A stretch of DNA of 64,000 nucleotides from Stygiobacter sp. RIFOXYC2_FULL_38_25 (GTDB taxonomy: Bacteria > Bacteroidota > Ignavibacteria > Ignavibacteriales > Melioribacteraceae), in assembly GCA_001803165.1 (NCBI GenBank), contig MHAZ01000001.1:124001-188000 (forward strand), in the 5' to 3' direction. Positions within the stretch are counted from its first letter, which is position 1; the number at the start of each line of letters is the position of its first letter. The notes beneath the pieces were generated by a model. It made no database searches. It had not been told where the DNA came from and saw nothing but the letters and a program-made list of their open reading frames with translations. A program made the position numbers and the translations under genes. Shown in pieces: positions 1-64,000 of the stretch.

Positions 1-912
1 GAACTACGCATAAAATATCTCAGCAGAAAAGGTTTGATAACTCAAATTGTAGATTCTTTGAAGGATGTTCCAAAAGAAGAAAAACCAAAAGCCGGTAAAG
101 CTGTTAATGAGTTGAAGAATCACACCAATAGTTCTTTTGAAGAATTGAAATTGAAATTGGAAAGTGAAACTATTAACAGGGAAGAGTTCATTGATTTGTC
201 ATTGCCGGGTGTTGAGAAGGCGATTGGCAGCAAACATATTATTACACAGACGCTTGATGAGATCAAAAATATTTTCAAAGGATTAGGTTTCTCCGTTTAC
301 GAAGGTCCCGAGTTAGAAAGCGATTACAACAATTTTACTGCACTAAATTTTGCAGAAGATCATCCTGCGCGAGATATGCAAGATACTTTCTTTGTTACTG
401 ATAAATTTTTATTGAGAACGCATACATCTCCGGTTCAAATTAGATTGATGACTTCAAAACAGCCGCCTCTGCGCGCGATTATGCCCGGCAAAGTTTACAG
501 AAATGAAGCAGTAAGCGCAAAAAGCTATTGCTTGTTCCATCAGGTAGAGGGTTTGTATGTTGATACTGATGTAACTTTTGCAGAATTAAAAGGAACGCTT
601 GTTGCGTTTGTAAAGCAATTTTTTGGACAAGATGTTCAGTATAGATTTCGTCCAAGTTTCTTCCCATTTACAGAACCAAGTGCCGAAATGGATATTTGGT
701 GGGAGCCGAAAGGTAAAGAGGGAAGATGGATGGAGATTCTTGGTTGCGGTATGGTTGATCCAAACGTTTTGAGAAATGTTGGTATTGATCCCGAGAAATA
801 TGTTGGTTACGCATTTGGAATGGGAATAGAGAGAACAGCAATGCGCAAGTATGGCATTGATGACATCAGAATTTTATTTGATAATGACAAGAGATTTTTA
901 ACTCAATTTTAA
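1..912 (+). CDS. pheS: Phenylalanyl-tRNA synthetase alpha subunit, 5' partial
   Basis: This is the catalytic alpha subunit of the alpha2beta2 enzyme that charges tRNA-Phe in the cytoplasm. The frame is open from base 1: the bases before the TTG at 34 encode ELRIKYLSRKG, which matches the N-terminal coiled-coil region of PheS. The gene therefore starts upstream of the window and 34 is not its start. The class II core is clear, with motif 2 around YRNEAVSAKSYCLFHQVEGL, the WWEPKG stretch, LGCGMVDPNVL, and motif 3 as GMGIERTAMRKYGIDDIR near the C-terminus. pheT lies downstream, separated by one small gene and about 220 nt of non-coding DNA, so the usual tight pheST pair is interrupted. Confidence 0.97.
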   Translation, partial: ELRIKYLSRKGLITQIVDSLKDVPKEEKPKAGKAVNELKNHTNSSFEELKLKLESETINREEFIDLSLPGVEKAIGSKHIITQTLDEIKNIFKGLGFSVYEGPELESDYNNFTALNFAEDHPARDMQDTFFVTDKFLLRTHTSPVQIRLMTSKQPPLRAIMPGKVYRNEAVSAKSYCLFHQVEGLYVDTDVTFAELKGTLVAFVKQFFGQDVQYRFRPSFFPFTEPSAEMDIWWEPKGKEGRWMEILGCGMVDPNVLRNVGIDPEKYVGYAFGMGIERTAMRKYGIDDIRILFDNDKRFLTQF

Positions 913-1019
913 TTGGTGTGTTGGTGAATTTGTGGACAAATTCTTTAGCCACGAAGTCGTTAGGTGCTAAAAAGATTACTGAATATTTTATAATTAATTG
1001 GATGTTAGAAAGGATAAAA

Positions 1020-1337
1020 ATGCATCAAATATTTATAGATAAATTCATTATTCCAGAATCTTCTTTAGATGAGTTTTCAGAAAGAATGAATTATAACAGA
1101 GAATTCATAAAGAAAATATCTGGATTTGTTCAAGATAAAGTTTATAAAAGTATCGATGAGCAAGGAAACAGTTTGATTATTACAATAGCAGAATGGGAAG
1201 ATGAATTATCCTTAACAAAAGCAAAAGAGTTGGTTCAGAATGAATATAAACGCATAAATTTTAATCCACCGGAATTTATGTCAAAACTGAACGTAAAAAT
1301 GGAAAGAGGAACTTATCAAGAAATAGATACATACTAA
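1020..1337 (+). CDS. Small antibiotic-biosynthesis-monooxygenase (ABM) fold protein
   Basis: A 105-residue protein beginning MHQIFIDKF. The pattern of an N-terminal beta strand, a helix with FSERMNYNREFIKKISGF, a strand with a WEDE turn, and a second helix resembles the ferredoxin-like ABM/EthD dimeric alpha-beta barrel. Such proteins include heme- and quinol-degrading monooxygenases and many of unknown role. An upstream in-frame ATG exists at 918, but the ATG at 1020 follows an AGGA motif and starts exactly where the fold starts, so I prefer it. A 7-bp inverted repeat at 926-943, between pheS and this gene, has no clear T-run. The substrate cannot be named, and its place between pheS and pheT looks like an insertion. 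Confidence 0.7.
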   Translation: MHQIFIDKFIIPESSLDEFSERMNYNREFIKKISGFVQDKVYKSIDEQGNSLIITIAEWEDELSLTKAKELVQNEYKRINFNPPEFMSKLNVKMERGTYQEIDTY

Positions 1338-1559
1338 ATTTATAAACACCTAGCCAACCCATCATGCCGACCGCCAAAACATACCCGGCATTTGGTTGCT
1401 TTTAAGTAGTAGCACAGGCTTGGTCTCGCTATGCGGGAATCGAAGTAGTTCTTTTAAGTAAGTTTCAGAAAATAATTAACAAAGTCTTTGCAAGGCAGCA
1501 TTGCTAAATTGGGCTGCGGCTTATGGCAAGACATCAAGAAGAACTAAAAAGGTGACACA
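1338..1559 (+). other. Non-coding stretch before pheT with possible structured leader
   Basis: I see no gene here, but several complementary segments. ATGCCG at 1364-1369 can pair with CGGCAT at 1386-1391. AGTTCTT at 1447-1453 can pair with AAGAACT at 1539-1545, just before the ribosome-binding AAGGTG. This second pairing encloses an imperfect hairpin between 1484-1491 and 1525-1531 with inner GCAGC/GCTGC pairing. The elements CTTTTAAGTA at about 1400 and 1451 are near-repeats. The layout would suit a 5' leader controlling pheT, but no phenylalanine-rich leader peptide or T-box signature is visible. It may also be the remains of an insertion. Confidence 0.35.
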
Positions 1560-3962
1560 GTGAAGATTTCTCTTAATTGGCTGAAAGATTACATTGATTT
1601 GAGCGGCATTTCTGCTGAGGAAATTGTTGAAAAGATAACTTATGCCGGTTTGGAAGTTGAAGAAGTGGCTGATCAGTCTATGAACTTTACAAACATGATT
1701 GTTGGTTTTGTTAAGGATAGAAAGAAACATCCAAACGCTGACAAGCTTTCTCTTTGCATCGTTAGTGACGGCACTCGTGATTATAATGTTGTTTGTGGCG
1801 CTCCAAATGTTGCTGCCGGACAAAAAATAGCTTTCGCTAAAATTGGGACTATAATTCCAAACGGCGGATTCAAGATTGAGAAAGCAAAAATTCGTGGTGA
1901 AGTTTCCGAAGGAATGATTTGTTCTGAAAGGGAGCTTGGAATTAGTGATAATCACGAAGGCATAATGGTTTTGGATTCTTCTTTGGCTGAAGGAACCGAA
2001 TTATCTACTGCACTTGGTTTAGATGATGTAACAATGGAAATCAACATTACACCCAACAGAGCAGATGCATTAAGCCACATTGGTGTTGCTAGAGATTTGT
2101 GTGCGATATTTAATCGTCCGCTAAAATATCCAAACATTGATTTGAATGAATCCGGCAAGAAGTCGGAAGAATTAGCTGCTGTTGAAATCAGAGATTCACA
2201 GAAATGTCCCCGCTATATAGGTAAAGTAGTTTCAAATGTTGAGATAAAAGAATCGCCGGAGTGGATGAAGAAGAGATTAAAGAGCATCGGCTTGCGTCCA
2301 ATTAACAACGTTGTGGATGTAACAAACTATGTACTTCACGAAGTTGGTCAGCCGCTTCATGCATTCGATTTGGATAACCTTGCACATAAGAAAATTGTAG
2401 TTCGCCGCGCAGAAGAAGGTGAAAAGTTTGTAACTCTTGATTCAAAAGAGCGCAAAATGAAATCATCTGACTTAATGATTTGCGATGCGGAAAGATCGGT
2501 AGCTATTGCGGGTGTAATGGGAGGCGAAAATTCGGAAGTAACTGCTACCACAAAAAACATATTAGTTGAGAGCGCGTATTTCAATCCTTCGTCGGTTAGA
2601 AAAACGGCTAAAAATTTGGCGCTATCTACAGATGCTTCTTACCGCTTTGAAAGAGGAACAGATTATAATATTACACTTTGGGCAGCCAAACGTGCGGCAC
2701 AATTAATCCAGCAAACTGCGGGTGGTGAAATTGCCTTAGGTGAAATTGACGCTTATCCAAATCAAATTCTATCACCAAAAGTTGAAGTTCGTTTTGCTCG
2801 CATTAACAAAATTCTCGGTTATGAAATTCCTAAAGTAGTTGCTGAAAGAATTTTAACTAATCTTGGTTTTGTTGTTGTAGAGAAGTCGGAAGAAAAATTG
2901 TTTGTTGAAATTCCATCTTACCGTGGCGATGTTGAACGTGAAATTGATCTTATTGAAGAAGTAGCAAGGATTTATGGCTACAATAACATTCCCGAAATAA
3001 ACAAAATCTCCATTACACTGGAAGAAAAAGTTGATCAATCGGAATTTACCGACCGATTAAGAACGGTTTTTAACTCACTCGGATTCTATGAAATAGTAAC
3101 TAACTCGATGCTCAGCGAAAATATCGCAACAAAATTTGGTAGCCCGGTTTCTGTGTTAAATCCGCAAAGTAGCGAAATGTCTCACATTAGACCTTCGTTA
3201 TTGCCCGGGATGTTAACTACTGTTGCTAATAATCTTAAAGTAAGCGAAAAAGATTTGATGCTATTTGAATTGGGCAAAATCATAAATAAAAAGAATAACG
3301 CCATAATTAGTTTCGATGATTTTGAAGAGACAGAAAATTGCGTTGCAATCATTACTGGAAATTCAGTTAGGACAAAATGGTACGCTAAGGACAAACAATT
3401 TGACCTTTATGATTTGAAAGGAATTGTTGAAGTTCTTTTAAGTAAGCAACTACCTGGAGTTCAAATAACTTTTGAAAGAGGATCTGCATCAAGTAAAAAT
3501 TATAAAAATGGGCTGAATGTTCTTGTTAACGAAACCACCATAGGTGAAATTGGTGAATTGAGAGACTCGGTTGCTGCAATTTTTGATGTTAACCAAAAAA
3601 CTTACGCTTTAGAGATAAATATAGACGAGTTGAAAAAGATTGTAACTCCTAAAAAATCATTTAACGAATTATTGAAGTTTCCTAAGGTTTACCGTGATTG
3701 TGCCTTCGTTTTAGATGCCGATATTGAATCCGGGCAAGTTGTGGAAGTTATTAAACAATCGAGCACTAAACTATTGCATAATGTAATCTTATTTGATATT
3801 TTCCAAAGTGAAAGTTTAGGTAAGCATAAGAAAAGTCTTGCATTTCAGTTAGAGTATTTTGACTTAGCCCGAACTTTGACAGAGGAAGAAGTTGATAAAG
3901 ATTTTAGAACTGCGATAAAAGCAGTAGAAACTAAATTTACGGCACAATTAAGAGGAACTTGA
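1560..3962 (+). CDS. pheT: Phenylalanyl-tRNA synthetase beta subunit
   Basis: The 800-residue beta subunit of phenylalanyl-tRNA synthetase, of usual family length, which binds tRNA and edits misacylated product. It starts MKISLNWLKDYIDL at a GTG preceded by AAGGTG. In order it has: the N-terminal domain; the EMAP-like tRNA-binding domain at about residues 40-150 (HPNADKLSLC, VVCGAPNV); the B3/B4 editing domain (GLRPINNVVDVTNYV, HAFDLDNL); the B5 domain with the RIY segment at EVARIYGYNNIP; the catalytic-like domain (NPQSSEMSHIRPSLLPG); and a C-terminal FDX-ACB anticodon-binding domain (FPKVYRDCAFVLD). The next gene begins immediately after its stop, so the genes are probably co-transcribed. 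Confidence 0.97.
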   Translation: MKISLNWLKDYIDLSGISAEEIVEKITYAGLEVEEVADQSMNFTNMIVGFVKDRKKHPNADKLSLCIVSDGTRDYNVVCGAPNVAAGQKIAFAKIGTIIPNGGFKIEKAKIRGEVSEGMICSERELGISDNHEGIMVLDSSLAEGTELSTALGLDDVTMEINITPNRADALSHIGVARDLCAIFNRPLKYPNIDLNESGKKSEELAAVEIRDSQKCPRYIGKVVSNVEIKESPEWMKKRLKSIGLRPINNVVDVTNYVLHEVGQPLHAFDLDNLAHKKIVVRRAEEGEKFVTLDSKERKMKSSDLMICDAERSVAIAGVMGGENSEVTATTKNILVESAYFNPSSVRKTAKNLALSTDASYRFERGTDYNITLWAAKRAAQLIQQTAGGEIALGEIDAYPNQILSPKVEVRFARINKILGYEIPKVVAERILTNLGFVVVEKSEEKLFVEIPSYRGDVEREIDLIEEVARIYGYNNIPEINKISITLEEKVDQSEFTDRLRTVFNSLGFYEIVTNSMLSENIATKFGSPVSVLNPQSSEMSHIRPSLLPGMLTTVANNLKVSEKDLMLFELGKIINKKNNAIISFDDFEETENCVAIITGNSVRTKWYAKDKQFDLYDLKGIVEVLLSKQLPGVQITFERGSASSKNYKNGLNVLVNETTIGEIGELRDSVAAIFDVNQKTYALEINIDELKKIVTPKKSFNELLKFPKVYRDCAFVLDADIESGQVVEVIKQSSTKLLHNVILFDIFQSESLGKHKKSLAFQLEYFDLARTLTEEEVDKDFRTAIKAVETKFTAQLRGT

Positions 3963-4277
3963 TTGTCAGAAACTTCAAAATATGATTTGTTCTTGGATGA
4001 ACTAAGTGCTCTTGAAAAGCAAATCTATATTTATATTCAAAAGGGAACTGAATTAGCCGAGACGAATCAAGGCTTAAACAACCGAATTTCCTTACTAGAA
4101 CGGGAAAATGAATCACTTAAGAAAAAAATAGTAGAAATTGAATCAAAAGTTAGTAGAACCTTGTTAAATGATCAGAACATTTTTGGTGACGATGCATTTA
4201 ACGTTGAAGAAAAAGAAGCATTGAAGCACAAGATTTCAGAATTGATAGCCAGAATTGACTATCATTTACGTTCATAA
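3963..4277 (+). CDS. Small coiled-coil protein upstream of zapA
   Basis: A 104-residue protein starting at a TTG that directly abuts the pheT stop. Residues of about 15-70 form a long heptad-patterned helix (LEKQIYIYIQKG, LNNRISLLERENESLKKKI), so a coiled-coil dimer is likely. It has no signal peptide, membrane segment or enzymatic motif. Its position next to zapA and its size and composition resemble ZapB-like accessory division proteins, but I see no specific sequence signature, so that role is inference from neighbourhood. The start is uncertain because only the TTG fits the spacing, and pheT sequence supplies any ribosome-binding site. Confidence 0.65.
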   Translation: MSETSKYDLFLDELSALEKQIYIYIQKGTELAETNQGLNNRISLLERENESLKKKIVEIESKVSRTLLNDQNIFGDDAFNVEEKEALKHKISELIARIDYHLRS

Positions 4278-4306
4278 CAATTTTGTTGGATGTAGGTTGG
4301 CTCAAA

Positions 4307-4606
4307 ATGACTGAAAAAAAGAAGCTTAAAGTAAAAATCTTTGATAGAGAATATTCACTACTAGTTGAAAACCAAGAAATAGCTGCTGAATTAGCTGAAT
4401 ACGTAAATTCTATAATGGAAGAAACACGCGACGAATTACCTGATCAACCAAAAGATACAATAGCAATTATTGCTGCTCTAAATATTGCTTATGATTTATT
4501 TGTTGAAAAGAATAGATTTCGTGAATTCAGCATTCAAGCTACAGACAAAGTGAAAAAGATTAAGCTTCTTCTTAACGAATCTAAGTCATTAGCCAACCAA
4601 TCGTAG
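4307..4606 (+). CDS. zapA: Cell division protein ZapA
   Basis: ZapA is a cytoplasmic protein that binds and bundles FtsZ filaments at the Z-ring. The 99-residue product has the family layout: an N-terminal beta-rich head (KLKVKIFDREYSLLVEN, with the typical I-x-x-x-Y-x-L pattern), the segment AELAEYVNSIMEETR, and a C-terminal coiled helix (IAIIAALNIAYDLFVEKNRF). A longer reading from a TTG at 4283 adds eight residues unlike the family, so I use the ATG at 4307. Neighbours are a coiled-coil protein upstream, then a probable 6S RNA and rny downstream. In many bacteria the 6S RNA gene follows zapA. Confidence 0.9.
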   Translation: MTEKKKLKVKIFDREYSLLVENQEIAAELAEYVNSIMEETRDELPDQPKDTIAIIAALNIAYDLFVEKNRFREFSIQATDKVKKIKLLLNESKSLANQS

Positions 4607-4610
4607 TTTA

Positions 4611-4808
4611 CCGCACTGCCGGTTTTATACGAAAGAACTAACAAATTATATAACCTAAGGGTTATTGACTCGCGGCGTGTATTACAGGCCTCACCCGATT
4701 CGTCGGGCTCTCGGTTTACCGGGACTAGTGGAAGTAAAAAGCGTCGGGCAATTCCCCACATTACGGGTAGATATAGTTCTTTTCAAGATAATTTACCGGC
4801 CAGTGCGG
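4611..4808 (+). ncRNA. ssrS: Probable 6S RNA
   Basis: About 198 nt of non-coding DNA between zapA and rny can fold into one long hairpin. Bases 4611-4618 pair perfectly with 4801-4808, 4619-4623 with 4795-4799 (one bulge), and 4632-4640 perfectly with 4774-4782. The interior is open, with short hairpins including CCCGA-TTCG-TCGGG and CTCGG-TTTA-CCGGG. A long closing stem, an internal bubble, the length of about 200 nt and the position after zapA are the known hallmarks of 6S RNA, which binds the RNA polymerase housekeeping holoenzyme and mimics an open promoter. I cannot run a covariance search, so the family name is inferred from structure and synteny. The strand assumes co-orientation with zapA. 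Confidence 0.72.
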
Positions 4809-4835
4809 AATATATATTTCTTATATGGAGGTCGG

Positions 4836-6422
4836 ATGGATAATATGTTGTTTGTTGTAGGTGGAGCAGTAGCAATAGCCGTTGCTGCGTTTTTACTTGG
4901 ATGGTTCTTAAATTCCAAAGTTGGCAAGAATAGCATTGAAACTGCAAAAAATAGTATTGAAGTCGCTAAAGAAAAATCAAAATCAATAATCGAAGATGCT
5001 GAAAAAGAAGCGAAACATCTTAAGCGTGAAAAACTATTAGAAGTTAAAGATGAATGGCTTAAGAAGAAGCAAGAGTTTGATGTAGATGTTAATGCTAAAA
5101 AACAGAAACTTCAAAACCATGAAAAACAGTTAGAAACCAGAGAAGAAAATCTTGAGAAGAAGTTTGAAGTAGTAACGCAAAAAGAAAAAGATATTAAAAT
5201 AGCTGAGAAGAATGTCGCTACCCAAAAACAAGAATTGGATAGAAAACACTCCGAGCTTGATAACTTGATTGTTGAGCAGAATGTTCGGCTCGAAAAGACA
5301 GCCGGATTAACATCTGAAGAAGCTAAAAAGATGTTAATGGAAAACATGATCAACAAAGCTAAGACCGATGCAGCACAATCAGTTAAAGAGATTCGCGATC
5401 AAGCTAAAGTTGATGCTAAAAAGGAATCACAAAAAATTGTTGTTCAAGCAATTCAAAGAACTGCAGTTGACCACTCCGTTGAATCCACTGTTTCGGTAGT
5501 TCAGATTCAAAATGATGAAATGAAGGGAAGAATTATTGGTCGCGAAGGAAGAAACATTCGCGCATTTGAAGCTGCCACCGGTGTTGATGTAATTGTTGAT
5601 GATACACCTGAAGCGGTTATTCTTTCAGCCTTCGATCAATTCCGTCGTGAAGTAGCAAGAATTTCATTGGAAAGATTAATCTCAGACGGCAGAATCCATC
5701 CGGCGCGTATTGAGGAAGTGGTTGCAAAAGTTCAATCTGAACTTGATGAAGAAATTCAGAAAGAAGGAGAGAACACTATAATTCAACTTGGTTTACACGG
5801 AGTTCACATCGAATTGGTTAAGCACATTGGCAAGATGAAATACCGTTCAAGCTACGGACAGAATTTACTTCAACACAGTATAGAAGTAGCCTACTTAACC
5901 GGCATCATGGCTGCTGAATTAGGATTCGATACCAACCTTGCTAGACGCGCAGGTTTATTACACGACGTAGGTAAAACAATTGATAGAAATGTCGAAGGTC
6001 CACACGCATTACTTGGCTACGATTTAACCAAGAAGTACAATGAACATCCGATTGTTGTTAACGCGGTAGGCTCTCACCATGAAGATATTGAAATGGAGCA
6101 TCCAATTGCTGCTTTAGTTCAAGCTGCCGATGCAATTAGCGGTGCAAGACCTGGCGCGAGACGCGAACCGCTTGAAAGTTATGTTAAACGATTAGAGAAT
6201 TTGGAAACTTTAGCTAAATCGTTTGAAGGCGTTGCCAAAACTTACGCAATACAAGCCGGACGTGAAGTTCGTGTTGTTGTAGAACCTGACAAAGTGGATG
6301 ATGTTTTTGCAGACCGTTTAGCAAATGATATCGCCGCAAAGATTCAAGAAGAAATGGAATATCCCGGACAGATTAAAGTTACTGTTATCCGCGAGTTAAG
6401 AAAAATAGCTTACGCAAAATAA
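4836..6422 (+). CDS. rny: Ribonuclease Y
   Basis: RNase Y is a membrane-anchored endoribonuclease that initiates mRNA decay. The 528-residue protein has an N-terminal transmembrane helix (residues about 3-24), a long charged coiled coil to about residue 200, a KH RNA-binding domain with GRIIGREGRNIRAFE, and an HD phosphohydrolase domain with the metal-binding LLHDVGK and GSHHED motifs. The ATG at 4836 is preceded by GGAGG and gives the standard family length. The frame stays open upstream to 4665, but that part lies in the predicted 6S RNA and does not resemble the family. A terminator follows the stop. Confidence 0.96.
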   Translation: MDNMLFVVGGAVAIAVAAFLLGWFLNSKVGKNSIETAKNSIEVAKEKSKSIIEDAEKEAKHLKREKLLEVKDEWLKKKQEFDVDVNAKKQKLQNHEKQLETREENLEKKFEVVTQKEKDIKIAEKNVATQKQELDRKHSELDNLIVEQNVRLEKTAGLTSEEAKKMLMENMINKAKTDAAQSVKEIRDQAKVDAKKESQKIVVQAIQRTAVDHSVESTVSVVQIQNDEMKGRIIGREGRNIRAFEAATGVDVIVDDTPEAVILSAFDQFRREVARISLERLISDGRIHPARIEEVVAKVQSELDEEIQKEGENTIIQLGLHGVHIELVKHIGKMKYRSSYGQNLLQHSIEVAYLTGIMAAELGFDTNLARRAGLLHDVGKTIDRNVEGPHALLGYDLTKKYNEHPIVVNAVGSHHEDIEMEHPIAALVQAADAISGARPGARREPLESYVKRLENLETLAKSFEGVAKTYAIQAGREVRVVVEPDKVDDVFADRLANDIAAKIQEEMEYPGQIKVTVIRELRKIAYAK

Positions 6423-6425
6423 ACT

Positions 6426-6457
6426 AAGAGCCCCGATTTTATCGGGGTTTCTCTTTT
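6426..6457 (+). terminator. Intrinsic terminator after rny
   Basis: CCCCGAT at 6431-6437 pairs with ATCGGGG at 6441-6447 around a TTT loop, and flanking AAGAG/CTCTT extends the stem. A T-rich tail follows. It lies directly after the rny stop and before coaE. Confidence 0.8.
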
Positions 6458-6463
6458 AATGAG

Positions 6464-7066
6464 ATGAAGAAAATAAAAGTAGCTATAACAGGTGGAATCG
6501 GTTCTGGTAAATCGAGCGTTTCCGATTATCTTGAAAAGAAAGGACACTCAGTTTTAAGGGCAGATTTAATCGCCAAAGAACTGATGGCGCAAGATGCACA
6601 AATCAAAAAGAAGCTGATAGAAGAATTCGGGGAAGAATCATATTCAAACGATAAGCTAAATACAAAATACCTTGCCGCAAATGCATTTTCCAATGAAGAA
6701 AACGTTCAGAAAATAAATTCAATTGTCCATCCGCCGGTGATGGAAAAAATTGATCAGCTTGCCAAAGAAATTTTCAAGAATCAAGATATTGTCTTTATAG
6801 AAACTGCGTTGGTCTATGAAGCCAATCTTGAGGATTTTTTCGATTATGTTTTGCTGGTTTTAGCTGATGAAAAGACTAGAATTGAAAGAATTATCAATAG
6901 GGAGACGGTAACTGAAGAACAGGTTAGAGCCAGAATGCAGTATCAAATCCCGGACGAAGAAAAGAAAGACGATGCCGATTTTGTTCTAGATAACAATACC
7001 ACACTACAAGAGTTGGAGAACAGAGTTGAGTTTCTGCTAATACTAATTAGACAATTAACCGCTTGA
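6464..7066 (+). CDS. coaE: Dephospho-CoA kinase
   Basis: CoaE catalyses the last step of coenzyme A synthesis, ATP-dependent phosphorylation of the 3'-hydroxyl of dephospho-CoA. The 200-residue length is normal. The Walker A P-loop GGIGSGKS sits at residues 10-17, followed by the family's LRADLIAKEL segment (the usual D-x-I), IVHPPVMEKI, and the lid region with RIINRETVTEEQVRARMQ. The nucleotide-binding kinase fold is complete. It starts a new transcription unit, since the terminator of rny lies just upstream, and about 75 nt separate it from the proline dehydrogenase gene. Confidence 0.95.
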   Translation: MKKIKVAITGGIGSGKSSVSDYLEKKGHSVLRADLIAKELMAQDAQIKKKLIEEFGEESYSNDKLNTKYLAANAFSNEENVQKINSIVHPPVMEKIDQLAKEIFKNQDIVFIETALVYEANLEDFFDYVLLVLADEKTRIERIINRETVTEEQVRARMQYQIPDEEKKDDADFVLDNNTTLQELENRVEFLLILIRQLTA

Positions 7067-7141
7067 TCAAAAAAGCTTATTTGCTTTAAAGACCTGCCTC
7101 TCCTAATTTTCATCACTAAAAATTCTTAAATAGGTGCTATA

Positions 7142-8041
7142 GTGAATTTCCTTAATCAACTAATTGTAAAGTTCGTAAAACTGTTGCCGCAACCGGTCGT
7201 TTATGTGTTTGCAAAGCGGTACATTGCCGGCGTTAAGCTTGATGATGCTGTACGAGTAGTAAAAGAATTAAACGCAAAAGGTATTGTTGCAACTATGGAT
7301 GTTTTAGGTGAGGCTGTTTCTACAAAAAAAGAAAGTGAAGATGCCAAGAAAGAATGTCTTGAAGTCCTGGATACGATTAACAAGAACAAACTCAACGCAA
7401 ATTTATCGCTAAAACCTACTCAGTTGGGATTAGCAATTGATGAACAATTTTGTTTTGAACAAGTAACTGAAATCTTGGAACGTGCGAAAAGCTACAATAA
7501 CTTTGTTAGAATTGATATGGAAGATTCTCCCTACACAGATGTAACGATTAAGTTGTTTAATAGAGTCCGAGAGAAATACAACAATGTTGGTATTGTTGTG
7601 CAAGCGTATCTGAAGCGTACACTGAATGACGTAAAGGAGCTTGATAAATCCGGTACCAACTACCGTTTGTGCAAAGGTATTTATGTAGAGCCGGCAGAAA
7701 TTGCTTACAAAGAATACCAGAGAGTTCGTGAAAACTATCTTGATATTCTAAAACAGATGCTTGATGATGGGAACTACGTTGGCATTGCAACTCACGATGA
7801 CTATTTAGTTGAGAGCTCGTATAAAATTTTGAAAGAAAAGAACATTACAAAAGATAAGTATGAGTTCCAGATGCTCTATGGTGTAAAGGAAAGTTTAAGA
7901 GATAGAATAAACAAAGACGGACACAAAATTCGCGTTTATGTTCCGTTTGGAGAACATTGGTATAAGTACTCCATAAGAAGACTGCAGGAAAATCCAAACA
8001 TGGCTTGGTATATTGTTAAAAGCCTTTTTTCGTTTAACTGA
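7142..8041 (+). CDS. putB: Proline dehydrogenase
   Basis: A monofunctional FAD-dependent proline dehydrogenase that oxidises L-proline to pyrroline-5-carboxylate and passes electrons to the quinone pool. The 299-residue protein is a beta/alpha barrel of the short bacterial type. Visible family features are ATMDVLGEAV near residue 50, NLSLKPTQLGL, FVRIDMEDSPYTD (strand carrying the FAD-contacting region), VQAYLKRT, RLCKGIYVEP, ATHDD, FQMLYGV, and the C-terminal substrate-binding helix with YVPFGEHW and RRLQENP. It starts at a GTG behind AGGTG. Its stop overlaps the tsaD start by one base. No pyrroline-5-carboxylate dehydrogenase is seen in the window. Confidence 0.93.
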   Translation: MNFLNQLIVKFVKLLPQPVVYVFAKRYIAGVKLDDAVRVVKELNAKGIVATMDVLGEAVSTKKESEDAKKECLEVLDTINKNKLNANLSLKPTQLGLAIDEQFCFEQVTEILERAKSYNNFVRIDMEDSPYTDVTIKLFNRVREKYNNVGIVVQAYLKRTLNDVKELDKSGTNYRLCKGIYVEPAEIAYKEYQRVRENYLDILKQMLDDGNYVGIATHDDYLVESSYKILKEKNITKDKYEFQMLYGVKESLRDRINKDGHKIRVYVPFGEHWYKYSIRRLQENPNMAWYIVKSLFSFN

Positions 8042-9057
8042 TGAATGTTCTTGGAATAGAAAGTTCTTGCGACGAAACTTCGGTTTCGGTTATCAGTGAT
8101 GGGAAGATTTTATCGAACTTAATTTCTTCGCAGGACATTCATAAAATTTATGGTGGAGTTGTGCCCGAACTTTCAAGTCGGGCACACTTGCAAATGGTAA
8201 TGCCTCTAGTACGACAAGCCCTACTCGATTCAAACTTAGAAAAAGATAAAATTGATTTGCTTGCGGCAACTGCTGGTCCCGGATTAATTGGCGCGTTGCT
8301 AGTAGGGCTTACTTTTGCCAAAGGATTTGCTTATTCACTTAACAAACCATTCGTGCCGGTAAACCATATTGAAGGGCACGTTTTTTCCGGATTCTTAATG
8401 GAAGAAAAACCGGAGTTTCCATTTCTGAGTTTAGTTGTTTCCGGCGGACACACGCTGCTACTGTTGGTGAAAAGCGATGTCGAAATTGTTAAGCTAGGAA
8501 GTACGATTGATGATGCAGCCGGCGAAGCGTTTGATAAAGTTTCAAAATTAGTTGGGCTTGGTTATCCGGGCGGACCAATGATACAGAGCGCCGCGGAAAA
8601 TCAAAGAACAGATTTTGTAAACTTTCCGGTCTCTAAATGTAAAAATGAATTTGATTTTTCGTTTAGCGGAATAAAAACTTCGGTTCTTCGATTCGTACAA
8701 AAAGAATATGGCGAGCCGAATAAAATTCCGTTGGAACATTTATCTCTTATTGCTGCTTCTTTTCAAAAATCAGTTGTAAGGGCTTTGATTGAAAAATCCG
8801 AGCGGGCACTGAAACAGCATCATGTTAATTCAATTTCCCTTGTCGGTGGAGTAGCGGCAAATAAACTGCTACGTGAAGAATTCTCTAAACTTGCAGAACG
8901 CTATCACAAAAAGATTGTTGTCCCGTCACTCGAATTTTGCGGAGATAATGCAGCTATGATTGCCTACCGTGGTCAAAAAGTTTATGAAGCTGGATTCCGT
9001 TATGAATTTAGTTTTAATGCCTATCCCAGTCTTAGTGACTATTCTTTCATAAAATAA
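8041..9057 (+). CDS. tsaD: tRNA threonylcarbamoyladenosine transferase TsaD
   Basis: TsaD transfers the threonylcarbamoyl group to A37 of tRNAs reading ANN codons, working with TsaB, TsaC and TsaE. The 338-residue protein has the ASKHA-fold signatures: N-terminal GIESSCDETS, the metal-binding HIEGH with His109 and His113, VSGGHT, the YPGGP segment with FDFSFSGIKT, and near the C-terminus LVGGVAANKLLRE and CGDNAAMIAY. Length and order match the family. It begins in the TGATG overlap with the proline dehydrogenase gene, so it is probably translationally coupled, though the two functions are unrelated. Confidence 0.97.
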   Translation: MNVLGIESSCDETSVSVISDGKILSNLISSQDIHKIYGGVVPELSSRAHLQMVMPLVRQALLDSNLEKDKIDLLAATAGPGLIGALLVGLTFAKGFAYSLNKPFVPVNHIEGHVFSGFLMEEKPEFPFLSLVVSGGHTLLLLVKSDVEIVKLGSTIDDAAGEAFDKVSKLVGLGYPGGPMIQSAAENQRTDFVNFPVSKCKNEFDFSFSGIKTSVLRFVQKEYGEPNKIPLEHLSLIAASFQKSVVRALIEKSERALKQHHVNSISLVGGVAANKLLREEFSKLAERYHKKIVVPSLEFCGDNAAMIAYRGQKVYEAGFRYEFSFNAYPSLSDYSFIK

Positions 9058-9094
9058 TTTATTTATATTTCTGCTACATTAAACCAAAGTAAGA

Positions 9095-10138
9095 ATGACA
9101 GAAGAGCCGAAAAAAAAATCCAGACCATTGCTTTCGCGCAACGAGATGTATGTTGTTATTTCTTTTTTTGCTTTCGTATTAGTTGTTCTCATTATCACTT
9201 TTTATTCACCTAATTCTTTGCCATCTGATAAACCGGTAGAAGTTGAATTGCGTAGGGGTGATTCCGTAAATCAAATTATTGACAGCCTTTATGCAAAGAA
9301 GATTATTCCAAGCAAGTTTAATATGAAGGTTGCAATAATGCTGAGAGGTGCCGAAAAGAAAATTAAAGCCGGCACTTATTTTATTGATAAACCCATGAGC
9401 TATTTGGAATTAATTGATGCCTTGAGCGGCGACAAATTATCAATGCAAAAATTAGTTACTATACCGGAAGGAATTGGACAACCGGAACTTGCTTCGCTCT
9501 TGCAAAAAGAATTGGGTATAGACTCTTCGGAGTTCATCGGTTTATCCGGCAGCAAGTCATTTCTACGCTCACTTAAAATTGAGGCTGATAATTTGGAAGG
9601 CTATCTATTGCCGGAAACATATTATTTTTTAGCATCAAGCGGCGCCCGCGGTGTTATTCGCAAATTGAACAATGAACTGAACAACATCTGGACGAAAAAA
9701 AATAAAGAGCAGTTAAAAAAACTCAAGATGACTGAACATCAGATACTAACTATTGCTTCTATCATTGATGGTGAATCAAATGTGTTCTCCGAGTTTGCAA
9801 CAATTTCCGGAGTATATCATAACAGATTAAGAAAAGGAATGGCTCTGCAAGCTGACCCGACAGTAGCTTACTTAATCAGAAATAGAAAAAACAAAAAAAT
9901 AACCCGCAGAGATTTAGAAATTAATTCACCTTACAATACGTATAAAAATCCCGGGTTACCGCCGGGACCAATAAGCAATCCGGGCAAGCAGGCAATAACG
10001 GCTGCTTTGTATCCGGAGAAAAATAATTTTCTCTATTTTGTTGCAAATGGAAATGGCACACATTCATTTTCTACAAACTATGAGCAACATGCAATTAATG
10101 TGAGTAACTACAGAAAATGGTTAAGAAGTCAAAATTAG
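9095..10138 (+). CDS. mltG: Endolytic murein transglycosylase MltG (YceG-like)
   Basis: MltG is an inner-membrane lytic transglycosylase that cuts nascent glycan strands. The 347-residue protein has a short cytoplasmic N-terminus, one membrane helix at about residues 18-40, a LysM-like region (VELRRGDSVNQIIDSL, IKAGTYFIDKPMS) and the YceG catalytic domain (NLEGYLLPETYYF, ILTIASIIDGES, YHNRLRKGMALQADPTVAY, SPYNTY, GLPPGPISNPG). The catalytic segment, commonly ASIVEKE in well-known homologues, reads ASIIDGE here, so its first acidic residue is Asp rather than Glu while the second Glu is kept. Its last 22 nt overlap the next gene. Confidence 0.92.
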   Translation: MTEEPKKKSRPLLSRNEMYVVISFFAFVLVVLIITFYSPNSLPSDKPVEVELRRGDSVNQIIDSLYAKKIIPSKFNMKVAIMLRGAEKKIKAGTYFIDKPMSYLELIDALSGDKLSMQKLVTIPEGIGQPELASLLQKELGIDSSEFIGLSGSKSFLRSLKIEADNLEGYLLPETYYFLASSGARGVIRKLNNELNNIWTKKNKEQLKKLKMTEHQILTIASIIDGESNVFSEFATISGVYHNRLRKGMALQADPTVAYLIRNRKNKKITRRDLEINSPYNTYKNPGLPPGPISNPGKQAITAALYPEKNNFLYFVANGNGTHSFSTNYEQHAINVSNYRKWLRSQN

Positions 10139-11787
10139 CTCTACTGTTCGCGAATATTTTATTTATTGCCGGATGTGCAAATCAAATGGCACCAGTTGGT
10201 GGAGAGGTGGATAAAATTCCACCCGAAATAATTGAAAGTTACCCAAAAGATAGAACGACAAATTATACAGAAAATTTTATCGAGCTAAAGTTTAGCGAGT
10301 ATGTTGATAAACTATCAGTTCAGAACTCTGTTTTTATTTCTCCAGCATTAGAACATGGCTTAAATTACGATTGGTCTGGCAAGAGTGTTACTATTGAGCT
10401 TAAGGATACACTTCAAAAGAATACTACTTACACTGTAACTATAGGTACGGAAGTACTTGATTTGAATAACCGCAACAAAATGACTCAGCCTTTTACTTTT
10501 GCATTTTCTACCGGCAGTAAAATTGATACGGCAAAAATTTCCGGGAAAGTTTATGATTCAAAAGTTGACGGAGTGATGATTTATGCGTATCAAACTTCCG
10601 GAGAGATAGATGTTGCAAAACAAAAACCAAATTATGTCTCGCAAGTAGGAAAGAATGGATTCTATTCCTTAGTTGGTCTGCGAGACGGAGAATATAAAGT
10701 TCTTGCGATACGAGACAATATGCTTGATATGCTTTATCAAAAAAATGATGATGAGTTTGGCGTGCAAGCAAATAAAATTGAGTTAAATCCGGATAATACA
10801 GAAGTAGAGCATGTGGATTTCTTTCTATCTAAGGAAGACACAATAGCTCCTAAACTAACATCTGCATTTATGAAAGATAGAAATCATTTAGTTGTCGAGT
10901 TTAGTGAGGGAATAGATAGCTCAAAGTTGAATTCAACAAACTTTGCTCTTGTAGATACGACAGCAAAAAAAAATATTTTCCCAAAATATTTTTATAAACT
11001 TGATTCAAAACCAAATCAGTTCTATCTGGCGTTTGATGACACAACTTCTTTCAAGGATTATGTTTTGGCGGCAAACGGTTTTGAAGACTTGCACGCAAAC
11101 AAAACAGAGTCTGATAAGATTAACTTTATCTACAAAGCTGAAAAGGACACGTTCCCGAATAAACTGCTGAAAGCCTTTGGTGACATGCTGGATGAGAAAG
11201 TTGATTTCGAAAGACCGGTTGTAAAGATTCAGTTTGCCGATGGAATTGATTTGAGTGATGTAACAAAAAGAACAACTATTGAAGATGCGAGAAAGAGTCT
11301 GGTGGACTTCACAACAAAGAAAATTGATGATGTTCTTTTTGAACTGAACATTTCGTCCAAGTTGAAAGCCGGTTCCGAATACTTTGTGAAATTTTATGCC
11401 AAAGACTTGCAAGACCTTTCCTTCAAGAATATTGACACAGTTTATCAAAGTAAATTTGTTACTTCTACGGAACTCGATTTTGGCGGTGTTTCCGGTTCTG
11501 TTGAGAGCAGTGATTCAACACTTGTGACTGTGTTGGAAACTGTAAATGTGCCCAAAAGGGTTTATCATCAAAAGAATGATGCGAAGAAGAAATTCGATTT
11601 TAAAAAAGTAATTCCCGGAAAATATTTCGTTTGGACTTATAGAGACAAAAACAAAAACGGAAAGTATGATACCGGCATTATTACGCCGTTTAAATTTGCC
11701 GAGGATTTCCGGTTTTACAACGATACTTTAAATCTCCGTGCCCGCTGGCCAGTTGGTGATGTACTTATTCATTTTGGCGAGAAATAA
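10117..11787 (+). CDS. Lipoprotein with bacterial Ig-like (Big_5) domain
   Basis: A 556-residue probable outer-membrane lipoprotein. The signal ends in the lipobox IAGCANQ with Cys near residue 20. Residues of about 30-130 match the SbsA-type Ig-like (Big_5) domain: PPEIIESYPKDRTTNY, IELKFSEYVDKLS, TYTVTIGTEVLDLNNN-like turns, and FTFAFSTG. Further beta-rich segments follow, including a carboxypeptidase-regulatory-like module (GKVYDSKVDGVMIYAYQ, FYSLVGLRDGEYKVLAI) and a C-terminal part with YRDKNKNGKYDTG. Such proteins are common in Bacteroidetes-like genomes, usually uncharacterised. It overlaps mltG by 22 nt, which suggests co-expression and perhaps a cell-envelope role. No enzymatic motif is seen. 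Confidence 0.8.
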   Translation: MVKKSKLALLFANILFIAGCANQMAPVGGEVDKIPPEIIESYPKDRTTNYTENFIELKFSEYVDKLSVQNSVFISPALEHGLNYDWSGKSVTIELKDTLQKNTTYTVTIGTEVLDLNNRNKMTQPFTFAFSTGSKIDTAKISGKVYDSKVDGVMIYAYQTSGEIDVAKQKPNYVSQVGKNGFYSLVGLRDGEYKVLAIRDNMLDMLYQKNDDEFGVQANKIELNPDNTEVEHVDFFLSKEDTIAPKLTSAFMKDRNHLVVEFSEGIDSSKLNSTNFALVDTTAKKNIFPKYFYKLDSKPNQFYLAFDDTTSFKDYVLAANGFEDLHANKTESDKINFIYKAEKDTFPNKLLKAFGDMLDEKVDFERPVVKIQFADGIDLSDVTKRTTIEDARKSLVDFTTKKIDDVLFELNISSKLKAGSEYFVKFYAKDLQDLSFKNIDTVYQSKFVTSTELDFGGVSGSVESSDSTLVTVLETVNVPKRVYHQKNDAKKKFDFKKVIPGKYFVWTYRDKNKNGKYDTGIITPFKFAEDFRFYNDTLNLRARWPVGDVLIHFGEK

Positions 11788-11911
11788 AAATGTTCTTAAG
11801 CCACAAATTCTTAGACAATATTGTAGTGAACCTCTGCTTGGTTTCGTTTAATAGAAAATTGACCGGCAATTAGTTAGATTTAATTCAGTAGTCTGTGAGG
11901 AAAGGTAAAAC

Positions 11912-12121
11912 ATGAAAACAGAAATTATCTTTATTGTCCAAGAATCATTAGATGGCGGGTATGAAGCACGCGCTTTGAGCGATTCGATTTTCACTGAAGC
12001 TGAAAACCTAGAGGAGTTGAAAAAAAATATCAAAGAAGCAGTCGCCTGCCATTTTGAAGAAGGTGAAATGCCGAAGATTATTCGCCTTCACTACATCAAA
12101 GAAGAAGTTATTGCTGCATGA
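11912..12121 (+). CDS. hicB: HicB-like antitoxin
   Basis: A 69-residue protein with the partial RNase H-like fold of the HicB family: an N-terminal strand (IIFIVQESLDGGYEARALSDSIFTEA) then a helix (NLEELKKNIKEAVACHF). It is a short HicB lacking an obvious C-terminal DNA-binding domain. It would bind and block the HicA-type toxin made by the next gene, which overlaps it by four bases (ATGA). GAGGAAAGG gives a strong ribosome-binding site. The order is antitoxin then toxin, the reverse of the classical hicAB operon but frequent in this subfamily. About 120 nt upstream is non-coding. Confidence 0.8.
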   Translation: MKTEIIFIVQESLDGGYEARALSDSIFTEAENLEELKKNIKEAVACHFEEGEMPKIIRLHYIKEEVIAA

Positions 12122-12360
12122 GAATACCAAGAGATGTCTCGGCGGAACAATTAATTAAAGCTCTTGCTGTTTTGGGTTATCAAGTAACAAGACAGAGGGG
12201 AAGCCACATAAGATTAACTGCCATTATCAATTCTGAAGAACACCATATAACAATACCAAACCATACTCCAATCAAAATTGGAACGCTTAACAGTATTCTT
12301 ACTGATGTAGCGTCTCGTAATAAGCTTAGTAAGGAAGAAATTATACTTCGACTATTTTAA
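12118..12360 (+). CDS. hicA: HicA-like mRNA interferase toxin
   Basis: An 80-residue protein of the HicA/YcfA family, with a double-stranded-RNA-binding-like fold that cleaves mRNA when free of antitoxin. The family core is visible: IPRDVSAEQLIKALAVLGYQ, then RQRGSHIRLT with the catalytic GSH motif (His30), then ITIPNHTPIKIGTLNSIL, and a short C-terminal helix. All key residues appear intact, so the pair may be active. It is longer than the smallest HicA proteins (about 60 residues) through a C-terminal helix. It is translationally coupled to the antitoxin gene upstream and convergent with the namZ gene. Confidence 0.82.
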   Translation: MRIPRDVSAEQLIKALAVLGYQVTRQRGSHIRLTAIINSEEHHITIPNHTPIKIGTLNSILTDVASRNKLSKEEIILRLF

Positions 12361-12429
12361 CCGCGGTTATGTACAAGACAAGAAACGAACCTACAAGAAC
12401 ACTTTAGATCATATGGCGATTATTACAAA

Positions 12430-13704
12430 TCAATTGTAGAGGTAATACCTTTTGGATAATTTTTTAAACCAGCTCAAATCTTTGTTCAGATAAGGTATAA
12501 TATCGTCAACTAAGAAGTGTTTAGTAAACTTCTTTCTTATTTTGTCTGTGCCCATCACTTTATCAAACATTTTAATGCGAGCCGGGCTTGTAAGTAAGAA
12601 AGGATTTTTATCCGGATACATTTTGTTATGAACTTGCAAAAAGTAGAATTGTACTTCGAGCAAATTTACCTTTTCCAAATCCATAATATGAATTTGTACA
12701 CCATTGAGCACTTTATCTTTCCAATCACCGTAACGAGGCGTGTAGGAAATTGATCTGAAAATCACTCCTGGCAATTTCAAGTCGTTCAAGTTTTTTGCAA
12801 GAGAATCAGCATCAATCCACTCGGCGGCAAAAGTTTGGAAAGAAAGCGTATAAGAAATCCCAATTCCAAAAATAATTAGCTCGCCGAGAACACCGCTAGC
12901 AACCAAATAAGCCGGAGTTTCTTGATATGGCACATTTGGAGATGTTGGAACCCAAGCTAAACCTGTATCGCTAAATTTCATCCAGCGTTTCCAACCTTCC
13001 ATTTTAACGACTTGCAGTTTGCACTTAATTTTATTTCCAATAGAGCGTTTGGTGTTTATCAGATTTGCAAGTTCGCCGCATGTTAAACCGTACACGTATG
13101 GAATTTCAAACTTGCTTACATGAGATTCATAACCTTCTTCAACAACATTACCTTCAATTCTGTAGCCGCCTAATGGATTTGGTCTATCGAGAACGATAAA
13201 AGGAATTTTATTTTCTGCAGCAGCTTCCATGCACAAACCCATAGAAGAAATATATGTGTAGGATCTAACTCCGATATCTTGAATATCGTAAACAAGAACG
13301 TCAACATCAGCTAGCATTTCCTTAGTTGGTTTGGATGTTTTGCCGTAGATTGAAAAATAAGTGATTCCGCTTACCGAGTCTTTGAAGTGTTCGAATGTAA
13401 TCCCAGCGCCAATCATTCCTTTCAAGCCATGTTCCGGTGAATAAACCGAAACGAGTTTGAAATTTTTTGCCTGCTTAAAAAGGTCGTGAGTTGAAAGGAG
13501 TTTGCTGTTAACGCCGGTATGATTAGTAATTAAACCAACTCGTTTTCCATTCAGCATTGAGAATTGATCGCGTTCCAGCACATCAATACCCAGCATTACT
13601 TTTTGAGCTAGGATTTGATTTGAACTGGCTATAAAAAAAGAGATGCAGAAAAATAAAATGGTTGAAAGATATTTGATTCCGGAAATTCTAAATAGTTTAT
13701 GCAT
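12430..13704 (-). CDS. namZ: Exo-beta-N-acetylmuramidase NamZ-like (DUF1343)
   Basis: A 424-residue secreted protein with an N-terminal signal peptide ending near SNQILAQ. It carries the DUF1343 fold, whose characterised members (NamZ, glycoside hydrolase family GH171) remove terminal N-acetylmuramic acid from peptidoglycan fragments. Visible family motifs are GKRVGLITNHTG, VYSPEHGLKG, VDVLVYDIQDIGVRSYTYIS, VLDRPNPLGG, and the later WVPTSPNVP. It is the last gene of a minus-strand group after fchA, 14 nt downstream of it, although its envelope-recycling role has no evident link to histidine degradation. The active-site residues were not checked individually. Confidence 0.85.
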   Translation of the reverse strand: MHKLFRISGIKYLSTILFFCISFFIASSNQILAQKVMLGIDVLERDQFSMLNGKRVGLITNHTGVNSKLLSTHDLFKQAKNFKLVSVYSPEHGLKGMIGAGITFEHFKDSVSGITYFSIYGKTSKPTKEMLADVDVLVYDIQDIGVRSYTYISSMGLCMEAAAENKIPFIVLDRPNPLGGYRIEGNVVEEGYESHVSKFEIPYVYGLTCGELANLINTKRSIGNKIKCKLQVVKMEGWKRWMKFSDTGLAWVPTSPNVPYQETPAYLVASGVLGELIIFGIGISYTLSFQTFAAEWIDADSLAKNLNDLKLPGVIFRSISYTPRYGDWKDKVLNGVQIHIMDLEKVNLLEVQFYFLQVHNKMYPDKNPFLLTSPARIKMFDKVMGTDKIRKKFTKHFLVDDIIPYLNKDLSWFKKLSKRYYLYN

Positions 13705-13718
13705 CTCTTATCCTAAAA

Positions 13719-14351
13719 TTATTGTGGTTGAATTGCAGTAAATACTTTCTCAAGTAAGCGGTCGCTTTCCTGGCAAGTTTCATCTAGAATGATATCGGCT
13801 CGCTTTTTAATCTCTTGCGCTATTGTTTGGTTAGCAAGTGAAGAACAATTTATCAGAACATTCATGTATGCGCCTTTGGATGCAGTAGCGACAAGTGCGG
13901 CAGCTACACCGGCATCTGATAGGGAATTTTTATTACCTTTCTCAATTACGACTTTCAATAGTGGCAAAAGCTCTTTCGCTTTTTGCATAACATCTGCCGG
14001 AACCTCAGCAGCTCCCATTGTAGCTTGCTCAATCGCTTTGCCTCTGGCATCTTTATCAGCATCGGTTTCTTTGGGCAGTTTGAACGCTTCCATAACTTTA
14101 TCGAAAGCGGCATTGTCTTTTTGTCCCAATTCAAAAAAAACTTTTTGATATTCATCCAATTTCGTTTTCAAAGAAATCATTTCGGCTTCAACTTCGGCAT
14201 ATTTTTTCTTGCCGATTGTTAATCCACAGACCATGGAACCCAAACTTGAAGAAAGTGCGCCGCAAAGTGCAGCAACGTTTCCGCCGCCCGGAGTAGAAGC
14301 GTTTGAAGATAAATCATCAAAGTATTGTTGTAGTGATTTTGATAAATCCAT
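13719..14351 (-). CDS. fchA: Formiminotetrahydrofolate cyclodeaminase
   Basis: A 210-residue protein of the FTCD C-terminal/FchA family, which converts 5-formimino-tetrahydrofolate to methenyl-tetrahydrofolate and ammonia. The N-terminal signature STPGGGNVAALCGALSSSLGSMV is the family's folate-binding helix region, followed by VCGLTIGKKKY and a long helical bundle with VPADVMQKAKELL and KGNKNSLSDAGVAAALV. In animals this domain is fused to the formyltransferase domain; here the two are separate adjacent genes. It lies 41 nt downstream of ftcD on the same strand and completes the transfer of the histidine-derived one-carbon unit. Confidence 0.9.
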   Translation of the reverse strand: MDLSKSLQQYFDDLSSNASTPGGGNVAALCGALSSSLGSMVCGLTIGKKKYAEVEAEMISLKTKLDEYQKVFFELGQKDNAAFDKVMEAFKLPKETDADKDARGKAIEQATMGAAEVPADVMQKAKELLPLLKVVIEKGNKNSLSDAGVAAALVATASKGAYMNVLINCSSLANQTIAQEIKKRADIILDETCQESDRLLEKVFTAIQPQ

Positions 14352-14392
14352 TTTATTTCCTCTTCATTTTTCTAATTACTATATACTCAATA

Positions 14393-15433
14393 CTAAATAC
14401 TACTAAGTAGATACTCAATTATTTTTTCTTCCGGCTTAAACGGATTAAGAGAACTCAAGCCTAAGTTTTCGATTGCAACTTCAACAAGTTTATTCTCATT
14501 TATCTCTTTATTGTTCGTGTAAAACTTTCCGGCCTCCAACAAAGAGGCAAGGGGAACGAGTCCAACAATTTCACTTCCGGTAACTGTAACACCAAGACGG
14601 GCGGCTTCCTTTTTCACCTCTTCGAATGCAACATGAATTGGAGTAATGGTGTAGTTAGTTAAGTTCATCGAAACTTGAGTTAAGTTATATTTCTCTAGAG
14701 AAACGCCCATACCTTTAACTTCTTTTAATCTGCCTGGAACCTTAATTGGCTTTCCCTCAACTTTAATGATAGCGCCATTTTCATCTCGTTTAGAATAGCC
14801 GCTTTCGCGAAGAACTTCACCGATTTCTTTGGCGTACTTTACATCTGTAGAGTTAATATTAACATTGTAAGCTACTAGGAAAAAACGGGAGCCGGTTACA
14901 ATACCACCAAGTTTTGGATTAAAGAAAGCTTCGCCAAAATCGGGTGCCCAATTAGGGTCTTGCAATTTAGCTTCCAGACCTTCGTATTCCCCTTGGCGTA
15001 TTGTTGGAAGACTTTTTCTTTCCGGTTTGCGTGCCGCTGCTTCATAAAGATAAACCGGCACATTTAATTCTTTTGAAATGATTTCGGCAAATTGCTCTGA
15101 AATCTTAACACACTCTTCAGTAGTAACATTTGAAACCGGAACGAAAGGAACCACATCAATTGCTCCAAGACGAGGATGTTCTCCTTTGTGATTTCTCATA
15201 TCAATGCAGTTCGCAGCAGCACGACAAGCGTTAACCGCACCATTTAGAATTCCAGTTTCGTTGCCGGCTATTGTAACAACTACACGGTTATAATCTGCAT
15301 CCGGCTCCAAGCTTAATAATTTTACATCCGACGTTGAAGCTAACGCTTCTTTTATCGCATCAAACGTTTTTTGGTCTCTTCCTTCACTAAAATTTGGAAC
15401 GCACTCGATAATCTTTGCTTTTGTTTCGCCCAT
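14393..15433 (-). CDS. ftcD: Glutamate formimidoyltransferase
   Basis: A 346-residue enzyme that moves the formimino group from N-formimino-glutamate to tetrahydrofolate, the final step of one histidine degradation route. Family features are the N-terminal IIECVPNFSEGRDQKTFDAI, DADYNRVVVTIAG, the NHKGEHPRLGAIDVVPFVPV segment, AARKPERKSLPTIRQGEYEGL, and the C-terminal VSMNLTNYTITPIHVAFEEV. Both subdomains of the transferase are present. It lies between hutI and fchA with short gaps, so these three form a functional unit. The first two enzymes of the pathway (HutH and HutU) are not in this window. Confidence 0.94.
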   Translation of the reverse strand: MGETKAKIIECVPNFSEGRDQKTFDAIKEALASTSDVKLLSLEPDADYNRVVVTIAGNETGILNGAVNACRAAANCIDMRNHKGEHPRLGAIDVVPFVPVSNVTTEECVKISEQFAEIISKELNVPVYLYEAAARKPERKSLPTIRQGEYEGLEAKLQDPNWAPDFGEAFFNPKLGGIVTGSRFFLVAYNVNINSTDVKYAKEIGEVLRESGYSKRDENGAIIKVEGKPIKVPGRLKEVKGMGVSLEKYNLTQVSMNLTNYTITPIHVAFEEVKKEAARLGVTVTGSEIVGLVPLASLLEAGKFYTNNKEINENKLVEVAIENLGLSSLNPFKPEEKIIEYLLSSI

Positions 15434-15438
15434 AAAGT

Positions 15439-16692
15439 TTAATTCTCCACATTTCTTGAGTAAACTATTTTACCTTTTTTGATTGTGTATTTATTCAGAT
15501 TTATACCAATGTTATAGATGATTTCAGATATATCCTTCGCTTCAAAAATTGCAAAATCGGCTTGTTTGCCAATTTCCAGACTGCCAATATTTTCTTGCAC
15601 TCCCATCGCATAAGCTGAATTGATTGTAGCGGCAGATATTATTTCCTCAGAACTCATTTTGTAATTAAGCGCTGCCAACTGCATAATTAATTGCAAATTG
15701 GGTATATGAGAGGAGCCGGGATTGTAATCTGTAGCGAGAGCTACAATGGCGTTATTTTCAATTAATTTTCTCGCCGGTGCGAAGGGGCAATTCAAGAAAA
15801 ATGAAACACCGGGAAGAAGTACAGCGGCGGTATTACTCTTGGCTAGTTTTGGTATGTCATCATCAGCTATTACTTCCAAATGATCAACTGAAAGAGCTTT
15901 GTGCTTTAGTGCAACATCCAGACCGCCAACTACATTAAACTGTTCTGTATGAAGTCTCAATTTGTAACCAAGCTTTTTAGCTTTCGTGAAAATCAAATCT
16001 ACGTCTTCAGAAGAGAATGCAGTTTTCTCACAAAAAGCATCAACATGATCAGCTAACTTATTTTTGATGATATAGGGAAGTAATTCCTCAATAATCAGTT
16101 TAAGATATTGCCCGTGATCGTTTTTGTATTCGGGCGGATAAGTATGCGCGCCGAGAAAAGTCGGTACTATATCAATAGAGGAATGTACTCTGAAATGATT
16201 TATAACTTGGAGAAGCTTAATCTCATCGTAAAAACTTAAGCCGTAGCCGCTTTTAATCTCAAGCGTGGTAACGCCTTGCGATATAAAATGATCAATTCTG
16301 GGTTTGAGAAGCTTTACAAGCTCCTCAAAAGAAGAATTTCTAACCGCCTTCATCGTTGAGGTAATTCCACCGCCAGACTTAGCAATTTCTTCGTAGGTAG
16401 CGCCTTTAAGCCTCATTAAAAACTCATTAGCACGTGAGCCGGCATAAGCTGCGTGTGTATGGCATTCTACTAAACCGGGTAGGATAATACAGCTCTGAGC
16501 ATCAATTATTTTTTCAACTTCAGTTTTTGAGGAATTTGAATTCGGAATAAAATCTTTGATTATGCCATCTTCAACAAGGATTGAATGGTCTGAAAGAGGA
16601 GCAATTTCCGAAAGCAATTTCCCTCGTTTTACATTTTTCCCCTTTGTATCAACGGTTACAATTTGCTCGGCATTCTTGATTAAGGTCTTCAT
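15439..16692 (-). CDS. hutI: Imidazolonepropionase
   Basis: HutI hydrolyses imidazolone-5-propionate to N-formimino-glutamate in histidine degradation. The 417-residue protein is an amidohydrolase-superfamily metal enzyme. The metal-binding HTH motif occurs in VECHTHAAYAGSRANEF, followed by GGITSTMKAVR, TLEIKSGYGLS, VPTFLGAHTYPPEY, LRLHTEQFN, SVDHLEV and the C-terminal ATDYNPGS and GSLEIGKQADFAIF. The start is a choice between ATG at 16692 and an in-frame TTG three codons earlier (16701); neither has a good ribosome-binding site, and I use the ATG. It heads a minus-strand operon with ftcD and fchA, and it diverges from glgA. Confidence 0.93.
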   Translation of the reverse strand: MKTLIKNAEQIVTVDTKGKNVKRGKLLSEIAPLSDHSILVEDGIIKDFIPNSNSSKTEVEKIIDAQSCIILPGLVECHTHAAYAGSRANEFLMRLKGATYEEIAKSGGGITSTMKAVRNSSFEELVKLLKPRIDHFISQGVTTLEIKSGYGLSFYDEIKLLQVINHFRVHSSIDIVPTFLGAHTYPPEYKNDHGQYLKLIIEELLPYIIKNKLADHVDAFCEKTAFSSEDVDLIFTKAKKLGYKLRLHTEQFNVVGGLDVALKHKALSVDHLEVIADDDIPKLAKSNTAAVLLPGVSFFLNCPFAPARKLIENNAIVALATDYNPGSSHIPNLQLIMQLAALNYKMSSEEIISAATINSAYAMGVQENIGSLEIGKQADFAIFEAKDISEIIYNIGINLNKYTIKKGKIVYSRNVEN

Positions 16693-16762
16693 TTTGGGCA
16701 AAAATCGGCTATAAATTAGTTATCACGAAAATAGATAATTCAAGTGTTCAATAGCTAATATT

Positions 16763-16794
16763 TTTGGTTAAACCCTTCAATTTTCGTAATTTTG
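16763..16794 (+). promoter_or_regulatory. Bacteroidetes-type promoter for glgA
   Basis: TTTG at 16763-16766 and TAATTTTG at 16787-16794 match the -33 TTTG and -7 TAnnTTTG consensus known for the Bacteroidetes housekeeping sigma factor, with 20 bases between them (consensus 19-20). It lies in the 130-nt divergent gap between hutI and glgA, about 28 nt before the glgA start. Confidence 0.55.
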
Positions 16795-16821
16795 CAAGCC
16801 AATAATTAAGGACCTTTGATA

Positions 16822-18315
16822 ATGCCTCCCGGAAAAAAATATAAAATCCTTTTCGTGACCTCAGAAGTGTACCCATTTATTAAGACCGGCGGTCTGGCTG
16901 ATGTGTCTTCGGCATTACCACAGAAATTGCAAGAAATGGGGCATCTGGTACGAATTGTTGTTCCAAAGTATGGTGCAATTGATGAAAGAAAATTCAAAAT
17001 TCACGAAGTTGTTCGCCTTAAAGATTTAACGATGAAAATTGGGATAAAAGATGTTGTTTTCTCACTTCGTTCATCCTTTTTGATTGGACCGAAAACTCGC
17101 GTACAAATCTATTTCCTGGACAATCCGGAGTATTTTGGAAGTCGCCACAGCATGTATAGCGATCCTTTGACAAATGAAGATTACCCGGACAACGATGAAC
17201 GGTTTATACTTTTAGCTCGATCAGTTTATGAACTTGTCCAGAAGTTGGGATGGGTTCCGGATATCATACATTGCAATGATTGGCAATGCGGTCTTGTTCC
17301 GGTTTATCTTAAAGCAATGTTCAAAAACGACCCGGCGTTTAAGGGAATCAAAACACTTTTCACAATTCACAATCTTGGCTTTCAAGGGGTTTTCCCAAAG
17401 AGCACTTTCGAGAAGACATCATTGCCGAGAGAACTCAATTCCGAAAAGGGAATTTTGCATAAGGGAAGTGTAAACTACTTAAAGAGCGGATTGCTTTATT
17501 CAGATATGATAAATACGGTTAGCGAGACTTACGCTAAAGAGATTTGTTCTTCAAAAGAAATTGGTTTAGGAATGGAAGATATTCTTTCCAAACGGAAGAA
17601 AGATTTATATGGAATAGTGAATGGAATTGATGACACAGTTTGGCATCCCGAAGTTGATACCAAGATTGCTCACAAGTTCTCTGCTAAAAACTTAGAACAC
17701 AAGCTCGAAAACAAAAAAGCGCTTGCCGATAATTTCAATTTTGAGTTTAAGGCTGATGTTCCGGTTCTTGGAATGATTACGAGATTATACGACAATAAGG
17801 GCATGGACATTCTTGAAAAAGCTTTTCCGGAACTAATGAAGATGGATATTCAGTTGGTTCTTTTAGGAACCGGTGAAAAGAAATACAATAAATTTCTAAT
17901 GAACATGGCTTCAAAATATCATAATAAGTTTTCATGCTTTATCGGGTTTGATGATGAACTTGCCCACTTAATAGAAGCCGGCAGCGATATGTTTTTAATG
18001 CCATCTAAATTCGAACCTTGCGGCTTGAACCAAATGTATAGCTTGGTTTACGGAACGGTTCCAATCGTTAGAAAAACCGGTGGTTTAGCAGATACTGTTC
18101 AGAAGTTTAATCCTAAAACAAAAACGGGTAACGGATTCGTCTTTGAGAAATACAATGTAAAAGATTTTTTAGCGGAAATAAAAACAGCTATAAAAGTTTA
18201 CTCATCTGATCCGGAAGTGTGGAAGACAATTCAGCTCAACGGTATGAAGTCGGATTTCTCTTGGTTGAATTCAACAAAGAAATACGTTGATCTTTATAAG
18301 AAGCTTGCCGACTAA
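16822..18315 (+). CDS. glgA: Glycogen synthase (ADP-glucose type)
   Basis: GlgA extends alpha-1,4-glucan chains from nucleotide-sugar donors. The 497-residue GT5 glycosyltransferase has the N-terminal starch-synthase domain with the donor-binding KTGGL motif at residues 21-25, then YPDNDERF, HCNDWQCGLVP, the HNLGFQG segment, MINTVSETYA and GIVNGIDDTVWHP. The C-terminal GT-B half has GMITRLYDNKGMDIL, VLLGTGEKKY and the acidic-donor region PSKFEPCGLNQMYSL followed by GTVPIVRKTGGLADTV. The ATG at 16822 lies nine bases after AGGA; a TTG at 16816 would be too close. Together with the adjacent HAD phosphatase it starts a run of plus-strand genes. Confidence 0.94.
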   Translation: MPPGKKYKILFVTSEVYPFIKTGGLADVSSALPQKLQEMGHLVRIVVPKYGAIDERKFKIHEVVRLKDLTMKIGIKDVVFSLRSSFLIGPKTRVQIYFLDNPEYFGSRHSMYSDPLTNEDYPDNDERFILLARSVYELVQKLGWVPDIIHCNDWQCGLVPVYLKAMFKNDPAFKGIKTLFTIHNLGFQGVFPKSTFEKTSLPRELNSEKGILHKGSVNYLKSGLLYSDMINTVSETYAKEICSSKEIGLGMEDILSKRKKDLYGIVNGIDDTVWHPEVDTKIAHKFSAKNLEHKLENKKALADNFNFEFKADVPVLGMITRLYDNKGMDILEKAFPELMKMDIQLVLLGTGEKKYNKFLMNMASKYHNKFSCFIGFDDELAHLIEAGSDMFLMPSKFEPCGLNQMYSLVYGTVPIVRKTGGLADTVQKFNPKTKTGNGFVFEKYNVKDFLAEIKTAIKVYSSDPEVWKTIQLNGMKSDFSWLNSTKKYVDLYKKLAD

Positions 18316-18317
18316 TT

Positions 18318-18893
18318 ATGCTCCATCACGCTGTGTTTTTGGATCGCGACGGGACAATTAATTACGATACCGGCTACGTTAAGAATCCAGACGATATAAA
18401 AATTTTAGATGGAGTTTCTGAAGGAATTCGGAAACTTAAACGCGACTTTGGTTTTAAGATAGTTGTCATTTCAAATCAAGCCGGTGTTGCAAAGGGTTTG
18501 ATGACAATTGAAGACGTTGAAGCAGTAAATAGTAGAATTGATTTTTTGTTGAAGAAAGAACAAGCTGAGATTGACAGGTTCTATTACTGTCCATATCATC
18601 CTCTCTTTAGCAGCGAAGATGAAGCGATGTGTAGAAAACCTTCTCCGCAAATGCTCTTCAAAGCCGCAGAAGATATGAATTTGGATTTGAGCCGTTCTTA
18701 TATGATGGGCGATAGAGAATCTGATGTTGTTTGCGGATTAAACGCCGGAGTGAAATCAATTTTACTGAAAAGTGATATTTACGATGCGGAATTATCCGCC
18801 TTGCAAAATCAAAACAAAAAGCCCAATTTTGTAGCCGCTAATTTCATAGAAGCGTGTGATTACATACTAAAAGATTTCGGAGGAAGTAATTGA
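18318..18893 (+). CDS. gmhB: HAD phosphatase, GmhB-like (histidinol-/heptose-bisphosphate phosphatase family)
   Basis: A 191-residue HAD-superfamily phosphatase. The nucleophile motif FLDRDGTIN gives Asp9 and Asp11; motif II is VVISNQAGVAKG; later motifs are RKPSPQML (Lys) and MMGDRESDV (Asp pair). The Zn-binding loop of the GmhB group is present as CPYHP followed by a later Cys in AMCRKP. GmhB removes the 7-phosphate from D-glycero-D-manno-heptose 1,7-bisphosphate in LPS-core or S-layer heptose synthesis. The substrate cannot be settled by sequence alone, since the closely related HisB phosphatase domain has the same motifs. It begins two bases after the glgA stop and overlaps the next gene by four. 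Confidence 0.85.
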   Translation: MLHHAVFLDRDGTINYDTGYVKNPDDIKILDGVSEGIRKLKRDFGFKIVVISNQAGVAKGLMTIEDVEAVNSRIDFLLKKEQAEIDRFYYCPYHPLFSSEDEAMCRKPSPQMLFKAAEDMNLDLSRSYMMGDRESDVVCGLNAGVKSILLKSDIYDAELSALQNQNKKPNFVAANFIEACDYILKDFGGSN

Positions 18894-20104
18894 TTAAATA
18901 TCTTCGGCTAAGCTTTCTTTCTTTATCATTGATTGCTTTGTTTATTTCTTGCAGCGATTCACCAACTTCCGTCGGTGAAAATCTTATACCCGATCAAGAC
19001 AAAATTAAATTCTCTGAATATGATTCGTTTTTGGAAAGCGCTCCGCAACAATCATATACGTATCAGGAAAAATTAAAATACGGCTCTTCCGAAAAAGTAC
19101 TGCTCGGCAAGACATCACTCGGCGAATCTTATATTGTGTATAAGTTTTTTATTTATATGCCGGACTCTCTTCTCACCAAATTGGCAAATAACGAACTAAC
19201 CGTAACTTCTGCCAAAATGGAAATGAAATCCACCTACAAGTTAGGTGCAACTGGCGCTCCTTTCGATTATTCTGTCCATCAAATTAGAAAAGCGTGGACT
19301 GAAGATGGTTTTGACAAAGATACATTGAAAACTTTTTTAGAAACTTCGCAATATGATTTATCAGATGTGTCGAGCAATAGAGTCATTGCCCAGAATGATT
19401 CTTTACTAAAATTTGATTTAAGCACGCAAGTGGTAACAGATTGGCTGAAAGCTAAGAAGGATTCCAACTTCACAAGAAATTACGGGTTACTCTTTAAGCC
19501 CAAAGCCGGCACAAACAGATTTTTCGGCTTCGATGCTGTTTATACAGATGGTACTTCAACAAACATTCTTCTGAAAATTAAATACAAATGGGGTACTTCT
19601 ACTGTTTACAATGATTCAATTAACGTAGCACCTTTCTGGGATGTTCATGCATTATTGGGAGCTAAACCGATTTCAGAAAATCATATTTATCTGCAAGGAA
19701 GTATAGGCGTGCGTTCTGTTCTTTCATTTGATTTTAGCAAACTGCCTAAGAACATTATTCTAAATAAAGCTACGTTGGAATTAACCGTTGACGATAACCC
19801 GGCACAAACATCCGATGGAACTCCGGCTTCAGATTCAATTACAGTCCAAACTCTGAAAGATTCGATTGCCAAAGAACTTACTTCAGACAGCTTATATTTT
19901 GCGTATCTAAAACGTACAGGAAATATTTACAGCGGAGATATAGCATGGATGGTTCAGAAGTGGATAAAAGGCGATGCGAACCAAGGAATCATTTTAGCGT
20001 TACCGGATGAGAATTATAGCGCATCACGGATAGCAATATATAATAGCAAAGTAACAGACAAAGCACTAAGACCAAGACTAAAACTTATTTACACAATAAA
20101 GTGA
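18890..20104 (+). CDS. Lipoprotein with two beta-sandwich (DNRLRE-like) domains
   Basis: A 404-residue predicted lipoprotein. The signal ends in ALFISCSDS, giving a lipid-modified Cys near residue 21. The rest is beta-rich and includes two similar regions with the pattern 'alters a set of strands, then a helix with W': about residues 70-230 (TVTSAKMEMKST, TQVVTDWLKAK) and about 250-400 (NKATLELTVDD, DIAWMVQKWIKGD, RPRLKLIYTIK). This resembles DNRLRE-type domains found in extracellular proteins of these phyla. The TTG start overlaps the upstream stop (TTGA) and is preceded by GGAGG. An outer-membrane protein gene follows after four bases. Function unknown; an envelope role is likely. Confidence 0.72.
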   Translation: MIKYLRLSFLSLSLIALFISCSDSPTSVGENLIPDQDKIKFSEYDSFLESAPQQSYTYQEKLKYGSSEKVLLGKTSLGESYIVYKFFIYMPDSLLTKLANNELTVTSAKMEMKSTYKLGATGAPFDYSVHQIRKAWTEDGFDKDTLKTFLETSQYDLSDVSSNRVIAQNDSLLKFDLSTQVVTDWLKAKKDSNFTRNYGLLFKPKAGTNRFFGFDAVYTDGTSTNILLKIKYKWGTSTVYNDSINVAPFWDVHALLGAKPISENHIYLQGSIGVRSVLSFDFSKLPKNIILNKATLELTVDDNPAQTSDGTPASDSITVQTLKDSIAKELTSDSLYFAYLKRTGNIYSGDIAWMVQKWIKGDANQGIILALPDENYSASRIAIYNSKVTDKALRPRLKLIYTIK

Positions 20105-20108
20105 CCCC

Positions 20109-21362
20109 ATGCGAAATAAAATTTTATTACTTATAGTTTGTCTTACACAATCCGTTCTATTTGCTTCTGGCGGATCAATTTATACAAGACTAGGTTTGGG
20201 AGAATTGAATTACAATTTCTCAGCGAGAAGGTTTGGTCTTGGAGAACTTGGCTATGCACTTTCTGATAGAGAATTTCTAAGTTATGCCAACCCGGCTTCT
20301 TGGAATCAAATTGGGTTAACAAAATTTGAAACCGGAATAATGATTAACTCGGTAACCCAATCTTCAAGCTCTACTTCTGTATTCAATTCTAATTCATACT
20401 ATACCGGCTTGGTGGTCGGATTTCCAATTAGCCGCGAAAACGGAATCTCATTTGCCGGTGGTATTGTTCCTTACAGCAATGTTGGTTACGATTTAATTGC
20501 CGACGAAAAAAGTACTTTGGTAGACTCTCATAAAACTTCTTATAAAGGTGATGGCGGAATCTTTAAAATATTTTTCGGGACATCATACAGATTACCTTTT
20601 GATTTCTCGCTCGGTGCTTCTTTTGATTATTATAATGGAAAGATAAACAACACAACAAGTGTTGCCTTCGAGGATTCTTCTGATTTTCGTGACGCTACAT
20701 TTAAGCGTGAATTCAGCTATCATGGAATTGGAGCTACACTCGGACTAATTTCGAGCGATCTTTCAAAATTATTTGGTGAAAGTGATTTTAAGGATTTTAG
20801 AATTGGTCTTTCGTTTTCTCCGCAAGTAAATCTCAGTTCCGATTCCACCAATACATTTACTTCTTTAATTGGTGATTACGAGTATAACTCCGGGGTTACT
20901 AAAACAAAACTCCCATATAGATTAGGTGTTGGTGCTTCATTCAAACTAACCGATAATTATTTATTTGTATTGGATTATTTGCACCAGCCGATGAGTGAAC
21001 TTAGCTGGGGAGGAATCAAAACCACTCAGATGCAAGATATTTCGAAATATAGTTTTGGCGTAGAGTATCGTCCTTCTTATAATTCAACCGGTTTTTGGAA
21101 GCAAGTAATGCTTCGCGGCGGTGCTAGTTACGAAAACACGCCATACGTTTTTAACGGGACTTCTGTCAATCAGCTTTCAGTTTATGCCGGTCTTTCTTTG
21201 CCGTTAGATTTTGAGCGTGCAGGCTTTACAAATACGATAGATATTGGTTTCCAGTATGGAAGAAGAGGAACAACTGATAACAATCTGATTCAAGAGAACA
21301 TTTATAAATTTTATATAACAATAAATTTCGGAGAGCTTTGGTTTATTCCTACTGAAAGATAG
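20109..21362 (+). CDS. Outer-membrane beta-barrel protein
   Basis: A 417-residue protein with a cleavable signal peptide (to about residue 20, LFASGGS) and a long succession of amphipathic strands ending in the aromatic-rich stretch YKFYITINFGELWF near the C-terminus, typical of outer-membrane barrels. The N-terminal part SIYTRLGLGELNYNFSARRFGLGELGYAL and YANPASWNQIGLTKFETG resembles the FadL/OMPP1-like or PorV-like group seen in T9SS-bearing bacteria. The ligand or role is not apparent. It is coupled with the preceding lipoprotein gene (gap of four bases), so the two may work together. Confidence 0.75.
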   Translation: MRNKILLLIVCLTQSVLFASGGSIYTRLGLGELNYNFSARRFGLGELGYALSDREFLSYANPASWNQIGLTKFETGIMINSVTQSSSSTSVFNSNSYYTGLVVGFPISRENGISFAGGIVPYSNVGYDLIADEKSTLVDSHKTSYKGDGGIFKIFFGTSYRLPFDFSLGASFDYYNGKINNTTSVAFEDSSDFRDATFKREFSYHGIGATLGLISSDLSKLFGESDFKDFRIGLSFSPQVNLSSDSTNTFTSLIGDYEYNSGVTKTKLPYRLGVGASFKLTDNYLFVLDYLHQPMSELSWGGIKTTQMQDISKYSFGVEYRPSYNSTGFWKQVMLRGGASYENTPYVFNGTSVNQLSVYAGLSLPLDFERAGFTNTIDIGFQYGRRGTTDNNLIQENIYKFYITINFGELWFIPTER

Positions 21363-21436
21363 AATAACAAAGATTTTTTTTATGAAACTTTCCGGCAATT
21401 TCTTACCTTGAACCCACAACAAAAAATAGATTTGTC

Positions 21437-22732
21437 ATGCCCAACTACTTAGAAAAAGACCATGAAGTTCTAAAAGTTGCACAGTTAGAACTTCAGAGAC
21501 AAGAATCTCACCTAGAATTAATCGCATCAGAAAATTTCGTTTCGATGTCAGTACTTGCCGCTGCCGGTTCAGTATTAACAAATAAATATGCCGAAGGATA
21601 TCCCGGTAAACGCTATTACGGCGGATGCGAATTCGTTGATATGGCAGAAGATATAGCTCGCGACAGATTGAAAAAATTATTTGGTGCAGAGTATGTAAAC
21701 GTTCAACCGCATAGCGGCTCGCAAGCGAATATGGCTGTCTATATGTCGCTGATTAAACCTGGCGATACAATTTTAGGCTTAAGCCTTGATCATGGCGGAC
21801 ATTTAACACACGGTTCGCATGTAAACTTCAGCGGACAGATTTACCGTGCTGTTGGTTATTCACTCAACAAAGAAACTAAGCTTCTAGATTACAACCTTGT
21901 TGAAGATTTAGCTAAGAAAGAGAAACCGAAACTTATCGTAATGGGTGCTAGTGCTTACTCACGTGATTGGGATTATGCAAAATTCCGTGAGATAGCAGAC
22001 AAAGTTGGTGCGCTCTTAATGATGGATATGGCTCATCCAGCCGGATTGATTGCAAAAGGTTTGCTTAACAATCCGTTGCCATATTGCGATGTAGTTACTT
22101 CAACAACACACAAAACACTGCGTGGACCTCGCGGCGGAATTATTTTGATGGGTAAGGATAGAGAGAATCCTTTTGGAATTAAAACTATTAAAGGGGACCG
22201 CTTGAAACTTATGAGCGAGCTTCTTGATGGAATGGTTATGCCGGGAATTCAAGGCGGACCTCTTATGCACATTATTATGGCAAAGGCAGTAGCATTTGGA
22301 GAAGCACTTACTGATGATTTTGCAGAATACGCAAAACAAATCATTAAGAATTCTAAAGCACTTGCTTCGGAAATGACTTCTCTCGGTTACGATATTGTCT
22401 CCGGTGGGACAGATAACCACTTGATGCTTGTTGATTTAACAAACAAAGATTTGAGCGGTAAGAAAGTTGAGAACGCACTCGGCGCTGCCGGAATTACTGT
22501 TAACAAAAACATGATTCCGTTTGATACTAAGAGTCCATTTGTTACAAGCGGAATTAGAATTGGCACTCCGGCTGTTACAACGCGCGGAATGAAAGAAAAC
22601 GAAATGAAACAAATTGCTTCCTTTATTGATAGAGCAATTAAAAATGTTGAAAATGAATCTGAGCTCGCAAACATTAAAAAAGAAGTAGCTCAACTTTGTT
22701 CAAACTTTTCACTTTATCCGGAATTAGCATAA
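21437..22732 (+). CDS. glyA: Serine hydroxymethyltransferase
   Basis: GlyA converts serine and tetrahydrofolate to glycine and 5,10-methylene-tetrahydrofolate, a main source of one-carbon units. The 431-residue PLP enzyme shows [11 protein letters not shown]-like (here [13 protein letters not shown]), [33 protein letters not shown], the [13 protein letters not shown] segment, [11 protein letters not shown], and the PLP-lysine site [15 protein letters not shown], then [18 protein letters not shown] and [15 protein letters not shown]. It is complete. A 74-nt gap with no clear terminator separates it from the outer-membrane protein gene upstream, and tatC follows after six bases. Confidence 0.97.
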
Positions 22733-22738
22733 TTAACT

Positions 22739-23494
22739 GTGAGTGACGAAAAGAAACTTATAGAAGAGAAAGTCGAGGAAGAGAAGGAAATGACCTTCCT
22801 CGACCATCTCGAAGAACTGAGATGGAGAATTATCTATTCTCTTGGGGGAATTGCAATAGGTACAATCGTAGCATGGATATTTATTGATTTCTTTGTGGAA
22901 CAAATTTTATTGCTTCCGGCAAAAACCTCTAGTCTTAAACTTCAGAGTATTCGCCCTTTCGGACAATTATTTCTCTACTTCCAGGTAGCTATAATTCTTG
23001 GATTGATTTTTAGTTTTCCAAATGTTGTTTATCAACTCTGGAAGTTTATCGCTCCCGCACTTAAGCAAAAAGAGAAGAAGTACATAAAATGGATTGTAAC
23101 CTTTACAACTTTTTGTTTTTTATGCGGGATTGCTTTCGCTTATTATATAATGCTTCCGCTAACATTAAAATTTGCTGCGCAGTTTGGTTCTCCTACAATT
23201 GAAAACAATTTTTCCATTGATGAGTATTTGTCAATTGTTCTAAGTGTACTGCTTGGCGCAGGACTTGTTTTCGAACTTCCCATGCTTTCTTTTTTTCTCT
23301 CTACTATTGGAATTTTAACACCAAAACTGATGAGAAAATACCGCCGCCATTCGATTGTAGTCATCCTGGTGCTCGCGGCTTTCTTAACACCGGGTACAGA
23401 TCCGGTTTCACAGCTACTCTTAGCCATTCCTTTGGTAATATTATACGAAATAAGTATTTTCGTTTCGAAAATATTCCAGAAGAAGAGTGCCTAA
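22739..23494 (+). CDS. tatC: Sec-independent protein translocase TatC
   Basis: TatC is the polytopic inner-membrane receptor that binds twin-arginine signal peptides and exports folded proteins. The 251-residue protein begins at a GTG and has the hallmark MTFLDHLEELRWRI near residue 20, six predicted membrane helices, FSFPNVVYQLWKFIAPAL, EKKY before helix III, and FELPMLSFFLSTIGI. No tatA or tatB gene is seen here. A likely client in the window is ActB, which has an SRRKFL twin-arginine motif. It overlaps the following prenyl synthase gene by eight bases. Confidence 0.95.
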   Translation: MSDEKKLIEEKVEEEKEMTFLDHLEELRWRIIYSLGGIAIGTIVAWIFIDFFVEQILLLPAKTSSLKLQSIRPFGQLFLYFQVAIILGLIFSFPNVVYQLWKFIAPALKQKEKKYIKWIVTFTTFCFLCGIAFAYYIMLPLTLKFAAQFGSPTIENNFSIDEYLSIVLSVLLGAGLVFELPMLSFFLSTIGILTPKLMRKYRRHSIVVILVLAAFLTPGTDPVSQLLLAIPLVILYEISIFVSKIFQKKSA

Positions 23495-24467
23495 AAGAAA
23501 CATTTCCGAAATTTCTCATCTGATTGATGAAGACTTAAAACGCTTTAACGAGCTATTTAAGCAATCCCTCAAATCTAAAGTCGCCTTAGTAGATTTAATT
23601 ACCCGCTATATTCTTAAGCAAAAGGGAAAGAAAGTTCGCCCTTTGCTTGTCTTGCTTTCAAGCAAAATAGCCGGCGGAGTTTCCGGGCGCAGCTACCGCG
23701 GTGCTATTCTTGTAGAGTTACTTCACACAGCAACTTTAGTTCACGATGATGTTGTTGATAATGCAGAAACAAGGCGAAGTTTTCCATCAATCAATGCCGT
23801 ATGGAAAAATAAAATTGCTGTACTGATGGGAGATTATCTTCTTTCAAGAGGATTAATGCAAGCCGTTGATGGCTCTGATTATGATTTTCTAAAAGTTATA
23901 ACAAATACTGTACGCCGTATGTCTGAAGGTGAATTGTTGCAGACAAGCAAAACCCGCAAACTTGATAATGACGAAGAAACATATTTCAGAATAATATCTG
24001 ATAAGACGGCTTCGCTGCTTTCTACTTGCTGCGAAGTCGGTGCAAGAGCCGCAACTGAAGATGATGAAAAGATTAAAGCCATGAGAGACTTTGGCGAGAA
24101 TTTGGGAATTGCTTTCCAAATACGTGATGATATCTTGGATTTTGTAGGAACAAGTTCGCTGCTTGGTAAACCCCTTGGTGGAGATATCAAAGAAAAGAAA
24201 TTAACGCTTCCTCTCATTTATGCGCTCAAAAATTCCCCGGCTGATGAGGTTAAACAAGTTATTAAAACTATGAAAGCCAGCGAGAAAAAAATTGATGTTA
24301 ATCTGGTAATCGAGTTTGTAAAGAGAAATGGCGGAATTGAGTATGCCGATAAAGTAGCAAAAGAATACTCAGAAAAAGCAAAACAAAACCTATCAATATT
24401 CGAGAACTCAGAATATAAATCAGCTTTAAGTGATTTAGCCGATTTTGTTGTTGAAAGAACCAAGTAA
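23487..24467 (+). CDS. ispB: Trans-polyprenyl diphosphate synthase
   Basis: A 326-residue all-trans polyprenyl synthase that condenses isopentenyl diphosphate units onto an allylic starter, probably making the menaquinone side chain. Both aspartate-rich motifs are intact: the first as LVHDDVVDNAETRR and the second as AFQIRDDILDF. Also visible are KGKKVRPLLVLLSS, INAVWKNKIAVLMGDYLLSRG, EGELLQTSK and GGDIKEKKLTLPLIYAL. The product chain length cannot be set from sequence. Its GTG start lies inside the end of tatC. About 180 nt of non-coding DNA with a small hairpin follows. Confidence 0.92.
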   Translation: MPKRNISEISHLIDEDLKRFNELFKQSLKSKVALVDLITRYILKQKGKKVRPLLVLLSSKIAGGVSGRSYRGAILVELLHTATLVHDDVVDNAETRRSFPSINAVWKNKIAVLMGDYLLSRGLMQAVDGSDYDFLKVITNTVRRMSEGELLQTSKTRKLDNDEETYFRIISDKTASLLSTCCEVGARAATEDDEKIKAMRDFGENLGIAFQIRDDILDFVGTSSLLGKPLGGDIKEKKLTLPLIYALKNSPADEVKQVIKTMKASEKKIDVNLVIEFVKRNGGIEYADKVAKEYSEKAKQNLSIFENSEYKSALSDLADFVVERTK

Positions 24468-24513
24468 CAGAAGTTAAGCACTTTGTGATTTTATAGTGCC
24501 TTGGTGACTTATC

Positions 24514-24531
24514 CCGAAGGGACTCCTTCGG
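24514..24531. other. Small perfect hairpin after the prenyl synthase gene
   Basis: CCGAAGG at 24514-24520 pairs with CCTTCGG at 24525-24531 around a GACT loop. It lies 47 nt after the prenyl synthase stop. There is no T-run directly after it, so it is a weak terminator candidate or a dispersed palindrome. Confidence 0.4.
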
Positions 24532-24646
24532 AGGTGGCAAAAAGAACACAGAAGAAATTGAGCCACCAAATTTCACTAAGGAAAAATTATAAATTATAAA
24601 TTATGTGTAACTTTTGTAAGTAATCATTTCGAAATAAGGAAACAAT

Positions 24647-25387
24647 ATGAGTAAGAAACTTTTATTGTTATTTCCACTTATCTTTTTTGGATGTCTCCAG
24701 TACGAAGAAAATATGAAATTGAACAGTGATGGTTCCGGCGAAGTAGTCTCAGCAATCGGAATCAACTCATCTATTTTTTCACTTGGCAACGACACAACTT
24801 CATATAAAGGGTTCAACGAAGAATCCATCATAAAACAATTTGAACATAAAAAGGGAATTAAAGTCCTTGGAACATCGAGAGAAACAAAGGATGGAATAGT
24901 TTGGATAAGAGTAAATCTCAGCTTTGATTCACTTGAGGATTTAGTGAAAGCGGCCGGAAATTCTTCGGAGTACTCTATGTTAGGTGAGATGACGTTAACA
25001 GAAAACGAGGATGGAAATTTTGTCTTCGAGAGGAAAATCGGCAGCAGCAATCCGGATAAGAATGTTGAAAATACTAATGATGAGATTGGTAAAGGAATGC
25101 TTGGGGCAATGTTCGGGCAATACAAATGGACTTATGAATTAACTCTTCCCGGTAAAATCGTTTCTACCAACCTAAAAGAAAGTGAGACTGATAGAGGGAC
25201 AAACCAAATCAAACTAAGCTACTCATTGGCAACTCTAGATAAAGTTCAACCAATCAAAATTGTATTTGAAAAAGGAAACCGGCTAAACGTTTGGATGTTT
25301 TTTCTATTACTTGTAGTAGCTTCAACTTTAGGATATTTTATTTTCTATCTGCTTAAAAGTAAAAAAGATACTAAGGCTGCCGCTTAG
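24647..25387 (+). CDS. LppM-like lipoprotein with C-terminal membrane anchor
   Basis: A 246-residue protein with a signal peptide ending in a lipobox (LIFFGCLQY; Cys near residue 16), a beta-rich domain with MKLNSDGSGEVVSAI near its start and the later W-x-YELTLPGKIVSTN segment, and one C-terminal membrane helix (about residues 217-236) followed by a short basic tail. This arrangement matches the LppM/DUF3153 type, in which a lipoprotein-like domain is also tethered by a C-terminal helix. Role unknown in this group. It stands alone between two non-coding gaps; TAACTTTTG at 24606-24614 loosely resembles a -7 element. Confidence 0.72.
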   Translation: MSKKLLLLFPLIFFGCLQYEENMKLNSDGSGEVVSAIGINSSIFSLGNDTTSYKGFNEESIIKQFEHKKGIKVLGTSRETKDGIVWIRVNLSFDSLEDLVKAAGNSSEYSMLGEMTLTENEDGNFVFERKIGSSNPDKNVENTNDEIGKGMLGAMFGQYKWTYELTLPGKIVSTNLKESETDRGTNQIKLSYSLATLDKVQPIKIVFEKGNRLNVWMFFLLLVVASTLGYFIFYLLKSKKDTKAAA

Positions 25388-25494
25388 TATAAAAATGGAT
25401 TTTTAATAATTCCGAATACAAATTAACTTTGAAAGAGATAGCAGATTTTTCTTACCATAAATTTCCCCTTGCTTTTAAATTGATCTTCTCTTAC

Positions 25495-25976
25495 GTTGAA
25501 AATGGAAATTGAAACAATAAAAAAGGGTGGGGCTCTGCAAAATTGGGGTCTCAATTAAAAACACACTTATAGTTCTCTACAAAAGCAAAAAACAACAAAA
25601 TAAAAATAGATTACAATAAGGCATTGCGTTTTTGTTATGTGTAAAAGAAGGCTGAGTTATATCTAACCAAGTTTATTCTTTTACACAGCAAATTGTAAAT
25701 ATCTCAAAAGAAAATTGAGTTGCTGTAAAGCCAAATTAGTGCTTCGCAGAGCAAAGTTTGGATTCGGTAAAACGAAAGTGAATTATTGCAAAAGGGAAGT
25801 GTGATCTTACAAAACGCATTTATTGTGAAGTAAAACACACTTTAAGTATCGTAAAATGAAAGCGAGGTCTTGTAAAACGTAATTAATGTGATATAAAGCA
25901 CGTTTTGGGCGTTGCAAAATGAAAGTGAGCTAATGAAAAACAAAAGTAAAGCACCGCAAAACCGGGTTTTGAGGGA
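25495..25976. repeat. Degenerate tandem array with a 21-nt period
   Basis: This covers most of the 624-nt gap between the LppM-like gene and the next ORF. From 25641 to 25976 there are 16 consecutive 21-nt steps, most opening with an A-tract core of the form G-Y-AAAA (clearest at 25641, 25725, 25767, 25788, 25830, 25851, 25872, 25914 and 25956). From 25495 to 25640 weaker units follow the same period with one 1-nt slip. A 63-nt superunit is visible at 25788, 25851 and 25914; the first two share about 42 of 63 positions. On the minus strand, one frame reads a 7-residue repeat ending Phe-Tyr or Phe-Cys in nine of 16 units, but has two stops and no evident start. It is therefore either a DNA-level repeat or an eroded heptad-coding gene. 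Confidence 0.75.
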
Positions 25977-26011
25977 ATTATTGTGTTTTTCCTTTGAAAT
26001 AGGAGTTTTGG

Positions 26012-26119
26012 GTGATAACTGCCATGGTCGAGGACTACCATGACGAAAAGATGGGTATTTACTGGCGCGGAATGGTCCGCGACAGCATTAAAATATATGA
26101 GGAGGAAAAACAACTATGA
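26012..26119 (+). CDS. Small ORF coupled to the downstream helical protein
   Basis: A 35-codon ORF beginning at GTG 26012, eight bases after AGGAG, and ending in a TGA at 26117 that overlaps the next gene's ATG at 26116 (ATGA). An in-frame ATG at 26024 is a possible alternative start. The product is charged and contains MGIYWRGMVRDSIKIYEEE, with no signal peptide or known motif. The ribosome-binding site and the ATGA coupling support real translation, at least as a leader that couples the following gene. I do not recognise the sequence. It begins 36 nt after the repeat array ends. Confidence 0.5.
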   Translation: MITAMVEDYHDEKMGIYWRGMVRDSIKIYEEEKQL

Positions 26120-26808
26120 AGCGCCATGAAGCCAACAAACTAAACATGCTGAAAGCTGTAAACGCAGTATTAGAAAGCAGCATTACAATAGTTTCAGAAT
26201 ATCCGGCACTTAGTGAAGCCGCCGCAGAGCTTAAAACTAAAATTGCAGAGATAAACGCAATTGATATGAAATTTAGTACAAGCATAGACGGCAAGACCAG
26301 CACAAAGAATATGCTTGAAGATGAATTGATAGAAGATTTAATGCCGGTTAAGGCGGCGTTGTATGCTTACTCAGTAAGAAATAAGAACGAAGAACTGAAA
26401 ACGTTAACCAAAGAAAGTGAAAGTACGCTTAAAAGAATGCGTGACCCGGAATTTTTACAGAAAGCAGAGTTGATAAAAACAGAAGCACAAAAACATTTGA
26501 CTGACCTGGCGGCTTATAAAATAACAGAAATAGTTTTGACAGAACTGCAAGAAAAGATAACAGCATTTGGAGAGGCATTAGATGGAAAAGATACCGGCTT
26601 TGCAAACCGGAGCGCATTAAGAATAGCATTAACAGAAAAGTTTGATGAAGCTGATAACATTTTGACCGAACAGCTTGACGCGCTTATTGAGTTGGTTAGA
26701 AAAAGCAACACATTGTTTTATGACCAGTATTACGTAGCTAGAGTAATTAAAGATTTAGGTACACCACAAAAAACAGAAGGAGTGAAAACTCCGGAACCGG
26801 TAAAGTAA
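26116..26808 (+). CDS. Uncharacterised helical protein
   Basis: A 230-residue, almost entirely alpha-helical, charged cytoplasmic protein with no signal peptide, membrane segment or Cys cluster. Helical stretches include LNMLKAVNAVLESSITIVSEYP, LSEAAAELKTKIAEINAI, and the C-terminal LTEQLDALIELVRKSN. The overall pattern suggests an antiparallel helical bundle, perhaps with two related halves (residues about 1-115 and 120-215). The C-terminus is a short Pro/Lys/Thr tail. GGAGG lies before the ATG, and the start overlaps the stop of the 35-residue ORF. I do not recognise the family. It sits among repeats and secreted proteins, which suggests an accessory gene. Confidence 0.65.
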   Translation: MKRHEANKLNMLKAVNAVLESSITIVSEYPALSEAAAELKTKIAEINAIDMKFSTSIDGKTSTKNMLEDELIEDLMPVKAALYAYSVRNKNEELKTLTKESESTLKRMRDPEFLQKAELIKTEAQKHLTDLAAYKITEIVLTELQEKITAFGEALDGKDTGFANRSALRIALTEKFDEADNILTEQLDALIELVRKSNTLFYDQYYVARVIKDLGTPQKTEGVKTPEPVK

Positions 26809-26814
26809 ATGTAG

Positions 26815-26871
26815 AGACGGCTCGATGAACCGTCTGAAAAGAAGAAGCAGACGTTCCAACGGAACGTCTGC
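26815..26871. repeat. Pair of palindromic hairpins
   Basis: AGACGG at 26815-26820 pairs with CCGTCT at 26830-26835. Then GCAGACGTTCC at 26847-26857 pairs perfectly with GGAACGTCTGC at 26861-26871 over a 3-base loop. Both share the GACG/CGTC core. They lie in the 141-nt gap after the helical-protein gene. Their form resembles dispersed palindromic (REP-like) elements; the second could also end transcription, although no T-run follows. Confidence 0.6.
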
Positions 26872-26949
26872 TACAGTAAACAAAAAAAAGTGGTATTAAA
26901 ACCGCCACTGCAAAGAACAAAACGATAATTAATCTAATGGAAGTTTCTG

Positions 26950-28527
26950 ATGAAAAAGACATTGGTTGTGTTATTATTTTTCGTGTGTAGCATTAAGGCA
27001 CAAGAAGCATTTATATTATTGACAAGCATACATGGAGAAAAGCAAGGGGATGCATATTCTAGTGTAGCACAACTTGGCGATGTAAATGGAGACGGCTACA
27101 ATGATTTTATCGTGGGTAGCCGTGGCAAAGGATATGCAAAACTATACTTCGGTGGGTCTCCATTTGACACTCTTGATTGTGTAAGATTTCAATCGCACGA
27201 ACAATTTACGGCATATAGCGGTTCTTTTGCCGGAGACGGAGATTTAAATGGGGATGGTTACAAGGATTTTGTATTAGGTGCGGCATATGACATTTTTCAA
27301 TTTGGGAAAATATTTATCCACTATGGGAAATCGAAGATTGATACACTGGCAGATAAAACAATAACTGGCAAAGGTCCATACTACCATTTTGGAGTACAGA
27401 TGACTATGAGCGGAGATTTAAATGGAGATGGTTACGATGATTTAGTAGTCAGTGCACCGAGCGACGACATTGATGCGCATGGAAGGGTATATATCTATTT
27501 CGGTGGGAAAGAGATGGATACAATTTGTGATGTATTATTAGAAGGAAAAAGTCCATTCGATACCTTCGGCGGCTCAATTGCGATAGTGGGAGACACAAAC
27601 GGAGATGGTTATGACGATTTACTTGTTGGCGCTTCACAATCTTTAGCAAAGAATAAGACAGGCGAAGCATATTTATTTTATGGCGGTAAGAGTATTGGAT
27701 TTAGTAACAGTAGAGAATTTGTTGGAAAAGATAGTCTTAATGGGTCTTATGGTAATAGAGTAGCCGGACTTGGAGATATAAATGGAGATGGCTTCAGTGA
27801 TTTTGGAATAACATCTAGTACAACTGTTGATATTTTTAGCGGGGCTCAATTAACAAATTTTTATACGATTAGTTCAACCAAAAAGTACTGGTACCCATTA
27901 TATCTTTCCAATGGTGTAGATATTAATAATGATGGTTTTTCGGACTTTGCTATGAGTTATGCTTATCAGGAAAATCAATATACCGGTGATGTAGCGATAT
28001 ACCTAGGAAAGAAGTCTATTAACTCTGATCCGTCTATCATTATAAATGGTATAACAAAAAACGGTTATTTGGGAACGGGGTTAGCAATAAGTAATGATAT
28101 TAATGGTGATAGTTTCGCCGAAGTTTTTGTTGGTGAAAATGGTGAGCTTACACAGAATGGAACAATTGGATATGGAAAAACATCTTTGTATACATATGGA
28201 ACTGTTGATGCGCTTGACAACTCTCAATATTCCGTAGATTTTCCCGAAGATTATAAACTCTTCGATAACTATCCCAATCCGTTTAATCCAGAAACTACAA
28301 TTAACTATCAGATTTCGTCATCATGTAATGTTAACATTACAATATTTGATTTACTAGGCTGCAAAATAGCAACATTAATTGATGAAGTTAAAGCGCCGGG
28401 TAATTACAAGGTGAAATTTAACGTAGATAATTTGGAGAAAAGCATAGTAGTGCCAAGTGGTATTTATTTCTATACGTTAAAAGCGGGAAACTATTTTCAA
28501 GTAAAAAAAATGTTATTGACAAAATAA
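26950..28527 (+). CDS. T9SS-exported FG-GAP (integrin-like) beta-propeller protein
   Basis: A 525-residue secreted protein. The signal peptide ends near SIKAQE. Residues of about 35-420 carry repeated FG-GAP units with the calcium-binding DxNGDGxxD signature: DVNGDGYNDF, DLNGDGYKDF, DLNGDGYDDL, DTNGDGYDDL, DINGDGFSDF, DINNDGFSDF and DINGDSFAEV, so about seven blades as in an integrin-like propeller. The C-terminus has the type IX secretion type A sorting domain: FDNYPNPFNPETTINY, then VNITIFDLLG, GIYFYTLKAG and KKMLLTK. It would be exported across the outer membrane and either released or attached to the surface. The ligand is unknown. A second T9SS cargo gene follows. Confidence 0.9.
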   Translation: MKKTLVVLLFFVCSIKAQEAFILLTSIHGEKQGDAYSSVAQLGDVNGDGYNDFIVGSRGKGYAKLYFGGSPFDTLDCVRFQSHEQFTAYSGSFAGDGDLNGDGYKDFVLGAAYDIFQFGKIFIHYGKSKIDTLADKTITGKGPYYHFGVQMTMSGDLNGDGYDDLVVSAPSDDIDAHGRVYIYFGGKEMDTICDVLLEGKSPFDTFGGSIAIVGDTNGDGYDDLLVGASQSLAKNKTGEAYLFYGGKSIGFSNSREFVGKDSLNGSYGNRVAGLGDINGDGFSDFGITSSTTVDIFSGAQLTNFYTISSTKKYWYPLYLSNGVDINNDGFSDFAMSYAYQENQYTGDVAIYLGKKSINSDPSIIINGITKNGYLGTGLAISNDINGDSFAEVFVGENGELTQNGTIGYGKTSLYTYGTVDALDNSQYSVDFPEDYKLFDNYPNPFNPETTINYQISSSCNVNITIFDLLGCKIATLIDEVKAPGNYKVKFNVDNLEKSIVVPSGIYFYTLKAGNYFQVKKMLLTK

Positions 28528-28640
28528 TTGTGTTTGTCAAAAATCACTTTTAGGCAAGAGTTAGTGTTGAAAACAATAACGTTATAGCATCAAGCTTTAA
28601 CGACTAAACCAAATAAATAAAAACAAAAAGGAAAGGGGTC

Positions 28641-31600
28641 ATGAAGCATGCAAATCATTTCATTTGTAAAAACACAGTGCTAATGCTAGCCGCACTATTA
28701 CTATTAGCACTTCAGTTTTCTTATGCACAAAAAACTCATTCTGTTTCATTTTCAAAAACTTCTATAGAATTTTCAACAGTAATGGAAAAAGATGGGAGTG
28801 AGTATCAGAAAGTAAAAGCAAAAGATTTATACTTTACTAATAAGCCAGGGAAGCCGAATTTGCCCATAAAGCAACTCCGGTTATTAATTCCGCAGAATCA
28901 AGATGTATCGAATATTGTAGTTAATGTGAAAAGCAATGAAAAAATTAAACTGTCAAAAAGAATACTACCATCGCAGCCGGATATTCCTACTTCAAGTAAT
29001 TATAAAGGTGATGAATTTGTTAAACCGGATTCATTAGTATATAATTCAGAATTACCCTGGCCAAATGAAATAGTAAAAGTAAAACATGACGGATATTTTG
29101 ATGGAACTAATCACATAGTAACATTGGAGGTATATCCGTTGCGGTATTACCCCAAACATGATTACGTGGAGTTTTACGACGAAATTGAATTCACAATAAA
29201 TTTTCAAAACACTAAAAAGCAATTACTCCCCGCACCTAAGAGAGATAAAAAATATAAAGACCTTTACGAAAATGTTTTAACTCATTCTATTGATAATCCG
29301 GAAGATATTCCTTTGTATTCAATTTCAAGAAATTATAGTTCAGTCTTAAGAAAAACAACAACTCTTCCTTTTTATGAGTATGTTGTTATAACTTCCAATG
29401 CTAGGGCACAGGATTTTAATAATTTTATTGATTGGAAAAGAAGAAAAGGATTATTTATTGGTCTGGTAACCGTAGAACAAATAAGCTCAAATTATACGGG
29501 AGATCAAATTTCAGGAATAAATGATGAAGCCGGAAAAATTAGACAATACTTAAGTGATGCTTATATTAATGGAACAGTTTATGCGCTTCTGGGGGGCGAT
29601 TCGACAGCAGTTCCTTTAAGGTATGGCTGTGGTGCTAACAATCTGTGGACAGATATGCAACCATTAGACTATAAAATCCCAACGGATATCTACTTTGCTG
29701 ATTTTGATGGAGATTGGAATGTTGACAATGATCAGTACTACGGTGAAATAAGTAATGATTCACCAGATTATGAACCGGAAATTTTTGTTGGAAGATTGCT
29801 TTGTTCAAGCTCTCAGGATATTCAGAACTGGACAAATAAATTAATTCTGTATGAAAAAAACCCGGGTAAAGGTAGTTTTGATTATCTAACACGGTCGTTA
29901 ATGAATGAAGCTGATCAAATGCAAGATGGTGGAGAAGCGAATTCTGTAAGAAATAATTTGCCAGCGGTTTTTAATAATGGAAATGATCCGATAATTAGTG
30001 AAACGCCTTCGGCTTACAGCGCTACGCCAACTTACCCAACAGGTGCAAATATTATTACACAATTCAATAATAATATTTACGGTTTATGGAGTTGGTTTAA
30101 CCATGGCACGCCAGTTGGGTTTACCGCAAAAAGTGCTTACTATGATAATACTCCACGTAATTTATTAACTACCCTTGATAGTTATAGTTTTCAAACCCCT
30201 GAAACTGGAAATGGTTTAGATAATCTTAATAATGCAAATTTTCCAGCAGTTGTTTATTCAATTTGTTGTGATGTGACACCGTTCGACGATTATAGCCCCA
30301 ACAACTGGTATGACGGGTACAGAAATATGGGTGAAGGTTTTACAGTAATGGGGCAGTACGGTGGTCCGAATTTATTGGGTAATACGAGATACGGTTGGGT
30401 AACTAATTCATCACAAATGTACTCACTGTTTGCTGGGTTGCTTAATTCTACTTCCACTCATTTGGGTGTTGCAGAAGCAATTTCAAAAAGCAATTATGGA
30501 AACCACTATTTAGCATATTCTCACAATCTAATTGGCTGCCCGGAAACACAGCTTTGGACAGCAACACCATCTTATTTTTCAAATGTTTCTATTACAGATA
30601 ATGGTACAAGCATTTCGGTAAATACTGGTGTTGCACATTCAACTGTTTCTATATTCAATGCGAATTCAAGTTCAGAATACCTTTATAGAGTAACAGATAC
30701 TCAAAATTGTACGTTCAATACATCAACGCGCCCACTCTATATTACGATATTAGCTCAGAATTACATTCCATTTTTTGCAGTTACAGGCGGATCATTTACA
30801 CAAAACATAACTGTTCCTATAGATGAAACATTAAATATTTATCCCGGCACAACGTTAAGTTTTGCAAGTGGTACCGGAATTTTAGTAAGCGGTAAATTAA
30901 ATGCCGTTGGTAATTCCTCCAATAGTATAACATTTACAAAAAGTGGATCTAATAATTGGAGCGGAATACAGTTCAATAGCGGTAGCAGTGGCAATTTAGA
31001 TTACTGCACAATTCAATACGCTGGGAATGGAATATACTGTTACAACTCTTCCCCAACAATTAAACACAGTACTTTAGATAATAATTCCGGTTCAGGTTTG
31101 TACCTTAACAATCATTCAAGTCCAGTTCTTGTAGGTAACAATTTTCGTTTTAACGGTAGTTATGGTATCCGATGTGAATCCTATAGCTCTCCTAACCTTA
31201 CTGATAATGGATACCCGGGTTCAAATGTAATAAGAAATAATAGTTCCGGAGGTATATCATCGTATTATTATTCAAATCCCAATTTGCTGGGCTATATGAC
31301 ATATGGTAATAGTGTTTTCGACAATACCGGCTATGAAGTTTCAGCAACTTCAAACTGTACTATAAATGCTCAAATAGTTTATTGGGGAAGTGGTGCAACG
31401 TATTATGAATCTGGATCGACGATTGATCGCTCAAATGCTCTTACAACAAATCCTAATCCAAACCGCTCAATTATAATTAGTGGCGGTGATACCGAACAAG
31501 CGCTCTCAGCAAAGGCAGTATCTCTAAAAATAGCAAGTGATGAAATAAATAAAGCTCTCGAGAAACTGAAAGACAAAAAATATGATGAAGCAATCCCAAT

Positions 31601-32351
31601 GTTTCTGGAAATATTTAGGAATAACGCAGATGCTTTATTAGGCAAATATGCACTTTGCAAAATTGAAGAATGTTATACTCAAGCAGGAAAGAAGGATTAT
31701 GTTGCATACTCCAAATCGGTAATAAAACCAATTCTTAAAGAAGGGACAGAAACATATGTTGTTGCTCTTGAATTAGAAGCCCACCAAATGGTTAATGCCG
31801 ATTTGTATATGAATGCAATCAACAACCTTCAAACCATTTTGAAAAAATACAACCTAAACAGCGATATTGATAAAAACACATTATTTACATTAGGTGCTGT
31901 TTATAGTTTGTATTTGGGTGACAAGGCTAATTCGGATAAATATTTTGGAGAGTTGAAGAAAAGATATTCAAATGATGAGTTGATAAATCAGATCGAAATA
32001 ATTAAAAGTTTTGGTACCGTAACAAGTAGCTATAATCAAAACGGCGAAATTATTTTACCCTATGATTTGACTAATGATGTAGGAACGACTTCCGAAGAAT
32101 TATTCTCTAACTATCCAAATCCATTTAATCCATCAACTAGAATTTCTTTTACGCTAAAAGAAAGAGGTAAGGTTAGCTTAAAAGTGTATGATATCTTAGG
32201 TAAAGAAGTAGCAAATCTTGCCGATGGGTTTTTTGAATCTGGAAAACATGTTACTGCTTTTGATGGTAGTAATTTAGCAAGTGGAGTTTATTTCTACAGA
32301 TTAGTAACACCAAATGCTACTATTTCAAAGAAAATGATGCTGATGAAGTAG
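28641..32351 (+). CDS. Secreted C25 (gingipain-like) peptidase with beta-helix, TPR-like and T9SS domains
   Basis: A 1236-residue secreted cysteine peptidase. After the signal peptide (to about residue 29) comes a propeptide-like beta region, then the C25 peptidase domain from about residue 240 (YVVITSNARAQDFNNFIDWK, TVYALLGGDSTAVP, DGDWNVDNDQYYGE). The catalytic His is in WFNHGT (His488) and the Cys in SICCDV (Cys542 or Cys543). A right-handed beta-helix follows at about 710-930 (Asn/Ser-rich GNGIYCYNSSPTIKHS-type rungs), then a TPR-like helical region at about 950-1120, and a C-terminal T9SS type A sorting domain (FSNYPNPFNPSTRISF, GVYFYRL, KKMMLMK). The beta-helix and TPR additions are unusual beside the catalytic domain. 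A strong terminator follows. Confidence 0.88.
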   Translation: MKHANHFICKNTVLMLAALLLLALQFSYAQKTHSVSFSKTSIEFSTVMEKDGSEYQKVKAKDLYFTNKPGKPNLPIKQLRLLIPQNQDVSNIVVNVKSNEKIKLSKRILPSQPDIPTSSNYKGDEFVKPDSLVYNSELPWPNEIVKVKHDGYFDGTNHIVTLEVYPLRYYPKHDYVEFYDEIEFTINFQNTKKQLLPAPKRDKKYKDLYENVLTHSIDNPEDIPLYSISRNYSSVLRKTTTLPFYEYVVITSNARAQDFNNFIDWKRRKGLFIGLVTVEQISSNYTGDQISGINDEAGKIRQYLSDAYINGTVYALLGGDSTAVPLRYGCGANNLWTDMQPLDYKIPTDIYFADFDGDWNVDNDQYYGEISNDSPDYEPEIFVGRLLCSSSQDIQNWTNKLILYEKNPGKGSFDYLTRSLMNEADQMQDGGEANSVRNNLPAVFNNGNDPIISETPSAYSATPTYPTGANIITQFNNNIYGLWSWFNHGTPVGFTAKSAYYDNTPRNLLTTLDSYSFQTPETGNGLDNLNNANFPAVVYSICCDVTPFDDYSPNNWYDGYRNMGEGFTVMGQYGGPNLLGNTRYGWVTNSSQMYSLFAGLLNSTSTHLGVAEAISKSNYGNHYLAYSHNLIGCPETQLWTATPSYFSNVSITDNGTSISVNTGVAHSTVSIFNANSSSEYLYRVTDTQNCTFNTSTRPLYITILAQNYIPFFAVTGGSFTQNITVPIDETLNIYPGTTLSFASGTGILVSGKLNAVGNSSNSITFTKSGSNNWSGIQFNSGSSGNLDYCTIQYAGNGIYCYNSSPTIKHSTLDNNSGSGLYLNNHSSPVLVGNNFRFNGSYGIRCESYSSPNLTDNGYPGSNVIRNNSSGGISSYYYSNPNLLGYMTYGNSVFDNTGYEVSATSNCTINAQIVYWGSGATYYESGSTIDRSNALTTNPNPNRSIIISGGDTEQALSAKAVSLKIASDEINKALEKLKDKKYDEAIPMFLEIFRNNADALLGKYALCKIEECYTQAGKKDYVAYSKSVIKPILKEGTETYVVALELEAHQMVNADLYMNAINNLQTILKKYNLNSDIDKNTLFTLGAVYSLYLGDKANSDKYFGELKKRYSNDELINQIEIIKSFGTVTSSYNQNGEIILPYDLTNDVGTTSEELFSNYPNPFNPSTRISFTLKERGKVSLKVYDILGKEVANLADGFFESGKHVTAFDGSNLASGVYFYRLVTPNATISKKMMLMK

Positions 32352-32390
32352 CCGTCTGTTTTCAGCAATCAGCTATCAAAAAAATAACCA

Positions 32391-32427
32391 AAAGCCCCGG
32401 CACAAAACACCGGGGCTTTACTTTTTT
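32391..32427 (+). terminator. Intrinsic terminator after the C25 peptidase gene
   Basis: AAAGCCCCGG at 32391-32400 pairs perfectly with CCGGGGCTTT at 32410-32419 around a 9-base loop, followed by a T-run at 32422-32427. It lies 40 nt after the stop. The remaining 220 nt up to the ActA gene are AT-rich and hold the likely operon promoter; TTTTGG near 32532 and TATCTTG near 32559 are a weak match to the Bacteroidetes consensus. Confidence 0.85.
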
Positions 32428-32648
32428 AATACACTACATCTACAAAAAAATATTTTTATAAGAATATTAAAAAGAGATAACGGTGTTCTAACTACGTGAA
32501 AAAATTTTTGGATTTTAAAATTCATTTCTTATTTTGGCATTGAAATTCTGAAAAATATATATCTTGTCTTTTACAAAGAAAACTGACCGTAAACATCAAG
32601 TCAGTCCCAAAAAATTAATTCAAAAAAATACTCTTTTACAGGTCCTAA

Positions 32649-33218
32649 ATGAAGAGAACGGTACTGGATTACGCTCTTAAAATTCGCTTACCATTAACTC
32701 TTTTCGTTATAGTAGCATCATTCATACTAACTTTTTACATCTCAAGAGCAGAAAGAGATGGAATTGGATATGCACCGGTACAGCCGATATTGTTTTCTCA
32801 TAAGCTGCACGCCGGGCAAATGGCAATTGACTGCAAGTACTGTCATATTGGTGTTGAGAAAGTAAGACACGCTACAATTCCTTCTGCAAATGTTTGTATG
32901 AATTGTCACACCTTAGCACGAAAAGACCGTCCGGAAATAATTAAGCTGACACAATACTACGAAACAAACAAACCGATTCCTTGGAAGAGAATTCACAAGG
33001 TTACGGAGTATGCATATTTTAACCACAGCGTGCATGTAAACAAAGGGATAGACTGCGTAAGCTGCCACGGTGACGTAAAGGAAATGGAAGTAGTTGCTCA
33101 AGCAAAAGGATTTACTATGACTGCTTGTTTAGATTGTCACCGTCAACCTCATGAAAATCTACCATACTTAAAAGAAGTTAAAAATGGTCCCGAAAATTGT
33201 TCCGCTTGCCATAGATAG
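32649..33218 (+). CDS. actA: ACIII subunit ActA, pentaheme cytochrome c
   Basis: The 189-residue subunit ActA of alternative complex III, a menaquinol:cytochrome c oxidoreductase unrelated to bc1. It has a short N-terminus, one membrane anchor at about residues 14-32, and five CxxCH heme-c sites (CKYCH, CMNCH, CVSCH, CLDCH, CSACH), the five-heme content typical of ActA. Additional His residues (FSHKLHAG, FNHSVHVNKG, HRQPHEN) can supply axial ligands. The heme domain faces the periplasm. It is the first gene of the respiratory operon; the next ORF starts eight bases after its stop. Confidence 0.95.
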   Translation: MKRTVLDYALKIRLPLTLFVIVASFILTFYISRAERDGIGYAPVQPILFSHKLHAGQMAIDCKYCHIGVEKVRHATIPSANVCMNCHTLARKDRPEIIKLTQYYETNKPIPWKRIHKVTEYAYFNHSVHVNKGIDCVSCHGDVKEMEVVAQAKGFTMTACLDCHRQPHENLPYLKEVKNGPENCSACHR

Positions 33219-33226
33219 GAGAGATG

Positions 33227-33400
33227 ATGAGTAATCTAAGCAGAAAAAGTTTTTTTAGTTTGATTGGATTAAGCGCTTTGGGGTTTACTTTCTCTTCTCG
33301 TTGGTCAAGTAAAGTAGCAAAGAATGTTTCAAATCTTTCGAACAAGAAAGTCTCAATTAAAATTCATCCAGAAGCAGTTAAAAGAACGAATAAGGTTTAA
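33227..33400 (+). CDS. Small Tat-like/signal-like protein between actA and actB
   Basis: A 57-residue ORF, shorter than usual gene-finder cut-offs, filling the gap between actA and actB almost exactly. AGGAG lies five bases before the ATG at 33227 (the adjacent ATG at 33224 is too close). The product starts MSNLSRKSFFSLIGLSALGF, a short basic then hydrophobic segment like a signal or membrane anchor with an SRKSFF stretch that loosely resembles a Tat motif, then a basic, Lys/Ser/Val-rich tail. The good ribosome-binding site, tight packing and position in a single operon make translation likely. I do not recognise a family. It may be an ACIII accessory peptide. Confidence 0.65.
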   Translation: MSNLSRKSFFSLIGLSALGFTFSSRWSSKVAKNVSNLSNKKVSIKIHPEAVKRTNKV

Positions 33401-33402
33401 AA

Positions 33403-36400
33403 ATGAGTTCTTCCGAATACAATAAAAAGAATTTTTGGAAAAGTCTTAAAGAATATTACGATGATCCGGCAGTGTTTGAAGCAAAGGCTCACGAGTTTCA
33501 AGAAGGTGTAACAGATGATTTTAATCCTTCTCAACTCTCCGGTCTTTCCCGTAGGAAATTTTTAGCTGCGTTAACCGCTTCTGCAGCGTTTGCAGCTACT
33601 GCTTGTTCAGATTACCGCGATAAGGGAGAAATCATTCCTTATAACCAACGCCCGGAAGAAGTATTACCAGGCAAAGCTAACTTGTATGCTTCTACCTGTA
33701 CGTCTTGCGCGCAATCTTGCGGCGTTCTTGTTAAGACAAGAGAGGGCAGACCAATCAAAATTGACGGCAATCCTGATCACCCGATTAATCAAGGAAAGAT
33801 TTGTTCTAAAGGACAGGCAAGCATTCTAAACTTGTATGATCCGGAACGTTTAACTGAACCAACGGCTTCGAAAAATACTGTAAGCTGGAGTTCTGTTGAT
33901 TCAGATATAATTTCTTCCTTGAATAGCGCTCAATCAAACGGAAAGCAAATAGCAATTCTTGCCGGCAGCATTGTTTCACCTACTACGAAAAAAGTTTTAG
34001 ATGATTTTAAGGCGAAATACACGAACACAAAAGTTTATTCTTACAATTTATTTGGTGATGATTCCCGCCGGGCTGCCTGGTCTGAATCTTATGGCTCTGC
34101 AGAATATCCATCAATCAAGTGGGAAGAAGCAAATGTAATCCTCGCCATTGATGCAGACTTTTTGGGTAACGAAGGAAGCTTCATTGAAAATACAAGAAGA
34201 TTTGCTAACCGCAGAGAGGTTGTGGAAAATTTAGACATCAACAGATTGTATGTTGCCGAAGGAAGAATGAGCGCAACCGGAATGATGTCCGACTACAGAA
34301 TTAGAATTTCGCCGAGTAATCAATTAGAATTTGTTCTCGCATTGACTAGCGAGATAGTAAAAACCGGTTCTACAATTTCTTTGGATGCAACTGCTAAATC
34401 TCTTTTGGAACAAAGTTCGTTAACAAAATTTGCCGGCGGACAAAGCAAGAAGCTAACTCATCTTGTACAAGATTTAATTGCGAACAAAGGTAAGTCAATT
34501 GTTTACGCGGGAGATACTTTACCCAAAGAAGTTCATATTGCAGTTAATCTACTGAATGAAGTACTTGGAAATACAGCGCTATACGATTATAGCAAAGTTT
34601 CGAAATCACTTTTACCAAGTTCTACATCGGATGAAATACAAGCATTGGTATCAGCTATGAAATCCGGCAGCATTGAAACTGTAATCCATTTTGATTGCAA
34701 TCCGGTTTTCGATTTCCCAAAATCTTTTGAATATACAAAAGCTATTAAAAACGTAAAGACAGTTGTAACACTAACAGAAGCTGAGAACGAAACATCTTCG
34801 GCAAGCAATTATAGTTTACCTATCAATCATGCTTTGGAGAGCTGGGGCGATGCTTATACCAAGTCTGGTGTTTATAGCTTGCAACAGCCGGTAATATCTC
34901 CAATCTTTAATTCACGCCAGAAAGAAGCAATCCTTTTAACGTGGATTACAGGAAACACTTCTGCTTATAACGATAAAATTTATCACAAATATCTTTTAGA
35001 TAATTTTAACGCAACAATTTATACTAAGAAAAATTCTTTAGCAGGTCAGAAAACGTTCTGGTACTCAGCTTTGCACGATGGCGTTGTTACATTTGATGAG
35101 ACATCTGCATCGAAGAGTTTCGCTCAATCAGCTTTGAGTGGAATTAAACTGCCAAGCCAAGTAACCGGTAATACTCTTCATCTTACAGAAAGCTATTTCT
35201 TAGGTAACGGAAAATTTGCCAACAACGGCTGGCTGCAAGAAACACCTCATCCGGTCTCGAAAATATCTTGGGATAATTACGCTTCCATCTCACCGGCATT
35301 TGCCAAGCAGCTTGGTTTAGAAATGAATGACCTCGTTGAGATTAGCGTGAATGGTAAACAACTAACAATTCCGGTTCTTGTTCAACCTGGTGTTCATGAT
35401 ACTACAATCAACATTGAACTTGGTTACGGTAGAAAAGTTATTGGCGATGTAGGTAAAGATGTAGGTTTTGATGCTAATGTTTTTGTCTCAGCGCTTGGAA
35501 TACATGTATATCAAAATGTAAGTGTTAAGAAAGTTGGTGGAACACATAAACTTGTTTCAACACAAGAGCATCATTCGCTAGATGATACATTCGTAAAAGA
35601 TTTTCACCGCATCAGAAAGATTATTCAAGAAGGTACAGTTGAGAAGTACAAGAAGGAACCAAACTTCTTACACGAAGAAGTGAAAGAAGAACTAAGCATT
35701 ACACGCGAGCATGATTATACCGGCACTAAATGGGCGATGGCTATTGATCTAAACAAATGCACAAGCTGCGGAACATGCGTAACTGCTTGTAATGTCGAGA
35801 ATAACGTTCCCGTGGTTGGTAAAGATCAAGTTGGACGCGGTAGGGAAATGCAATGGATGAGAATTGATCGCTACTATAGCGGTACACCGGAAGATCCGAT
35901 AGCAAGCAATCAGCCGATGCTTTGCCAGCATTGCGATAACGCTCCTTGCGAAAATGTTTGTCCGGTTAACGCAACAAACCACAGCCAGGATGGATTGAAC
36001 CAGATGGCTTACAACAGATGCGTTGGAACCCGTTATTGTTCTAATAACTGTCCTTACAAAGTTCGTCGTTACAATTTCTACAACTTCCGCGATCATTTTG
36101 CAGATGCTTATTATGAAAATAATCTTACTGCTATGGTTCACAATCCGGAAGTTACTGTACGCTCACGCGGCGTTATGGAAAAATGTACATTCTGTGTTCA
36201 AAGAATTATGGAAGCCCGTTCAGATGCAATTAAAGATGGAAGAGTTTTGAAAGGTACAGATGTAGTTACAGCTTGCCAGCAAGCTTGTCCGGCAAACGCA
36301 ATTGTATTTGGAGATGCGAATGATAAAGAATCGCAGATAGCAAAGCTTAGAAATCACAATCTCGCTTATCACGTTTTAGAAGAATTAAACGTAAAGCCGA

Positions 36401-36453
36401 ATGTAACATACATAGCTAAACTTCGTAATACTCATTCGGAGGAAGTAATTTGA
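33403..36453 (+). CDS. actB: ACIII subunit ActB, molybdopterin-oxidoreductase-like plus iron-sulfur domain
   Basis: The 1016-residue largest subunit of ACIII. It starts with a Tat signal (SRRKFL at residues 49-54, then hydrophobic, with Cys68 in ATACSD). The first two thirds resemble the MopB molybdopterin-enzyme fold, which in ACIII carries no molybdenum cofactor; the cysteines C99, C102, C106 and C134 of the usual N-terminal cluster motif are present. The C-terminal third is a ferredoxin-like subunit with CTSCGTCVTACN, CQHCDNAPCENVCP, CVGTRYCSNNCP and CTFCVQRI ... CQQACP motifs, consistent with three [4Fe-4S] and one [3Fe-4S] cluster (the third motif lacks the second Cys). It faces the periplasm and passes electrons from quinol towards ActA. 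The stop overlaps actC by four bases. Confidence 0.95.
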   Translation: MSSSEYNKKNFWKSLKEYYDDPAVFEAKAHEFQEGVTDDFNPSQLSGLSRRKFLAALTASAAFAATACSDYRDKGEIIPYNQRPEEVLPGKANLYASTCTSCAQSCGVLVKTREGRPIKIDGNPDHPINQGKICSKGQASILNLYDPERLTEPTASKNTVSWSSVDSDIISSLNSAQSNGKQIAILAGSIVSPTTKKVLDDFKAKYTNTKVYSYNLFGDDSRRAAWSESYGSAEYPSIKWEEANVILAIDADFLGNEGSFIENTRRFANRREVVENLDINRLYVAEGRMSATGMMSDYRIRISPSNQLEFVLALTSEIVKTGSTISLDATAKSLLEQSSLTKFAGGQSKKLTHLVQDLIANKGKSIVYAGDTLPKEVHIAVNLLNEVLGNTALYDYSKVSKSLLPSSTSDEIQALVSAMKSGSIETVIHFDCNPVFDFPKSFEYTKAIKNVKTVVTLTEAENETSSASNYSLPINHALESWGDAYTKSGVYSLQQPVISPIFNSRQKEAILLTWITGNTSAYNDKIYHKYLLDNFNATIYTKKNSLAGQKTFWYSALHDGVVTFDETSASKSFAQSALSGIKLPSQVTGNTLHLTESYFLGNGKFANNGWLQETPHPVSKISWDNYASISPAFAKQLGLEMNDLVEISVNGKQLTIPVLVQPGVHDTTINIELGYGRKVIGDVGKDVGFDANVFVSALGIHVYQNVSVKKVGGTHKLVSTQEHHSLDDTFVKDFHRIRKIIQEGTVEKYKKEPNFLHEEVKEELSITREHDYTGTKWAMAIDLNKCTSCGTCVTACNVENNVPVVGKDQVGRGREMQWMRIDRYYSGTPEDPIASNQPMLCQHCDNAPCENVCPVNATNHSQDGLNQMAYNRCVGTRYCSNNCPYKVRRYNFYNFRDHFADAYYENNLTAMVHNPEVTVRSRGVMEKCTFCVQRIMEARSDAIKDGRVLKGTDVVTACQQACPANAIVFGDANDKESQIAKLRNHNLAYHVLEELNVKPNVTYIAKLRNTHSEEVI

Positions 36454-37820
36454 GTTCAGTTGATTATACGCAAGAACTTTCGGTAATCGAAGGTAAACAC
36501 AAATTTAGAGAGCTTGATGATTTATTCAGCAAGCCGCTCGATGAAAAACCAAACAAGAAATTTTATATAGCATTATCAATTACTGTTTCGTTGATGTCTT
36601 TAATGCTAATCGGTTTTGGATTGACATTCTATTATGGAGTAGGAATGTGGGGAAATAACAATCCGGTCGGTTGGGCATTTGATATTGTTAATTTCGTGTT
36701 CTGGGTCGGTATTGGTCACGCCGGAACGTTGATTTCTGCTATCCTTTTCTTATTCAGACAAAAATGGCGTACCGGAATTGCCCGCTTTGCCGAAGGCATG
36801 ACAATCTTTGCTGTTATGACTGCCGGTTTGTTTCCGCTATTTCACGTTGGTCGTCCTTGGTTAGCTGGATATTTATTCCCATATCCAAACCAGCATTCGA
36901 TGTGGGTTAACTTTACTTCGCCGCTACTTTGGGACGTGTTTGCGGTTTCAACCTACTTTACTGTTTCACTTATATTTTGGTATGTAGGACTTATTCCGGA
37001 TTTTGCTACGCTTCGCGAAAAAACTACAAGTAAAGTTAAACATGTTATTTATTCTGTTTTTTCTTTAGGATGGAGATTCTCTAACCGTCACTGGCAGCAT
37101 TACGAAATGGTTTATTTAATCCTTGCCGGGTTTGCAACTCCGCTTGTACTTTCCGTTCACACAATAGTAAGCTTTGACTTTGCGGTTTCGATTGTTCCCG
37201 GATGGCATACAACAATCTTTCCGCCTTACTTTGTTGCCGGCGCGGTTTTCTCCGGCTTCGCAATGGTTCAGAACGTATTAATTTTTGTTAGAAAGATTTT
37301 CAATTACGAACATATAATTACGCTTGATACACTTGAGAAGATGAATAAAATTATGATGCTGACCGGCTCTATGGTTGGTTACGCGTATGCAATGGAATTC
37401 TTTATAGCCTGGTACAGCGGCGTTCAAGCAGAAACATTTACATTCTTTAACAGAGCACTTGGTCCATACGCCTGGGCTTATTGGATAATGATTACATGTA
37501 ACGTTGTTTCTCCTCAATTGTTCTGGTTCAAAAAGATTCGCCGTTCCATACCTATCATGTTTGTAGTAGCAGTTTTTGTAAACGTAGGTATGTGGTTCGA
37601 ACGATTTGTAATTATTGTTACCTCACTTTCAAGAGATTATCTGCCGTCAAGCTGGGCATACTACAAACCAACTTTGGTAGATGGAATGATATTACTGGGA
37701 AGCTTCGGTTTCTTTTTCACCTGGATTCTATTATTCACAAAAGGATTGCCCGTTGTATCTATGGCTGAAGTTAAAGCTGTTGTAGATGGTGCTCAACCTA
37801 CTCATAAGGGGCACGAATAA
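36450..37820 (+). CDS. actC: ACIII subunit ActC, NrfD-like quinol-binding membrane protein
   Basis: A 456-residue integral membrane protein of the NrfD/PsrC family with about ten predicted helices. In ACIII this subunit carries a quinol-oxidation site and may contribute to proton transfer. Visible features are the N-terminal amphipathic tail, WVGIGHAGTLISAILFLFRQKWR, FHVGRPWLAGYLFPYPN, LVLSVHTIVSFDFAVSIVPGWHTTIFPPYFVAGAVFSG-type NrfD core segments, and the conserved W/H residues they contain. It starts at a TTG that overlaps the actB stop (TTGA), after GGAGG. It abuts the next gene. Confidence 0.95.
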   Translation: MSSVDYTQELSVIEGKHKFRELDDLFSKPLDEKPNKKFYIALSITVSLMSLMLIGFGLTFYYGVGMWGNNNPVGWAFDIVNFVFWVGIGHAGTLISAILFLFRQKWRTGIARFAEGMTIFAVMTAGLFPLFHVGRPWLAGYLFPYPNQHSMWVNFTSPLLWDVFAVSTYFTVSLIFWYVGLIPDFATLREKTTSKVKHVIYSVFSLGWRFSNRHWQHYEMVYLILAGFATPLVLSVHTIVSFDFAVSIVPGWHTTIFPPYFVAGAVFSGFAMVQNVLIFVRKIFNYEHIITLDTLEKMNKIMMLTGSMVGYAYAMEFFIAWYSGVQAETFTFFNRALGPYAWAYWIMITCNVVSPQLFWFKKIRRSIPIMFVVAVFVNVGMWFERFVIIVTSLSRDYLPSSWAYYKPTLVDGMILLGSFGFFFTWILLFTKGLPVVSMAEVKAVVDGAQPTHKGHE

Positions 37821-38959
37821 TGAAAGAAAAAATTCTATACGGTTACACAGGAATATTTAATACACCCGATGAAATTGCTCACGCGGCTGAAAAAGCTGTA
37901 GCTAAAGGATTCACAAAGTTTGATGTGCATACTCCTTATCCATTGCATGGAATGAACAAAGCAATGAGTTTGAAGCCATCTAAACTTGGTTACGTTGCAC
38001 TTGTTCTTGGTCTCTCTGCTTTGATGGGAGCTGTTTTCAGTTTATGGTGGGTCTCAGCAGTTGATTATCCTATCGTTGTTGGCGGTAAACCTTTCTTTGC
38101 GTTTCCGGCTTTTGTTCCGGTAATGTTCGAAGTTACTGTTCTTACGGCTTCGGTTGGAACTGTATTAGCGATGCTCTTCGTCTTTTTCAAATTGCCTAAT
38201 AATTCTCATCCTCTTCACGGAACTGAATATATGAGGAATGTTTCTGCGGATAAATACGGTTTGCTGGTGCAAGCCGAGGATACAAAGTTTGATGAAGCAA
38301 CTATCAAATCATTCTTCCAAGAATTACACGCAAGTGAGATTGATGCAGTTTATTGGGATAACGAAGAAATCAATCATGAGCATAAAATACTGACCCCAAA
38401 GTTTTTAGGTTTCTTATTAGTAGCCGGATTGATAACAAGCGGTGCTACCTATTTTGCTCTCAACAAACTTACTTACATGCTTCCTTTCACCTGGATGATG
38501 GAACAGCAAAAACAAAATCCTCAGCAGAAGAGCTTAATCTTTTCTGATGGTTTTGGAATGCGTAAACCGGTTGAAGGAACTATCGCAAGAGGATTTCTTC
38601 CTTACGAGTATAAAGGGCAGCCCGATTTAGCGGCAGAGAAATTATTTAATCCGCTTCCGGTTTCTAAAAACGTTTTGGCGTTGGGACAAAAGAAATATGA
38701 TACATACTGCAGTCCTTGTCATGATTTTCAAGGAACCGGTTTAAGCCGTTTGCGCGGACAGTTCCCTAATCCGCCAAGTTTGCATTCTGAAAAAGTTAGA
38801 ACTTGGAATGATGGAAGAATTTACGCCGTTATTATGGACGGACAAAATGTGATGCCATCTTATGCAAATCTTTTAGATAGCGACGAAAGATGGGCTGTTA
38901 TTCATTATATAAGAGCATTGCAAAGATCGCTTAATGCTAAGGAGTCTGATATAAAATGA
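37820..38959 (+). CDS. actD: Fusion of ACIII subunits ActD (DUF3341) and ActE (monoheme cytochrome c)
   Basis: A 379-residue protein combining two ACIII subunits. Residues about 1-180 match ActD (DUF3341): ILYGYTGIFNTPDEIAHAA, KFDVHTPYPLHGM, two membrane helices at about 57-80 and 97-125, and NSHPLHGTEYM. A third helix at about 192-212 links to an ActE-like region with GMRKPVEGTIARG and a monoheme cytochrome c domain with CSPCH at residues 297-301 and a C-terminal helix carrying WAVIHYIRALQRS. ActD and ActE are separate proteins in the best-known ACIII complexes. The reading frame is continuous with no sign of sequence error. It overlaps neighbours by one and four bases. Confidence 0.92.
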   Translation: MKEKILYGYTGIFNTPDEIAHAAEKAVAKGFTKFDVHTPYPLHGMNKAMSLKPSKLGYVALVLGLSALMGAVFSLWWVSAVDYPIVVGGKPFFAFPAFVPVMFEVTVLTASVGTVLAMLFVFFKLPNNSHPLHGTEYMRNVSADKYGLLVQAEDTKFDEATIKSFFQELHASEIDAVYWDNEEINHEHKILTPKFLGFLLVAGLITSGATYFALNKLTYMLPFTWMMEQQKQNPQQKSLIFSDGFGMRKPVEGTIARGFLPYEYKGQPDLAAEKLFNPLPVSKNVLALGQKKYDTYCSPCHDFQGTGLSRLRGQFPNPPSLHSEKVRTWNDGRIYAVIMDGQNVMPSYANLLDSDERWAVIHYIRALQRSLNAKESDIK

Positions 38960-40143
38960 GTTCCGGTTCAAAAATAGAATATCAGAAAAAAGAATTACCA
39001 TCTAAAGTTCAGTCAGTTGGACTGCTTCTTACCGTTCTTGGTTTGGTTATAGTCTTAGCCGGTTATTTTGTTAGCCCGGCAAGAATGGCGTTCAATAATA
39101 TTATTGGATTAACATTTATTATAAGTATTGCCGTTGGCGCTTTGTTCTTTGTAGCGATAGAATATCTTTCCGGTGCTGTCTGGAGTACGCCATTTAGAAG
39201 AGTAAGCGAAATTATTTCTTCGTTTGTAGTTCTTGTTCCGCTGATTGTAATCCCGTTATTATTCAATTTGCACTCAGTATTTCATTGGACACATCCTGAA
39301 GTTGTTAACGCTGATAAAGTTTTGAGCGAAAAGGCTCCATACCTAAATATTAATTTCTTTGTGATTCGCATAGCTGCGTTCATTGCAATTTGGATGCTGT
39401 TTCAATATCTCATCACTCGAAATTCTCTAAGACAAGATTCAACTAAGGACCAAACATTAACTACAAAAAATGTAAAGTTATCGGCTGTGTTCATTCCATT
39501 CTTCGCTCTAACAATTAGCTTCACCGGAATAGACTGGTTAATGAGTCTGGAGCCCCATTGGTTCTCTACAATTTTTGGAATCTACTATTTCTCCGGAACA
39601 GTTTTAGCAGCACTTGCAACTATTACTTATGTGGCAGTAACGTTGAATGAAAACGGTTACTTGGTAAAGGGATTAACCACCGATCACTATTACAGCATGG
39701 GCGCGCTGCTTTTTGCGTTTATAAATTTTTGGGCTTACATAGCTTTCAGCCAATTCTTACTCGTCTGGTATGCAAATCTTCCTGAAGAAACATTTTGGTT
39801 CTTACAGAGATGGGAAGGCAGTTGGATTATTTGGACTGTAGGTTTAATGGTTGTTCATTTTCTTGTTCCATATTTTGGATTACTTTCTCAGCCATCTAAA
39901 ATGAATCCGGCTAAACTGAAATTCTTTGCGCTTTGGATTCTTGCGGCTCATTATTACGATTTATATTTCCTTGTAATGCCAAATTATAGCCGAAGCGGTG
40001 TTGCTCTTAGCTGGTACGAATTAGGCTTTCCTATACTTCTAGTAGGACTAATGATTTTACTGTTTGTTTCTAAATCTAAAAAACAAAATCTTGTTCCGGT
40101 TGGCGATCCGAAACTTAAACGCGGAATTGACTTCAGACTATAA
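38956..40143 (+). CDS. actF: ACIII subunit ActF, NrfD-like membrane protein
   Basis: A 395-residue polytopic membrane protein with about ten helices, related to ActC and NrfD. In ACIII it is the second large membrane subunit and pairs with ActC. Visible segments include VVLVPLIVIPLLF, HSVFHWTHPEVV, FTGIDWLMSLEPHWFSTIFGIYYFSG, WAYIAFSQFLLVWYANLPEETFWFLQRWEG and AHYYDLYFLVMPN, which are shared with the ActF family. It starts in the overlap with the ActDE gene. The conserved His and acidic residues typical for this subunit appear present. Confidence 0.94.
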   Translation: MSSGSKIEYQKKELPSKVQSVGLLLTVLGLVIVLAGYFVSPARMAFNNIIGLTFIISIAVGALFFVAIEYLSGAVWSTPFRRVSEIISSFVVLVPLIVIPLLFNLHSVFHWTHPEVVNADKVLSEKAPYLNINFFVIRIAAFIAIWMLFQYLITRNSLRQDSTKDQTLTTKNVKLSAVFIPFFALTISFTGIDWLMSLEPHWFSTIFGIYYFSGTVLAALATITYVAVTLNENGYLVKGLTTDHYYSMGALLFAFINFWAYIAFSQFLLVWYANLPEETFWFLQRWEGSWIIWTVGLMVVHFLVPYFGLLSQPSKMNPAKLKFFALWILAAHYYDLYFLVMPNYSRSGVALSWYELGFPILLVGLMILLFVSKSKKQNLVPVGDPKLKRGIDFRL

Positions 40144-40156
40144 CAGAATAAAGTTT

Positions 40157-41086
40157 ATGAATACAAAAAAGAAACTCGAAGACGAAATTAATTTTAGAGA
40201 CATGCTGAAAAATCCATTGAGATTATTCGGTTGGGTTTTCCCGATTATCATTGTAGTTATGATAGGGCTTGGCGTGTACTACGTTAAGAACCTTTCCTTA
40301 ATTTCTCTTAACACTCAGCCGGTTAACGCTCCGGATACAACCAATATCAAAAAGGAAGTTGCACTAAAACTTGGCGGTATTACTCCCGCTATAGATATGG
40401 CTGTTATAAAAAATCCTACAAAAGAATTTATTGCTAAAGGTAAGACTTTGTATGATAGCAACTGTAAATCATGCCATGGTGATAACGGACTTGGTGATGG
40501 TTCAGCTGGAGCTATGTTAAATCCAAAACCCAGAAATTTTCATACTGTAGATGGCTGGACGAACGGCAGAACAATTGACAAGATGTACAAAACTTTGCAA
40601 GAAGGAATTATCAAAAACGGAATGGCAGCCTATGAATATCTGCCTTCCGGCGACCGAATGGCAATTATTTCTTACATCAGAACATTTGTTGAATTTCCTC
40701 CAATTAAAGATGAAGAATTGGCTTCACTTGATCAGACTTATCAGTTATCGAAAGGTACAGTAGTCCCCAACACTATTCCGGTTGCTACTGCCGAGAAAAA
40801 ATTAAGCGACGAAAATTATGCGGCTGTAAAAAAGATTTCCGAAGCAAAACAGTTTCTTGCGGCATCACGAGAAAATATTGGTGCCGAACTAATTAAAAAA
40901 TCCGCTCAAGATGTGGACAAGGTAATAAGTTCATTCATTAATGGAATGCAAAATCAAAGCGTAGATAATTTTGCTTCTTTGGTTACAGCTAATCCGCTTA
41001 ATTATGGTTTCAAGCCTACGGTTTCGCGGTATTCGAAAGATGATCTGGCTCAGATTTACTCTTACTTGAAAACAGTAACAATGTAA
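40157..41086 (+). CDS. Membrane-anchored monoheme cytochrome c of the ACIII operon
   Basis: A 309-residue protein with one N-terminal membrane helix (about residues 22-45) and a periplasmic class I cytochrome c domain with heme motif CKSCH at residues 103-107 and a downstream Met region around NGMAAYEYLPSGDRMAIISYIRTF. The C-terminal 130 residues are helical, without a second heme, and end in a helix DDLAQIYSYLKTV. It lies between actF and sco, so it probably carries electrons between ACIII and the oxidase, whose subunit II lacks a heme. An earlier start at 40064 is open but lies inside actF; I chose ATG 40157. Confidence 0.86.
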   Translation: MNTKKKLEDEINFRDMLKNPLRLFGWVFPIIIVVMIGLGVYYVKNLSLISLNTQPVNAPDTTNIKKEVALKLGGITPAIDMAVIKNPTKEFIAKGKTLYDSNCKSCHGDNGLGDGSAGAMLNPKPRNFHTVDGWTNGRTIDKMYKTLQEGIIKNGMAAYEYLPSGDRMAIISYIRTFVEFPPIKDEELASLDQTYQLSKGTVVPNTIPVATAEKKLSDENYAAVKKISEAKQFLAASRENIGAELIKKSAQDVDKVISSFINGMQNQSVDNFASLVTANPLNYGFKPTVSRYSKDDLAQIYSYLKTVTM

Positions 41087-41090
41087 ATAG

Positions 41091-41879
41091 ATGATGAAAA
41101 TTTCAAAAATCTTTTTTGTGTTCTTTTTAGTTCTGGCTTCAACAAGTTTTTCTCAAAAGGAAATTGAAGCCGGAGTTGATGAGAAAATTGGCGCTTACCT
41201 TCCGATGGATCTTAAGTTCACCACAAGTGAAGGTAAAGAACTTCCGTTAAAAGAGTTGATAACTAAGCCAACCCTTATTGCGCTTGTATATTATGAATGC
41301 ACAGGAATCTGTGCGCCGATGCAGAATGAGCTGGCTTGGACAATTGACAAATTACAGCTCGAACCGGGAACAGATTTTCAAGTGATCAGCTTCAGTTTTG
41401 ATCACCACGAAACTCCCGCGGTTGCCGCAAAGTGGAAATCGAATTATCTCAAAACAATTAAACGAAATTTTGCTTCTGATAATTGGATTTTCCTAACAGG
41501 TGATTCTGTTTCAATCAAAAAATTAACTGAAGTTGCCGGGTTTTATTTTGTCCCGAATGAGAAGCAATACATTCATGGCGGCGTAGTTATTTCTATCGCA
41601 CCGGATGGAAAGATATCCCGTTATCTGTTTGGCAAGGAATTCAATCCTTTTGATGTTAAGATGGCGCTGCTGGAAGCCAAAGCCGGGAAATCAAATCCTA
41701 CAATTTCCAAGGTGCTGGAGTTTTGTTTTAGTTTTGATCCGAAGGGAAGACAATACACACTTAATGTTACGAGAATTATAGGAAGTATAATGCTGCTTGG
41801 TGTTGGCGCTTTCTTTGGAGTTTTAGTTTTGAAAAGAAAGAAATCACATAAGAATGAAGGAGTTAATATAGATGGCTAA
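41091..41879 (+). CDS. sco: SCO1/SenC-type copper chaperone for CuA assembly
   Basis: A 262-residue protein of the SCO1/SenC/PrrC family, thioredoxin-like copper proteins that help load CuA of cytochrome oxidase subunit II. A signal peptide ends near TSFSQ. The CxxxC copper site is CTGIC with Cys70 and Cys74, and the distal His occurs in QYIHGGVV. An extra feature is a C-terminal membrane helix (about residues 228-250) with a basic tail, so both ends could be membrane linked. It precedes coxA and overlaps it by eight bases, which fits a role in assembling this oxidase. Confidence 0.93.
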   Translation: MMKISKIFFVFFLVLASTSFSQKEIEAGVDEKIGAYLPMDLKFTTSEGKELPLKELITKPTLIALVYYECTGICAPMQNELAWTIDKLQLEPGTDFQVISFSFDHHETPAVAAKWKSNYLKTIKRNFASDNWIFLTGDSVSIKKLTEVAGFYFVPNEKQYIHGGVVISIAPDGKISRYLFGKEFNPFDVKMALLEAKAGKSNPTISKVLEFCFSFDPKGRQYTLNVTRIIGSIMLLGVGAFFGVLVLKRKKSHKNEGVNIDG

Positions 41880-43503
41880 CGGAAATACTGTAGCCGAAAA
41901 TTTTTATCATCAGAGTACGAATAAGCACAAGGGAATTTTGTCCTGGCTGCTTACAGTTGATCACAAGCGTATTGGTTTGATGTACTTAATCTCAGTACTA
42001 ACATTTTTTGTAGTTGGTATTATTATTGGCTTGCTGATGCGGTTAGAGCTGATTGCCCCGGGCAAGCAGCTTATGGAAGCCCAGACTTACAATTCATTGT
42101 TTACACTTCACGGTGTTATAATGATTTTCTTGTTCATCATTCCTGGTCTGCCGGCTGTATTTGGAAATTTCTTTTTGCCAATTCAGATAGGCGCAAGAGA
42201 TGTAGCTTTCCCGAGGCTTAACTTACTTTCCTGGTATGTTTATGTAGTAGGCGCAATACTGGCTTTGGTAAGTTTGTTTTTACCCGGCGGTCCAATTGAT
42301 ACCGGATGGACATTTTATGTACCTTACAGTGTTCGCAGTACAACCAACGTTTCTCTCGCAATTTTTGCAGCATTCATTTTGGGATTCTCATCAATCCTAA
42401 CCGGAATAAATTTTGTAACAACTACGCACCGCTTGCGTGCACCGGGGATGTCATTCTTCAAGATGCCGCTATTTGTTTGGGCTACTTATGCAACCGCCTG
42501 GATTCAGATAATCGCCACTCCTGTTGTTGGTATAACAATTTTATTAGTAATGATTGAAAGAGCATTCGGCGTTGGAATTTTCGATCCGGCTTTAGGAGGC
42601 GACCCAATCTTGTTCCAACATTTGTTCTGGATTTACTCGCATCCCGCCGTTTATATAATGATTCTTCCGGCGATGGGTGTTGTTTCTGAAATCATTCCTA
42701 CATTTTCAAGAAGAACAATATTTGGTTACCGCGCTATTGCAATGTCGAGTTTGGCAATAGCGTTTGTTGGCTACTTAGTATGGGCCCATCACATGTTTAC
42801 AAGCGGAATGAGCGATACTGCAAGATGGATTTTCTCATTGCTTACTTTCATTGTTGCGCTTCCTAGCGGTGTTAAAGTATTTAACTGGGTTGCTACAATG
42901 TACAAAGGCTCAATAGACCCTAAGCCGCCGTTTCTTTGGGTGATGAATTTTATTTTCTTGTTTTCTATAGGCGGACTAACCGGTTTAGTGCTCGGTTCTC
43001 TTGCGACTGATATACACGTTCATGATACATATTTTGTTGTAGCTCATTTTCATTATGTAATGTTTGGCGGAACCGGAACAATCTTTTTCGCCGCATTACA
43101 TTATTGGTTTCCTAAGATGTTTGGCAGAATGTATAACGATAAATTGGCAAGAATTGCAGTAGCATTATACTTCATTGGTTTTAACATGCTCTACTTCCCA
43201 AAATTCATTTTGGGATACATGGGAATGCCCAGAAGATATTACGACTATTTGCCGCAATTCGAGCCTCTGCAAAGAATTTCAACAGTTGGTTCTTGGATTC
43301 TTGCCGGAACTATATTTTTAATAATCGGTTACTTGTTTCATGCTTTGGTAAAAGGGAAGAAAGCAACTTCTAACCCCTGGGGCGGAGTAACGTTAGAATG
43401 GCATATTCCATCACCGCCGCCGCTCGAAAACTTTAAAGAGATTCCGACCGTTACGCATGAACCGTACGATTTCAGTCAACTTAAGGAGATGAAGAATGAG
43501 TAG
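41872..43503 (+). CDS. coxA: Cytochrome c oxidase subunit I (caa3-type, A2 family)
   Basis: The 543-residue catalytic subunit I with heme and CuB sites. About 12 helices are evident. Ligands lie in the familiar segments: FTLHGVIMIF, WIYSHPAVYIMILP, WAHHMFTSGM and HDTYFVVAHFHYVMFGG. The motif YSHPAV replaces the HPEV form, so the glutamate of A1-type oxidases is missing and the Tyr-Ser pair marks the A2 family of heme-copper oxidases. It lies downstream of sco and overlaps it and subunit III by eight bases each. Confidence 0.97.
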   Translation: MANGNTVAENFYHQSTNKHKGILSWLLTVDHKRIGLMYLISVLTFFVVGIIIGLLMRLELIAPGKQLMEAQTYNSLFTLHGVIMIFLFIIPGLPAVFGNFFLPIQIGARDVAFPRLNLLSWYVYVVGAILALVSLFLPGGPIDTGWTFYVPYSVRSTTNVSLAIFAAFILGFSSILTGINFVTTTHRLRAPGMSFFKMPLFVWATYATAWIQIIATPVVGITILLVMIERAFGVGIFDPALGGDPILFQHLFWIYSHPAVYIMILPAMGVVSEIIPTFSRRTIFGYRAIAMSSLAIAFVGYLVWAHHMFTSGMSDTARWIFSLLTFIVALPSGVKVFNWVATMYKGSIDPKPPFLWVMNFIFLFSIGGLTGLVLGSLATDIHVHDTYFVVAHFHYVMFGGTGTIFFAALHYWFPKMFGRMYNDKLARIAVALYFIGFNMLYFPKFILGYMGMPRRYYDYLPQFEPLQRISTVGSWILAGTIFLIIGYLFHALVKGKKATSNPWGGVTLEWHIPSPPPLENFKEIPTVTHEPYDFSQLKEMKNE

Positions 43504-44119
43504 TCATCAAGAAGGAACAGTTGCACACGTTCACCGCGACGATATTGGCGCAAAGATGGGCATGTGGCTTTTCCTATTTACTGAAGTGCTTCTTTTTGGC
43601 GGAATGTTTTTAGTTTACGCTTTCTATCGTTTTCAGCACCAGGATCAATTCCGTGTAGCAGCTATGGAATTAAACACCGGTATTGGAACACTTAATACAG
43701 TTATTCTACTTACCAGTTCGCTTACTGTAGCGTTAGCTATAGCAGCAATTCAGAAGGGAAATAGATTTCTCTCTGTTTTAATGCTCAATATTACTTTGGT
43801 ATTTGCTGTGATGTTTATGGTTAATAAATATTTTGAGTGGAGTGCTAAAATTTCTCACGGACTTTTCCCCGGTTCAAAAGAAATGCTTGATTTGCCAAAC
43901 GGACAAATTTTGTTTTACGGACTTTACTATGTGATGACCGGTTTGCATGCGCTTCACGTAATTATCGGCGTCGTCATCTTAAGTTTTATGCTCATTCAAC
44001 TAATGAAGAAAAAGATTACGCAAGACAATCATGTTAAGCTGGAAAACGCCGGATTATATTGGCACCTTGTAGATTTGATCTGGATATTTTTATTCCCGTT
44101 ATTCTATCTAATTCAGTAG
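43496..44119 (+). CDS. coxC: Cytochrome c oxidase subunit III
   Basis: A 207-residue subunit III with five predicted membrane helices, the short bacterial form. Typical features are KMGMWLFLFTEVLLFGGMFLVYAFYR, LNTVILLTSSLTVALAI, FYVMTGLHALHVIIGV-like (here YYVMTGLHALHVIIGV) and WHLVDLIWIFLFPLFYLI near the C-terminus. It stabilises the core and may shape the D-pathway entrance. The gene overlaps coxA by eight bases, and subunit IV follows after ten. Confidence 0.96.
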   Translation: MSSHQEGTVAHVHRDDIGAKMGMWLFLFTEVLLFGGMFLVYAFYRFQHQDQFRVAAMELNTGIGTLNTVILLTSSLTVALAIAAIQKGNRFLSVLMLNITLVFAVMFMVNKYFEWSAKISHGLFPGSKEMLDLPNGQILFYGLYYVMTGLHALHVIIGVVILSFMLIQLMKKKITQDNHVKLENAGLYWHLVDLIWIFLFPLFYLIQ

Positions 44120-44129
44120 AGGTTAATTC

Positions 44130-44417
44130 ATGGAAAATCATACTAAGAGTCATCATCCCGGTTACTCAACTTACTTTTTTGTTTGGCTTGCGTTGCTGGC
44201 GTTCACTTCAATCACCGTTACTGTTGCCGGAATTAGCCTTGGCAAATATACAATGCTTGTTGCGCTCGGTATTGCGGCAATAAAATCAGCATTGGTAATA
44301 AACATATTTATGCACATAAAATTTGAAGAGAAGATTTTCAAAGTATTTTTGGCGCTTAGCTTTTTTACTTTGCTAATCATCTTCATCTTAACATCGTTTG
44401 ATATTATTTATCGTTGA
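44130..44417 (+). CDS. coxD: Cytochrome c oxidase subunit IV
   Basis: A 95-residue protein with three predicted membrane helices (starting about residues 12, 35 and 72) of the COX4_pro/caa3 subunit IV type. The motif AIKSALVINIFMHIKFE in the second to third helix region is characteristic for the family. It has no cofactor and supports assembly. It is placed between subunits III and II in the operon. Confidence 0.9.
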   Translation: MENHTKSHHPGYSTYFFVWLALLAFTSITVTVAGISLGKYTMLVALGIAAIKSALVINIFMHIKFEEKIFKVFLALSFFTLLIIFILTSFDIIYR

Positions 44418-44426
44418 GGTTAGAAA

Positions 44427-45062
44427 ATGTCATCAACTCCAACTGCACATGTAGAATCCGTTGATTTCGTGATGCTGTACATTGTTGGAATTTCTGTAGT
44501 TCTGCTTTTAGGAATTACAGCTACAATGATTTACTTCGTTTTCAAATACAATAGAAAAAAAGGTCACCAGCCGGTTGATATTCATGGCAACTTTTGGCTG
44601 GAATTAATTTGGATCGCAATACCTACAGTTCTTGTCCTTTCGATGTTCTACTTCGGTTACACAAGTTTTAGAGAGATAAGAGATATTCCGGCGAATGCAT
44701 TCAAAGTTAAAGTAGAAGCAATGATGTGGAAGTTTACTTTCAAATATGAAAACGGAAAGCAAACGGATACTTTGTACGTGCCGATTAATACTCCTGTCCA
44801 TCTTGAAATGACGTCAATGGATGTTAACCATGCTTTCTTTATTCCGGCATTTAGAATAAAAGAAGATGTTATTCATAATAAGGTAAACAATCTTTACTTC
44901 AAGCCGGAAAAACTTGGCAAGTATGATGTAGCTTGTGCCGAGTACTGCGGATTGAAGCATTCTATGATGTACACCGCTGTTAAAGTTTTACCTAAACAAG
45001 AGTTTGATAATTGGTACGCAGTAAAAACTAATGCAGTACCTAACGTGAGTGAAGTAAAATAA
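44427..45062 (+). CDS. coxB: Cytochrome c oxidase subunit II
   Basis: A 211-residue subunit II with two membrane helices and a periplasmic cupredoxin domain carrying the binuclear CuA site: the first His in MDVNHAFFIPAF, then C-A-E-Y-C-G-L-K-H-S-M with two Cys, His and Met. The conserved GNFWLELIWIAIPT segment precedes the second helix. It lacks a fused cytochrome c domain, although the operon looks caa3-like; electron delivery must therefore use separate cytochromes such as the products at 40157 and 45964. Unusually, it follows subunits I, III and IV rather than preceding them. Confidence 0.96.
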   Translation: MSSTPTAHVESVDFVMLYIVGISVVLLLGITATMIYFVFKYNRKKGHQPVDIHGNFWLELIWIAIPTVLVLSMFYFGYTSFREIRDIPANAFKVKVEAMMWKFTFKYENGKQTDTLYVPINTPVHLEMTSMDVNHAFFIPAFRIKEDVIHNKVNNLYFKPEKLGKYDVACAEYCGLKHSMMYTAVKVLPKQEFDNWYAVKTNAVPNVSEVK

Positions 45063-45067
45063 ATTTT

Positions 45068-45952
45068 ATGCTCGAATACCTAAAAAAATATTGGGCTATT
45101 CCGCTGGAACTTGGAAAAGTTAGAATAACTTCCTTTGTTTCCTTAACAACATCGTTGGGTTATATTTTGTTTTCCGGGAAGATAGACCTTGGAATAATTC
45201 TTCCGACTTTTGGTGTGTTTCTTTTAGCTTCCGGCGCTTCTTGTATCAACCATTTACAAGAGCAGAAGTTTGATGCTGCAATGGATAGAACGAAAGGGAG
45301 ACCGCTGCCATCGGGAAGGATTGATTCACTTTCAACTTTGCTTCTTGGCATCAATGTATTGCTATTCGGTTCTTTGATTTTGTATTACAGCTCCAATATA
45401 GAATCGTTAATGCTCGGCTGGTTGGCAGTTTTATGGTACAATGCTTTTTACACACCTCTGAAGAGAAAGTTTGCCCTTGCTGTAGTTCCTGGTGCGCTCA
45501 TTGGTGCTATTCCACCGGTTATAGGCTGGGCAGCCGCCGGCGGTAATCCTCTCGATACTAAAATATTGATTGTTGCTTTGTTCTTTTTTATCTGGCAAGT
45601 ACCACACTTCTGGTTGCTTCTACTTCTACACGGAAAAGATTACGAGCAAGCCGGTTTCCCAACATTAACCCGATTGTTTTCTTCATTGCAAGTTAGCAGA
45701 ATCACTTTTGTCTGGATTGCAGCATTAGCATTCAGTTGCGTTTTAATTCCGCTGGCAAATATTTCAACTCAGCCGTTTACTCCGGTGCTTCTTTTTCTTT
45801 TAGCTCTTTGGCTGATTTTTGAATCCCGCGGAATACTTAATCCCTATATCGAAAAAGTTATATTCAGAAAAGCTTTTATCAGAATAAATGTTTTTGTTTT
45901 ATTGGTTGTACTGCTTATTTCAATAGATAAATTACTACTCATCGAATTTTAA
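45068..45952 (+). CDS. ctaB: Protoheme IX farnesyltransferase (heme O synthase)
   Basis: A 294-residue UbiA-family prenyltransferase that attaches a farnesyl group to heme B, making heme O for the oxidase. It has about nine membrane helices. The first aspartate-rich region is SCINHLQEQKFDAAMDRTKGRPLPSG, close to the family's N-D-x-x-D-x-x-x-D pattern; the second is YNAFYTPLKRKFALAVVPGALIGAIPPVIGW. It sits right after coxB, consistent with making cofactor for this oxidase. No CtaA (heme A synthase) is seen nearby. Confidence 0.94.
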   Translation: MLEYLKKYWAIPLELGKVRITSFVSLTTSLGYILFSGKIDLGIILPTFGVFLLASGASCINHLQEQKFDAAMDRTKGRPLPSGRIDSLSTLLLGINVLLFGSLILYYSSNIESLMLGWLAVLWYNAFYTPLKRKFALAVVPGALIGAIPPVIGWAAAGGNPLDTKILIVALFFFIWQVPHFWLLLLLHGKDYEQAGFPTLTRLFSSLQVSRITFVWIAALAFSCVLIPLANISTQPFTPVLLFLLALWLIFESRGILNPYIEKVIFRKAFIRINVFVLLVVLLISIDKLLLIEF

Positions 45953-45963
45953 TTGGTAATCAT

Positions 45964-47307
45964 ATGGATTTCTTAGACAAACTCGTTCTGCCGCAATCAG
46001 CTCATCACATGGTGCTGATTAAATATTTGTTGGTACTAGCAAACATTCTTTTGGTGCCATACTTAAGTGTCTTAACCGGCTCGTTGATTTTTTCAATATA
46101 CTTTAAGAAGCAAGCCGAGAAGAAGAATAATCCGCACGCTTATAGATTTTCTAAAGAGCTAGTGGATTTGGTTACCTTCAATAAAAGTGTTGCTGTTGCA
46201 TTAGGCATTGTTCCTCTTCTCAGTTCATCATTCGGCTATGCCCAGCTTCTGCATCTCTCAAACTTTGAAGTCTCTAACTATTTACTTCTTTCCGCATTGC
46301 TATTACTTGCTGCGATTGTGATGATTTTTACTTTTAAGTACTCATTTCATTTCAAAGACATTTTCAAAGTAGCCGATGAAAAGGGAATAGGTTCTTCTGA
46401 GTTTGAGAAGGAACAAATCAACAAGTATTCTGTGAACACCAATTCGATGAACCGCAAAGCCGGAAAGATTGCTCTCTACGCAACAATTTTTGCGGTTTAC
46501 TTTTATGTTGGTGCAGTACAATTGGCAATTGATTCAGAGCGCTGGACTGCCGGTACAAATGTGTTTTCAATTGTCTTTTCTTTATCAACGGTTGTTAACT
46601 TTTTACAATTCTTTGTTGGCTCTCTCGCATTAACTTCCATAGTTGTGCTTTATAAGTATTTCAGACCAAATTCCGATGTGAAAGGTGAGGGCGAGTATTT
46701 CGATTACATTAAAAAGTTTTCATTGAGCAATTCGCTAATCCTTACAATAGCATTCCCTTTGATGATTGCTCTCGGAACTGTTGTTAAGACTAAGCTTGCA
46801 CTTTCATTCATGGTTTTTGCTTATGCTATAGCTGCTATTATTCTTTTATTGTTTGTAAGCAGCTTAATTTATTTTATGTTAAAAGAGAACCACTTGAAAT
46901 ACAACCTTGCAGTTCTGTTCTTATATGTTGTAGTGTTTGCTTTGCTGATAATCAAAGACCAATATGCTTTTGACACATCTACACAGAAACATTTTGCTGT
47001 ACTTGCGGCAAATTATACAGACTATGAAACTAACTTAAAAGCGGATTTGGGAATTGGTCCGGCAATTAGCGGAGCCGATATTTATAATGGACGCTGTATT
47101 GCTTGCCATAATTTTGATAAAAAAGTAGTTGGTCCGCCTTATAATGAAACATTGCCTAAGTATGAGGGAAAGAAAGCAGATTTGGTTAAATATATTTTGA
47201 GCCCGGTAAAGATTAATCCGGCTTATCCGGCAATGCCAAACCAAGGGCTAAAACCAAAAGAGGCTGAAGCGATAGCTGACTATATTTTAGCTACTTATAA
47301 AAAGTAA
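45964..47307 (+). CDS. Polytopic membrane protein with C-terminal monoheme cytochrome c domain
   Basis: A 447-residue protein with about eight predicted membrane helices in the first 340 residues and a class I cytochrome c domain at the end (CIACH at residues 378-382, with a PAMPNQGL methionine segment, and AEAIADYILATYKK). The helical part contains paired His at residues 14-15 (SAHHMVLI) but no NrfD, UbiA or oxidase motif that I recognise. The position at the end of the ACIII-oxidase operon suggests electron transfer to or from the oxidase. What the membrane part does is unknown; quinol, heme b or simple anchoring are possibilities. A terminator follows. Confidence 0.85.
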   Translation: MDFLDKLVLPQSAHHMVLIKYLLVLANILLVPYLSVLTGSLIFSIYFKKQAEKKNNPHAYRFSKELVDLVTFNKSVAVALGIVPLLSSSFGYAQLLHLSNFEVSNYLLLSALLLLAAIVMIFTFKYSFHFKDIFKVADEKGIGSSEFEKEQINKYSVNTNSMNRKAGKIALYATIFAVYFYVGAVQLAIDSERWTAGTNVFSIVFSLSTVVNFLQFFVGSLALTSIVVLYKYFRPNSDVKGEGEYFDYIKKFSLSNSLILTIAFPLMIALGTVVKTKLALSFMVFAYAIAAIILLLFVSSLIYFMLKENHLKYNLAVLFLYVVVFALLIIKDQYAFDTSTQKHFAVLAANYTDYETNLKADLGIGPAISGADIYNGRCIACHNFDKKVVGPPYNETLPKYEGKKADLVKYILSPVKINPAYPAMPNQGLKPKEAEAIADYILATYKK

Positions 47308-47323
47308 GCAAAATTTTATAGAT

Positions 47324-47353
47324 GGGATGCGGTTAGCATCCCTTCTTTATTTT
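47324..47353 (+). terminator. Intrinsic terminator ending the respiratory operon
   Basis: GGGATGC at 47324-47330 pairs with GCATCCC at 47336-47342 across a GGTTA loop, followed by a T-rich stretch. It lies 16 nt after the stop of the polytopic cytochrome c gene and before prmC. Confidence 0.82.
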
Positions 47354-47370
47354 AAACACGCCTAAAACAC

Positions 47371-48222
47371 ATGCTAACAATTCTTGACGCAATTAAATTA
47401 TCCACCGACTACTTAGAGAAAAAAGGAATAGAATCAGCGCGTTTAAATTCCGAATTAATGCTTGCTGAAATTCTAAACTGTAAGAGGTTGGACTTATATT
47501 TAAAATTCGAACAGCCGCTACAAGAATATGAGGTTGATAAATTGCGCGAATGGATTGCACGGCGTGGAAAATTTGAACCGCTGCAATATATCATCGGTAA
47601 AGCTGATTTCTACGGGGCTCAGTTTAATGTGAACAGTTTAGTTCTAATACCAAGACCGGAAACGGAAATCTTAGTTGATAGAATTATTGTTCAAAACAAA
47701 AATAGGGGAAGCCTTAAAATTTTGGATATTGGAACCGGAAGCGGAATAATTCCAATCGTTCTAGCTCTTCATATTCCGGACGCAACCATTTGCGCAATTG
47801 ATAACTCTAATGATGCAATTGAAGTAGCTAAGCAAAACGCTGTAATGAACAATGTAGCCGAGAGAATAGAATTTCTTACAACGGATTTATTCTCAGCGCA
47901 ATTTGAAGATGAATCATTCGACATTATTGTTTCCAATCCGCCTTATGTTGCGTTAGATGAATATGGAACGCTTCAAAAGGAAATTGTAGATTACGAACCG
48001 AAACAAGCTGTAACTGATATGGGTAACGGATTGAAGTTCTATTCGTACATTTCTGGAAAAGCCAAATCTTGGTTAAAGAAAGGAGGGAAACTTTATTTTG
48101 AAGTTGGTAAGGATCAGTACGAAACGGTAAAAAGATTTATGAGCGAGAATGGTTTCGAAAATATTTCCGCTGTTAAGGATTTGTTGAGCATTGATAGAGT
48201 AGTAATTGGTGAGAAGCAATGA
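47371..48222 (+). CDS. prmC: Peptide chain release factor N5-glutamine methyltransferase
   Basis: PrmC methylates the glutamine of the GGQ motif in release factors. The 283-residue protein has the N-terminal helical domain (LDAIKLSTDYLEKKGIESA, LEWIARRGKFEPLQYI-like) and the SAM-binding methyltransferase domain with VLIPRPETEILVD, LDIGTGSGIIPIVLAL and the substrate motif NPPYVALDEYG. It begins 18 nt after the operon terminator and overlaps dtd by four bases. Confidence 0.95.
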   Translation: MLTILDAIKLSTDYLEKKGIESARLNSELMLAEILNCKRLDLYLKFEQPLQEYEVDKLREWIARRGKFEPLQYIIGKADFYGAQFNVNSLVLIPRPETEILVDRIIVQNKNRGSLKILDIGTGSGIIPIVLALHIPDATICAIDNSNDAIEVAKQNAVMNNVAERIEFLTTDLFSAQFEDESFDIIVSNPPYVALDEYGTLQKEIVDYEPKQAVTDMGNGLKFYSYISGKAKSWLKKGGKLYFEVGKDQYETVKRFMSENGFENISAVKDLLSIDRVVIGEKQ

Positions 48223-48674
48223 GAGCGCTGATACAAAGAGTAAGTTCCGGCAGCGTTGATATTCCCTCTGAAAAATATTTTGCTTCGATAGGAAAAGGAA
48301 TGGTAATCCTACTGGGAGTAAAAGTTGGCGATTTGGAAGAAGACGCATTGTTTGTTGCTGATAAATGTTCGAATTTGCGAATATTTGAAGATGATAATGA
48401 GAAAATGAATTTAGCTTTGAATGAGATTGGCGGAGAAGTGCTGGTTATTTCTCAATTCACTTTGTATGGTGACACTCAAAAAGGAAACCGCCCAAGTTTT
48501 ATTGAAGCAGCAAGACCGGAAGTAGCAATTCCACTATACGAAAAGTTTATTGAGCGGATGAAGCAGAACATAGGCAGCGAAAAAGTTAAGGCGGGTATAT
48601 TTGGTTCAATGATGACAGTATCAATCAATAATGATGGTCCAGTTACAGTTATTATTGAATCGAAAGAGAAGTGA
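48219..48674 (+). CDS. dtd: D-aminoacyl-tRNA deacylase
   Basis: A 151-residue proofreading enzyme that releases D-amino acids and glycine mischarged on tRNA. The family signatures are evident: MRALIQRVSSGSVDI, GKGMVILLGVKVGD, the SQFTLYGDTQKGNRPSF active-site segment, and the C-terminal cross-subunit NNDGPVTVIIES with the Gly-Pro motif. The usual length is about 145-150. The ATG overlaps the prmC stop. Confidence 0.96.
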   Translation: MRALIQRVSSGSVDIPSEKYFASIGKGMVILLGVKVGDLEEDALFVADKCSNLRIFEDDNEKMNLALNEIGGEVLVISQFTLYGDTQKGNRPSFIEAARPEVAIPLYEKFIERMKQNIGSEKVKAGIFGSMMTVSINNDGPVTVIIESKEK

Positions 48675-48680
48675 GGCGCA

Positions 48681-49583
48681 TTGAATTCAACTTTGATGAT
48701 ATTCATAGACGGAATTGGGATTGGGAATCCGGACAAAGTTAATAATCCTTTCTTCAGATATAATTTCAAAACGTTTTCAGAAATATTTGGCTCGATTCCT
48801 CATCTCGGCAATCAATATTTAGAAAGCAAGAATGCCTTTGTCTTCCCAGTGGATGCATTATTGGGAGTTGAAGGAATTCCATTAAGCGGAACCGGGCAGA
48901 CTTCGATATTTTGTGGAATAAACGCACCAAAATTTATTGGCAAACACTTTGGACCCTATCCATATTCTACTTTAGTGCCGGAGATTAAAGAGAAAAATAT
49001 ATTTGCCGAATTTATGCGTAAGAAAAAAAAAGTAGCTTTTGCTAATGCTTACCCTCAAGTATTTTTTGATTATGTTAATTCCGGCAGAAGACGCCTTAGT
49101 GTTACAACTCTAAGTTGTTTATTGAGTGATGTTAAACTCAATAGAATTGCAGATTTGCACCGGGGTAATGCCTTAAGCGCGGAGATTGATAATGAGCGCC
49201 TAACCAAACGCATGGGTTATAAACTCCCGATAATAAAACCCCAAACCGCCGCAAAGAGGTTACTGAATATTGCCGGCAAAAATCACTTCACACTTTTCGA
49301 AATATTCCATACCGATCATCTTGGGCATGGTAGAAATAGTGAAATGCTGGAATACTTTTCTAAAGTTCTTGATGAGTTTCTTTTTTCCGTTATTACCAAG
49401 CTGCCTAAAAATGTTACGCTGCTAATTTGTTCTGATCATGGTAATTATGAAGACTTATCAATCAAGATGCATACAAAAAATCCGGCTATTGGTTTAGCTG
49501 CCGGAAAGAATGCCGAATCACTCGCGCAGAAGATCAAATCTCTGGTTGATATTAAAGAAGCAATTCTGGAGAATCATCCGTGA
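48681..49583 (+). CDS. Alkaline-phosphatase-superfamily metalloenzyme
   Basis: A 300-residue protein of the phosphatase/phosphopentomutase/phosphoglycerate-mutase superfamily. The N-terminal IFIDGIGIG supplies a metal-binding Asp, LSGTGQTSIFCG gives the nucleophile-type Thr/Ser position, HTDHLGHGRN supplies Asp and His ligands, and LICSDHGNYED provides the final D-H pair. It is shorter than iPGM or DeoB and lacks their cap domain signatures. The substrate is unknown. The TTG start at 48681 follows GAGGCG, and the stop overlaps comEC by four bases. Confidence 0.78.
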   Translation: MNSTLMIFIDGIGIGNPDKVNNPFFRYNFKTFSEIFGSIPHLGNQYLESKNAFVFPVDALLGVEGIPLSGTGQTSIFCGINAPKFIGKHFGPYPYSTLVPEIKEKNIFAEFMRKKKKVAFANAYPQVFFDYVNSGRRRLSVTTLSCLLSDVKLNRIADLHRGNALSAEIDNERLTKRMGYKLPIIKPQTAAKRLLNIAGKNHFTLFEIFHTDHLGHGRNSEMLEYFSKVLDEFLFSVITKLPKNVTLLICSDHGNYEDLSIKMHTKNPAIGLAAGKNAESLAQKIKSLVDIKEAILENHP

Positions 49584-51973
49584 AAGATTATCCACTCATA
49601 AAGTTTACTTTATTATTTATCAGTGGAATCCTACTTCAATATTACGGCTCATTCGAACATAACTACTTACTGCTGCTTTTCATTTTGCTAATTGCAATTT
49701 CTGCTATACTTACATTTATTCCGAAAGACTTTTGCAAATCCATTTCCAACATTTCAGTCATGTTGTCGGCTCTGTTGTTAGGAGCGGTAATGTATACAAC
49801 CACAACTCTGGAAAAAGTACATTATCCATTTAGAACTCCAAAAATTAAAAGCGCGCAAGTGTTTGGCAGCATTGGCAAAATTGAATTGATTAGAGAAGGA
49901 AGGATAACATTCTTCATTAACTCTGATTCCTTGAGAGTTGGACTAAAAACGTACAAGAGCAAAACAAAAATCTTATGCAATATTTATGATTCTCAAAAAG
50001 AAATAAATAGTCTGTATAGCGATTTGAAAGTTGGCAACCATGCGGTGTTTACATCTACAATAAGCCGACCTAAGAATACCCGCAATCCATATGAGTTTGA
50101 CTATGAGAAATACCTCAATGACCGCGGAGTGTCTGTTCTAGCAACAGCCTATAGTACAGAAAGCATTCATGTGAATCATCAGGTTGTTTCAACCTTCAAA
50201 AACTCTATTCATGAAATAAGAAAGTACTTAGATAATAAAATTACAACACTACATAACCAGACTACGGAAGGATTGCTACGAGGCTTGTTATTAGCGGATA
50301 GAAGCGGCATAGACTATAACACTAATTCGGATTTCATGAATGCCGGAGTTGTTCATGTCCTTTCTGTTTCGGGACTGCATGTTGGCTACATAGTAATCAT
50401 TTTTCTATTTCTGTTTAACCGCTTTAATTTATACTGGCGCGTTTCGCTAACCATAATTGGCTTATTTGCTTACATGATCATTACCGGTTCAGAAGCGCCG
50501 GTATTTCGTTCAACTATCATGGCAAGCGTTATACTCATCACCCCATTTCTTGGTAGGGAATCGAGCAGTTACAACACACTCTCTTTGGCAGCGTTAATTA
50601 TTTTGTTGCTAAATCCCGTTGAACTATTTAACCCCAGCTTCCAGCTCTCTTTCTCTGCAATTTTGGCGCTTATTATTTTCTTCCCGATAATTAAGAAAGT
50701 TGTGTACGCTCGTAAATATTCCGGCAAATTTTTGAATTACTTCCTACTGTTTTTGGGCTCAACTTTCGTTGCTCAAATTGGAACGCTGCCATTTACTTTA
50801 TCATATTTTGGCAGAATATCGCTAACATCATTAGCAGCCAATTTCTTTGTAATTCCAATTTCGGGTGTTATAGTAGGATTGGGAATTGTATCGCTCGCAC
50901 TTTCTACAGTCTCTTTCTGGCTTGCCGGTATTTATGCTTCTTGCAATGAATTTCTGACTTACTTGTTGTTTCTTATCGTCCGCTTTTTCGGCAATCCGAA
51001 TTACTCATTTATCAGTATCAAGCAGTTTTCCCTTTACGACAGTATAATGTTCTATTTATCGTTGGGCATTTTAGTTACCTCGTGGAAGAAATTCCAAAGT
51101 ATAAAAGCTAAGGTGGTATTTATCTTTCTTTTTGTTGGCTTAACTTTTACAATTATTCAATTTGATGATCAAGAGCTATTAACCACGAACAAACTTACAA
51201 TAGTCAGCATAGATGTTGGACAAGGGGATGCTTTTCTCATCAAGTTTCCAAATGGTAAAACTGCTTTGGTGGATGCCGGTGATGCAACTCTCCGGTTTGA
51301 TAACGGAAAGCGTGTAATCCTTCCTCTATTAGAAAAACTTGGCGTAGATAAAATTGATTATGCTTTCATTTCGCACATTGATGCAGACCACTACATGGGT
51401 GTACTAAGTCTAATTAAGGAGAAAAAAATTGCTGAGCTGTTTAAGCCGGAGATAAATCCAACAAAGCAGAACGATCTGGACTTCGAAGGAATATTAAAAA
51501 GGAACGGAATTCCGGTTCACTATTACAAACATGAAAGTTTAGCCATTGGTAACGCCAAATTGTATTTCTTGCATAGCAATTTGCAAAGTGGCGATTCAGA
51601 ATCTTCCAATGATAACAGCGGCGTATTCAAATTAGTTTATGCTAAAAATTCCATTCTGTTCACCGGTGATGCCGGTGTAAAGGTTGAAGAGAAATACATT
51701 GCTAAGTATGGAAAATTCCTAAAATCAAATATTCTAAAAGTCGGTCACCATGGAAGTAAAACGAGTTCTTCCGGGAATTTTCTCCAATCGGTATCACCTA
51801 AATATGCTTTAATAAGTGCCGGAATAATGAACAAATTTCATCATCCATCTAATGATGTTTTGGATAGATTACGTAAGTTGCATACGAAAATTCTAAGGAC
51901 TGACGAGCTTGGAGCAAGTATAATTAGCTCGGACGGTTCTAATTTTGAAATTGTTGATTGGAGAAACAACTAA
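49580..51973 (+). CDS. comEC: ComEC/Rec2-type DNA uptake channel
   Basis: A 797-residue polytopic membrane protein related to the ComEC channel, which passes single-stranded DNA across the inner membrane in natural transformation. It has the N-terminal soluble OB-like part (residues about 100-200), the Competence helical domain (VVHVLSVSGLHVGYIVI, ITGSEAPVFRSTIMASVIL, FNPSFQLSFSAILALI) and a C-terminal metallo-beta-lactamase-like domain from about residue 540 (SIDVGQGDAFLIKFPNG, VDAGDA, SHIDADHYMG, LFTGDAG, KVGHHGSKTSSS). All three modules are present. It starts at a GTG overlapping the upstream stop. No other competence gene is seen in the window. Confidence 0.93.
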   Translation: MKDYPLIKFTLLFISGILLQYYGSFEHNYLLLLFILLIAISAILTFIPKDFCKSISNISVMLSALLLGAVMYTTTTLEKVHYPFRTPKIKSAQVFGSIGKIELIREGRITFFINSDSLRVGLKTYKSKTKILCNIYDSQKEINSLYSDLKVGNHAVFTSTISRPKNTRNPYEFDYEKYLNDRGVSVLATAYSTESIHVNHQVVSTFKNSIHEIRKYLDNKITTLHNQTTEGLLRGLLLADRSGIDYNTNSDFMNAGVVHVLSVSGLHVGYIVIIFLFLFNRFNLYWRVSLTIIGLFAYMIITGSEAPVFRSTIMASVILITPFLGRESSSYNTLSLAALIILLLNPVELFNPSFQLSFSAILALIIFFPIIKKVVYARKYSGKFLNYFLLFLGSTFVAQIGTLPFTLSYFGRISLTSLAANFFVIPISGVIVGLGIVSLALSTVSFWLAGIYASCNEFLTYLLFLIVRFFGNPNYSFISIKQFSLYDSIMFYLSLGILVTSWKKFQSIKAKVVFIFLFVGLTFTIIQFDDQELLTTNKLTIVSIDVGQGDAFLIKFPNGKTALVDAGDATLRFDNGKRVILPLLEKLGVDKIDYAFISHIDADHYMGVLSLIKEKKIAELFKPEINPTKQNDLDFEGILKRNGIPVHYYKHESLAIGNAKLYFLHSNLQSGDSESSNDNSGVFKLVYAKNSILFTGDAGVKVEEKYIAKYGKFLKSNILKVGHHGSKTSSSGNFLQSVSPKYALISAGIMNKFHHPSNDVLDRLRKLHTKILRTDELGASIISSDGSNFEIVDWRNN

Positions 51974-51975
51974 GC

Positions 51976-53001
51976 ATGAATTCCGAATTACTGATAAAAG
52001 AAGACTATTCCTTACGGGATTATAATACGTTCAATCTGGACACCACAGCTAAAAAATTTATCGAGCTAAAAGACGATGATGAGATTGAATATTTTATTCA
52101 GTCTGAATTTTTGAAAGAGGGGATTTTAATTTTAGGCGGCGGGAGTAACTTATTACTCTTAAATGATTTCAACGGTATAGTTGCCCATCTATCGAATAAA
52201 GGTATTCGTGTTCTCAATGAATCTGTTGAAGATGTAATTGTAGAATGTGAAGCCGGAGAGATTTGGGATGATGTTGTTTCTTTCTGTGTAGAGAATAAAT
52301 TTTATGGAATAGAAAACTTAGCTTTAATTCCCGGTACAATAGGCGCTGCACCAATACAGAATATTGGAGCATACGGTGTTGAAATTAAGGATGTGCTTGT
52401 AAGTGTTGAGGGATTCGATCTGATTAGCCGTGAAAAGCGAGTACTTACCGTAGCTGAATGTGAACTGGATTACCGCTCAAGCATTTTTAAAACTACATTG
52501 AAGGGCAGATTCCTCATATCAAAAGTGAAGCTTAGGTTATCGAGAAAGAAAAAATTCCATCTTAACTACCGTGCATTAAATGAAAAATTTGGCAAAAGAT
52601 CGGTAGATCAAATCAGCATTGAAGATGTAAGTTCCTACATCAAAAAAATAAGAACAGAAAAATTGCCGGATTATAAAATACTGGGCAACGCCGGCAGCTT
52701 TTTCAAGAATCCCGAAGTATCGCCGGAACAATTAGCTGAACTAAAAAAAGAACATCATGATATAGTTTCTTTTGCCACTACTGCCGGAACATATAAGTTA
52801 GCTGCCGGATGGCTAATAGAAGAGTGCGGCTTCAAAGGAAAACGAATTGGTAATGTTAGCTGTTACGAAAAACAAGCGCTTGTAATTGTAAATCACGGCG
52901 GCGCAACCGGAAAGGAAATCAAAGAATATTCGGAAAGAATTCAAGGGGCAGTTAAAAATAAATTTGGTATTAATTTAACACCGGAAGTAAATATAATTTA
53001 A
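51976..53001 (+). CDS. murB: UDP-N-acetylenolpyruvoylglucosamine reductase
   Basis: MurB reduces UDP-GlcNAc-enolpyruvate to UDP-MurNAc, a peptidoglycan precursor step. The 341-residue FAD enzyme shows the FAD-binding ILGGGSNLLLL, IPGTIGAAPIQNIGAYGVE, LDYRSSIFK, LGNAGSFFKNPEVS with the catalytic Ser, and the C-terminal AAGWLIEECGFKG. This is the longer type I form. A longer reading frame starts at 51958 inside comEC, but the ATG at 51976, three bases after the comEC stop, is the likelier start. Confidence 0.95.
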   Translation: MNSELLIKEDYSLRDYNTFNLDTTAKKFIELKDDDEIEYFIQSEFLKEGILILGGGSNLLLLNDFNGIVAHLSNKGIRVLNESVEDVIVECEAGEIWDDVVSFCVENKFYGIENLALIPGTIGAAPIQNIGAYGVEIKDVLVSVEGFDLISREKRVLTVAECELDYRSSIFKTTLKGRFLISKVKLRLSRKKKFHLNYRALNEKFGKRSVDQISIEDVSSYIKKIRTEKLPDYKILGNAGSFFKNPEVSPEQLAELKKEHHDIVSFATTAGTYKLAAGWLIEECGFKGKRIGNVSCYEKQALVIVNHGGATGKEIKEYSERIQGAVKNKFGINLTPEVNII

Positions 53002-53026
53002 CTACTTACTTAATTCTGAGGAAACT

Positions 53027-54418
53027 ATGTTTAACATTAACAGCGTAATCAGCATCTTAAGGAATACCTGGAAAGAAATTACACAACCCTTTAAGGATTT
53101 ACTTCACACATCGCGGGCATTATTTGGCTTAAATCTTTCTTACGTTTTGGAGGGACTAACATATTTTGGAGTTGTTGGTTTACTGGCAATTTATTTTAAT
53201 CAGTACACACTATTAGATGATATTAGAGCCGGAAACATGGTGGGCGTCTTAACCGCGGGAATTACATTAAGCATGCTGTTCCTTGGAGCAACAGTTGATA
53301 TTATCGGCGCGAGGAAAGCTCTTCTTTATTCATTATCATTTATGCTCGTTGGTAGAATTTTATTGAGTACAGCTCCACATCTTGGAAGTCCCGGTTTATG
53401 GAATGGAGCGCACATTTTTGCTATGCTCGGAATACTTGGAGTTGTATTGGGTTACGGAATTTATCAACCGGCGGCTTATGCAGCAGTTAAAAAATTTACA
53501 ACTGAAAAAACCGCGGCAATGGGCTACGCAATGTTATACGCTCTGATGAACCTTGGCGGATTTTTGCCCGGCTTAATTTCTCCACCGGTAAGAAAATCAT
53601 TTGGGATTCTTGGCGTGTTCTGGGTATTTGTAGCTTTAACAGTTGCCGGATGGTTTGTTGTTTATTTCATTATGTCTAAGAAGGCTGTTGATGCAGCAAT
53701 TGAAGAAGCTAACGCCGAAAAGACTACTGATGTTGAATCGGAAGATGAGCTTTCTAAAATGAGCGCGAAAGAAAAATTAAGATTTTATGTTAAGAATTTT
53801 CCGTTAAAGGATTTACGCTTTCTCTTTTTCATATTTGCTTTGATACCCGTACAAACATTATTTGCTCACAATTGGCTTACGCTTCCGTTGTACACAAGCA
53901 GAGCTTTCGATGGCTTCGTTCAATCGAACTTTGAATTTTTTGTGAACTTGAATCCGATACTAATCTTTGTCCTAACTCCAATTGTAGCGGCGCTTACGAC
54001 TAAAAAGAATGCCTATTCTATGATGATCATTGGTACTTTTGTGATGGCAGCGCCAACATTTATTTTAGCGCTTGGACCAACTTTTACAAATTTGATGCTC
54101 TACTTAGTTCTTATGACAATTGGCGAAGCAATGTGGCAGCCAAGATTTTTACAATGGGTTGCTGAGATTGCGCCGAAGAACATGACCGGCATTTACATGG
54201 GAATAGGCCAATTTCCTTGGTTCTTAACTAAGATTGTAACGAGTTTATATTCCGGCTGGTTCTTGATGAATTACTGTCCGGCAGATAAACCGCACGAAAT
54301 GATGAACACAGAATCTATGTGGCTGATTTACGGATTTATAGCTGTACTGAGCCCAATTGCCTTGATCTTAGCAAGACGCTGGATGATGAAAGGTTTTAAG
54401 ACAAAACACGAAGGATGA
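53027..54418 (+). CDS. Major facilitator superfamily transporter
   Basis: A 463-residue integral membrane protein with about 12-14 predicted helices, of the MFS and resembling its POT/peptide-transporter side. The cytoplasmic loop after helix 2 carries a motif-A-like GATVDIIGARKALL, and the helix 5 region has LNLGGFLPGLISPPV. A central hydrophilic loop of about 30 residues (AAIEEANAEKTTDVESEDELS region) splits the two six-helix halves. The substrate is not predictable. It has a 25-nt gap from murB; the following gene encodes an unrelated membrane protein. Confidence 0.82.
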   Translation: MFNINSVISILRNTWKEITQPFKDLLHTSRALFGLNLSYVLEGLTYFGVVGLLAIYFNQYTLLDDIRAGNMVGVLTAGITLSMLFLGATVDIIGARKALLYSLSFMLVGRILLSTAPHLGSPGLWNGAHIFAMLGILGVVLGYGIYQPAAYAAVKKFTTEKTAAMGYAMLYALMNLGGFLPGLISPPVRKSFGILGVFWVFVALTVAGWFVVYFIMSKKAVDAAIEEANAEKTTDVESEDELSKMSAKEKLRFYVKNFPLKDLRFLFFIFALIPVQTLFAHNWLTLPLYTSRAFDGFVQSNFEFFVNLNPILIFVLTPIVAALTTKKNAYSMMIIGTFVMAAPTFILALGPTFTNLMLYLVLMTIGEAMWQPRFLQWVAEIAPKNMTGIYMGIGQFPWFLTKIVTSLYSGWFLMNYCPADKPHEMMNTESMWLIYGFIAVLSPIALILARRWMMKGFKTKHEG

Positions 54419-54441
54419 AAATTTAAGTAGGCACGTTTTAT

Positions 54442-55206
54442 ATGAAAAAGAATCCTAATAAGCACATTGAGATTCATAAAGTCGAAGGAAACGTTGTTAT
54501 CAGCCAAGATCAAAAAGGTGGCGTAACAACTAATTCTATAAATAGTTTCCAAATGTCCACAAAACGCAAATGGTCACTCATTGTTTTATTTATTGGTTTA
54601 ATTGCCTCAGTAGTAACAATTCTAACTTACTTTGGGATTAATCCTTCGTCAAGCATAAAGAAGAATGAGCAAAGAGAAGCCAAGCCAAATAGTGTAAATA
54701 CTGATACTCTTGATAAAAAAACTAAAGTAGTAACCCAAGAAAAAATTATTAAGGGAAAGAAAATGTTAGATAAGAAAGAGGAAAAACCAATCAATATTGA
54801 AAATGTTGAAGGAGATGTAATTATATCTCAAAATCAATCTGGTGGCATAACAGCTCATTCGATAAATGTAAATCAAGCAATAACGCCAGAATGGAGAATT
54901 AGCGAATCTGAAAAGTTAAACGATACTGAATGGCGAACAAAATTAACTGCAAGAGGAAAAGGAAATCTTACTTTCCATAATTGGAACATATTACTTACAT
55001 TAAATACAAGAGTAATAAGAAAAGAAGATGTTCCAGGTGAGGTAACAGTTGGACCTTGGACGCCATTAGAAATACGTGGAGGAAATTTATCAGTAAATCA
55101 TTTTTTTCTTGGTTTTGCTGAGTTTAAACCAGGTCAAGGTTTTTCTATATATCTTTATTCAAGCGAGCCATTAAAAGTTTTAAATGTTGAGAGCATTGGA
55201 GAATAA
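54442..55206 (+). CDS. Single-pass membrane protein with a motif duplicated on both sides of the membrane
   Basis: A 254-residue protein of unknown family. Residues 9-34 (IEIHKVEGNVVISQDQ then KGGVTTNSIN) and 118-142 (NIENVEGDVIISQNQ then SGGITAHSIN) are clearly the same motif, with Gly at matching places. One membrane helix at about residues 44-64 lies between them, following a basic KRKW, so copy one should be cytoplasmic and copy two periplasmic. A Lys-rich linker follows the helix, and the C-terminal 110 residues form a beta-rich domain (LTFHNWNILLTLNTR, GPWTPLEIRGGNL). Nothing enzymatic is visible. A 168-nt gap without visible features follows. Confidence 0.7.
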   Translation: MKKNPNKHIEIHKVEGNVVISQDQKGGVTTNSINSFQMSTKRKWSLIVLFIGLIASVVTILTYFGINPSSSIKKNEQREAKPNSVNTDTLDKKTKVVTQEKIIKGKKMLDKKEEKPINIENVEGDVIISQNQSGGITAHSINVNQAITPEWRISESEKLNDTEWRTKLTARGKGNLTFHNWNILLTLNTRVIRKEDVPGEVTVGPWTPLEIRGGNLSVNHFFLGFAEFKPGQGFSIYLYSSEPLKVLNVESIGE

Positions 55207-55374
55207 ATTCTTGTCTTAAGGAATCGTCTTAACAGCGACTGCCTATTCGATGTAGTGAATGAAGAATATCGTAAAGGGAATTCAGATAATGCTTATGATT
55301 AAACCGTTTCTAATAAATCGTCAAAATTCATTACATTTCAACAGTAGGTTTTATCAATTTCAAAAAAGAAACTG

Positions 55375-56247
55375 TTGCCGCCTTTGGATCTGACCAAACA
55401 ATACATAATTCAAAGCCTTGTTGGTGCTGCCAACAACTTGCGCCTAAGCTCTGAGAAGATAGAGACAGTTGCTATACTTAAAGAGCGGCTCTCCGGCGCG
55501 GAAAATCTGGCTGAAGAATTAAAGAATTTTAAGAAAATCACAGAGCTTTCAAAATTGGGCATTAAGCTTAGCGAGTTGCTCAATTACATCGAAAGCGGTA
55601 AGATTGATTTTCTTAAACTTAGCGAGAGGTTCAAAGAGCAAAGCTACAGTTTGGTAAAAGACCTAAGTAACGTACTCGATATTTTAACTCCGCAAGCTGC
55701 AAAAGCACTTTTTGGTGAGAAAGAAGAAACGCCAATCAAAGTTGACTTGACCCAGATACCGATTAAAGGAACCACAGCAACATTTGATTATTCGATTGAC
55801 TTGCCGAAAAGATCAACTGCCGACGATTTGAAGGAAGCTATAATATTAGAGGAACTCGAAAAGGAAGCTCCGTTCAACTTCGAAAACTTTGAAGAGAAAG
55901 TTTTGAAGCCGGTTAAAGAGTTGGATTCATTCCTCAACCGTGTTCTAAAATTTGATTATACAGATGGCGAAATCCATTCCTATATAAAAGTAATGAAAGA
56001 AAATTCCGAACTGTCGCAAAAAATTGGCTTTGAAGTTTTATCAAACATGCACTCAATTTTAGCGAAGGGATTGGATTTAATCCATCAAAAGAAAATTGCG
56101 CCGAGCATAAATGTAATCGAATCTCTTAGAGCTTGCTTAATTGTAATTGTTGCTGTGGTTCGCGGTAAAGAAGTTGATATTACAAACTACTTAACAAAAG
56201 CGGAAGGATTCGGTAAATCCATTTCTTCAAAAAATAAGGGAAATTAA
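55375..56247 (+). CDS. Uncharacterised helical protein upstream of manC
   Basis: A 290-residue, mainly helical, acidic and lysine-rich cytoplasmic protein without signal peptide or membrane segment. Its features include amphipathic helices LVGAANNLRLSSEKIETVAILKE-type and LSELLNYIESGKIDFLKLSER, a proline-containing middle (LTQIPIKGTTATFDYSIDLP), and a C-terminal helical bundle (residues about 165-285). It starts at a TTG; a second TTG lies three codons later, so the start is uncertain. It abuts manC (56248), which suggests co-transcription. I do not recognise the family and infer no function. Confidence 0.6.
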   Translation: MPPLDLTKQYIIQSLVGAANNLRLSSEKIETVAILKERLSGAENLAEELKNFKKITELSKLGIKLSELLNYIESGKIDFLKLSERFKEQSYSLVKDLSNVLDILTPQAAKALFGEKEETPIKVDLTQIPIKGTTATFDYSIDLPKRSTADDLKEAIILEELEKEAPFNFENFEEKVLKPVKELDSFLNRVLKFDYTDGEIHSYIKVMKENSELSQKIGFEVLSNMHSILAKGLDLIHQKKIAPSINVIESLRACLIVIVAVVRGKEVDITNYLTKAEGFGKSISSKNKGN

Positions 56248-57315
56248 ATGGAACTATATGCAGTAATTATGGCGGGCGGTGTCGGTTCTCGTTTTTGGCC
56301 AAGAAGCAAAGAATGTAAACCAAAGCAGCTTATCCGCATCTTCGGCGATAATACGATGATTCAAGATACTGTTAAACGTATGGAAGGTTTAGTAGAACCG
56401 AAAAATATTTTTGTAATCACTAACAAGGTTCAGAAGCCGAGAGTAATAGAGCAGCTTCCACAGCTGCCTCAAGAAAATATTGTAGATGAGCCTTTCGGCA
56501 AAAACACAGCCGCTTGCATCGGGTTAGCTTCTGTTTTAATAAAAGCCAAGAACAATGAAGCGGTAGTTTTAACATTGCCATCGGATCATTTAATCAAAGA
56601 TGAAGATGAGTTCAGAAAATGCCTTAAGAATGCGGCAGAGTTTGCTTATGAATCGAAGGGATTAGTTACAATTGGCATTACTCCAAACAGACCGGAAACC
56701 GGTTACGGTTATATTCAGTTTGATGAGAAAGAAATCTCGAGCAATATTTACAAAGTTTTAACGTTTGCGGAAAAGCCAAATCTTGCAACGGCACGCCGCT
56801 TTATTGAATCGGGTGATTTCCTTTGGAACGCCGGGATTTTTATCTGGCGTGTTGATACAATTCTGGAAGAAATCAAAAACTTTTTACCGGATTTGCACGA
56901 AGGACTTCTTGAAATAGAGAGCGCAATTGGCACAACTGATTTTGAAAAACAATTAGTCAATGTGTACGGTCAGCTAAAAAGTATTTCGATTGATTACGGC
57001 GTAATGGAAAAAGCGCATAATGTTTATTTAACTAAAGCTGATTTTTACTGGAATGATGTTGGAAGCTGGGAAGCTGTTTACGAAGTTGCAGAAAAGGATG
57101 AAGAGGGCAATGCGTTGGTTGGAGATGTTTACACAGAGAAAACTTTTGGCTCTTATGTCTTTTCGCCAAAGAAATTTGTTGCTACTATTGGTGTAGAGAA
57201 CTTAATAATTATTGATACTCACGAGGCTTTGCTGGTTTGCAACCGCGATAACGCGCAAGAAGTAAGACAAATTGTTGAATACTTAAAAATGAACAAGAGG
57301 TCAGAGCTGATCTGA
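56248..57315 (+). CDS. manC: Mannose-1-phosphate guanylyltransferase
   Basis: A 355-residue nucleotidyltransferase making GDP-mannose from mannose-1-phosphate and GTP, a precursor of polysaccharides. The N-terminal pyrophosphorylase signature AVIMAGGVGSRFWPRSKECKPKQ is intact, followed by VLTLPSDHLI, ITPNRPETGYGYIQF, VLTFAEKPNLATARRFIESGDFLWNAGIFIW and SIDYGVMEKA, which are typical for the ManC GT-A domain. The C-terminal isomerase (PMI) domain of bifunctional ManC is absent. It overlaps the next gene by one base. Confidence 0.93.
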   Translation: MELYAVIMAGGVGSRFWPRSKECKPKQLIRIFGDNTMIQDTVKRMEGLVEPKNIFVITNKVQKPRVIEQLPQLPQENIVDEPFGKNTAACIGLASVLIKAKNNEAVVLTLPSDHLIKDEDEFRKCLKNAAEFAYESKGLVTIGITPNRPETGYGYIQFDEKEISSNIYKVLTFAEKPNLATARRFIESGDFLWNAGIFIWRVDTILEEIKNFLPDLHEGLLEIESAIGTTDFEKQLVNVYGQLKSISIDYGVMEKAHNVYLTKADFYWNDVGSWEAVYEVAEKDEEGNALVGDVYTEKTFGSYVFSPKKFVATIGVENLIIIDTHEALLVCNRDNAQEVRQIVEYLKMNKRSELI

Positions 57316-57944
57316 TGAAAAAGCTTATTACAGAAAATGATGTGCTGAATCTTATCAAGTCCGGCTTGACTGAATTAGTTGTTGGGAAAGATTCTGTTAT
57401 TTCGCCACTCGCGCTAGATAGAATTAAGCAAAACAAAATTAAAATTGTTTCGCAAAGTTCTGCCACAACAGAAAGCATGGATTTAGCAAATACCAAAATT
57501 GCGATTGGCTCCGATCATACCGGTGTTAATGCAAAAAAAGTCTTGTTTGATTACTTAAAGAAAAAAGGTTTTGATGTGATTGACCTCGGCACATTTACGG
57601 AAGACGCTGTTGATTATCCTGACATTGCTTTTAACGTAGCTAACAGGGTTAAGATTGGAGAAGTCGGCTTCGGAATTATTTTGGACGCGACTGGAATTCC
57701 GTCTTGTATAACCGCGAACAAAATTCCCGGCATTAGAGCAGCTACTTGCTATAACGAATTCAGTGCGAGAAGTTCTCGCGAGCATAACAATGCTAATGTT
57801 TTGGTCTTGGGCGCAAAAGCTTTAGGTGATGAAACACTCAAATCACTTGCCGACGTTTGGCTAAGCTCAAAATTTCTTGGCGACCGCCATCAGCGCCGGC
57901 TTGATAAAATTAAAGCTATTGAAGAGAAGTATCTTAAATCGTAA
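57315..57944 (+). CDS. RpiB/LacAB-family protein with N-terminal extension
   Basis: A 209-residue protein whose last 150 residues match the RpiB fold: KIAIGSDHTGVNAKKVLFDYL, DLGTFTEDAVDYPDIAFNVA, ITANKIPGIRAATCYNEFSARSSREHNNANVLVLGA. The catalytic Cys of RpiB, in the CGTG motif, is replaced: here the segment is DATG (Asp124 and Ala125). Ordinary ribose-5-phosphate isomerase activity is therefore doubtful. A roughly 55-residue N-terminal extension (ITENDVLNLIKSG) resembles RpiB-like proteins found with some bacterial microcompartment or sugar operons. It follows manC with a one-base overlap. Confidence 0.75.
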   Translation: MKKLITENDVLNLIKSGLTELVVGKDSVISPLALDRIKQNKIKIVSQSSATTESMDLANTKIAIGSDHTGVNAKKVLFDYLKKKGFDVIDLGTFTEDAVDYPDIAFNVANRVKIGEVGFGIILDATGIPSCITANKIPGIRAATCYNEFSARSSREHNNANVLVLGAKALGDETLKSLADVWLSSKFLGDRHQRRLDKIKAIEEKYLKS

Positions 57945-57981
57945 AAACTTTTTCTATTCAACCTATCATTGAGAATTACAC

Positions 57982-58737
57982 TTGCTGATTGAAAAATCAA
58001 TATTAGAAGCCAAACGACAACTTGGTGAAAGAATCTTCCAGATAAAGCTGTTTTCGCCAAGAATTGCGAAGCTTGCCAAACCCGGACAATTTTGTAACAT
58101 AAAAGTATCGGAAAGCGATTTCCCATTGCTGCGGAGACCATTCAGTATTTCAAACGTTGAAGGCGATTCAATTTATTTTCTGTTTGATATTCATGGTGAA
58201 GGAACAAAAATTTTATCCGAGAAAAGTCTTGGTGACGAACTTGATATTCTTGGTCCTCTTGGTAATGGTTTTAATTATGATGGCGATTACTCTACGGCAA
58301 TAATAGTCGCCGGCGGATTGGGTTCGGCTCCATTCCCATTTTTAACTTCAAAGCTGGATAAGAAGAAAGTAGTAAGTTTTGTAGGCGCGCGTAATTCAAG
58401 TTTAGTATTAACAGAAGATTTGTTAAACGTGCAAGCAGCAACAGACGATGGCTCACTTGGATTTAAGGGAACAGTAGTGGAATTGCTTACTGACTACGTC
58501 GAAAAAAACAATCTTACATCGTTCCGTATTTTTTCTTGCGGACCGAATCCAATGCTTAAAGCGCTTCAGCAAATTTGTATAGAAAGAAATTACGATTGCC
58601 AAATTTCGATAGAATGCGCAATGGCTTGCGGTTTTGGCATTTGTCAAGGCTGCCCGGTAGAAACAACCAATGGTGAAGGTTATAAACTTGTTTGCAAAGA
58701 TGGTCCGGTCTTCGAAGCGAAGGAAGTAAAGCTATGA
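57982..58737 (+). CDS. pyrK: Dihydroorotate dehydrogenase electron-transfer subunit
   Basis: PyrK passes electrons from dihydroorotate dehydrogenase PyrDB to NAD through FAD and a [2Fe-2S] cluster. The 251-residue protein has the ferredoxin-reductase-type domains (FNIKVSESDFPLLRRPFSISN-type FAD motif, LGDELDILGPLGNGF, AGGLGSAPFPFL) and the C-terminal cluster loop with CAMACGFGICQGCPVET followed by LVCKDGPVF. It starts at a TTG and overlaps pyrD by four bases (ATGA), as expected for the PyrDB-PyrK pair. Confidence 0.94.
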   Translation: MLIEKSILEAKRQLGERIFQIKLFSPRIAKLAKPGQFCNIKVSESDFPLLRRPFSISNVEGDSIYFLFDIHGEGTKILSEKSLGDELDILGPLGNGFNYDGDYSTAIIVAGGLGSAPFPFLTSKLDKKKVVSFVGARNSSLVLTEDLLNVQAATDDGSLGFKGTVVELLTDYVEKNNLTSFRIFSCGPNPMLKALQQICIERNYDCQISIECAMACGFGICQGCPVETTNGEGYKLVCKDGPVFEAKEVKL

Positions 58738-59651
58738 GCAAAATTGATCTCTCGGTAAATATCGGCTCACTTAAGTTGAAAAACCCGGTTTTGTTAGCTT
58801 CCGGAACTGTTGGCTATGGCAACGAAATTTCTCAGCTAACCGACATTAGCAAACTTGGTGGAATTGTAACAAAATCACTTTCGTTGAAACCACGTAAGGG
58901 AAATCCGCCTCAGAGAATTGTTGAAACACCTTCCGGAATGTTAAACGCTATTGGTCTGGCAAACGTCGGCGTCGAAGTTTTTATCAAAGAGAAAATTCCT
59001 TTCCTAAAAGAGTTGAACACAACTCTCATTTGCAACATCGCTGCTAGTTCAATTGAAGAGTATGTTGAGTGTGTAAAAATTCTGACGAGCGAAGAAACAA
59101 TCCAAGCATTTGAAATTAATGTATCTTGCCCAAATGTTAGAGAAGGCGGATTAATTTTTGGCAACGATCTTTCATCGGTTGGAAGAATTACAGAGCAAGT
59201 AAGAGCTGCAACTAACAAGCCGATTATCATTAAACTCTCGCCGAACGTTCCTAAGATTGCTGACTTTGCAGAAATTGTTAAAAAAGAGGGTGGAGATGCA
59301 GTCTCGGCAATCAATACACTCGTTGGCGCTTCATTCGACATCTACACGAGAAAACCTAAGATAAAAAATGTTACCGGCGGACTTTCCGGTCCAGCGATAA
59401 AACCAGTAGCAATTGCTAAAGTCTTAGAGATAAAGAGAAACGTTGATATTCCAATTATTGGTCTTGGTGGAATTATGAACTGGAAAGATGCCGCAGAGTT
59501 TATGATTGTAGGCGCTTCAGCTATTCAAGTTGGGACCGCTAATTTTATAAATCCGAATGCCGGTAATGAAATTGTAGATGGGCTGGAAGAATTTTGCAGC
59601 CAGCAAAAGATTATAAAACTTTCTGAGATGATTGGTTCGTATCAGATATAA
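58734..59651 (+). CDS. pyrD: Dihydroorotate dehydrogenase, catalytic subunit (class 1B)
   Basis: A 305-residue FMN barrel enzyme that oxidises dihydroorotate to orotate in pyrimidine synthesis. It shows NPVLLASGTVGYG, GIVTKSLSLKPRKGNPPQR, MLNAIGLANVGVE, the catalytic Cys in FEINVSCPNVREG, IIKLSPNVP, GGLSGPAIKPVAI, and GLGGIMNWKDAAEFMIVGASAIQVGT. The pairing with pyrK marks the 1B (NAD-linked) type. A longer frame begins at 58692 inside pyrK, but the ATG at 58734 overlaps its stop and begins MSKIDLSVNIG as in the family. Confidence 0.95.
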   Translation: MSKIDLSVNIGSLKLKNPVLLASGTVGYGNEISQLTDISKLGGIVTKSLSLKPRKGNPPQRIVETPSGMLNAIGLANVGVEVFIKEKIPFLKELNTTLICNIAASSIEEYVECVKILTSEETIQAFEINVSCPNVREGGLIFGNDLSSVGRITEQVRAATNKPIIIKLSPNVPKIADFAEIVKKEGGDAVSAINTLVGASFDIYTRKPKIKNVTGGLSGPAIKPVAIAKVLEIKRNVDIPIIGLGGIMNWKDAAEFMIVGASAIQVGTANFINPNAGNEIVDGLEEFCSQQKIIKLSEMIGSYQI

Positions 59652-59652
59652 A

Positions 59653-60936
59653 ATGGAATTAAAACCCGCATTAGAAAAACTTTTCTCTCTTCACCAATTT
59701 GGAATTAAGCTTGGATTAGAAAGCACGCTGAAACTGCTTGAGCAAATTGGGAATCCGCATCTTGGATTAAAATGTTTTCATGTTGCCGGTTCAAACGGAA
59801 AGGGAAGTACAGCATCTTTCCTCGCATCAATTTTAATGGAACATGGCTTTAATGTTGGCTTATACACTTCTCCTCACTTTGTAAGATTTAACGAGCGAAT
59901 AAAAGTTAACGGTGAGGAAATACCGGACGAAGCAATTGTCGGGTTCGTTTCCAATCTTGATGAATACATTGATAAAGAGAAACCAACTTTTTTTGAACTA
60001 ACAACTGCTCTGGCATTCAAGTACTTTGAAACTCAGAAAGTAGATTATGCTGTTATAGAAACCGGATTAGGCGGAAGGCTTGATGCTACAAATGTTATAG
60101 ACCCGGCTGCATCAATCATTACTTCAATAAGTTTGGAACATACAGCTCATCTTGGAGATACATTAGAAAAAGTAGCGTTTGAAAAAGCCGGGATAATTAA
60201 AAAGGTGAAACCGGTTTTTACCGGCAAACTGCCTAGCGAAGCAGAAAAAATTATAGCACAGAAGGCAAGTGAAACGAGCAGCCAACTTTATCGTGCTAAT
60301 GAATTTAGTTTTCAAGATAAGGATTGCCTAAAAGTTCAAACTCATCTTGTGCAATTCAATATTTACGAAACACCGCTGAGAGGCACTCATCAACTTTATA
60401 ACGCAGCTTTAGCAGTGAGAGCGGTTACGGAAACAATCCGGGAAGTCAGTTTCGTTTCGGTAGCTGAAGGAATTTCAAAAGTAATTGAGAATACAAAAAT
60501 CGAAGGGCGTTACGAGATTTATAATGCAGAACCCAAAATCATCTTCGATTCAGCTCATAATCCCGAAGGAGTTGAATCTTTCTTGAGTGAGTTCAAAAAA
60601 GAATACGCTGCTTATTCTGAAAGAGTTTTAATTTTTGGCGCGATGCGAGATAAAAACATTAAGACTATGCTTTCAAATTTGGCTCCTTACTTCACCAAAA
60701 TATTCTTTACTTCAATAGATGATGAGCGTGCGGCAAAGTATTCCGAGATGGCAGAGTTGTTGAAAGGGACAGAAATAGAGTTGGAGCCGCTTAGTGAGCC
60801 CGGGCAGTATATATCACTATTTAAGGCAAAACGTGAAAATTCTTGTATGGTCTTGCTGGGAAGCATGTATCTCTTAGGTGAAATAAAAGCTAAAATACTT
60901 GAAAAAAGACTTGACATTAAGACCGGCGGAGTATAA
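59653..60936 (+). CDS. folC: Folylpolyglutamate synthase / dihydrofolate synthase
   Basis: A 427-residue Mur-ligase-family enzyme that adds glutamate to folates. The P-loop region is GSNGKGSTASFLASILM; later motifs include LYTSPHFVRFNERIKVNGE, FELTTALAFKYF, ETGLGGRLDATNVI, the LEHTAHLGDTLEKVAFEKAGI segment, IEGRYEIY, and IIFDSAHNPEGVES. A longer frame starts at 59632, but the ATG at 59653, just after pyrD's stop, is the better start. A 122-nt AT-rich gap to rho holds only a weak hairpin (GAGT/ACTC near 61003-61014, then T5). Confidence 0.94.
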   Translation: MELKPALEKLFSLHQFGIKLGLESTLKLLEQIGNPHLGLKCFHVAGSNGKGSTASFLASILMEHGFNVGLYTSPHFVRFNERIKVNGEEIPDEAIVGFVSNLDEYIDKEKPTFFELTTALAFKYFETQKVDYAVIETGLGGRLDATNVIDPAASIITSISLEHTAHLGDTLEKVAFEKAGIIKKVKPVFTGKLPSEAEKIIAQKASETSSQLYRANEFSFQDKDCLKVQTHLVQFNIYETPLRGTHQLYNAALAVRAVTETIREVSFVSVAEGISKVIENTKIEGRYEIYNAEPKIIFDSAHNPEGVESFLSEFKKEYAAYSERVLIFGAMRDKNIKTMLSNLAPYFTKIFFTSIDDERAAKYSEMAELLKGTEIELEPLSEPGQYISLFKAKRENSCMVLLGSMYLLGEIKAKILEKRLDIKTGGV

Positions 60937-61058
60937 TTTTTCGTCGTGCCTCAGTAGTATTCTGCAAAACAATAATTCATTAATCAATAAATTTTTAACC
61001 CCGAGTTAAAACTCATTTTTAGTCAAATCAAGCTCTAACAAATCAATAGGAACAACCC

Positions 61059-62312
61059 ATGCCAATGGATATTTCAGAACTGCAATCGAAAAAAATTGTT
61101 GACCTCTACAAGATTGCAAAGGATTTCGGTCTAGCCGGATACAGCGATTTTCGCAAACAAGAACTCATTTTCAAAATTCTCGAAGCACAATCTCAGAAGG
61201 ATGGTTTAACATTCTCTAAGGGTGTGCTGGAAGTTCTAACCGATGGCTACGGGTTCCTTCGTTCTGCCGATTATAATTATTTGCCTTCACCCGATGATAT
61301 TTATGTGTCGCCTTCGCAGATTAAACGCTTTAGCCTTCGCACCGGTGACTATGTTAGCGGTCAAGTTCGTCCGCCAAAAGAGGGCGAAAGATTCTTTGCT
61401 TTGCTTAGGGTCGAAGCTGTTAATGGAAAAGATCCGGAAGCAATCCGTGAAAGAACTTTGTTTGATAACTTAACGCCGCTTTATCCTACGAAGAGGCTTA
61501 AACTGGAATCCGCACCGGGCGAATATTCTATGAGAATTATGGATATGCTCGTTCCTATCGGCAAAGGGCAAAGAGGTTTAATAGTTTCTCCTCCTAAAGC
61601 CGGTAAAACAATTCTGCTACAAAAAGTTGCAAACTCACTTACAAGAAATCACCCCGAAGTAAAAATTATTATGCTTCTTATTGATGAACGCCCGGAAGAA
61701 GTAACCGACATGCAGCGTTCAGTTCAAGCGGAAGTAATTAGCTCTACGTTTGATGAACCGGCAGAACGCCACGTGCAAGTTGCTAACATGGTTATTGAAA
61801 AAGCCAAAAGAATGGTTGAAGCCGGCGATGACGTTGTAATCTTACTTGATTCTATTACTCGTTTAGCCCGCGCGCACAATACAGTTATTCCTCATAGCGG
61901 AAGAATTCTTTCCGGTGGTGTTGATGCAAACGCACTTCACAGACCAAAAAGATTTTTCGGCTCTGCTCGTAATACTGAAGAAGCCGGCAGTTTAACAATT
62001 ATAGCTACTGCATTAGTTGATACCGGAAGTAGAATGGACGAAGTTATTTTTGAAGAGTTCAAAGGAACCGGTAACAGCGAATTGCTATTAGACAGAGGTC
62101 TTGCTGATAGAAGAATCTTCCCGGCAATTGATGTTCTAAAATCTAGCACAAGAAAAGAGGAATTATTGTTGCGTGATGATGAGTTAAACAAGATTTGGAT
62201 TCTCAGAAAAATTTTAGCTGATTTCGATTCGCAAGAGGCTATGGAATTTGTTCTTGATAAAATGAAGGGTACTAAGAACAATAAAGAATTTATGCTTAGT
62301 ATGAACAGCTAA
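61059..62312 (+). CDS. rho: Transcription termination factor Rho
   Basis: A 417-residue hexameric RNA-dependent ATPase that terminates transcription. The N-terminal Rho_N helix domain ([20 protein letters not shown]), cold-shock-like RNA-binding domain ([31 protein letters not shown]) and RecA-type motor are complete: Walker [11 protein letters not shown], Walker [11 protein letters not shown], and [12 protein letters not shown] plus [11 protein letters not shown]. The usual length is about 415-420. It has its own ATG, with GGAAC upstream, and pdxA follows after 11 bases. Confidence 0.97.
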
Positions 62313-62323
62313 TTGGCTGTTGC

Positions 62324-63316
62324 ATGAAAACACTAATTTTCACATGCGGAGATATTAACGGAATCGGTCCGGAAATATCAATTAAAGCAATCAGCAAATT
62401 GTTCAATCCGGCTAAAAGAAAAATAGTTTTTATTTGCCCGGCTAATGTATTCGAAAAAACCGCTTCAATCGCAAACCCAAAATTTCCATTTAAGATTTTC
62501 AAGAGAGAGAATAATGATTCTCTCTCTTCATCATTTGTTTCAATTTATGATTTAGGCAAAACCAAATTAGATTTTGGAAGACCAACAAAAATCTCCGGGA
62601 AAGTATCCTCGGAAGCAATTGAACACTCTTATCAGTTAGCTTGTAAAGACAATTCTTCGGCAATCATCACATCGCCGACTTCAAAAAAATCATTTGAACT
62701 TGCCGGAATAAAATTTCCGGGACAGACAGAGTATTATGCCAGTCTTTCTAACAGCCATCGTTTTATGATGCTGTTCCTTTCCAAGAAAATGATTTGCGGA
62801 CTTGCCACAATTCATATTCCGCATAAAACTGTTTCTGAAATTCTGAGCAAACAGCTTATCAAGCAGAAAATTGATATTCTGGGTGAAGCTCTACAAAATG
62901 ATTTAGGTAAAGGAAATCCAAGGATAGCTGTGCTCGGACTGAATCCTCATAGCGGAGAAGAGGGAAGAATAGGAAGGGAAGAAATTGAAGTTATTAATCC
63001 GGCAATTCGAGAACTGAAGAACCGAAATATACTTGGTGCGTTTGTGCCGGATGCATTTTTCGGAACGAAGCAATTCAAGGATTTTGACGCGATATTAGGA
63101 ATGTACCACGATCAAGTTTTGGTTCCCTTTAAGATGTTGAATTTTGAACGAGGTGTTAATTATACAGCTGGTTTAAAAGTTATTCGCACTTCGCCGGACC
63201 ATGGAACAGCTTACGATATTGCCGGTTTCGGCATAGCAAGACCAACGAGTATGCTTGAGGCTGCTGTGTGGGCAGAGAAAATTATCAGCAACAGAAGTAA
63301 GAATCATGTTAGTTAA
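62324..63316 (+). CDS. pdxA: 4-hydroxythreonine-4-phosphate dehydrogenase
   Basis: PdxA oxidises 4-phosphohydroxy-threonine in pyridoxal phosphate synthesis. The 330-residue protein carries CGDINGIGPEISIKA at the N-terminus, ITSPTSKKSF, FPGQTEYYA, LATIHIPHKTVSEI, AVLGLNPHSGEEGRIGREE, DAFFGTKQF, GMYHDQVLVPFK and RTSPDHGTAYDIAG, with the metal-binding His residues intact. It begins at an ATG 11 bases after rho and overlaps the following methyltransferase gene by 11 bases. Confidence 0.94.
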   Translation: MKTLIFTCGDINGIGPEISIKAISKLFNPAKRKIVFICPANVFEKTASIANPKFPFKIFKRENNDSLSSSFVSIYDLGKTKLDFGRPTKISGKVSSEAIEHSYQLACKDNSSAIITSPTSKKSFELAGIKFPGQTEYYASLSNSHRFMMLFLSKKMICGLATIHIPHKTVSEILSKQLIKQKIDILGEALQNDLGKGNPRIAVLGLNPHSGEEGRIGREEIEVINPAIRELKNRNILGAFVPDAFFGTKQFKDFDAILGMYHDQVLVPFKMLNFERGVNYTAGLKVIRTSPDHGTAYDIAGFGIARPTSMLEAAVWAEKIISNRSKNHVS

Positions 63317-64000
63317 GAACTATTCAAACGTAGCCCGGATTTATTCTCACCTCATGCGTTCAATTGATTACAAAATGTGGGCAACGTATATCTTGAAACT
63401 TAGCCGGATCATAAAGAAAAAAAATATTTCAGTCCTCGAGTTAGCTTGTGGTTCCGGGGAAGTTGCCGGCTATCTTCGTAAGAAATTCATTGATTACACT
63501 TTGTGCGATTTATCTTTACAAATGCTTCTTTCATTCGATCATCAGTTTGCAAACAAAATTAATTGCGATATAACGGCGCTTCCATTCAAACAAAAATTTG
63601 ATTTTGTGTTTTCAACTTTCGACAGCGTGAATTATCTTTTGACCAAGGCTGCTTTTATTAAAATGCTGAACAGCGTGGAATCTTGTCTTGAGCAAAATGG
63701 TATTTTCACTTTTGATGTCAGTCTTGTAGAGAATAGTCTGCGTAATCTTAAGCACTTGAACCGTAAAGGAGAATTTCGAGGCATAAAGTATCAGCAAATA
63801 AGTTCTTTCAACAGGGTAAAGCAGATTCATCAGAATAAATTTGTAATAACATGCGAAGACGGCAGTGCTGTAACAGAGAATCACCGTCAGCGTGTTTTTT
63901 CGTTCGAAGATTATTTTGATATGATTTCGAAAACAAAATTTTACGTTTACGGATGTTACGAAGCATTCTCATTTAGTAATGCTTCACCCAAATGTGAAAG
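63306..64000 (+). CDS. SAM-dependent methyltransferase, 3' partial
   Basis: An open frame beginning at ATG 63306, inside the end of pdxA, runs without a stop to the window end (231 codons), so the gene is truncated. The product begins MLVKNYSNVARIYSHLMRS. It has class I methyltransferase motifs: VLELACGSGEVAGYL for SAM binding, LCDLSLQML, INCDITALPF, FDFVFSTFDSVNYL, and FTFDVSLVENSL. The order and spacing match small-molecule methyltransferases of the type that often start with a tyrosine-containing YDxxA region. The substrate is unknown. Confidence 0.85.
   Translation, partial: MLVKNYSNVARIYSHLMRSIDYKMWATYILKLSRIIKKKNISVLELACGSGEVAGYLRKKFIDYTLCDLSLQMLLSFDHQFANKINCDITALPFKQKFDFVFSTFDSVNYLLTKAAFIKMLNSVESCLEQNGIFTFDVSLVENSLRNLKHLNRKGEFRGIKYQQISSFNRVKQIHQNKFVITCEDGSAVTENHRQRVFSFEDYFDMISKTKFYVYGCYEAFSFSNASPKCE

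Follow-up and report, generated by a model that had tools for sequence, protein, structure and literature searches.

What lies in the gap between zapA and rny in this genome? The window (the whole 64-kb stretch of DNA that was analysed) carries at this place, on the plus strand, an element of 198 nt that begins 4 bases behind the zapA stop codon (4604-4606), at position 4611, and ends at 4808, 27 bases ahead of the rny ATG (4836); pheT lies upstream of this array and coaE downstream. A first-pass annotation, made from the letters alone, regarded the element as a probable 6S RNA. As described in PMC8876501, 6S RNA mimics an open promoter and occupies the active site of the holoenzyme that contains the main sigma factor; copying of a short product RNA by the enzyme opens stem P2 and so sets the 6S RNA free. 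According to PMC7641849, the 6S gene is usually located 3' of zapA in beta- and gamma-proteobacteria. The same position was claimed for the element, and the upstream gene was indeed recognized as zapA by Pfam (match at 4307-4606, E 3.5e-14).

Stems and fold of the element in the window

The three stems from which the 6S assignment had been made proved to be exact. Positions 4611-4618 (CCGCACTG) and 4801-4808 (CAGTGCGG) are perfect reverse complements of each other; 4619-4623 (CCGGT) exactly complement 4795-4799 (ACCGG), leaving C4800 as a one-base bulge; and 4632-4640 (AAAGAACTA) exactly complement 4774-4782 (TAGTTCTTT). The minimum free energy (MFE) of the element was -69.1 kcal/mol as compared with -50.9 +/- 3.96 kcal/mol for 200 dinucleotide shuffles (z -4.6), and no shuffle folded as well. 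The minus strand folds nearly as well (z -4.36), as expected from the long stems. The plus strand is favoured by frequent G-U pairs and by the U-tracts that are found 3' of the RNA outside the order Ignavibacteriales.

The annotation had also seen a large inner bubble between the stems. This was right for a central bubble of 16-18 nt per side; comparison with relatives (see below) showed that the rest of the region forms an apical stem, which is conserved, followed by a pair of small hairpins, H1 and H2. In the MFE structure of the window sequence on its own, P1, P2, H1 and H2 are all present; the consensus apical stem is absent, and an AUAACC/GGUUAU hairpin is formed in its place. The features are listed in the table.

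Features of the zapA-rny region of the window and the basis on which each was assigned
Feature	Position	Strand	Basis
Whole 6S-like RNA, from the 5' to the 3' end of the closing stem	4611..4808	+	Fold z -4.6; homologue family; relatives that match RF00013 over its full length
P1 closing stem, 5' arm	4611..4623	+	Exact complement; native arms pair better than between-species swaps
P1 closing stem, 3' arm, with bulged C4800	4795..4808	+	As for the P1 5' arm
P2, 5' arm (AAAGAACTA)	4632..4640	+	Presumed downstream duplex and product-RNA template; pairing kept in 17/19 changed loci
P2, 3' arm (TAGTTCTTT)	4774..4782	+	As for the P2 5' arm
Central bubble, 5' side	4641..4658	+	Unpaired in the consensus between supported helices; AACTA and AGGG on its flanks do not vary among 27 sequences
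Central bubble, 3' side	4758..4773	+	Directly after CCC, which is invariant in 27 sequences; in part of the order it can instead pair with bases 3' of P2
Apical stem, 5' strand	4659..4690	+	GGG 4659-4661, ATTG 4664-4667, CGGCG 4673-4677, TTAC 4682-4685, CC 4689-4690; covariation; absent from window MFE
Apical stem, 3' strand	4730..4757	+	GG 4730-4731, GTAA 4734-4737, CGTCG 4742-4746, CAAT 4749-4752, CCC 4755-4757; covariation; absent from window MFE
Apical hairpin H1	4694..4707	+	Covariation; two-hairpin tip in 50/50 order loci
Apical hairpin H2	4709..4724	+	As for H1
zapA, upstream neighbour	4307..4606	+	Pfam PF05164, E 3.5e-14
rny (RNase Y), downstream neighbour	4836..6422	+	Pfam PF12072 (RNase_Y_N), E 1.4e-46, plus HD and KH
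Last 15 zapA codons (14 scored)	4559..4603	+	Synonymous codon choice constrained in relatives; candidate for a promoter or a processing element, function inferred

Consensus structure and compensatory changes among relatives

Searching 97 genomes at the DNA level yielded 29 clear homologues, which were aligned; L001 (a duplicate) and L010 (its contig ends inside the RNA) had been left out before this alignment, A1. BLASTN at E<=1 matched 95 of the 97 genomes, a count that was not used since the weak matches are due to chance. Leaving out L020 and L030, which have long inserts in H1, and trimming to the core gave an alignment of 27 sequences (A2), from which the covariance model R1 was built. 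At E<=0.01, R1 matched 153 of 164 genomes of the order Ignavibacteriales and, at E<=0.05, 95 of 395 genomes sampled across the phylum, with a single match per matching genome in both sets. Fifty-five of the R1 matches lie outside the order; 40 were fetched, and each of the other 15 shares its genus with a fetched one. Twenty order loci (L217-L236) were left out of the RNA analyses. A search of named genomes with a pattern for the conserved core gave 55 stretches, mostly from Ignavibacteria, Ignavibacteriales, Melioribacter, Melioribacteraceae and 'Bacteroidetes bacterium' MAGs.

The consensus is a rod that consists of P1, P2, the central bubble, an apical stem (GGG/CCC, AUUG/CAAU, CGGCG/CGUCG, UUAC/GUAA and CC/GG) and the two hairpins. 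Rods of about 160-220 nt with a closing stem, a large central bubble and an interrupted apical stem are characteristic of 6S RNA, and the window's copy, at 198 nt, agrees with this. In A2, whose sequences were not fitted to the structure, 91.1% of the cells pair and 16 of 28 pairs have changed on both sides; none of 500 shuffles was as good on any of five measures, and versions of the structure slid along the alignment reached at most 57.0% paired, in a test that is not blind because the structure was drawn by eye from the same sequences and because pair counts helped to pick the columns for H2. When 94 sequences were aligned with the model, the covariation score was 0.551 against 0.173 for shuffled data, and 4/500 shuffles reached the measure of pairs changed on both sides (one of the five); this alignment leans towards the structure, and the covariation shuffles ignore the relatedness of the sequences.

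The two closing stems were also examined one by one. Nineteen loci have a P2 5' hexamer other than AAGAAC, and 17 of these keep 6/6 pairs, compared with 638/1425 (0.45) for swapped arms; the test takes the best hexamer within a 34-base stretch, and several of the variant loci are close kin. The native closing arms pair with -34.4 kcal/mol in the order and -39.8 kcal/mol outside it, versus -24.0 kcal/mol in both groups when arms were swapped between loci, and in 38/50 order loci and 38/44 outside loci they rank below the 5th percentile of the swaps made for the same locus. Mononucleotide shuffles served as the shuffled-arm controls (closing arms and bubble tests) and as the controls for the tip hairpins. 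Compensatory changes in related zapA-rny intervals, the check proposed together with the 6S assignment, were thus found in the 27 and 94 sequences as well as in P2, and the 6S reading was not refuted. As far as the sequences of relatives tell, the closing stem, the central bubble and the apical stem all have compensatory support.

These data also bear on the reading of the stretch as protein-coding, in the form of an N-terminal extension of rny (raw ORF 4665-6422), or as a spacer with accidental stems. The rny frame of the window does happen to be open from 4665. However, it is open through the core in 0/50 order loci, and 44/50 of them have none of the six frames fully open; moreover, the RNase_Y_N match lies inside the protein read from 4836, and a spacer with accidental stems is at odds with the covariation in the 27- and 94-sequence alignments. 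This reading is already contradicted by the sequences compared here, and we regard it as hardly credible.

The tip of the rod is forked. Two hairpins were obtained for 50/50 order loci (26% of shuffles) and for 36/44 loci outside the order (43% of shuffles); the remaining outside loci have three hairpins (6 loci) or one (2 loci). Both H1 and H2 show covariation in the 27- and 94-sequence alignments. The order of the window thus departs from the single terminal loop of 6S RNA. Such a loop is usual for 6S RNA and not defining, since 6S-1 RNAs that have been truncated and carry two short arms still go through the cycle in vitro, as reported in PMC8876501.

Relation to known 6S RNA families

The annotation had suggested a diverged form missed by standard annotation. 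This was borne out: no Rfam family reached its gathering score anywhere in the 64-kb window, a permissive Rfam scan of 4300-5100 found nothing for 6S even with E values as high as 10, and the 6S model RF00013 had no match in the window's own genome. RF00013, which was built independently of our alignments, matched 76 of the 395 phylum genomes at E<=0.1 and none of them (0/395) above its cut-off. Nine genomes, of which three belong to the window's order, were matched by both RF00013 and R1, and place and strand agreed in all nine. Conversely, R1 recovered 20/20 of the fetched RF00013 loci at the same place (the best 20 of 76). Of the 40 order genomes in the phylum sample, 3 were matched by RF00013 at E<=0.1, so that most members of the order, that of the window included, are too diverged for this model.

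Three relatives from the same order align to positions 1-187 of RF00013 (best E 7.8e-7 per genome), all below the cut-off, and each of them has 6S as its top match among 4227 Rfam families. When a first set of 10 loci was compared with 4227 Rfam families, 6S was the top match for 7; six of these had been chosen for a prior RF00013 match, unlike the seventh, L028. The other three, namely the window's locus (L002), L007 and L083, gave no 6S match at E<=1. In a second set of 12 loci compared with the same 4227 families, 6S was the top match for one and 11 had no 6S match at E<=1. Four RF00013 alignments of relatives span the 6S model from end to end with shared consensus letters. In these relatives, GGG...CCCAC, CA.GCC and GGAAG..AAA fall on matching letters of the 6S consensus, and the window has the same letters. 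The annotation, which had missed the proteobacterial 6S consensus in the sequence, was thus mistaken on this point, as residues of the 6S consensus are present.

The element thus shares with RF00013 the rod shape, built from a closing stem, a central bubble and an apical stem, the consensus letters around the apical stem and the zapA neighbour known from beta- and gamma-proteobacteria (PMC7641849). It differs in that relatives score below the Rfam cut-off and the window has no match; in addition, the Rfam 6S consensus ends in one hairpin whereas the tip is forked in the window's order, and rny lies downstream whereas FAU1/ygfA or EVE genes are given for beta- and gamma-proteobacteria in PMC7641849.

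Two further Rfam families from Bacteroidota were compared. For 6S-Flavo (RF01685), the zapA-rny interval holds 20/20 loci (the best 20 of 49; 19 above cut-off), and the RNA hence shares its interval with the window element. By eye, the two also resemble each other in the order of the elements, with an AAACUC/GAGUUU stem and GGG/CCC, and in a U-tract that follows the closing stem in L122, L130, L138 and L139; the Rfam structure has a single apical hairpin in place of the two in the window's order. R1 matched 0/20 of the RF01685 loci, so that the link of the window's family to 6S-Flavo is one of position and layout. In the window's genome, RF01685 gave sub-threshold matches elsewhere only (24.2 and 22.7 bits; E 0.79 and 1.76). 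The second family, Bacteroidales-1 (RF01693; Rfam: '6S-Bacteroidales RNA suggested'), is a proposed 6S RNA from the same phylum as the window element and had no match at E<=0.01 in the window's genome. Four of eight RF01693 loci lie between zapA and rny, all four below cut-off; the other four, unlike the window element, are without detected zapA or rny, and both above-cut-off loci are among these. 6S RNA is reported as detected in Bacteroides thetaiotaomicron, with evidence of product RNAs (PMC7366714), and is among the RNAs listed as detected in Flavobacterium psychrophilum (PMC9723704).

Structure alone cannot separate a 6S RNA from an RNA of the Ms1 type. Ms1 of Actinobacteria is described in PMC9130861 as structurally related to 6S RNA and as binding RNA polymerase, yet in the form of the core enzyme without sigma; it comes from another lineage. 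We consider such a core-binding look-alike very unlikely here: some relatives match the 6S covariance model over its full length and share its consensus letters, the gene order is held in common with 6S-Flavo, and for a Bacteroides 6S RNA there is evidence of product RNAs, as reported in PMC7366714.

Taken together, the exact stems, the fold (z -4.6), the R1 family, the full-length RF00013 matches in relatives and the zapA-rny gene order uphold the original 6S assignment, and the zapA-rny stretch is in all likelihood a 6S RNA gene. This reading rests on structure by comparison, on conservation, on Rfam 6S homology via relatives and on shared gene order. The copy in the window is very probably a diverged 6S RNA whose tip is forked and which current RNA-family models miss in the genome of the window.

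Gene order, transcription and proposed function

Gene order played no part in choosing the loci, and the ZapA profile used to score it was built from hits among the same loci. The order zapA-RNA-rny was found in 50/50 order loci and in 37/44 loci outside the order; zapA lies upstream in 92/94 loci overall and in 42/44 outside the order. Both genes are present in 46 of the 55 loci found with the conserved-core pattern, and the other nine end within 211 nt on the missing side. For the RF00013 loci, a midpoint test placed the RNA between zapA and rny in 19/20 (the best 20 of 76); the exception, taken to be L147, is a truncated locus that passes the profile-based check of gene order. In 7/44 copies outside the order, rny is absent from the 2.5 kb fetched downstream, and two of these seven are also without zapA. 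L099 and L119 keep zapA and the RNA, lack rny and have a convergent next gene, a natural separation of the 6S RNA from rny. L110 and L120 are R1 matches with neither zapA nor rny nearby; they could be relocated 6S genes or, possibly in the case of L120 (E 7.5e-4), a chance match.

A small ORF at 3963-4277, between pheT and zapA, had no Pfam match at E<=0.001. ORFs of similar size are found at the same place in L028, L082, L083, L099 and L119. By eye, the product of the window's ORF is coiled-coil-like, and its position hints at a ZapB-like partner.

The close association with rny raises the alternative that the element is a cis-acting rny leader, that is, a structured 5' UTR that governs translation or stability of the RNase Y transcript, for instance by autoregulation. 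With rny directly downstream in all 50 order loci and a run of at least 6 T located 15-75 nt behind the core in only 2 of them, transcripts may indeed reach rny. However, the same T run is found in 32/44 copies outside the order, which by this U-tract resemble separate transcripts, and the next gene is convergent in L099 and L119. Since seven outside copies have no rny within the 2.5 kb fetched downstream, the element is not simply an rny leader; furthermore, relatives match Rfam 6S. We therefore hold the leader explanation to be highly improbable. From the copies without rny, the two that also lack zapA and the 32 with a U-tract, the RNA appears to be free-standing in origin, and its terminator seems to have been lost in the window's order. 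With the U-tract rare there, the 6S RNA of the order is probably cut from a zapA-rny transcript or read through into one.

Signals for making the RNA may lie within zapA. Synonymous constraint at the end of zapA among 49 order-level sequences had a median of 1.41, versus 0.17 in the middle of the gene and 0.12 in rny, and 10/14 scored codons exceeded the 90th percentile of rny; as the sequences are related, this comparison falls short of a formal test. A raised value (0.53) was also obtained for the start of zapA. The favoured codons at the end are AAG CTT CTT. AAC. TCC, with TCC. CCA TCA closing the gene; in the window itself, the last six zapA codons deviate from the common pattern. An overlap of the end of zapA with a promoter or processing signal for the RNA would be expected to cause such constraint. 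No sigma-70-type promoter was found in 4250-4900. At the start of zapA (4316-4330), two lysines are each encoded by AAG in 48/49 sequences against a background of 0.23. A long-range helix between the conserved, reverse-complementary motifs at the start and end of zapA (AAGAAGCTTAA and TTAAGCTTCTT) was considered and rejected, as their variants are uncompensated.

The 3' side of the bubble was searched for signals as well. A TATAAT-like -10 element with at least 4/6 matches was dismissed: it occurs in 78% of order loci versus 66% of shuffles, and in 41% versus 42% outside the order. An alternative hairpin of the 3' bubble strand fell in the lowest tenth of its own swaps in 20/50 order loci (5 expected) and in 8/44 outside loci (4.4 expected). 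The formation of this hairpin upon opening of P2 is thus suggestive in the order and unsupported outside it. In L044, L035 and others, the 3' bubble strand can form a hairpin of 11-12 bp around the P2 3' arm, which is not general; the hairpin of some order loci resembles the release hairpin that PMC8876501 describes for E. coli 6S RNA.

By analogy with the 6S RNAs of E. coli and B. subtilis, we infer expression, polymerase binding, product RNA synthesis and physiology of the element as follows. The transcript would fold into a rod with a closing stem (P1 and P2), a central bubble and an apical stem that carries two hairpins. This rod would mimic an open promoter and hold RNA polymerase with its main sigma factor, such that many promoters would be less transcribed as growth slows. 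Transcription by the held polymerase, starting on the 5' side of the bubble and running into P2 (template around 4632-4645), would then give a short product RNA, and this synthesis would open P2 and free the enzyme.

In the literature searched (6S RNA with Ignavibacteria, Chlorobi, Chlorobium, zapA or ribonuclease Y), this RNA was not found described among the matches listed; the RNA may already be included in the survey of Wehner et al. 2014. Our results fill an annotation gap, in that the order apparently has a 6S RNA for which Rfam 15 makes no call in the scanned genomes. As 6S RNA is placed in the zapA-rny interval in branches of the phylum that are far apart, there is a positional handle for further finds, and the forked tip offers a natural way to test how large a part of the apical arm is needed by the polymerase. 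If the RNA is cut from the zapA-rny transcript, transcription control and the supply of RNase Y would be physically linked. A tentative and, as a whole, rather doubtful extension is that Ignavibacteria have a distinct 6S subfamily with a forked arm and a lost terminator, which is encoded in a zapA-6S-rny operon and released by cutting the very transcript that makes RNase Y, with a promoter or processing signal in the last zapA codons. If true, this would tie global control of transcription to mRNA decay.

Follow-up and report, generated by a model that had tools for sequence, protein, structure and literature searches.

Introduction

Plasmid iterons and partition repeats are tandem sites of about 17–22 bp, which are found close to the gene for the protein that binds them. 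Repeats and a protein gene are also combined in the type III toxin-antitoxin systems (ToxIN, CptIN, TenpIN), which have about three to five copies of pseudoknotted 34–36-nt repeats, a terminator, and a ToxN-type endoribonuclease (PMC5086642). In addition, bacterial tandem repeats of constant size (20–21 or 52 nt; 20–23 nt in many groups) and variable sequence were described by Subirana and Messeguer and called enigmatic (PMC8161180). In the sections of that article considered here, it was remarked that the length equals two helical turns, and protein polymerisation on the DNA or small RNAs were suggested. These sections name neither a partner gene nor a fixed position, and the fuller earlier survey of the authors may report such an association.

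Here, an array with a 21-nt period is characterized, which is located in a stretch of 64,000 nucleotides of Stygiobacter sp. RIFOXYC2_FULL_38_25 (the window), together with its relatives in other Bacteroidota.

Results

The window contains a single degenerate 21-nt array

A first-pass annotation of the window had claimed 16 exact steps of 21 nt, and it was verified that no indel occurs across the units of the array (Table 1). The autocorrelation of the region 25495–25976 was compared with dinucleotide shuffles. The two lags proposed in that annotation, 21 and 63, both gave peaks (z 6.4 and z 8.0), and further peaks were found at lags 42 (z 6.2), 84 (z 7.0), 105 (z 4.5) and 126 (z 4.9). The strongest peak was thus at lag 63, which fits the claimed 63-nt superunit. 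The self-identity of the array at lag 21 was 47%, compared with an average of 28% over the window (sd 3%), and no second array of this kind occurs in the 64 kb. Weaker units had been suggested to extend back to about 25495; units at 25537 and 25579 are indeed present but weaker, and they are one base out of register. Tandem Repeats Finder did not report the array at a score of 40, because its copies are too diverged (the similarity between units is only about 65%). When at least four detectable copies are taken as the mark of a tandem repeat, this program thus overlooked the window array, while autocorrelation resolved 16 units; clean arrays occur at other loci. A CRISPR-like division into repeats and spacers was absent, and the units are arranged head-to-tail and are degenerate. 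Elsewhere in the window a 23-nt tandem repeat with two copies was observed (34289–34332).

Table 1. Features of the array locus in the window.
Feature	Position	Strand	Basis
Promoter-like pair, Bacteroidota-type: TTGC (25469–25472), 18 nt, TTACGTTG (25491–25498)	25469–25498	+	Direct reading
Conserved head (leader start) with AAAAAAGGGTGGGGCTC...GGGGTCTC	25483–25640	+	9.5% substitutions compared with the C21 paralogue
Degenerate array, 16 units of 21 nt	25641–25976	+	Autocorrelation and paralogue comparison
Conserved tail after the array (GGAATTATTGTGTTTTTCCTTTG)	25977–26010	+	12% substitutions, no indel compared with C21
p1 partner gene, 230 aa	26116–26808	+	ORF
Post-gene segment with genome-repeated hairpin; end of the region shared with the paralogue	26809–26887	+	Aligned bases 79% identical to C21
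FG-GAP repeat protein with Por_Secre_tail (T9SS cargo), next gene after p1	26950–28527	+	Pfam; position is the only tie to the array

The array precedes a gene for a small helical protein

The array is located upstream of a gene on the same strand, p1. Both this position of the array and the related copies in the genome had been overlooked previously. The promoter-like pair was called with a consensus that we take to be that of Bacteroidota promoters, and an alignment revealed the pair (TTGn-N18-TTAnKTTG) in three further copies, i.e., C21, C6 and L094 of a congener. At C6, the conserved head recurs ahead of the gene p2 and its array, both unrelated to those of the window, and at C14 it precedes a T9SS gene. 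The C16 paralogue carries a recognisable match to the conserved tail. Between the array and the gene lies a palindrome-bearing insert (26011–26098), which is not present in the C21 paralogue and has similar copies at C4 and C12. The hairpin after p1, GTAGAGACGGCTCGATGAACCGTCT, is likewise repeated in similar form at several sites of the genome. No Rfam family was detected in 24500–27500, and no rho-independent terminator was found between the array and the gene on the plus strand of the window (25300–26950).

In three congeners, no more than a few hundred bases separate the gene ending near 24467 from the counterpart of window position 32467 or 32613. As the flanking genes are nearly adjacent there, about 8 kb (24468–32466), which include a lipoprotein gene, the array with p1, and two T9SS-type genes, are missing from these genomes.

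The AlphaFold2 model of p1 consists entirely of helices (mean pLDDT 91, pTM 0.63). A comparison with Pfam gave nothing above the cut-off, and a fold search against the PDB and the viral BFVD gave no match at E <= 0.001. Single-protein searches for mobility by phage or plasmid yielded no relative, and the plasmid collection contained none of p1. Homology of p1 to the FN3 family (hhalign probability 17%, E 0.0014) or to DUF6261 (probability 2%) could not be established.

The array is under purifying selection and is inherited with its gene

The window genome contains two p1 paralogues, C21 (92% identical) and C16 (70% identical). C21 is a complete unit of head, array and gene, and C16 has its own array, in which direct reading revealed a mixture of 20-nt and 21-nt units. 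The window copy and C21, a single paralogue pair, were used for a comparison of divergence. The array differs at 41 of 336 positions (12.2%) and has no indel, while divergence is 31.5% at the fourfold-degenerate sites of the gene and 43% in the spacer (for the head and the tail see Table 1). This indicates that the array is under purifying selection. Substitutions were scarcest at unit phases 2–6 and 11–13.

The units were compared in gene orientation among 40 p1 loci. Their similarity was 0.65 where the proteins are more than 50% identical (10 pairs), compared with 0.37 in reversed controls, and it was near background at protein identities below about 45%. Unit similarity thus tracks protein identity, showing that the arrays descend with their gene and that the unit is still recognisable at a protein divergence at which neutral DNA should be saturated. 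The units of distant loci are unrelated in sequence, and a motif common to all 63 arrays analysed was weak (3.2 bits over 21 columns, compared with 2.5 in controls).

These results bear on the possibility that replication or recombination simply generates functionless 21-nt tandem copies near these genes. In its favour, array units are homogenised locally and decay towards the edges, a pattern that satellite turnover would produce. However, such a mutational by-product should not diverge less than fourfold sites with zero indels, its unit should not be kept across deep protein divergence, and the arrays should not be confined to certain gene families. This explanation is thus largely contradicted and very improbable.

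It had also been proposed that the array is an eroded repeat-protein gene, read as heptads on the minus strand. The count behind this proposal was correct: minus-strand frame 0 of the window array has just two stops, and the other frames have 4, 6, 8, 9 and 9. However, no frame is open across the loci, since elsewhere stops occur in every frame or a different frame is open, and distant loci have unrelated units. Third positions of the minus-strand frame were not enriched for changes between the paralogues either (12 of 41, about the chance third). Coding on either strand was therefore rejected, and an eroded gene can hardly be upheld any longer. In contrast, the alternative proposal of an element acting at the DNA or RNA level gained support from purifying selection, from the recurrence upstream of homologous genes, and from the parallel between unit and protein.

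Arrays with a 21-nt period are widespread upstream of p1 and p2 homologues

A search of relatives had been recommended, with the remark that the lack of any related array would speak against the element. Loci were gathered via protein similarity alone, using homologues of p1 and of the helical protein with FN3 domain, p2, and arrays were clearly widespread. Homologues of p1 were found in 38 of 294 genomes sampled in the class and in 17 of 395 in the phylum, with a patchy distribution and up to nine copies per genome; p2 relatives occur in Ignavibacteria and in other Bacteroidota. Upstream sequence was long enough at 91 non-redundant loci; among these, the period was 21 nt in 67, 22 nt in three (L063, L110, L111), and 14, 20 and 27 nt in one each, and 18 had no detectable array. 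The arrays comprise 5–35 units of 21 nt, and some are GC-rich. Lag 21 was found in 948 of 996 periodic windows and lag 22 in 24. Most array loci had z values of 8 to 67, compared with at most 5.3 in 900-nt background stretches of the window, the array itself excepted. In a scan of about 520 kb, values above 10 were confined to six places, all of them preceding p1 or p2 genes; the C16 copy among them appeared as lag 41. To the scanned DNA, one G169 contig contributed 197 kb and contig C6 of G000 contributed 200 kb; the remainder was the window and 62 kb chosen around known loci, and these 62 kb are thus not an unbiased sample.

Several loci deviate from the common arrangement. At C14 a decayed array persists without p1 (period 21 at z 4.4). 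This locus (L003) and L178 of G195 both have the conserved head before a T9SS-type gene and lack p1. At L130 and L131, weak p1 matches lie within longer ORFs (330 and 422 aa) behind strong 21-nt arrays (z 24 and 45), and thus the p1 family may be wider. A weak 21-nt signal was found at one of five DUF6261 loci (L146, z 8.5), and this family is at most a candidate for a third one with arrays.

A second protein family was predicted to have arrays

The p2 gene at C6 encodes a protein of 204 aa with a helical hairpin and an FN3 domain. It is unrelated to p1 and has the same head as the window copy and a different 21-nt array. A further p2 relative is present in G295, a genome of the genus of the window. 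In Bacteroidia, proteins of about 200 aa that combine a helical N-terminus with an FN3 domain form a widespread family. This family was expected to carry arrays as well, and an approximate sequence of it served as query. As predicted, all four full-length homologues (28–59% identical) had an upstream 21-nt array (z 8.7–24.3), while 26 partial matches to the FN3 domain had no comparable array (strongest lag-21 z 5.9). Three more p2 relatives with arrays (z 22–28) were found in G109.

The p2 arrays exhibit dyad symmetry with a mean z of 1.7, which was not found as a general feature beyond them. In-phase reverse-complement words occurred in 8 of 64 arrays and were convincing mainly in L111 and L018. 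In the 22-nt array of L111, upstream of the p2 homologue, an 8-base word alternates in phase with its reverse complement (16 pairs, 1.3 expected), and upstream of the p1 homologue L018 two unit types with in-phase reverse-complement words alternate (period 42).

Evidence for a function at the RNA or the DNA level

Taken together, the arrangement recurs at most homologues, its period is fixed, the array is selected, and the unit is conserved together with the protein. Our tentative interpretation is that array and gene form one inherited two-part module, consisting of a 21-nt repeat leader and a matched small helical protein. The 18 of 91 loci without a detectable array and the decayed array without p1 at C14 count against this interpretation. 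So do the mild acidity of the proteins (median pI 6.0) and their lack of a recognisable nucleic-acid-binding fold.

Several features would suit a transcribed leader. In 51 of 63 arrays purines are enriched on the sense strand, to a greater degree than in the flanks; in this lineage the promoter-like pair (TTGn-18-TTAnKTTG) and the conserved head precede otherwise unrelated arrays; and the RNA of the window array is predicted to fold better than dinucleotide shuffles (z -3.1). Purine bias, common head and folding in the window may indirectly favour transcription of the leader. Compared with unit-permuted controls, the RNAs of the 63 arrays had no consistent structure (mean z -0.34), and a scan of all loci for a promoter signal before or after the arrays was negative.

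The fixed 21-nt period is equally expected from two turns of B-DNA (21 bp). Accordingly, the protein or a partner might polymerise on double-stranded DNA with one site per two turns, and regulate transcription or organise the DNA like an iteron or a partition site. Such polymerisation was suggested for satellites of this kind in the sections considered of PMC8161180. It would agree with a period that is kept while the sequence varies, with the absence of indels in 336 bp, with the dyad symmetry of the p2 arrays, and with the in-phase reverse-complement words of some arrays (L111, L018). However, the three 22-nt arrays and the mixed 20/21-nt array of C16 would drift out of phase, a purine bias of one strand would not be expected, and no DNA-binding fold was recognised. 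Bending by A-tracts, as proposed in the first-pass annotation, proved not to be a general function: several arrays are GC-rich, and the predicted curvature of the 63 arrays was not higher than that of unit-shuffled versions (mean z -0.3; two above z 2), so that curvature is not selected. A DNA-level array is somewhat less probable, and we lean towards the RNA level.

Genes for defence proteins adjoin some loci

At other loci the gene following p1 appears, from reading the sequences, to encode a Cas3-, Cas8- or Cas9-like protein, a type I restriction subunit, a NACHT-type protein or T9SS cargo. The genes that look like Cas3, Cas8 and Cas9 follow p1 on the same strand at L057, L021 and L071, respectively, and two of these three loci are in one genome. 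With PADLOC, Cas and restriction proteins were among the neighbour matches listed and were fewer in a control of two genomes. An association with defence islands is a lead only, from few loci and this small control.

Proximity to CRISPR-Cas or restriction genes would also fit repeats that act as an RNA antitoxin and neutralise a toxin encoded downstream, possibly in phage defence. The layout of repeats followed by a gene is the same as in type III systems, and the ToxIN repeats also diverge in sequence while their length is nearly kept within groups (PMC5086642). However, no ToxN, CptN or TenpN endoribonuclease was recognised downstream, p1 being all-helical and without a toxin-family match. 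The arrays have 5–35 units of 21 nt instead of about three to five of 34–36 nt, and the window has no gene-strand terminator between array and gene. A type III-like antitoxin is thus improbable.

Discussion

Our tentative reading is a co-inherited pair of repeat and protein, probably with a leader that is transcribed and that its protein binds. The leader would be transcribed together with the p1 gene, and the protein, or a complex containing it, would bind the repeats with one site per 21-nt unit. The resulting repeating ribonucleoprotein would control its own operon, often with defence genes or genes for secreted proteins; an alternative of equal standing would be a free complex built from the same RNA and protein. 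That the unit length is fixed while the letters vary from place to place points to an undescribed repeat-protein partnership. With still more caution, it can be proposed that such two-component modules, a 21-nt-period leader and a matched helical protein, occur phylum-wide in Bacteroidota with at least two families (p1 and helical+FN3, possibly also DUF6261), and that they form a repeating RNA-protein or DNA-protein assembly outside the described systems, which would offer a handle on the enigmatic satellites.

The arrays share with type III toxin-antitoxin systems that tandem repeats directly precede a protein gene, that the repeats diverge in sequence but keep their length within a group, and that those of close relatives are alike (PMC5086642). 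They differ in that neither pseudoknotted 34–36-nt repeats, nor a terminator (in the window), nor a ToxN-type endoribonuclease was seen.

Unlike iterons and partition sites, the arrays are chromosomal, degenerate and present in several copies per genome, and no Rep or Par domain is associated with them.

They fit the described but unexplained class of constant-size satellites: the unit length is constant (948 of 996 at lag 21), the sequence is not conserved between families, and they are non-coding. As far as the sections considered of PMC8161180 go, the satellites also have a 20–21-nt unit, differ in sequence between families, are mostly non-coding, occur in many bacterial groups, and were proposed to be selected for size. 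In contrast to them, the arrays described here precede genes of particular small-protein families, and their degeneracy often hides them from tandem-repeat finders. As arrays can be conserved and nevertheless escape such programs, they are probably undercounted. Judged by the same sections, the pairing of arrays with helical protein families appears to be the new part, provisionally, since the fuller earlier satellite survey could contain this link. Satellites of constant length and free sequence occur in many bacteria and were hitherto unexplained, and their tie to gene families in Bacteroidota makes the puzzle directly testable.
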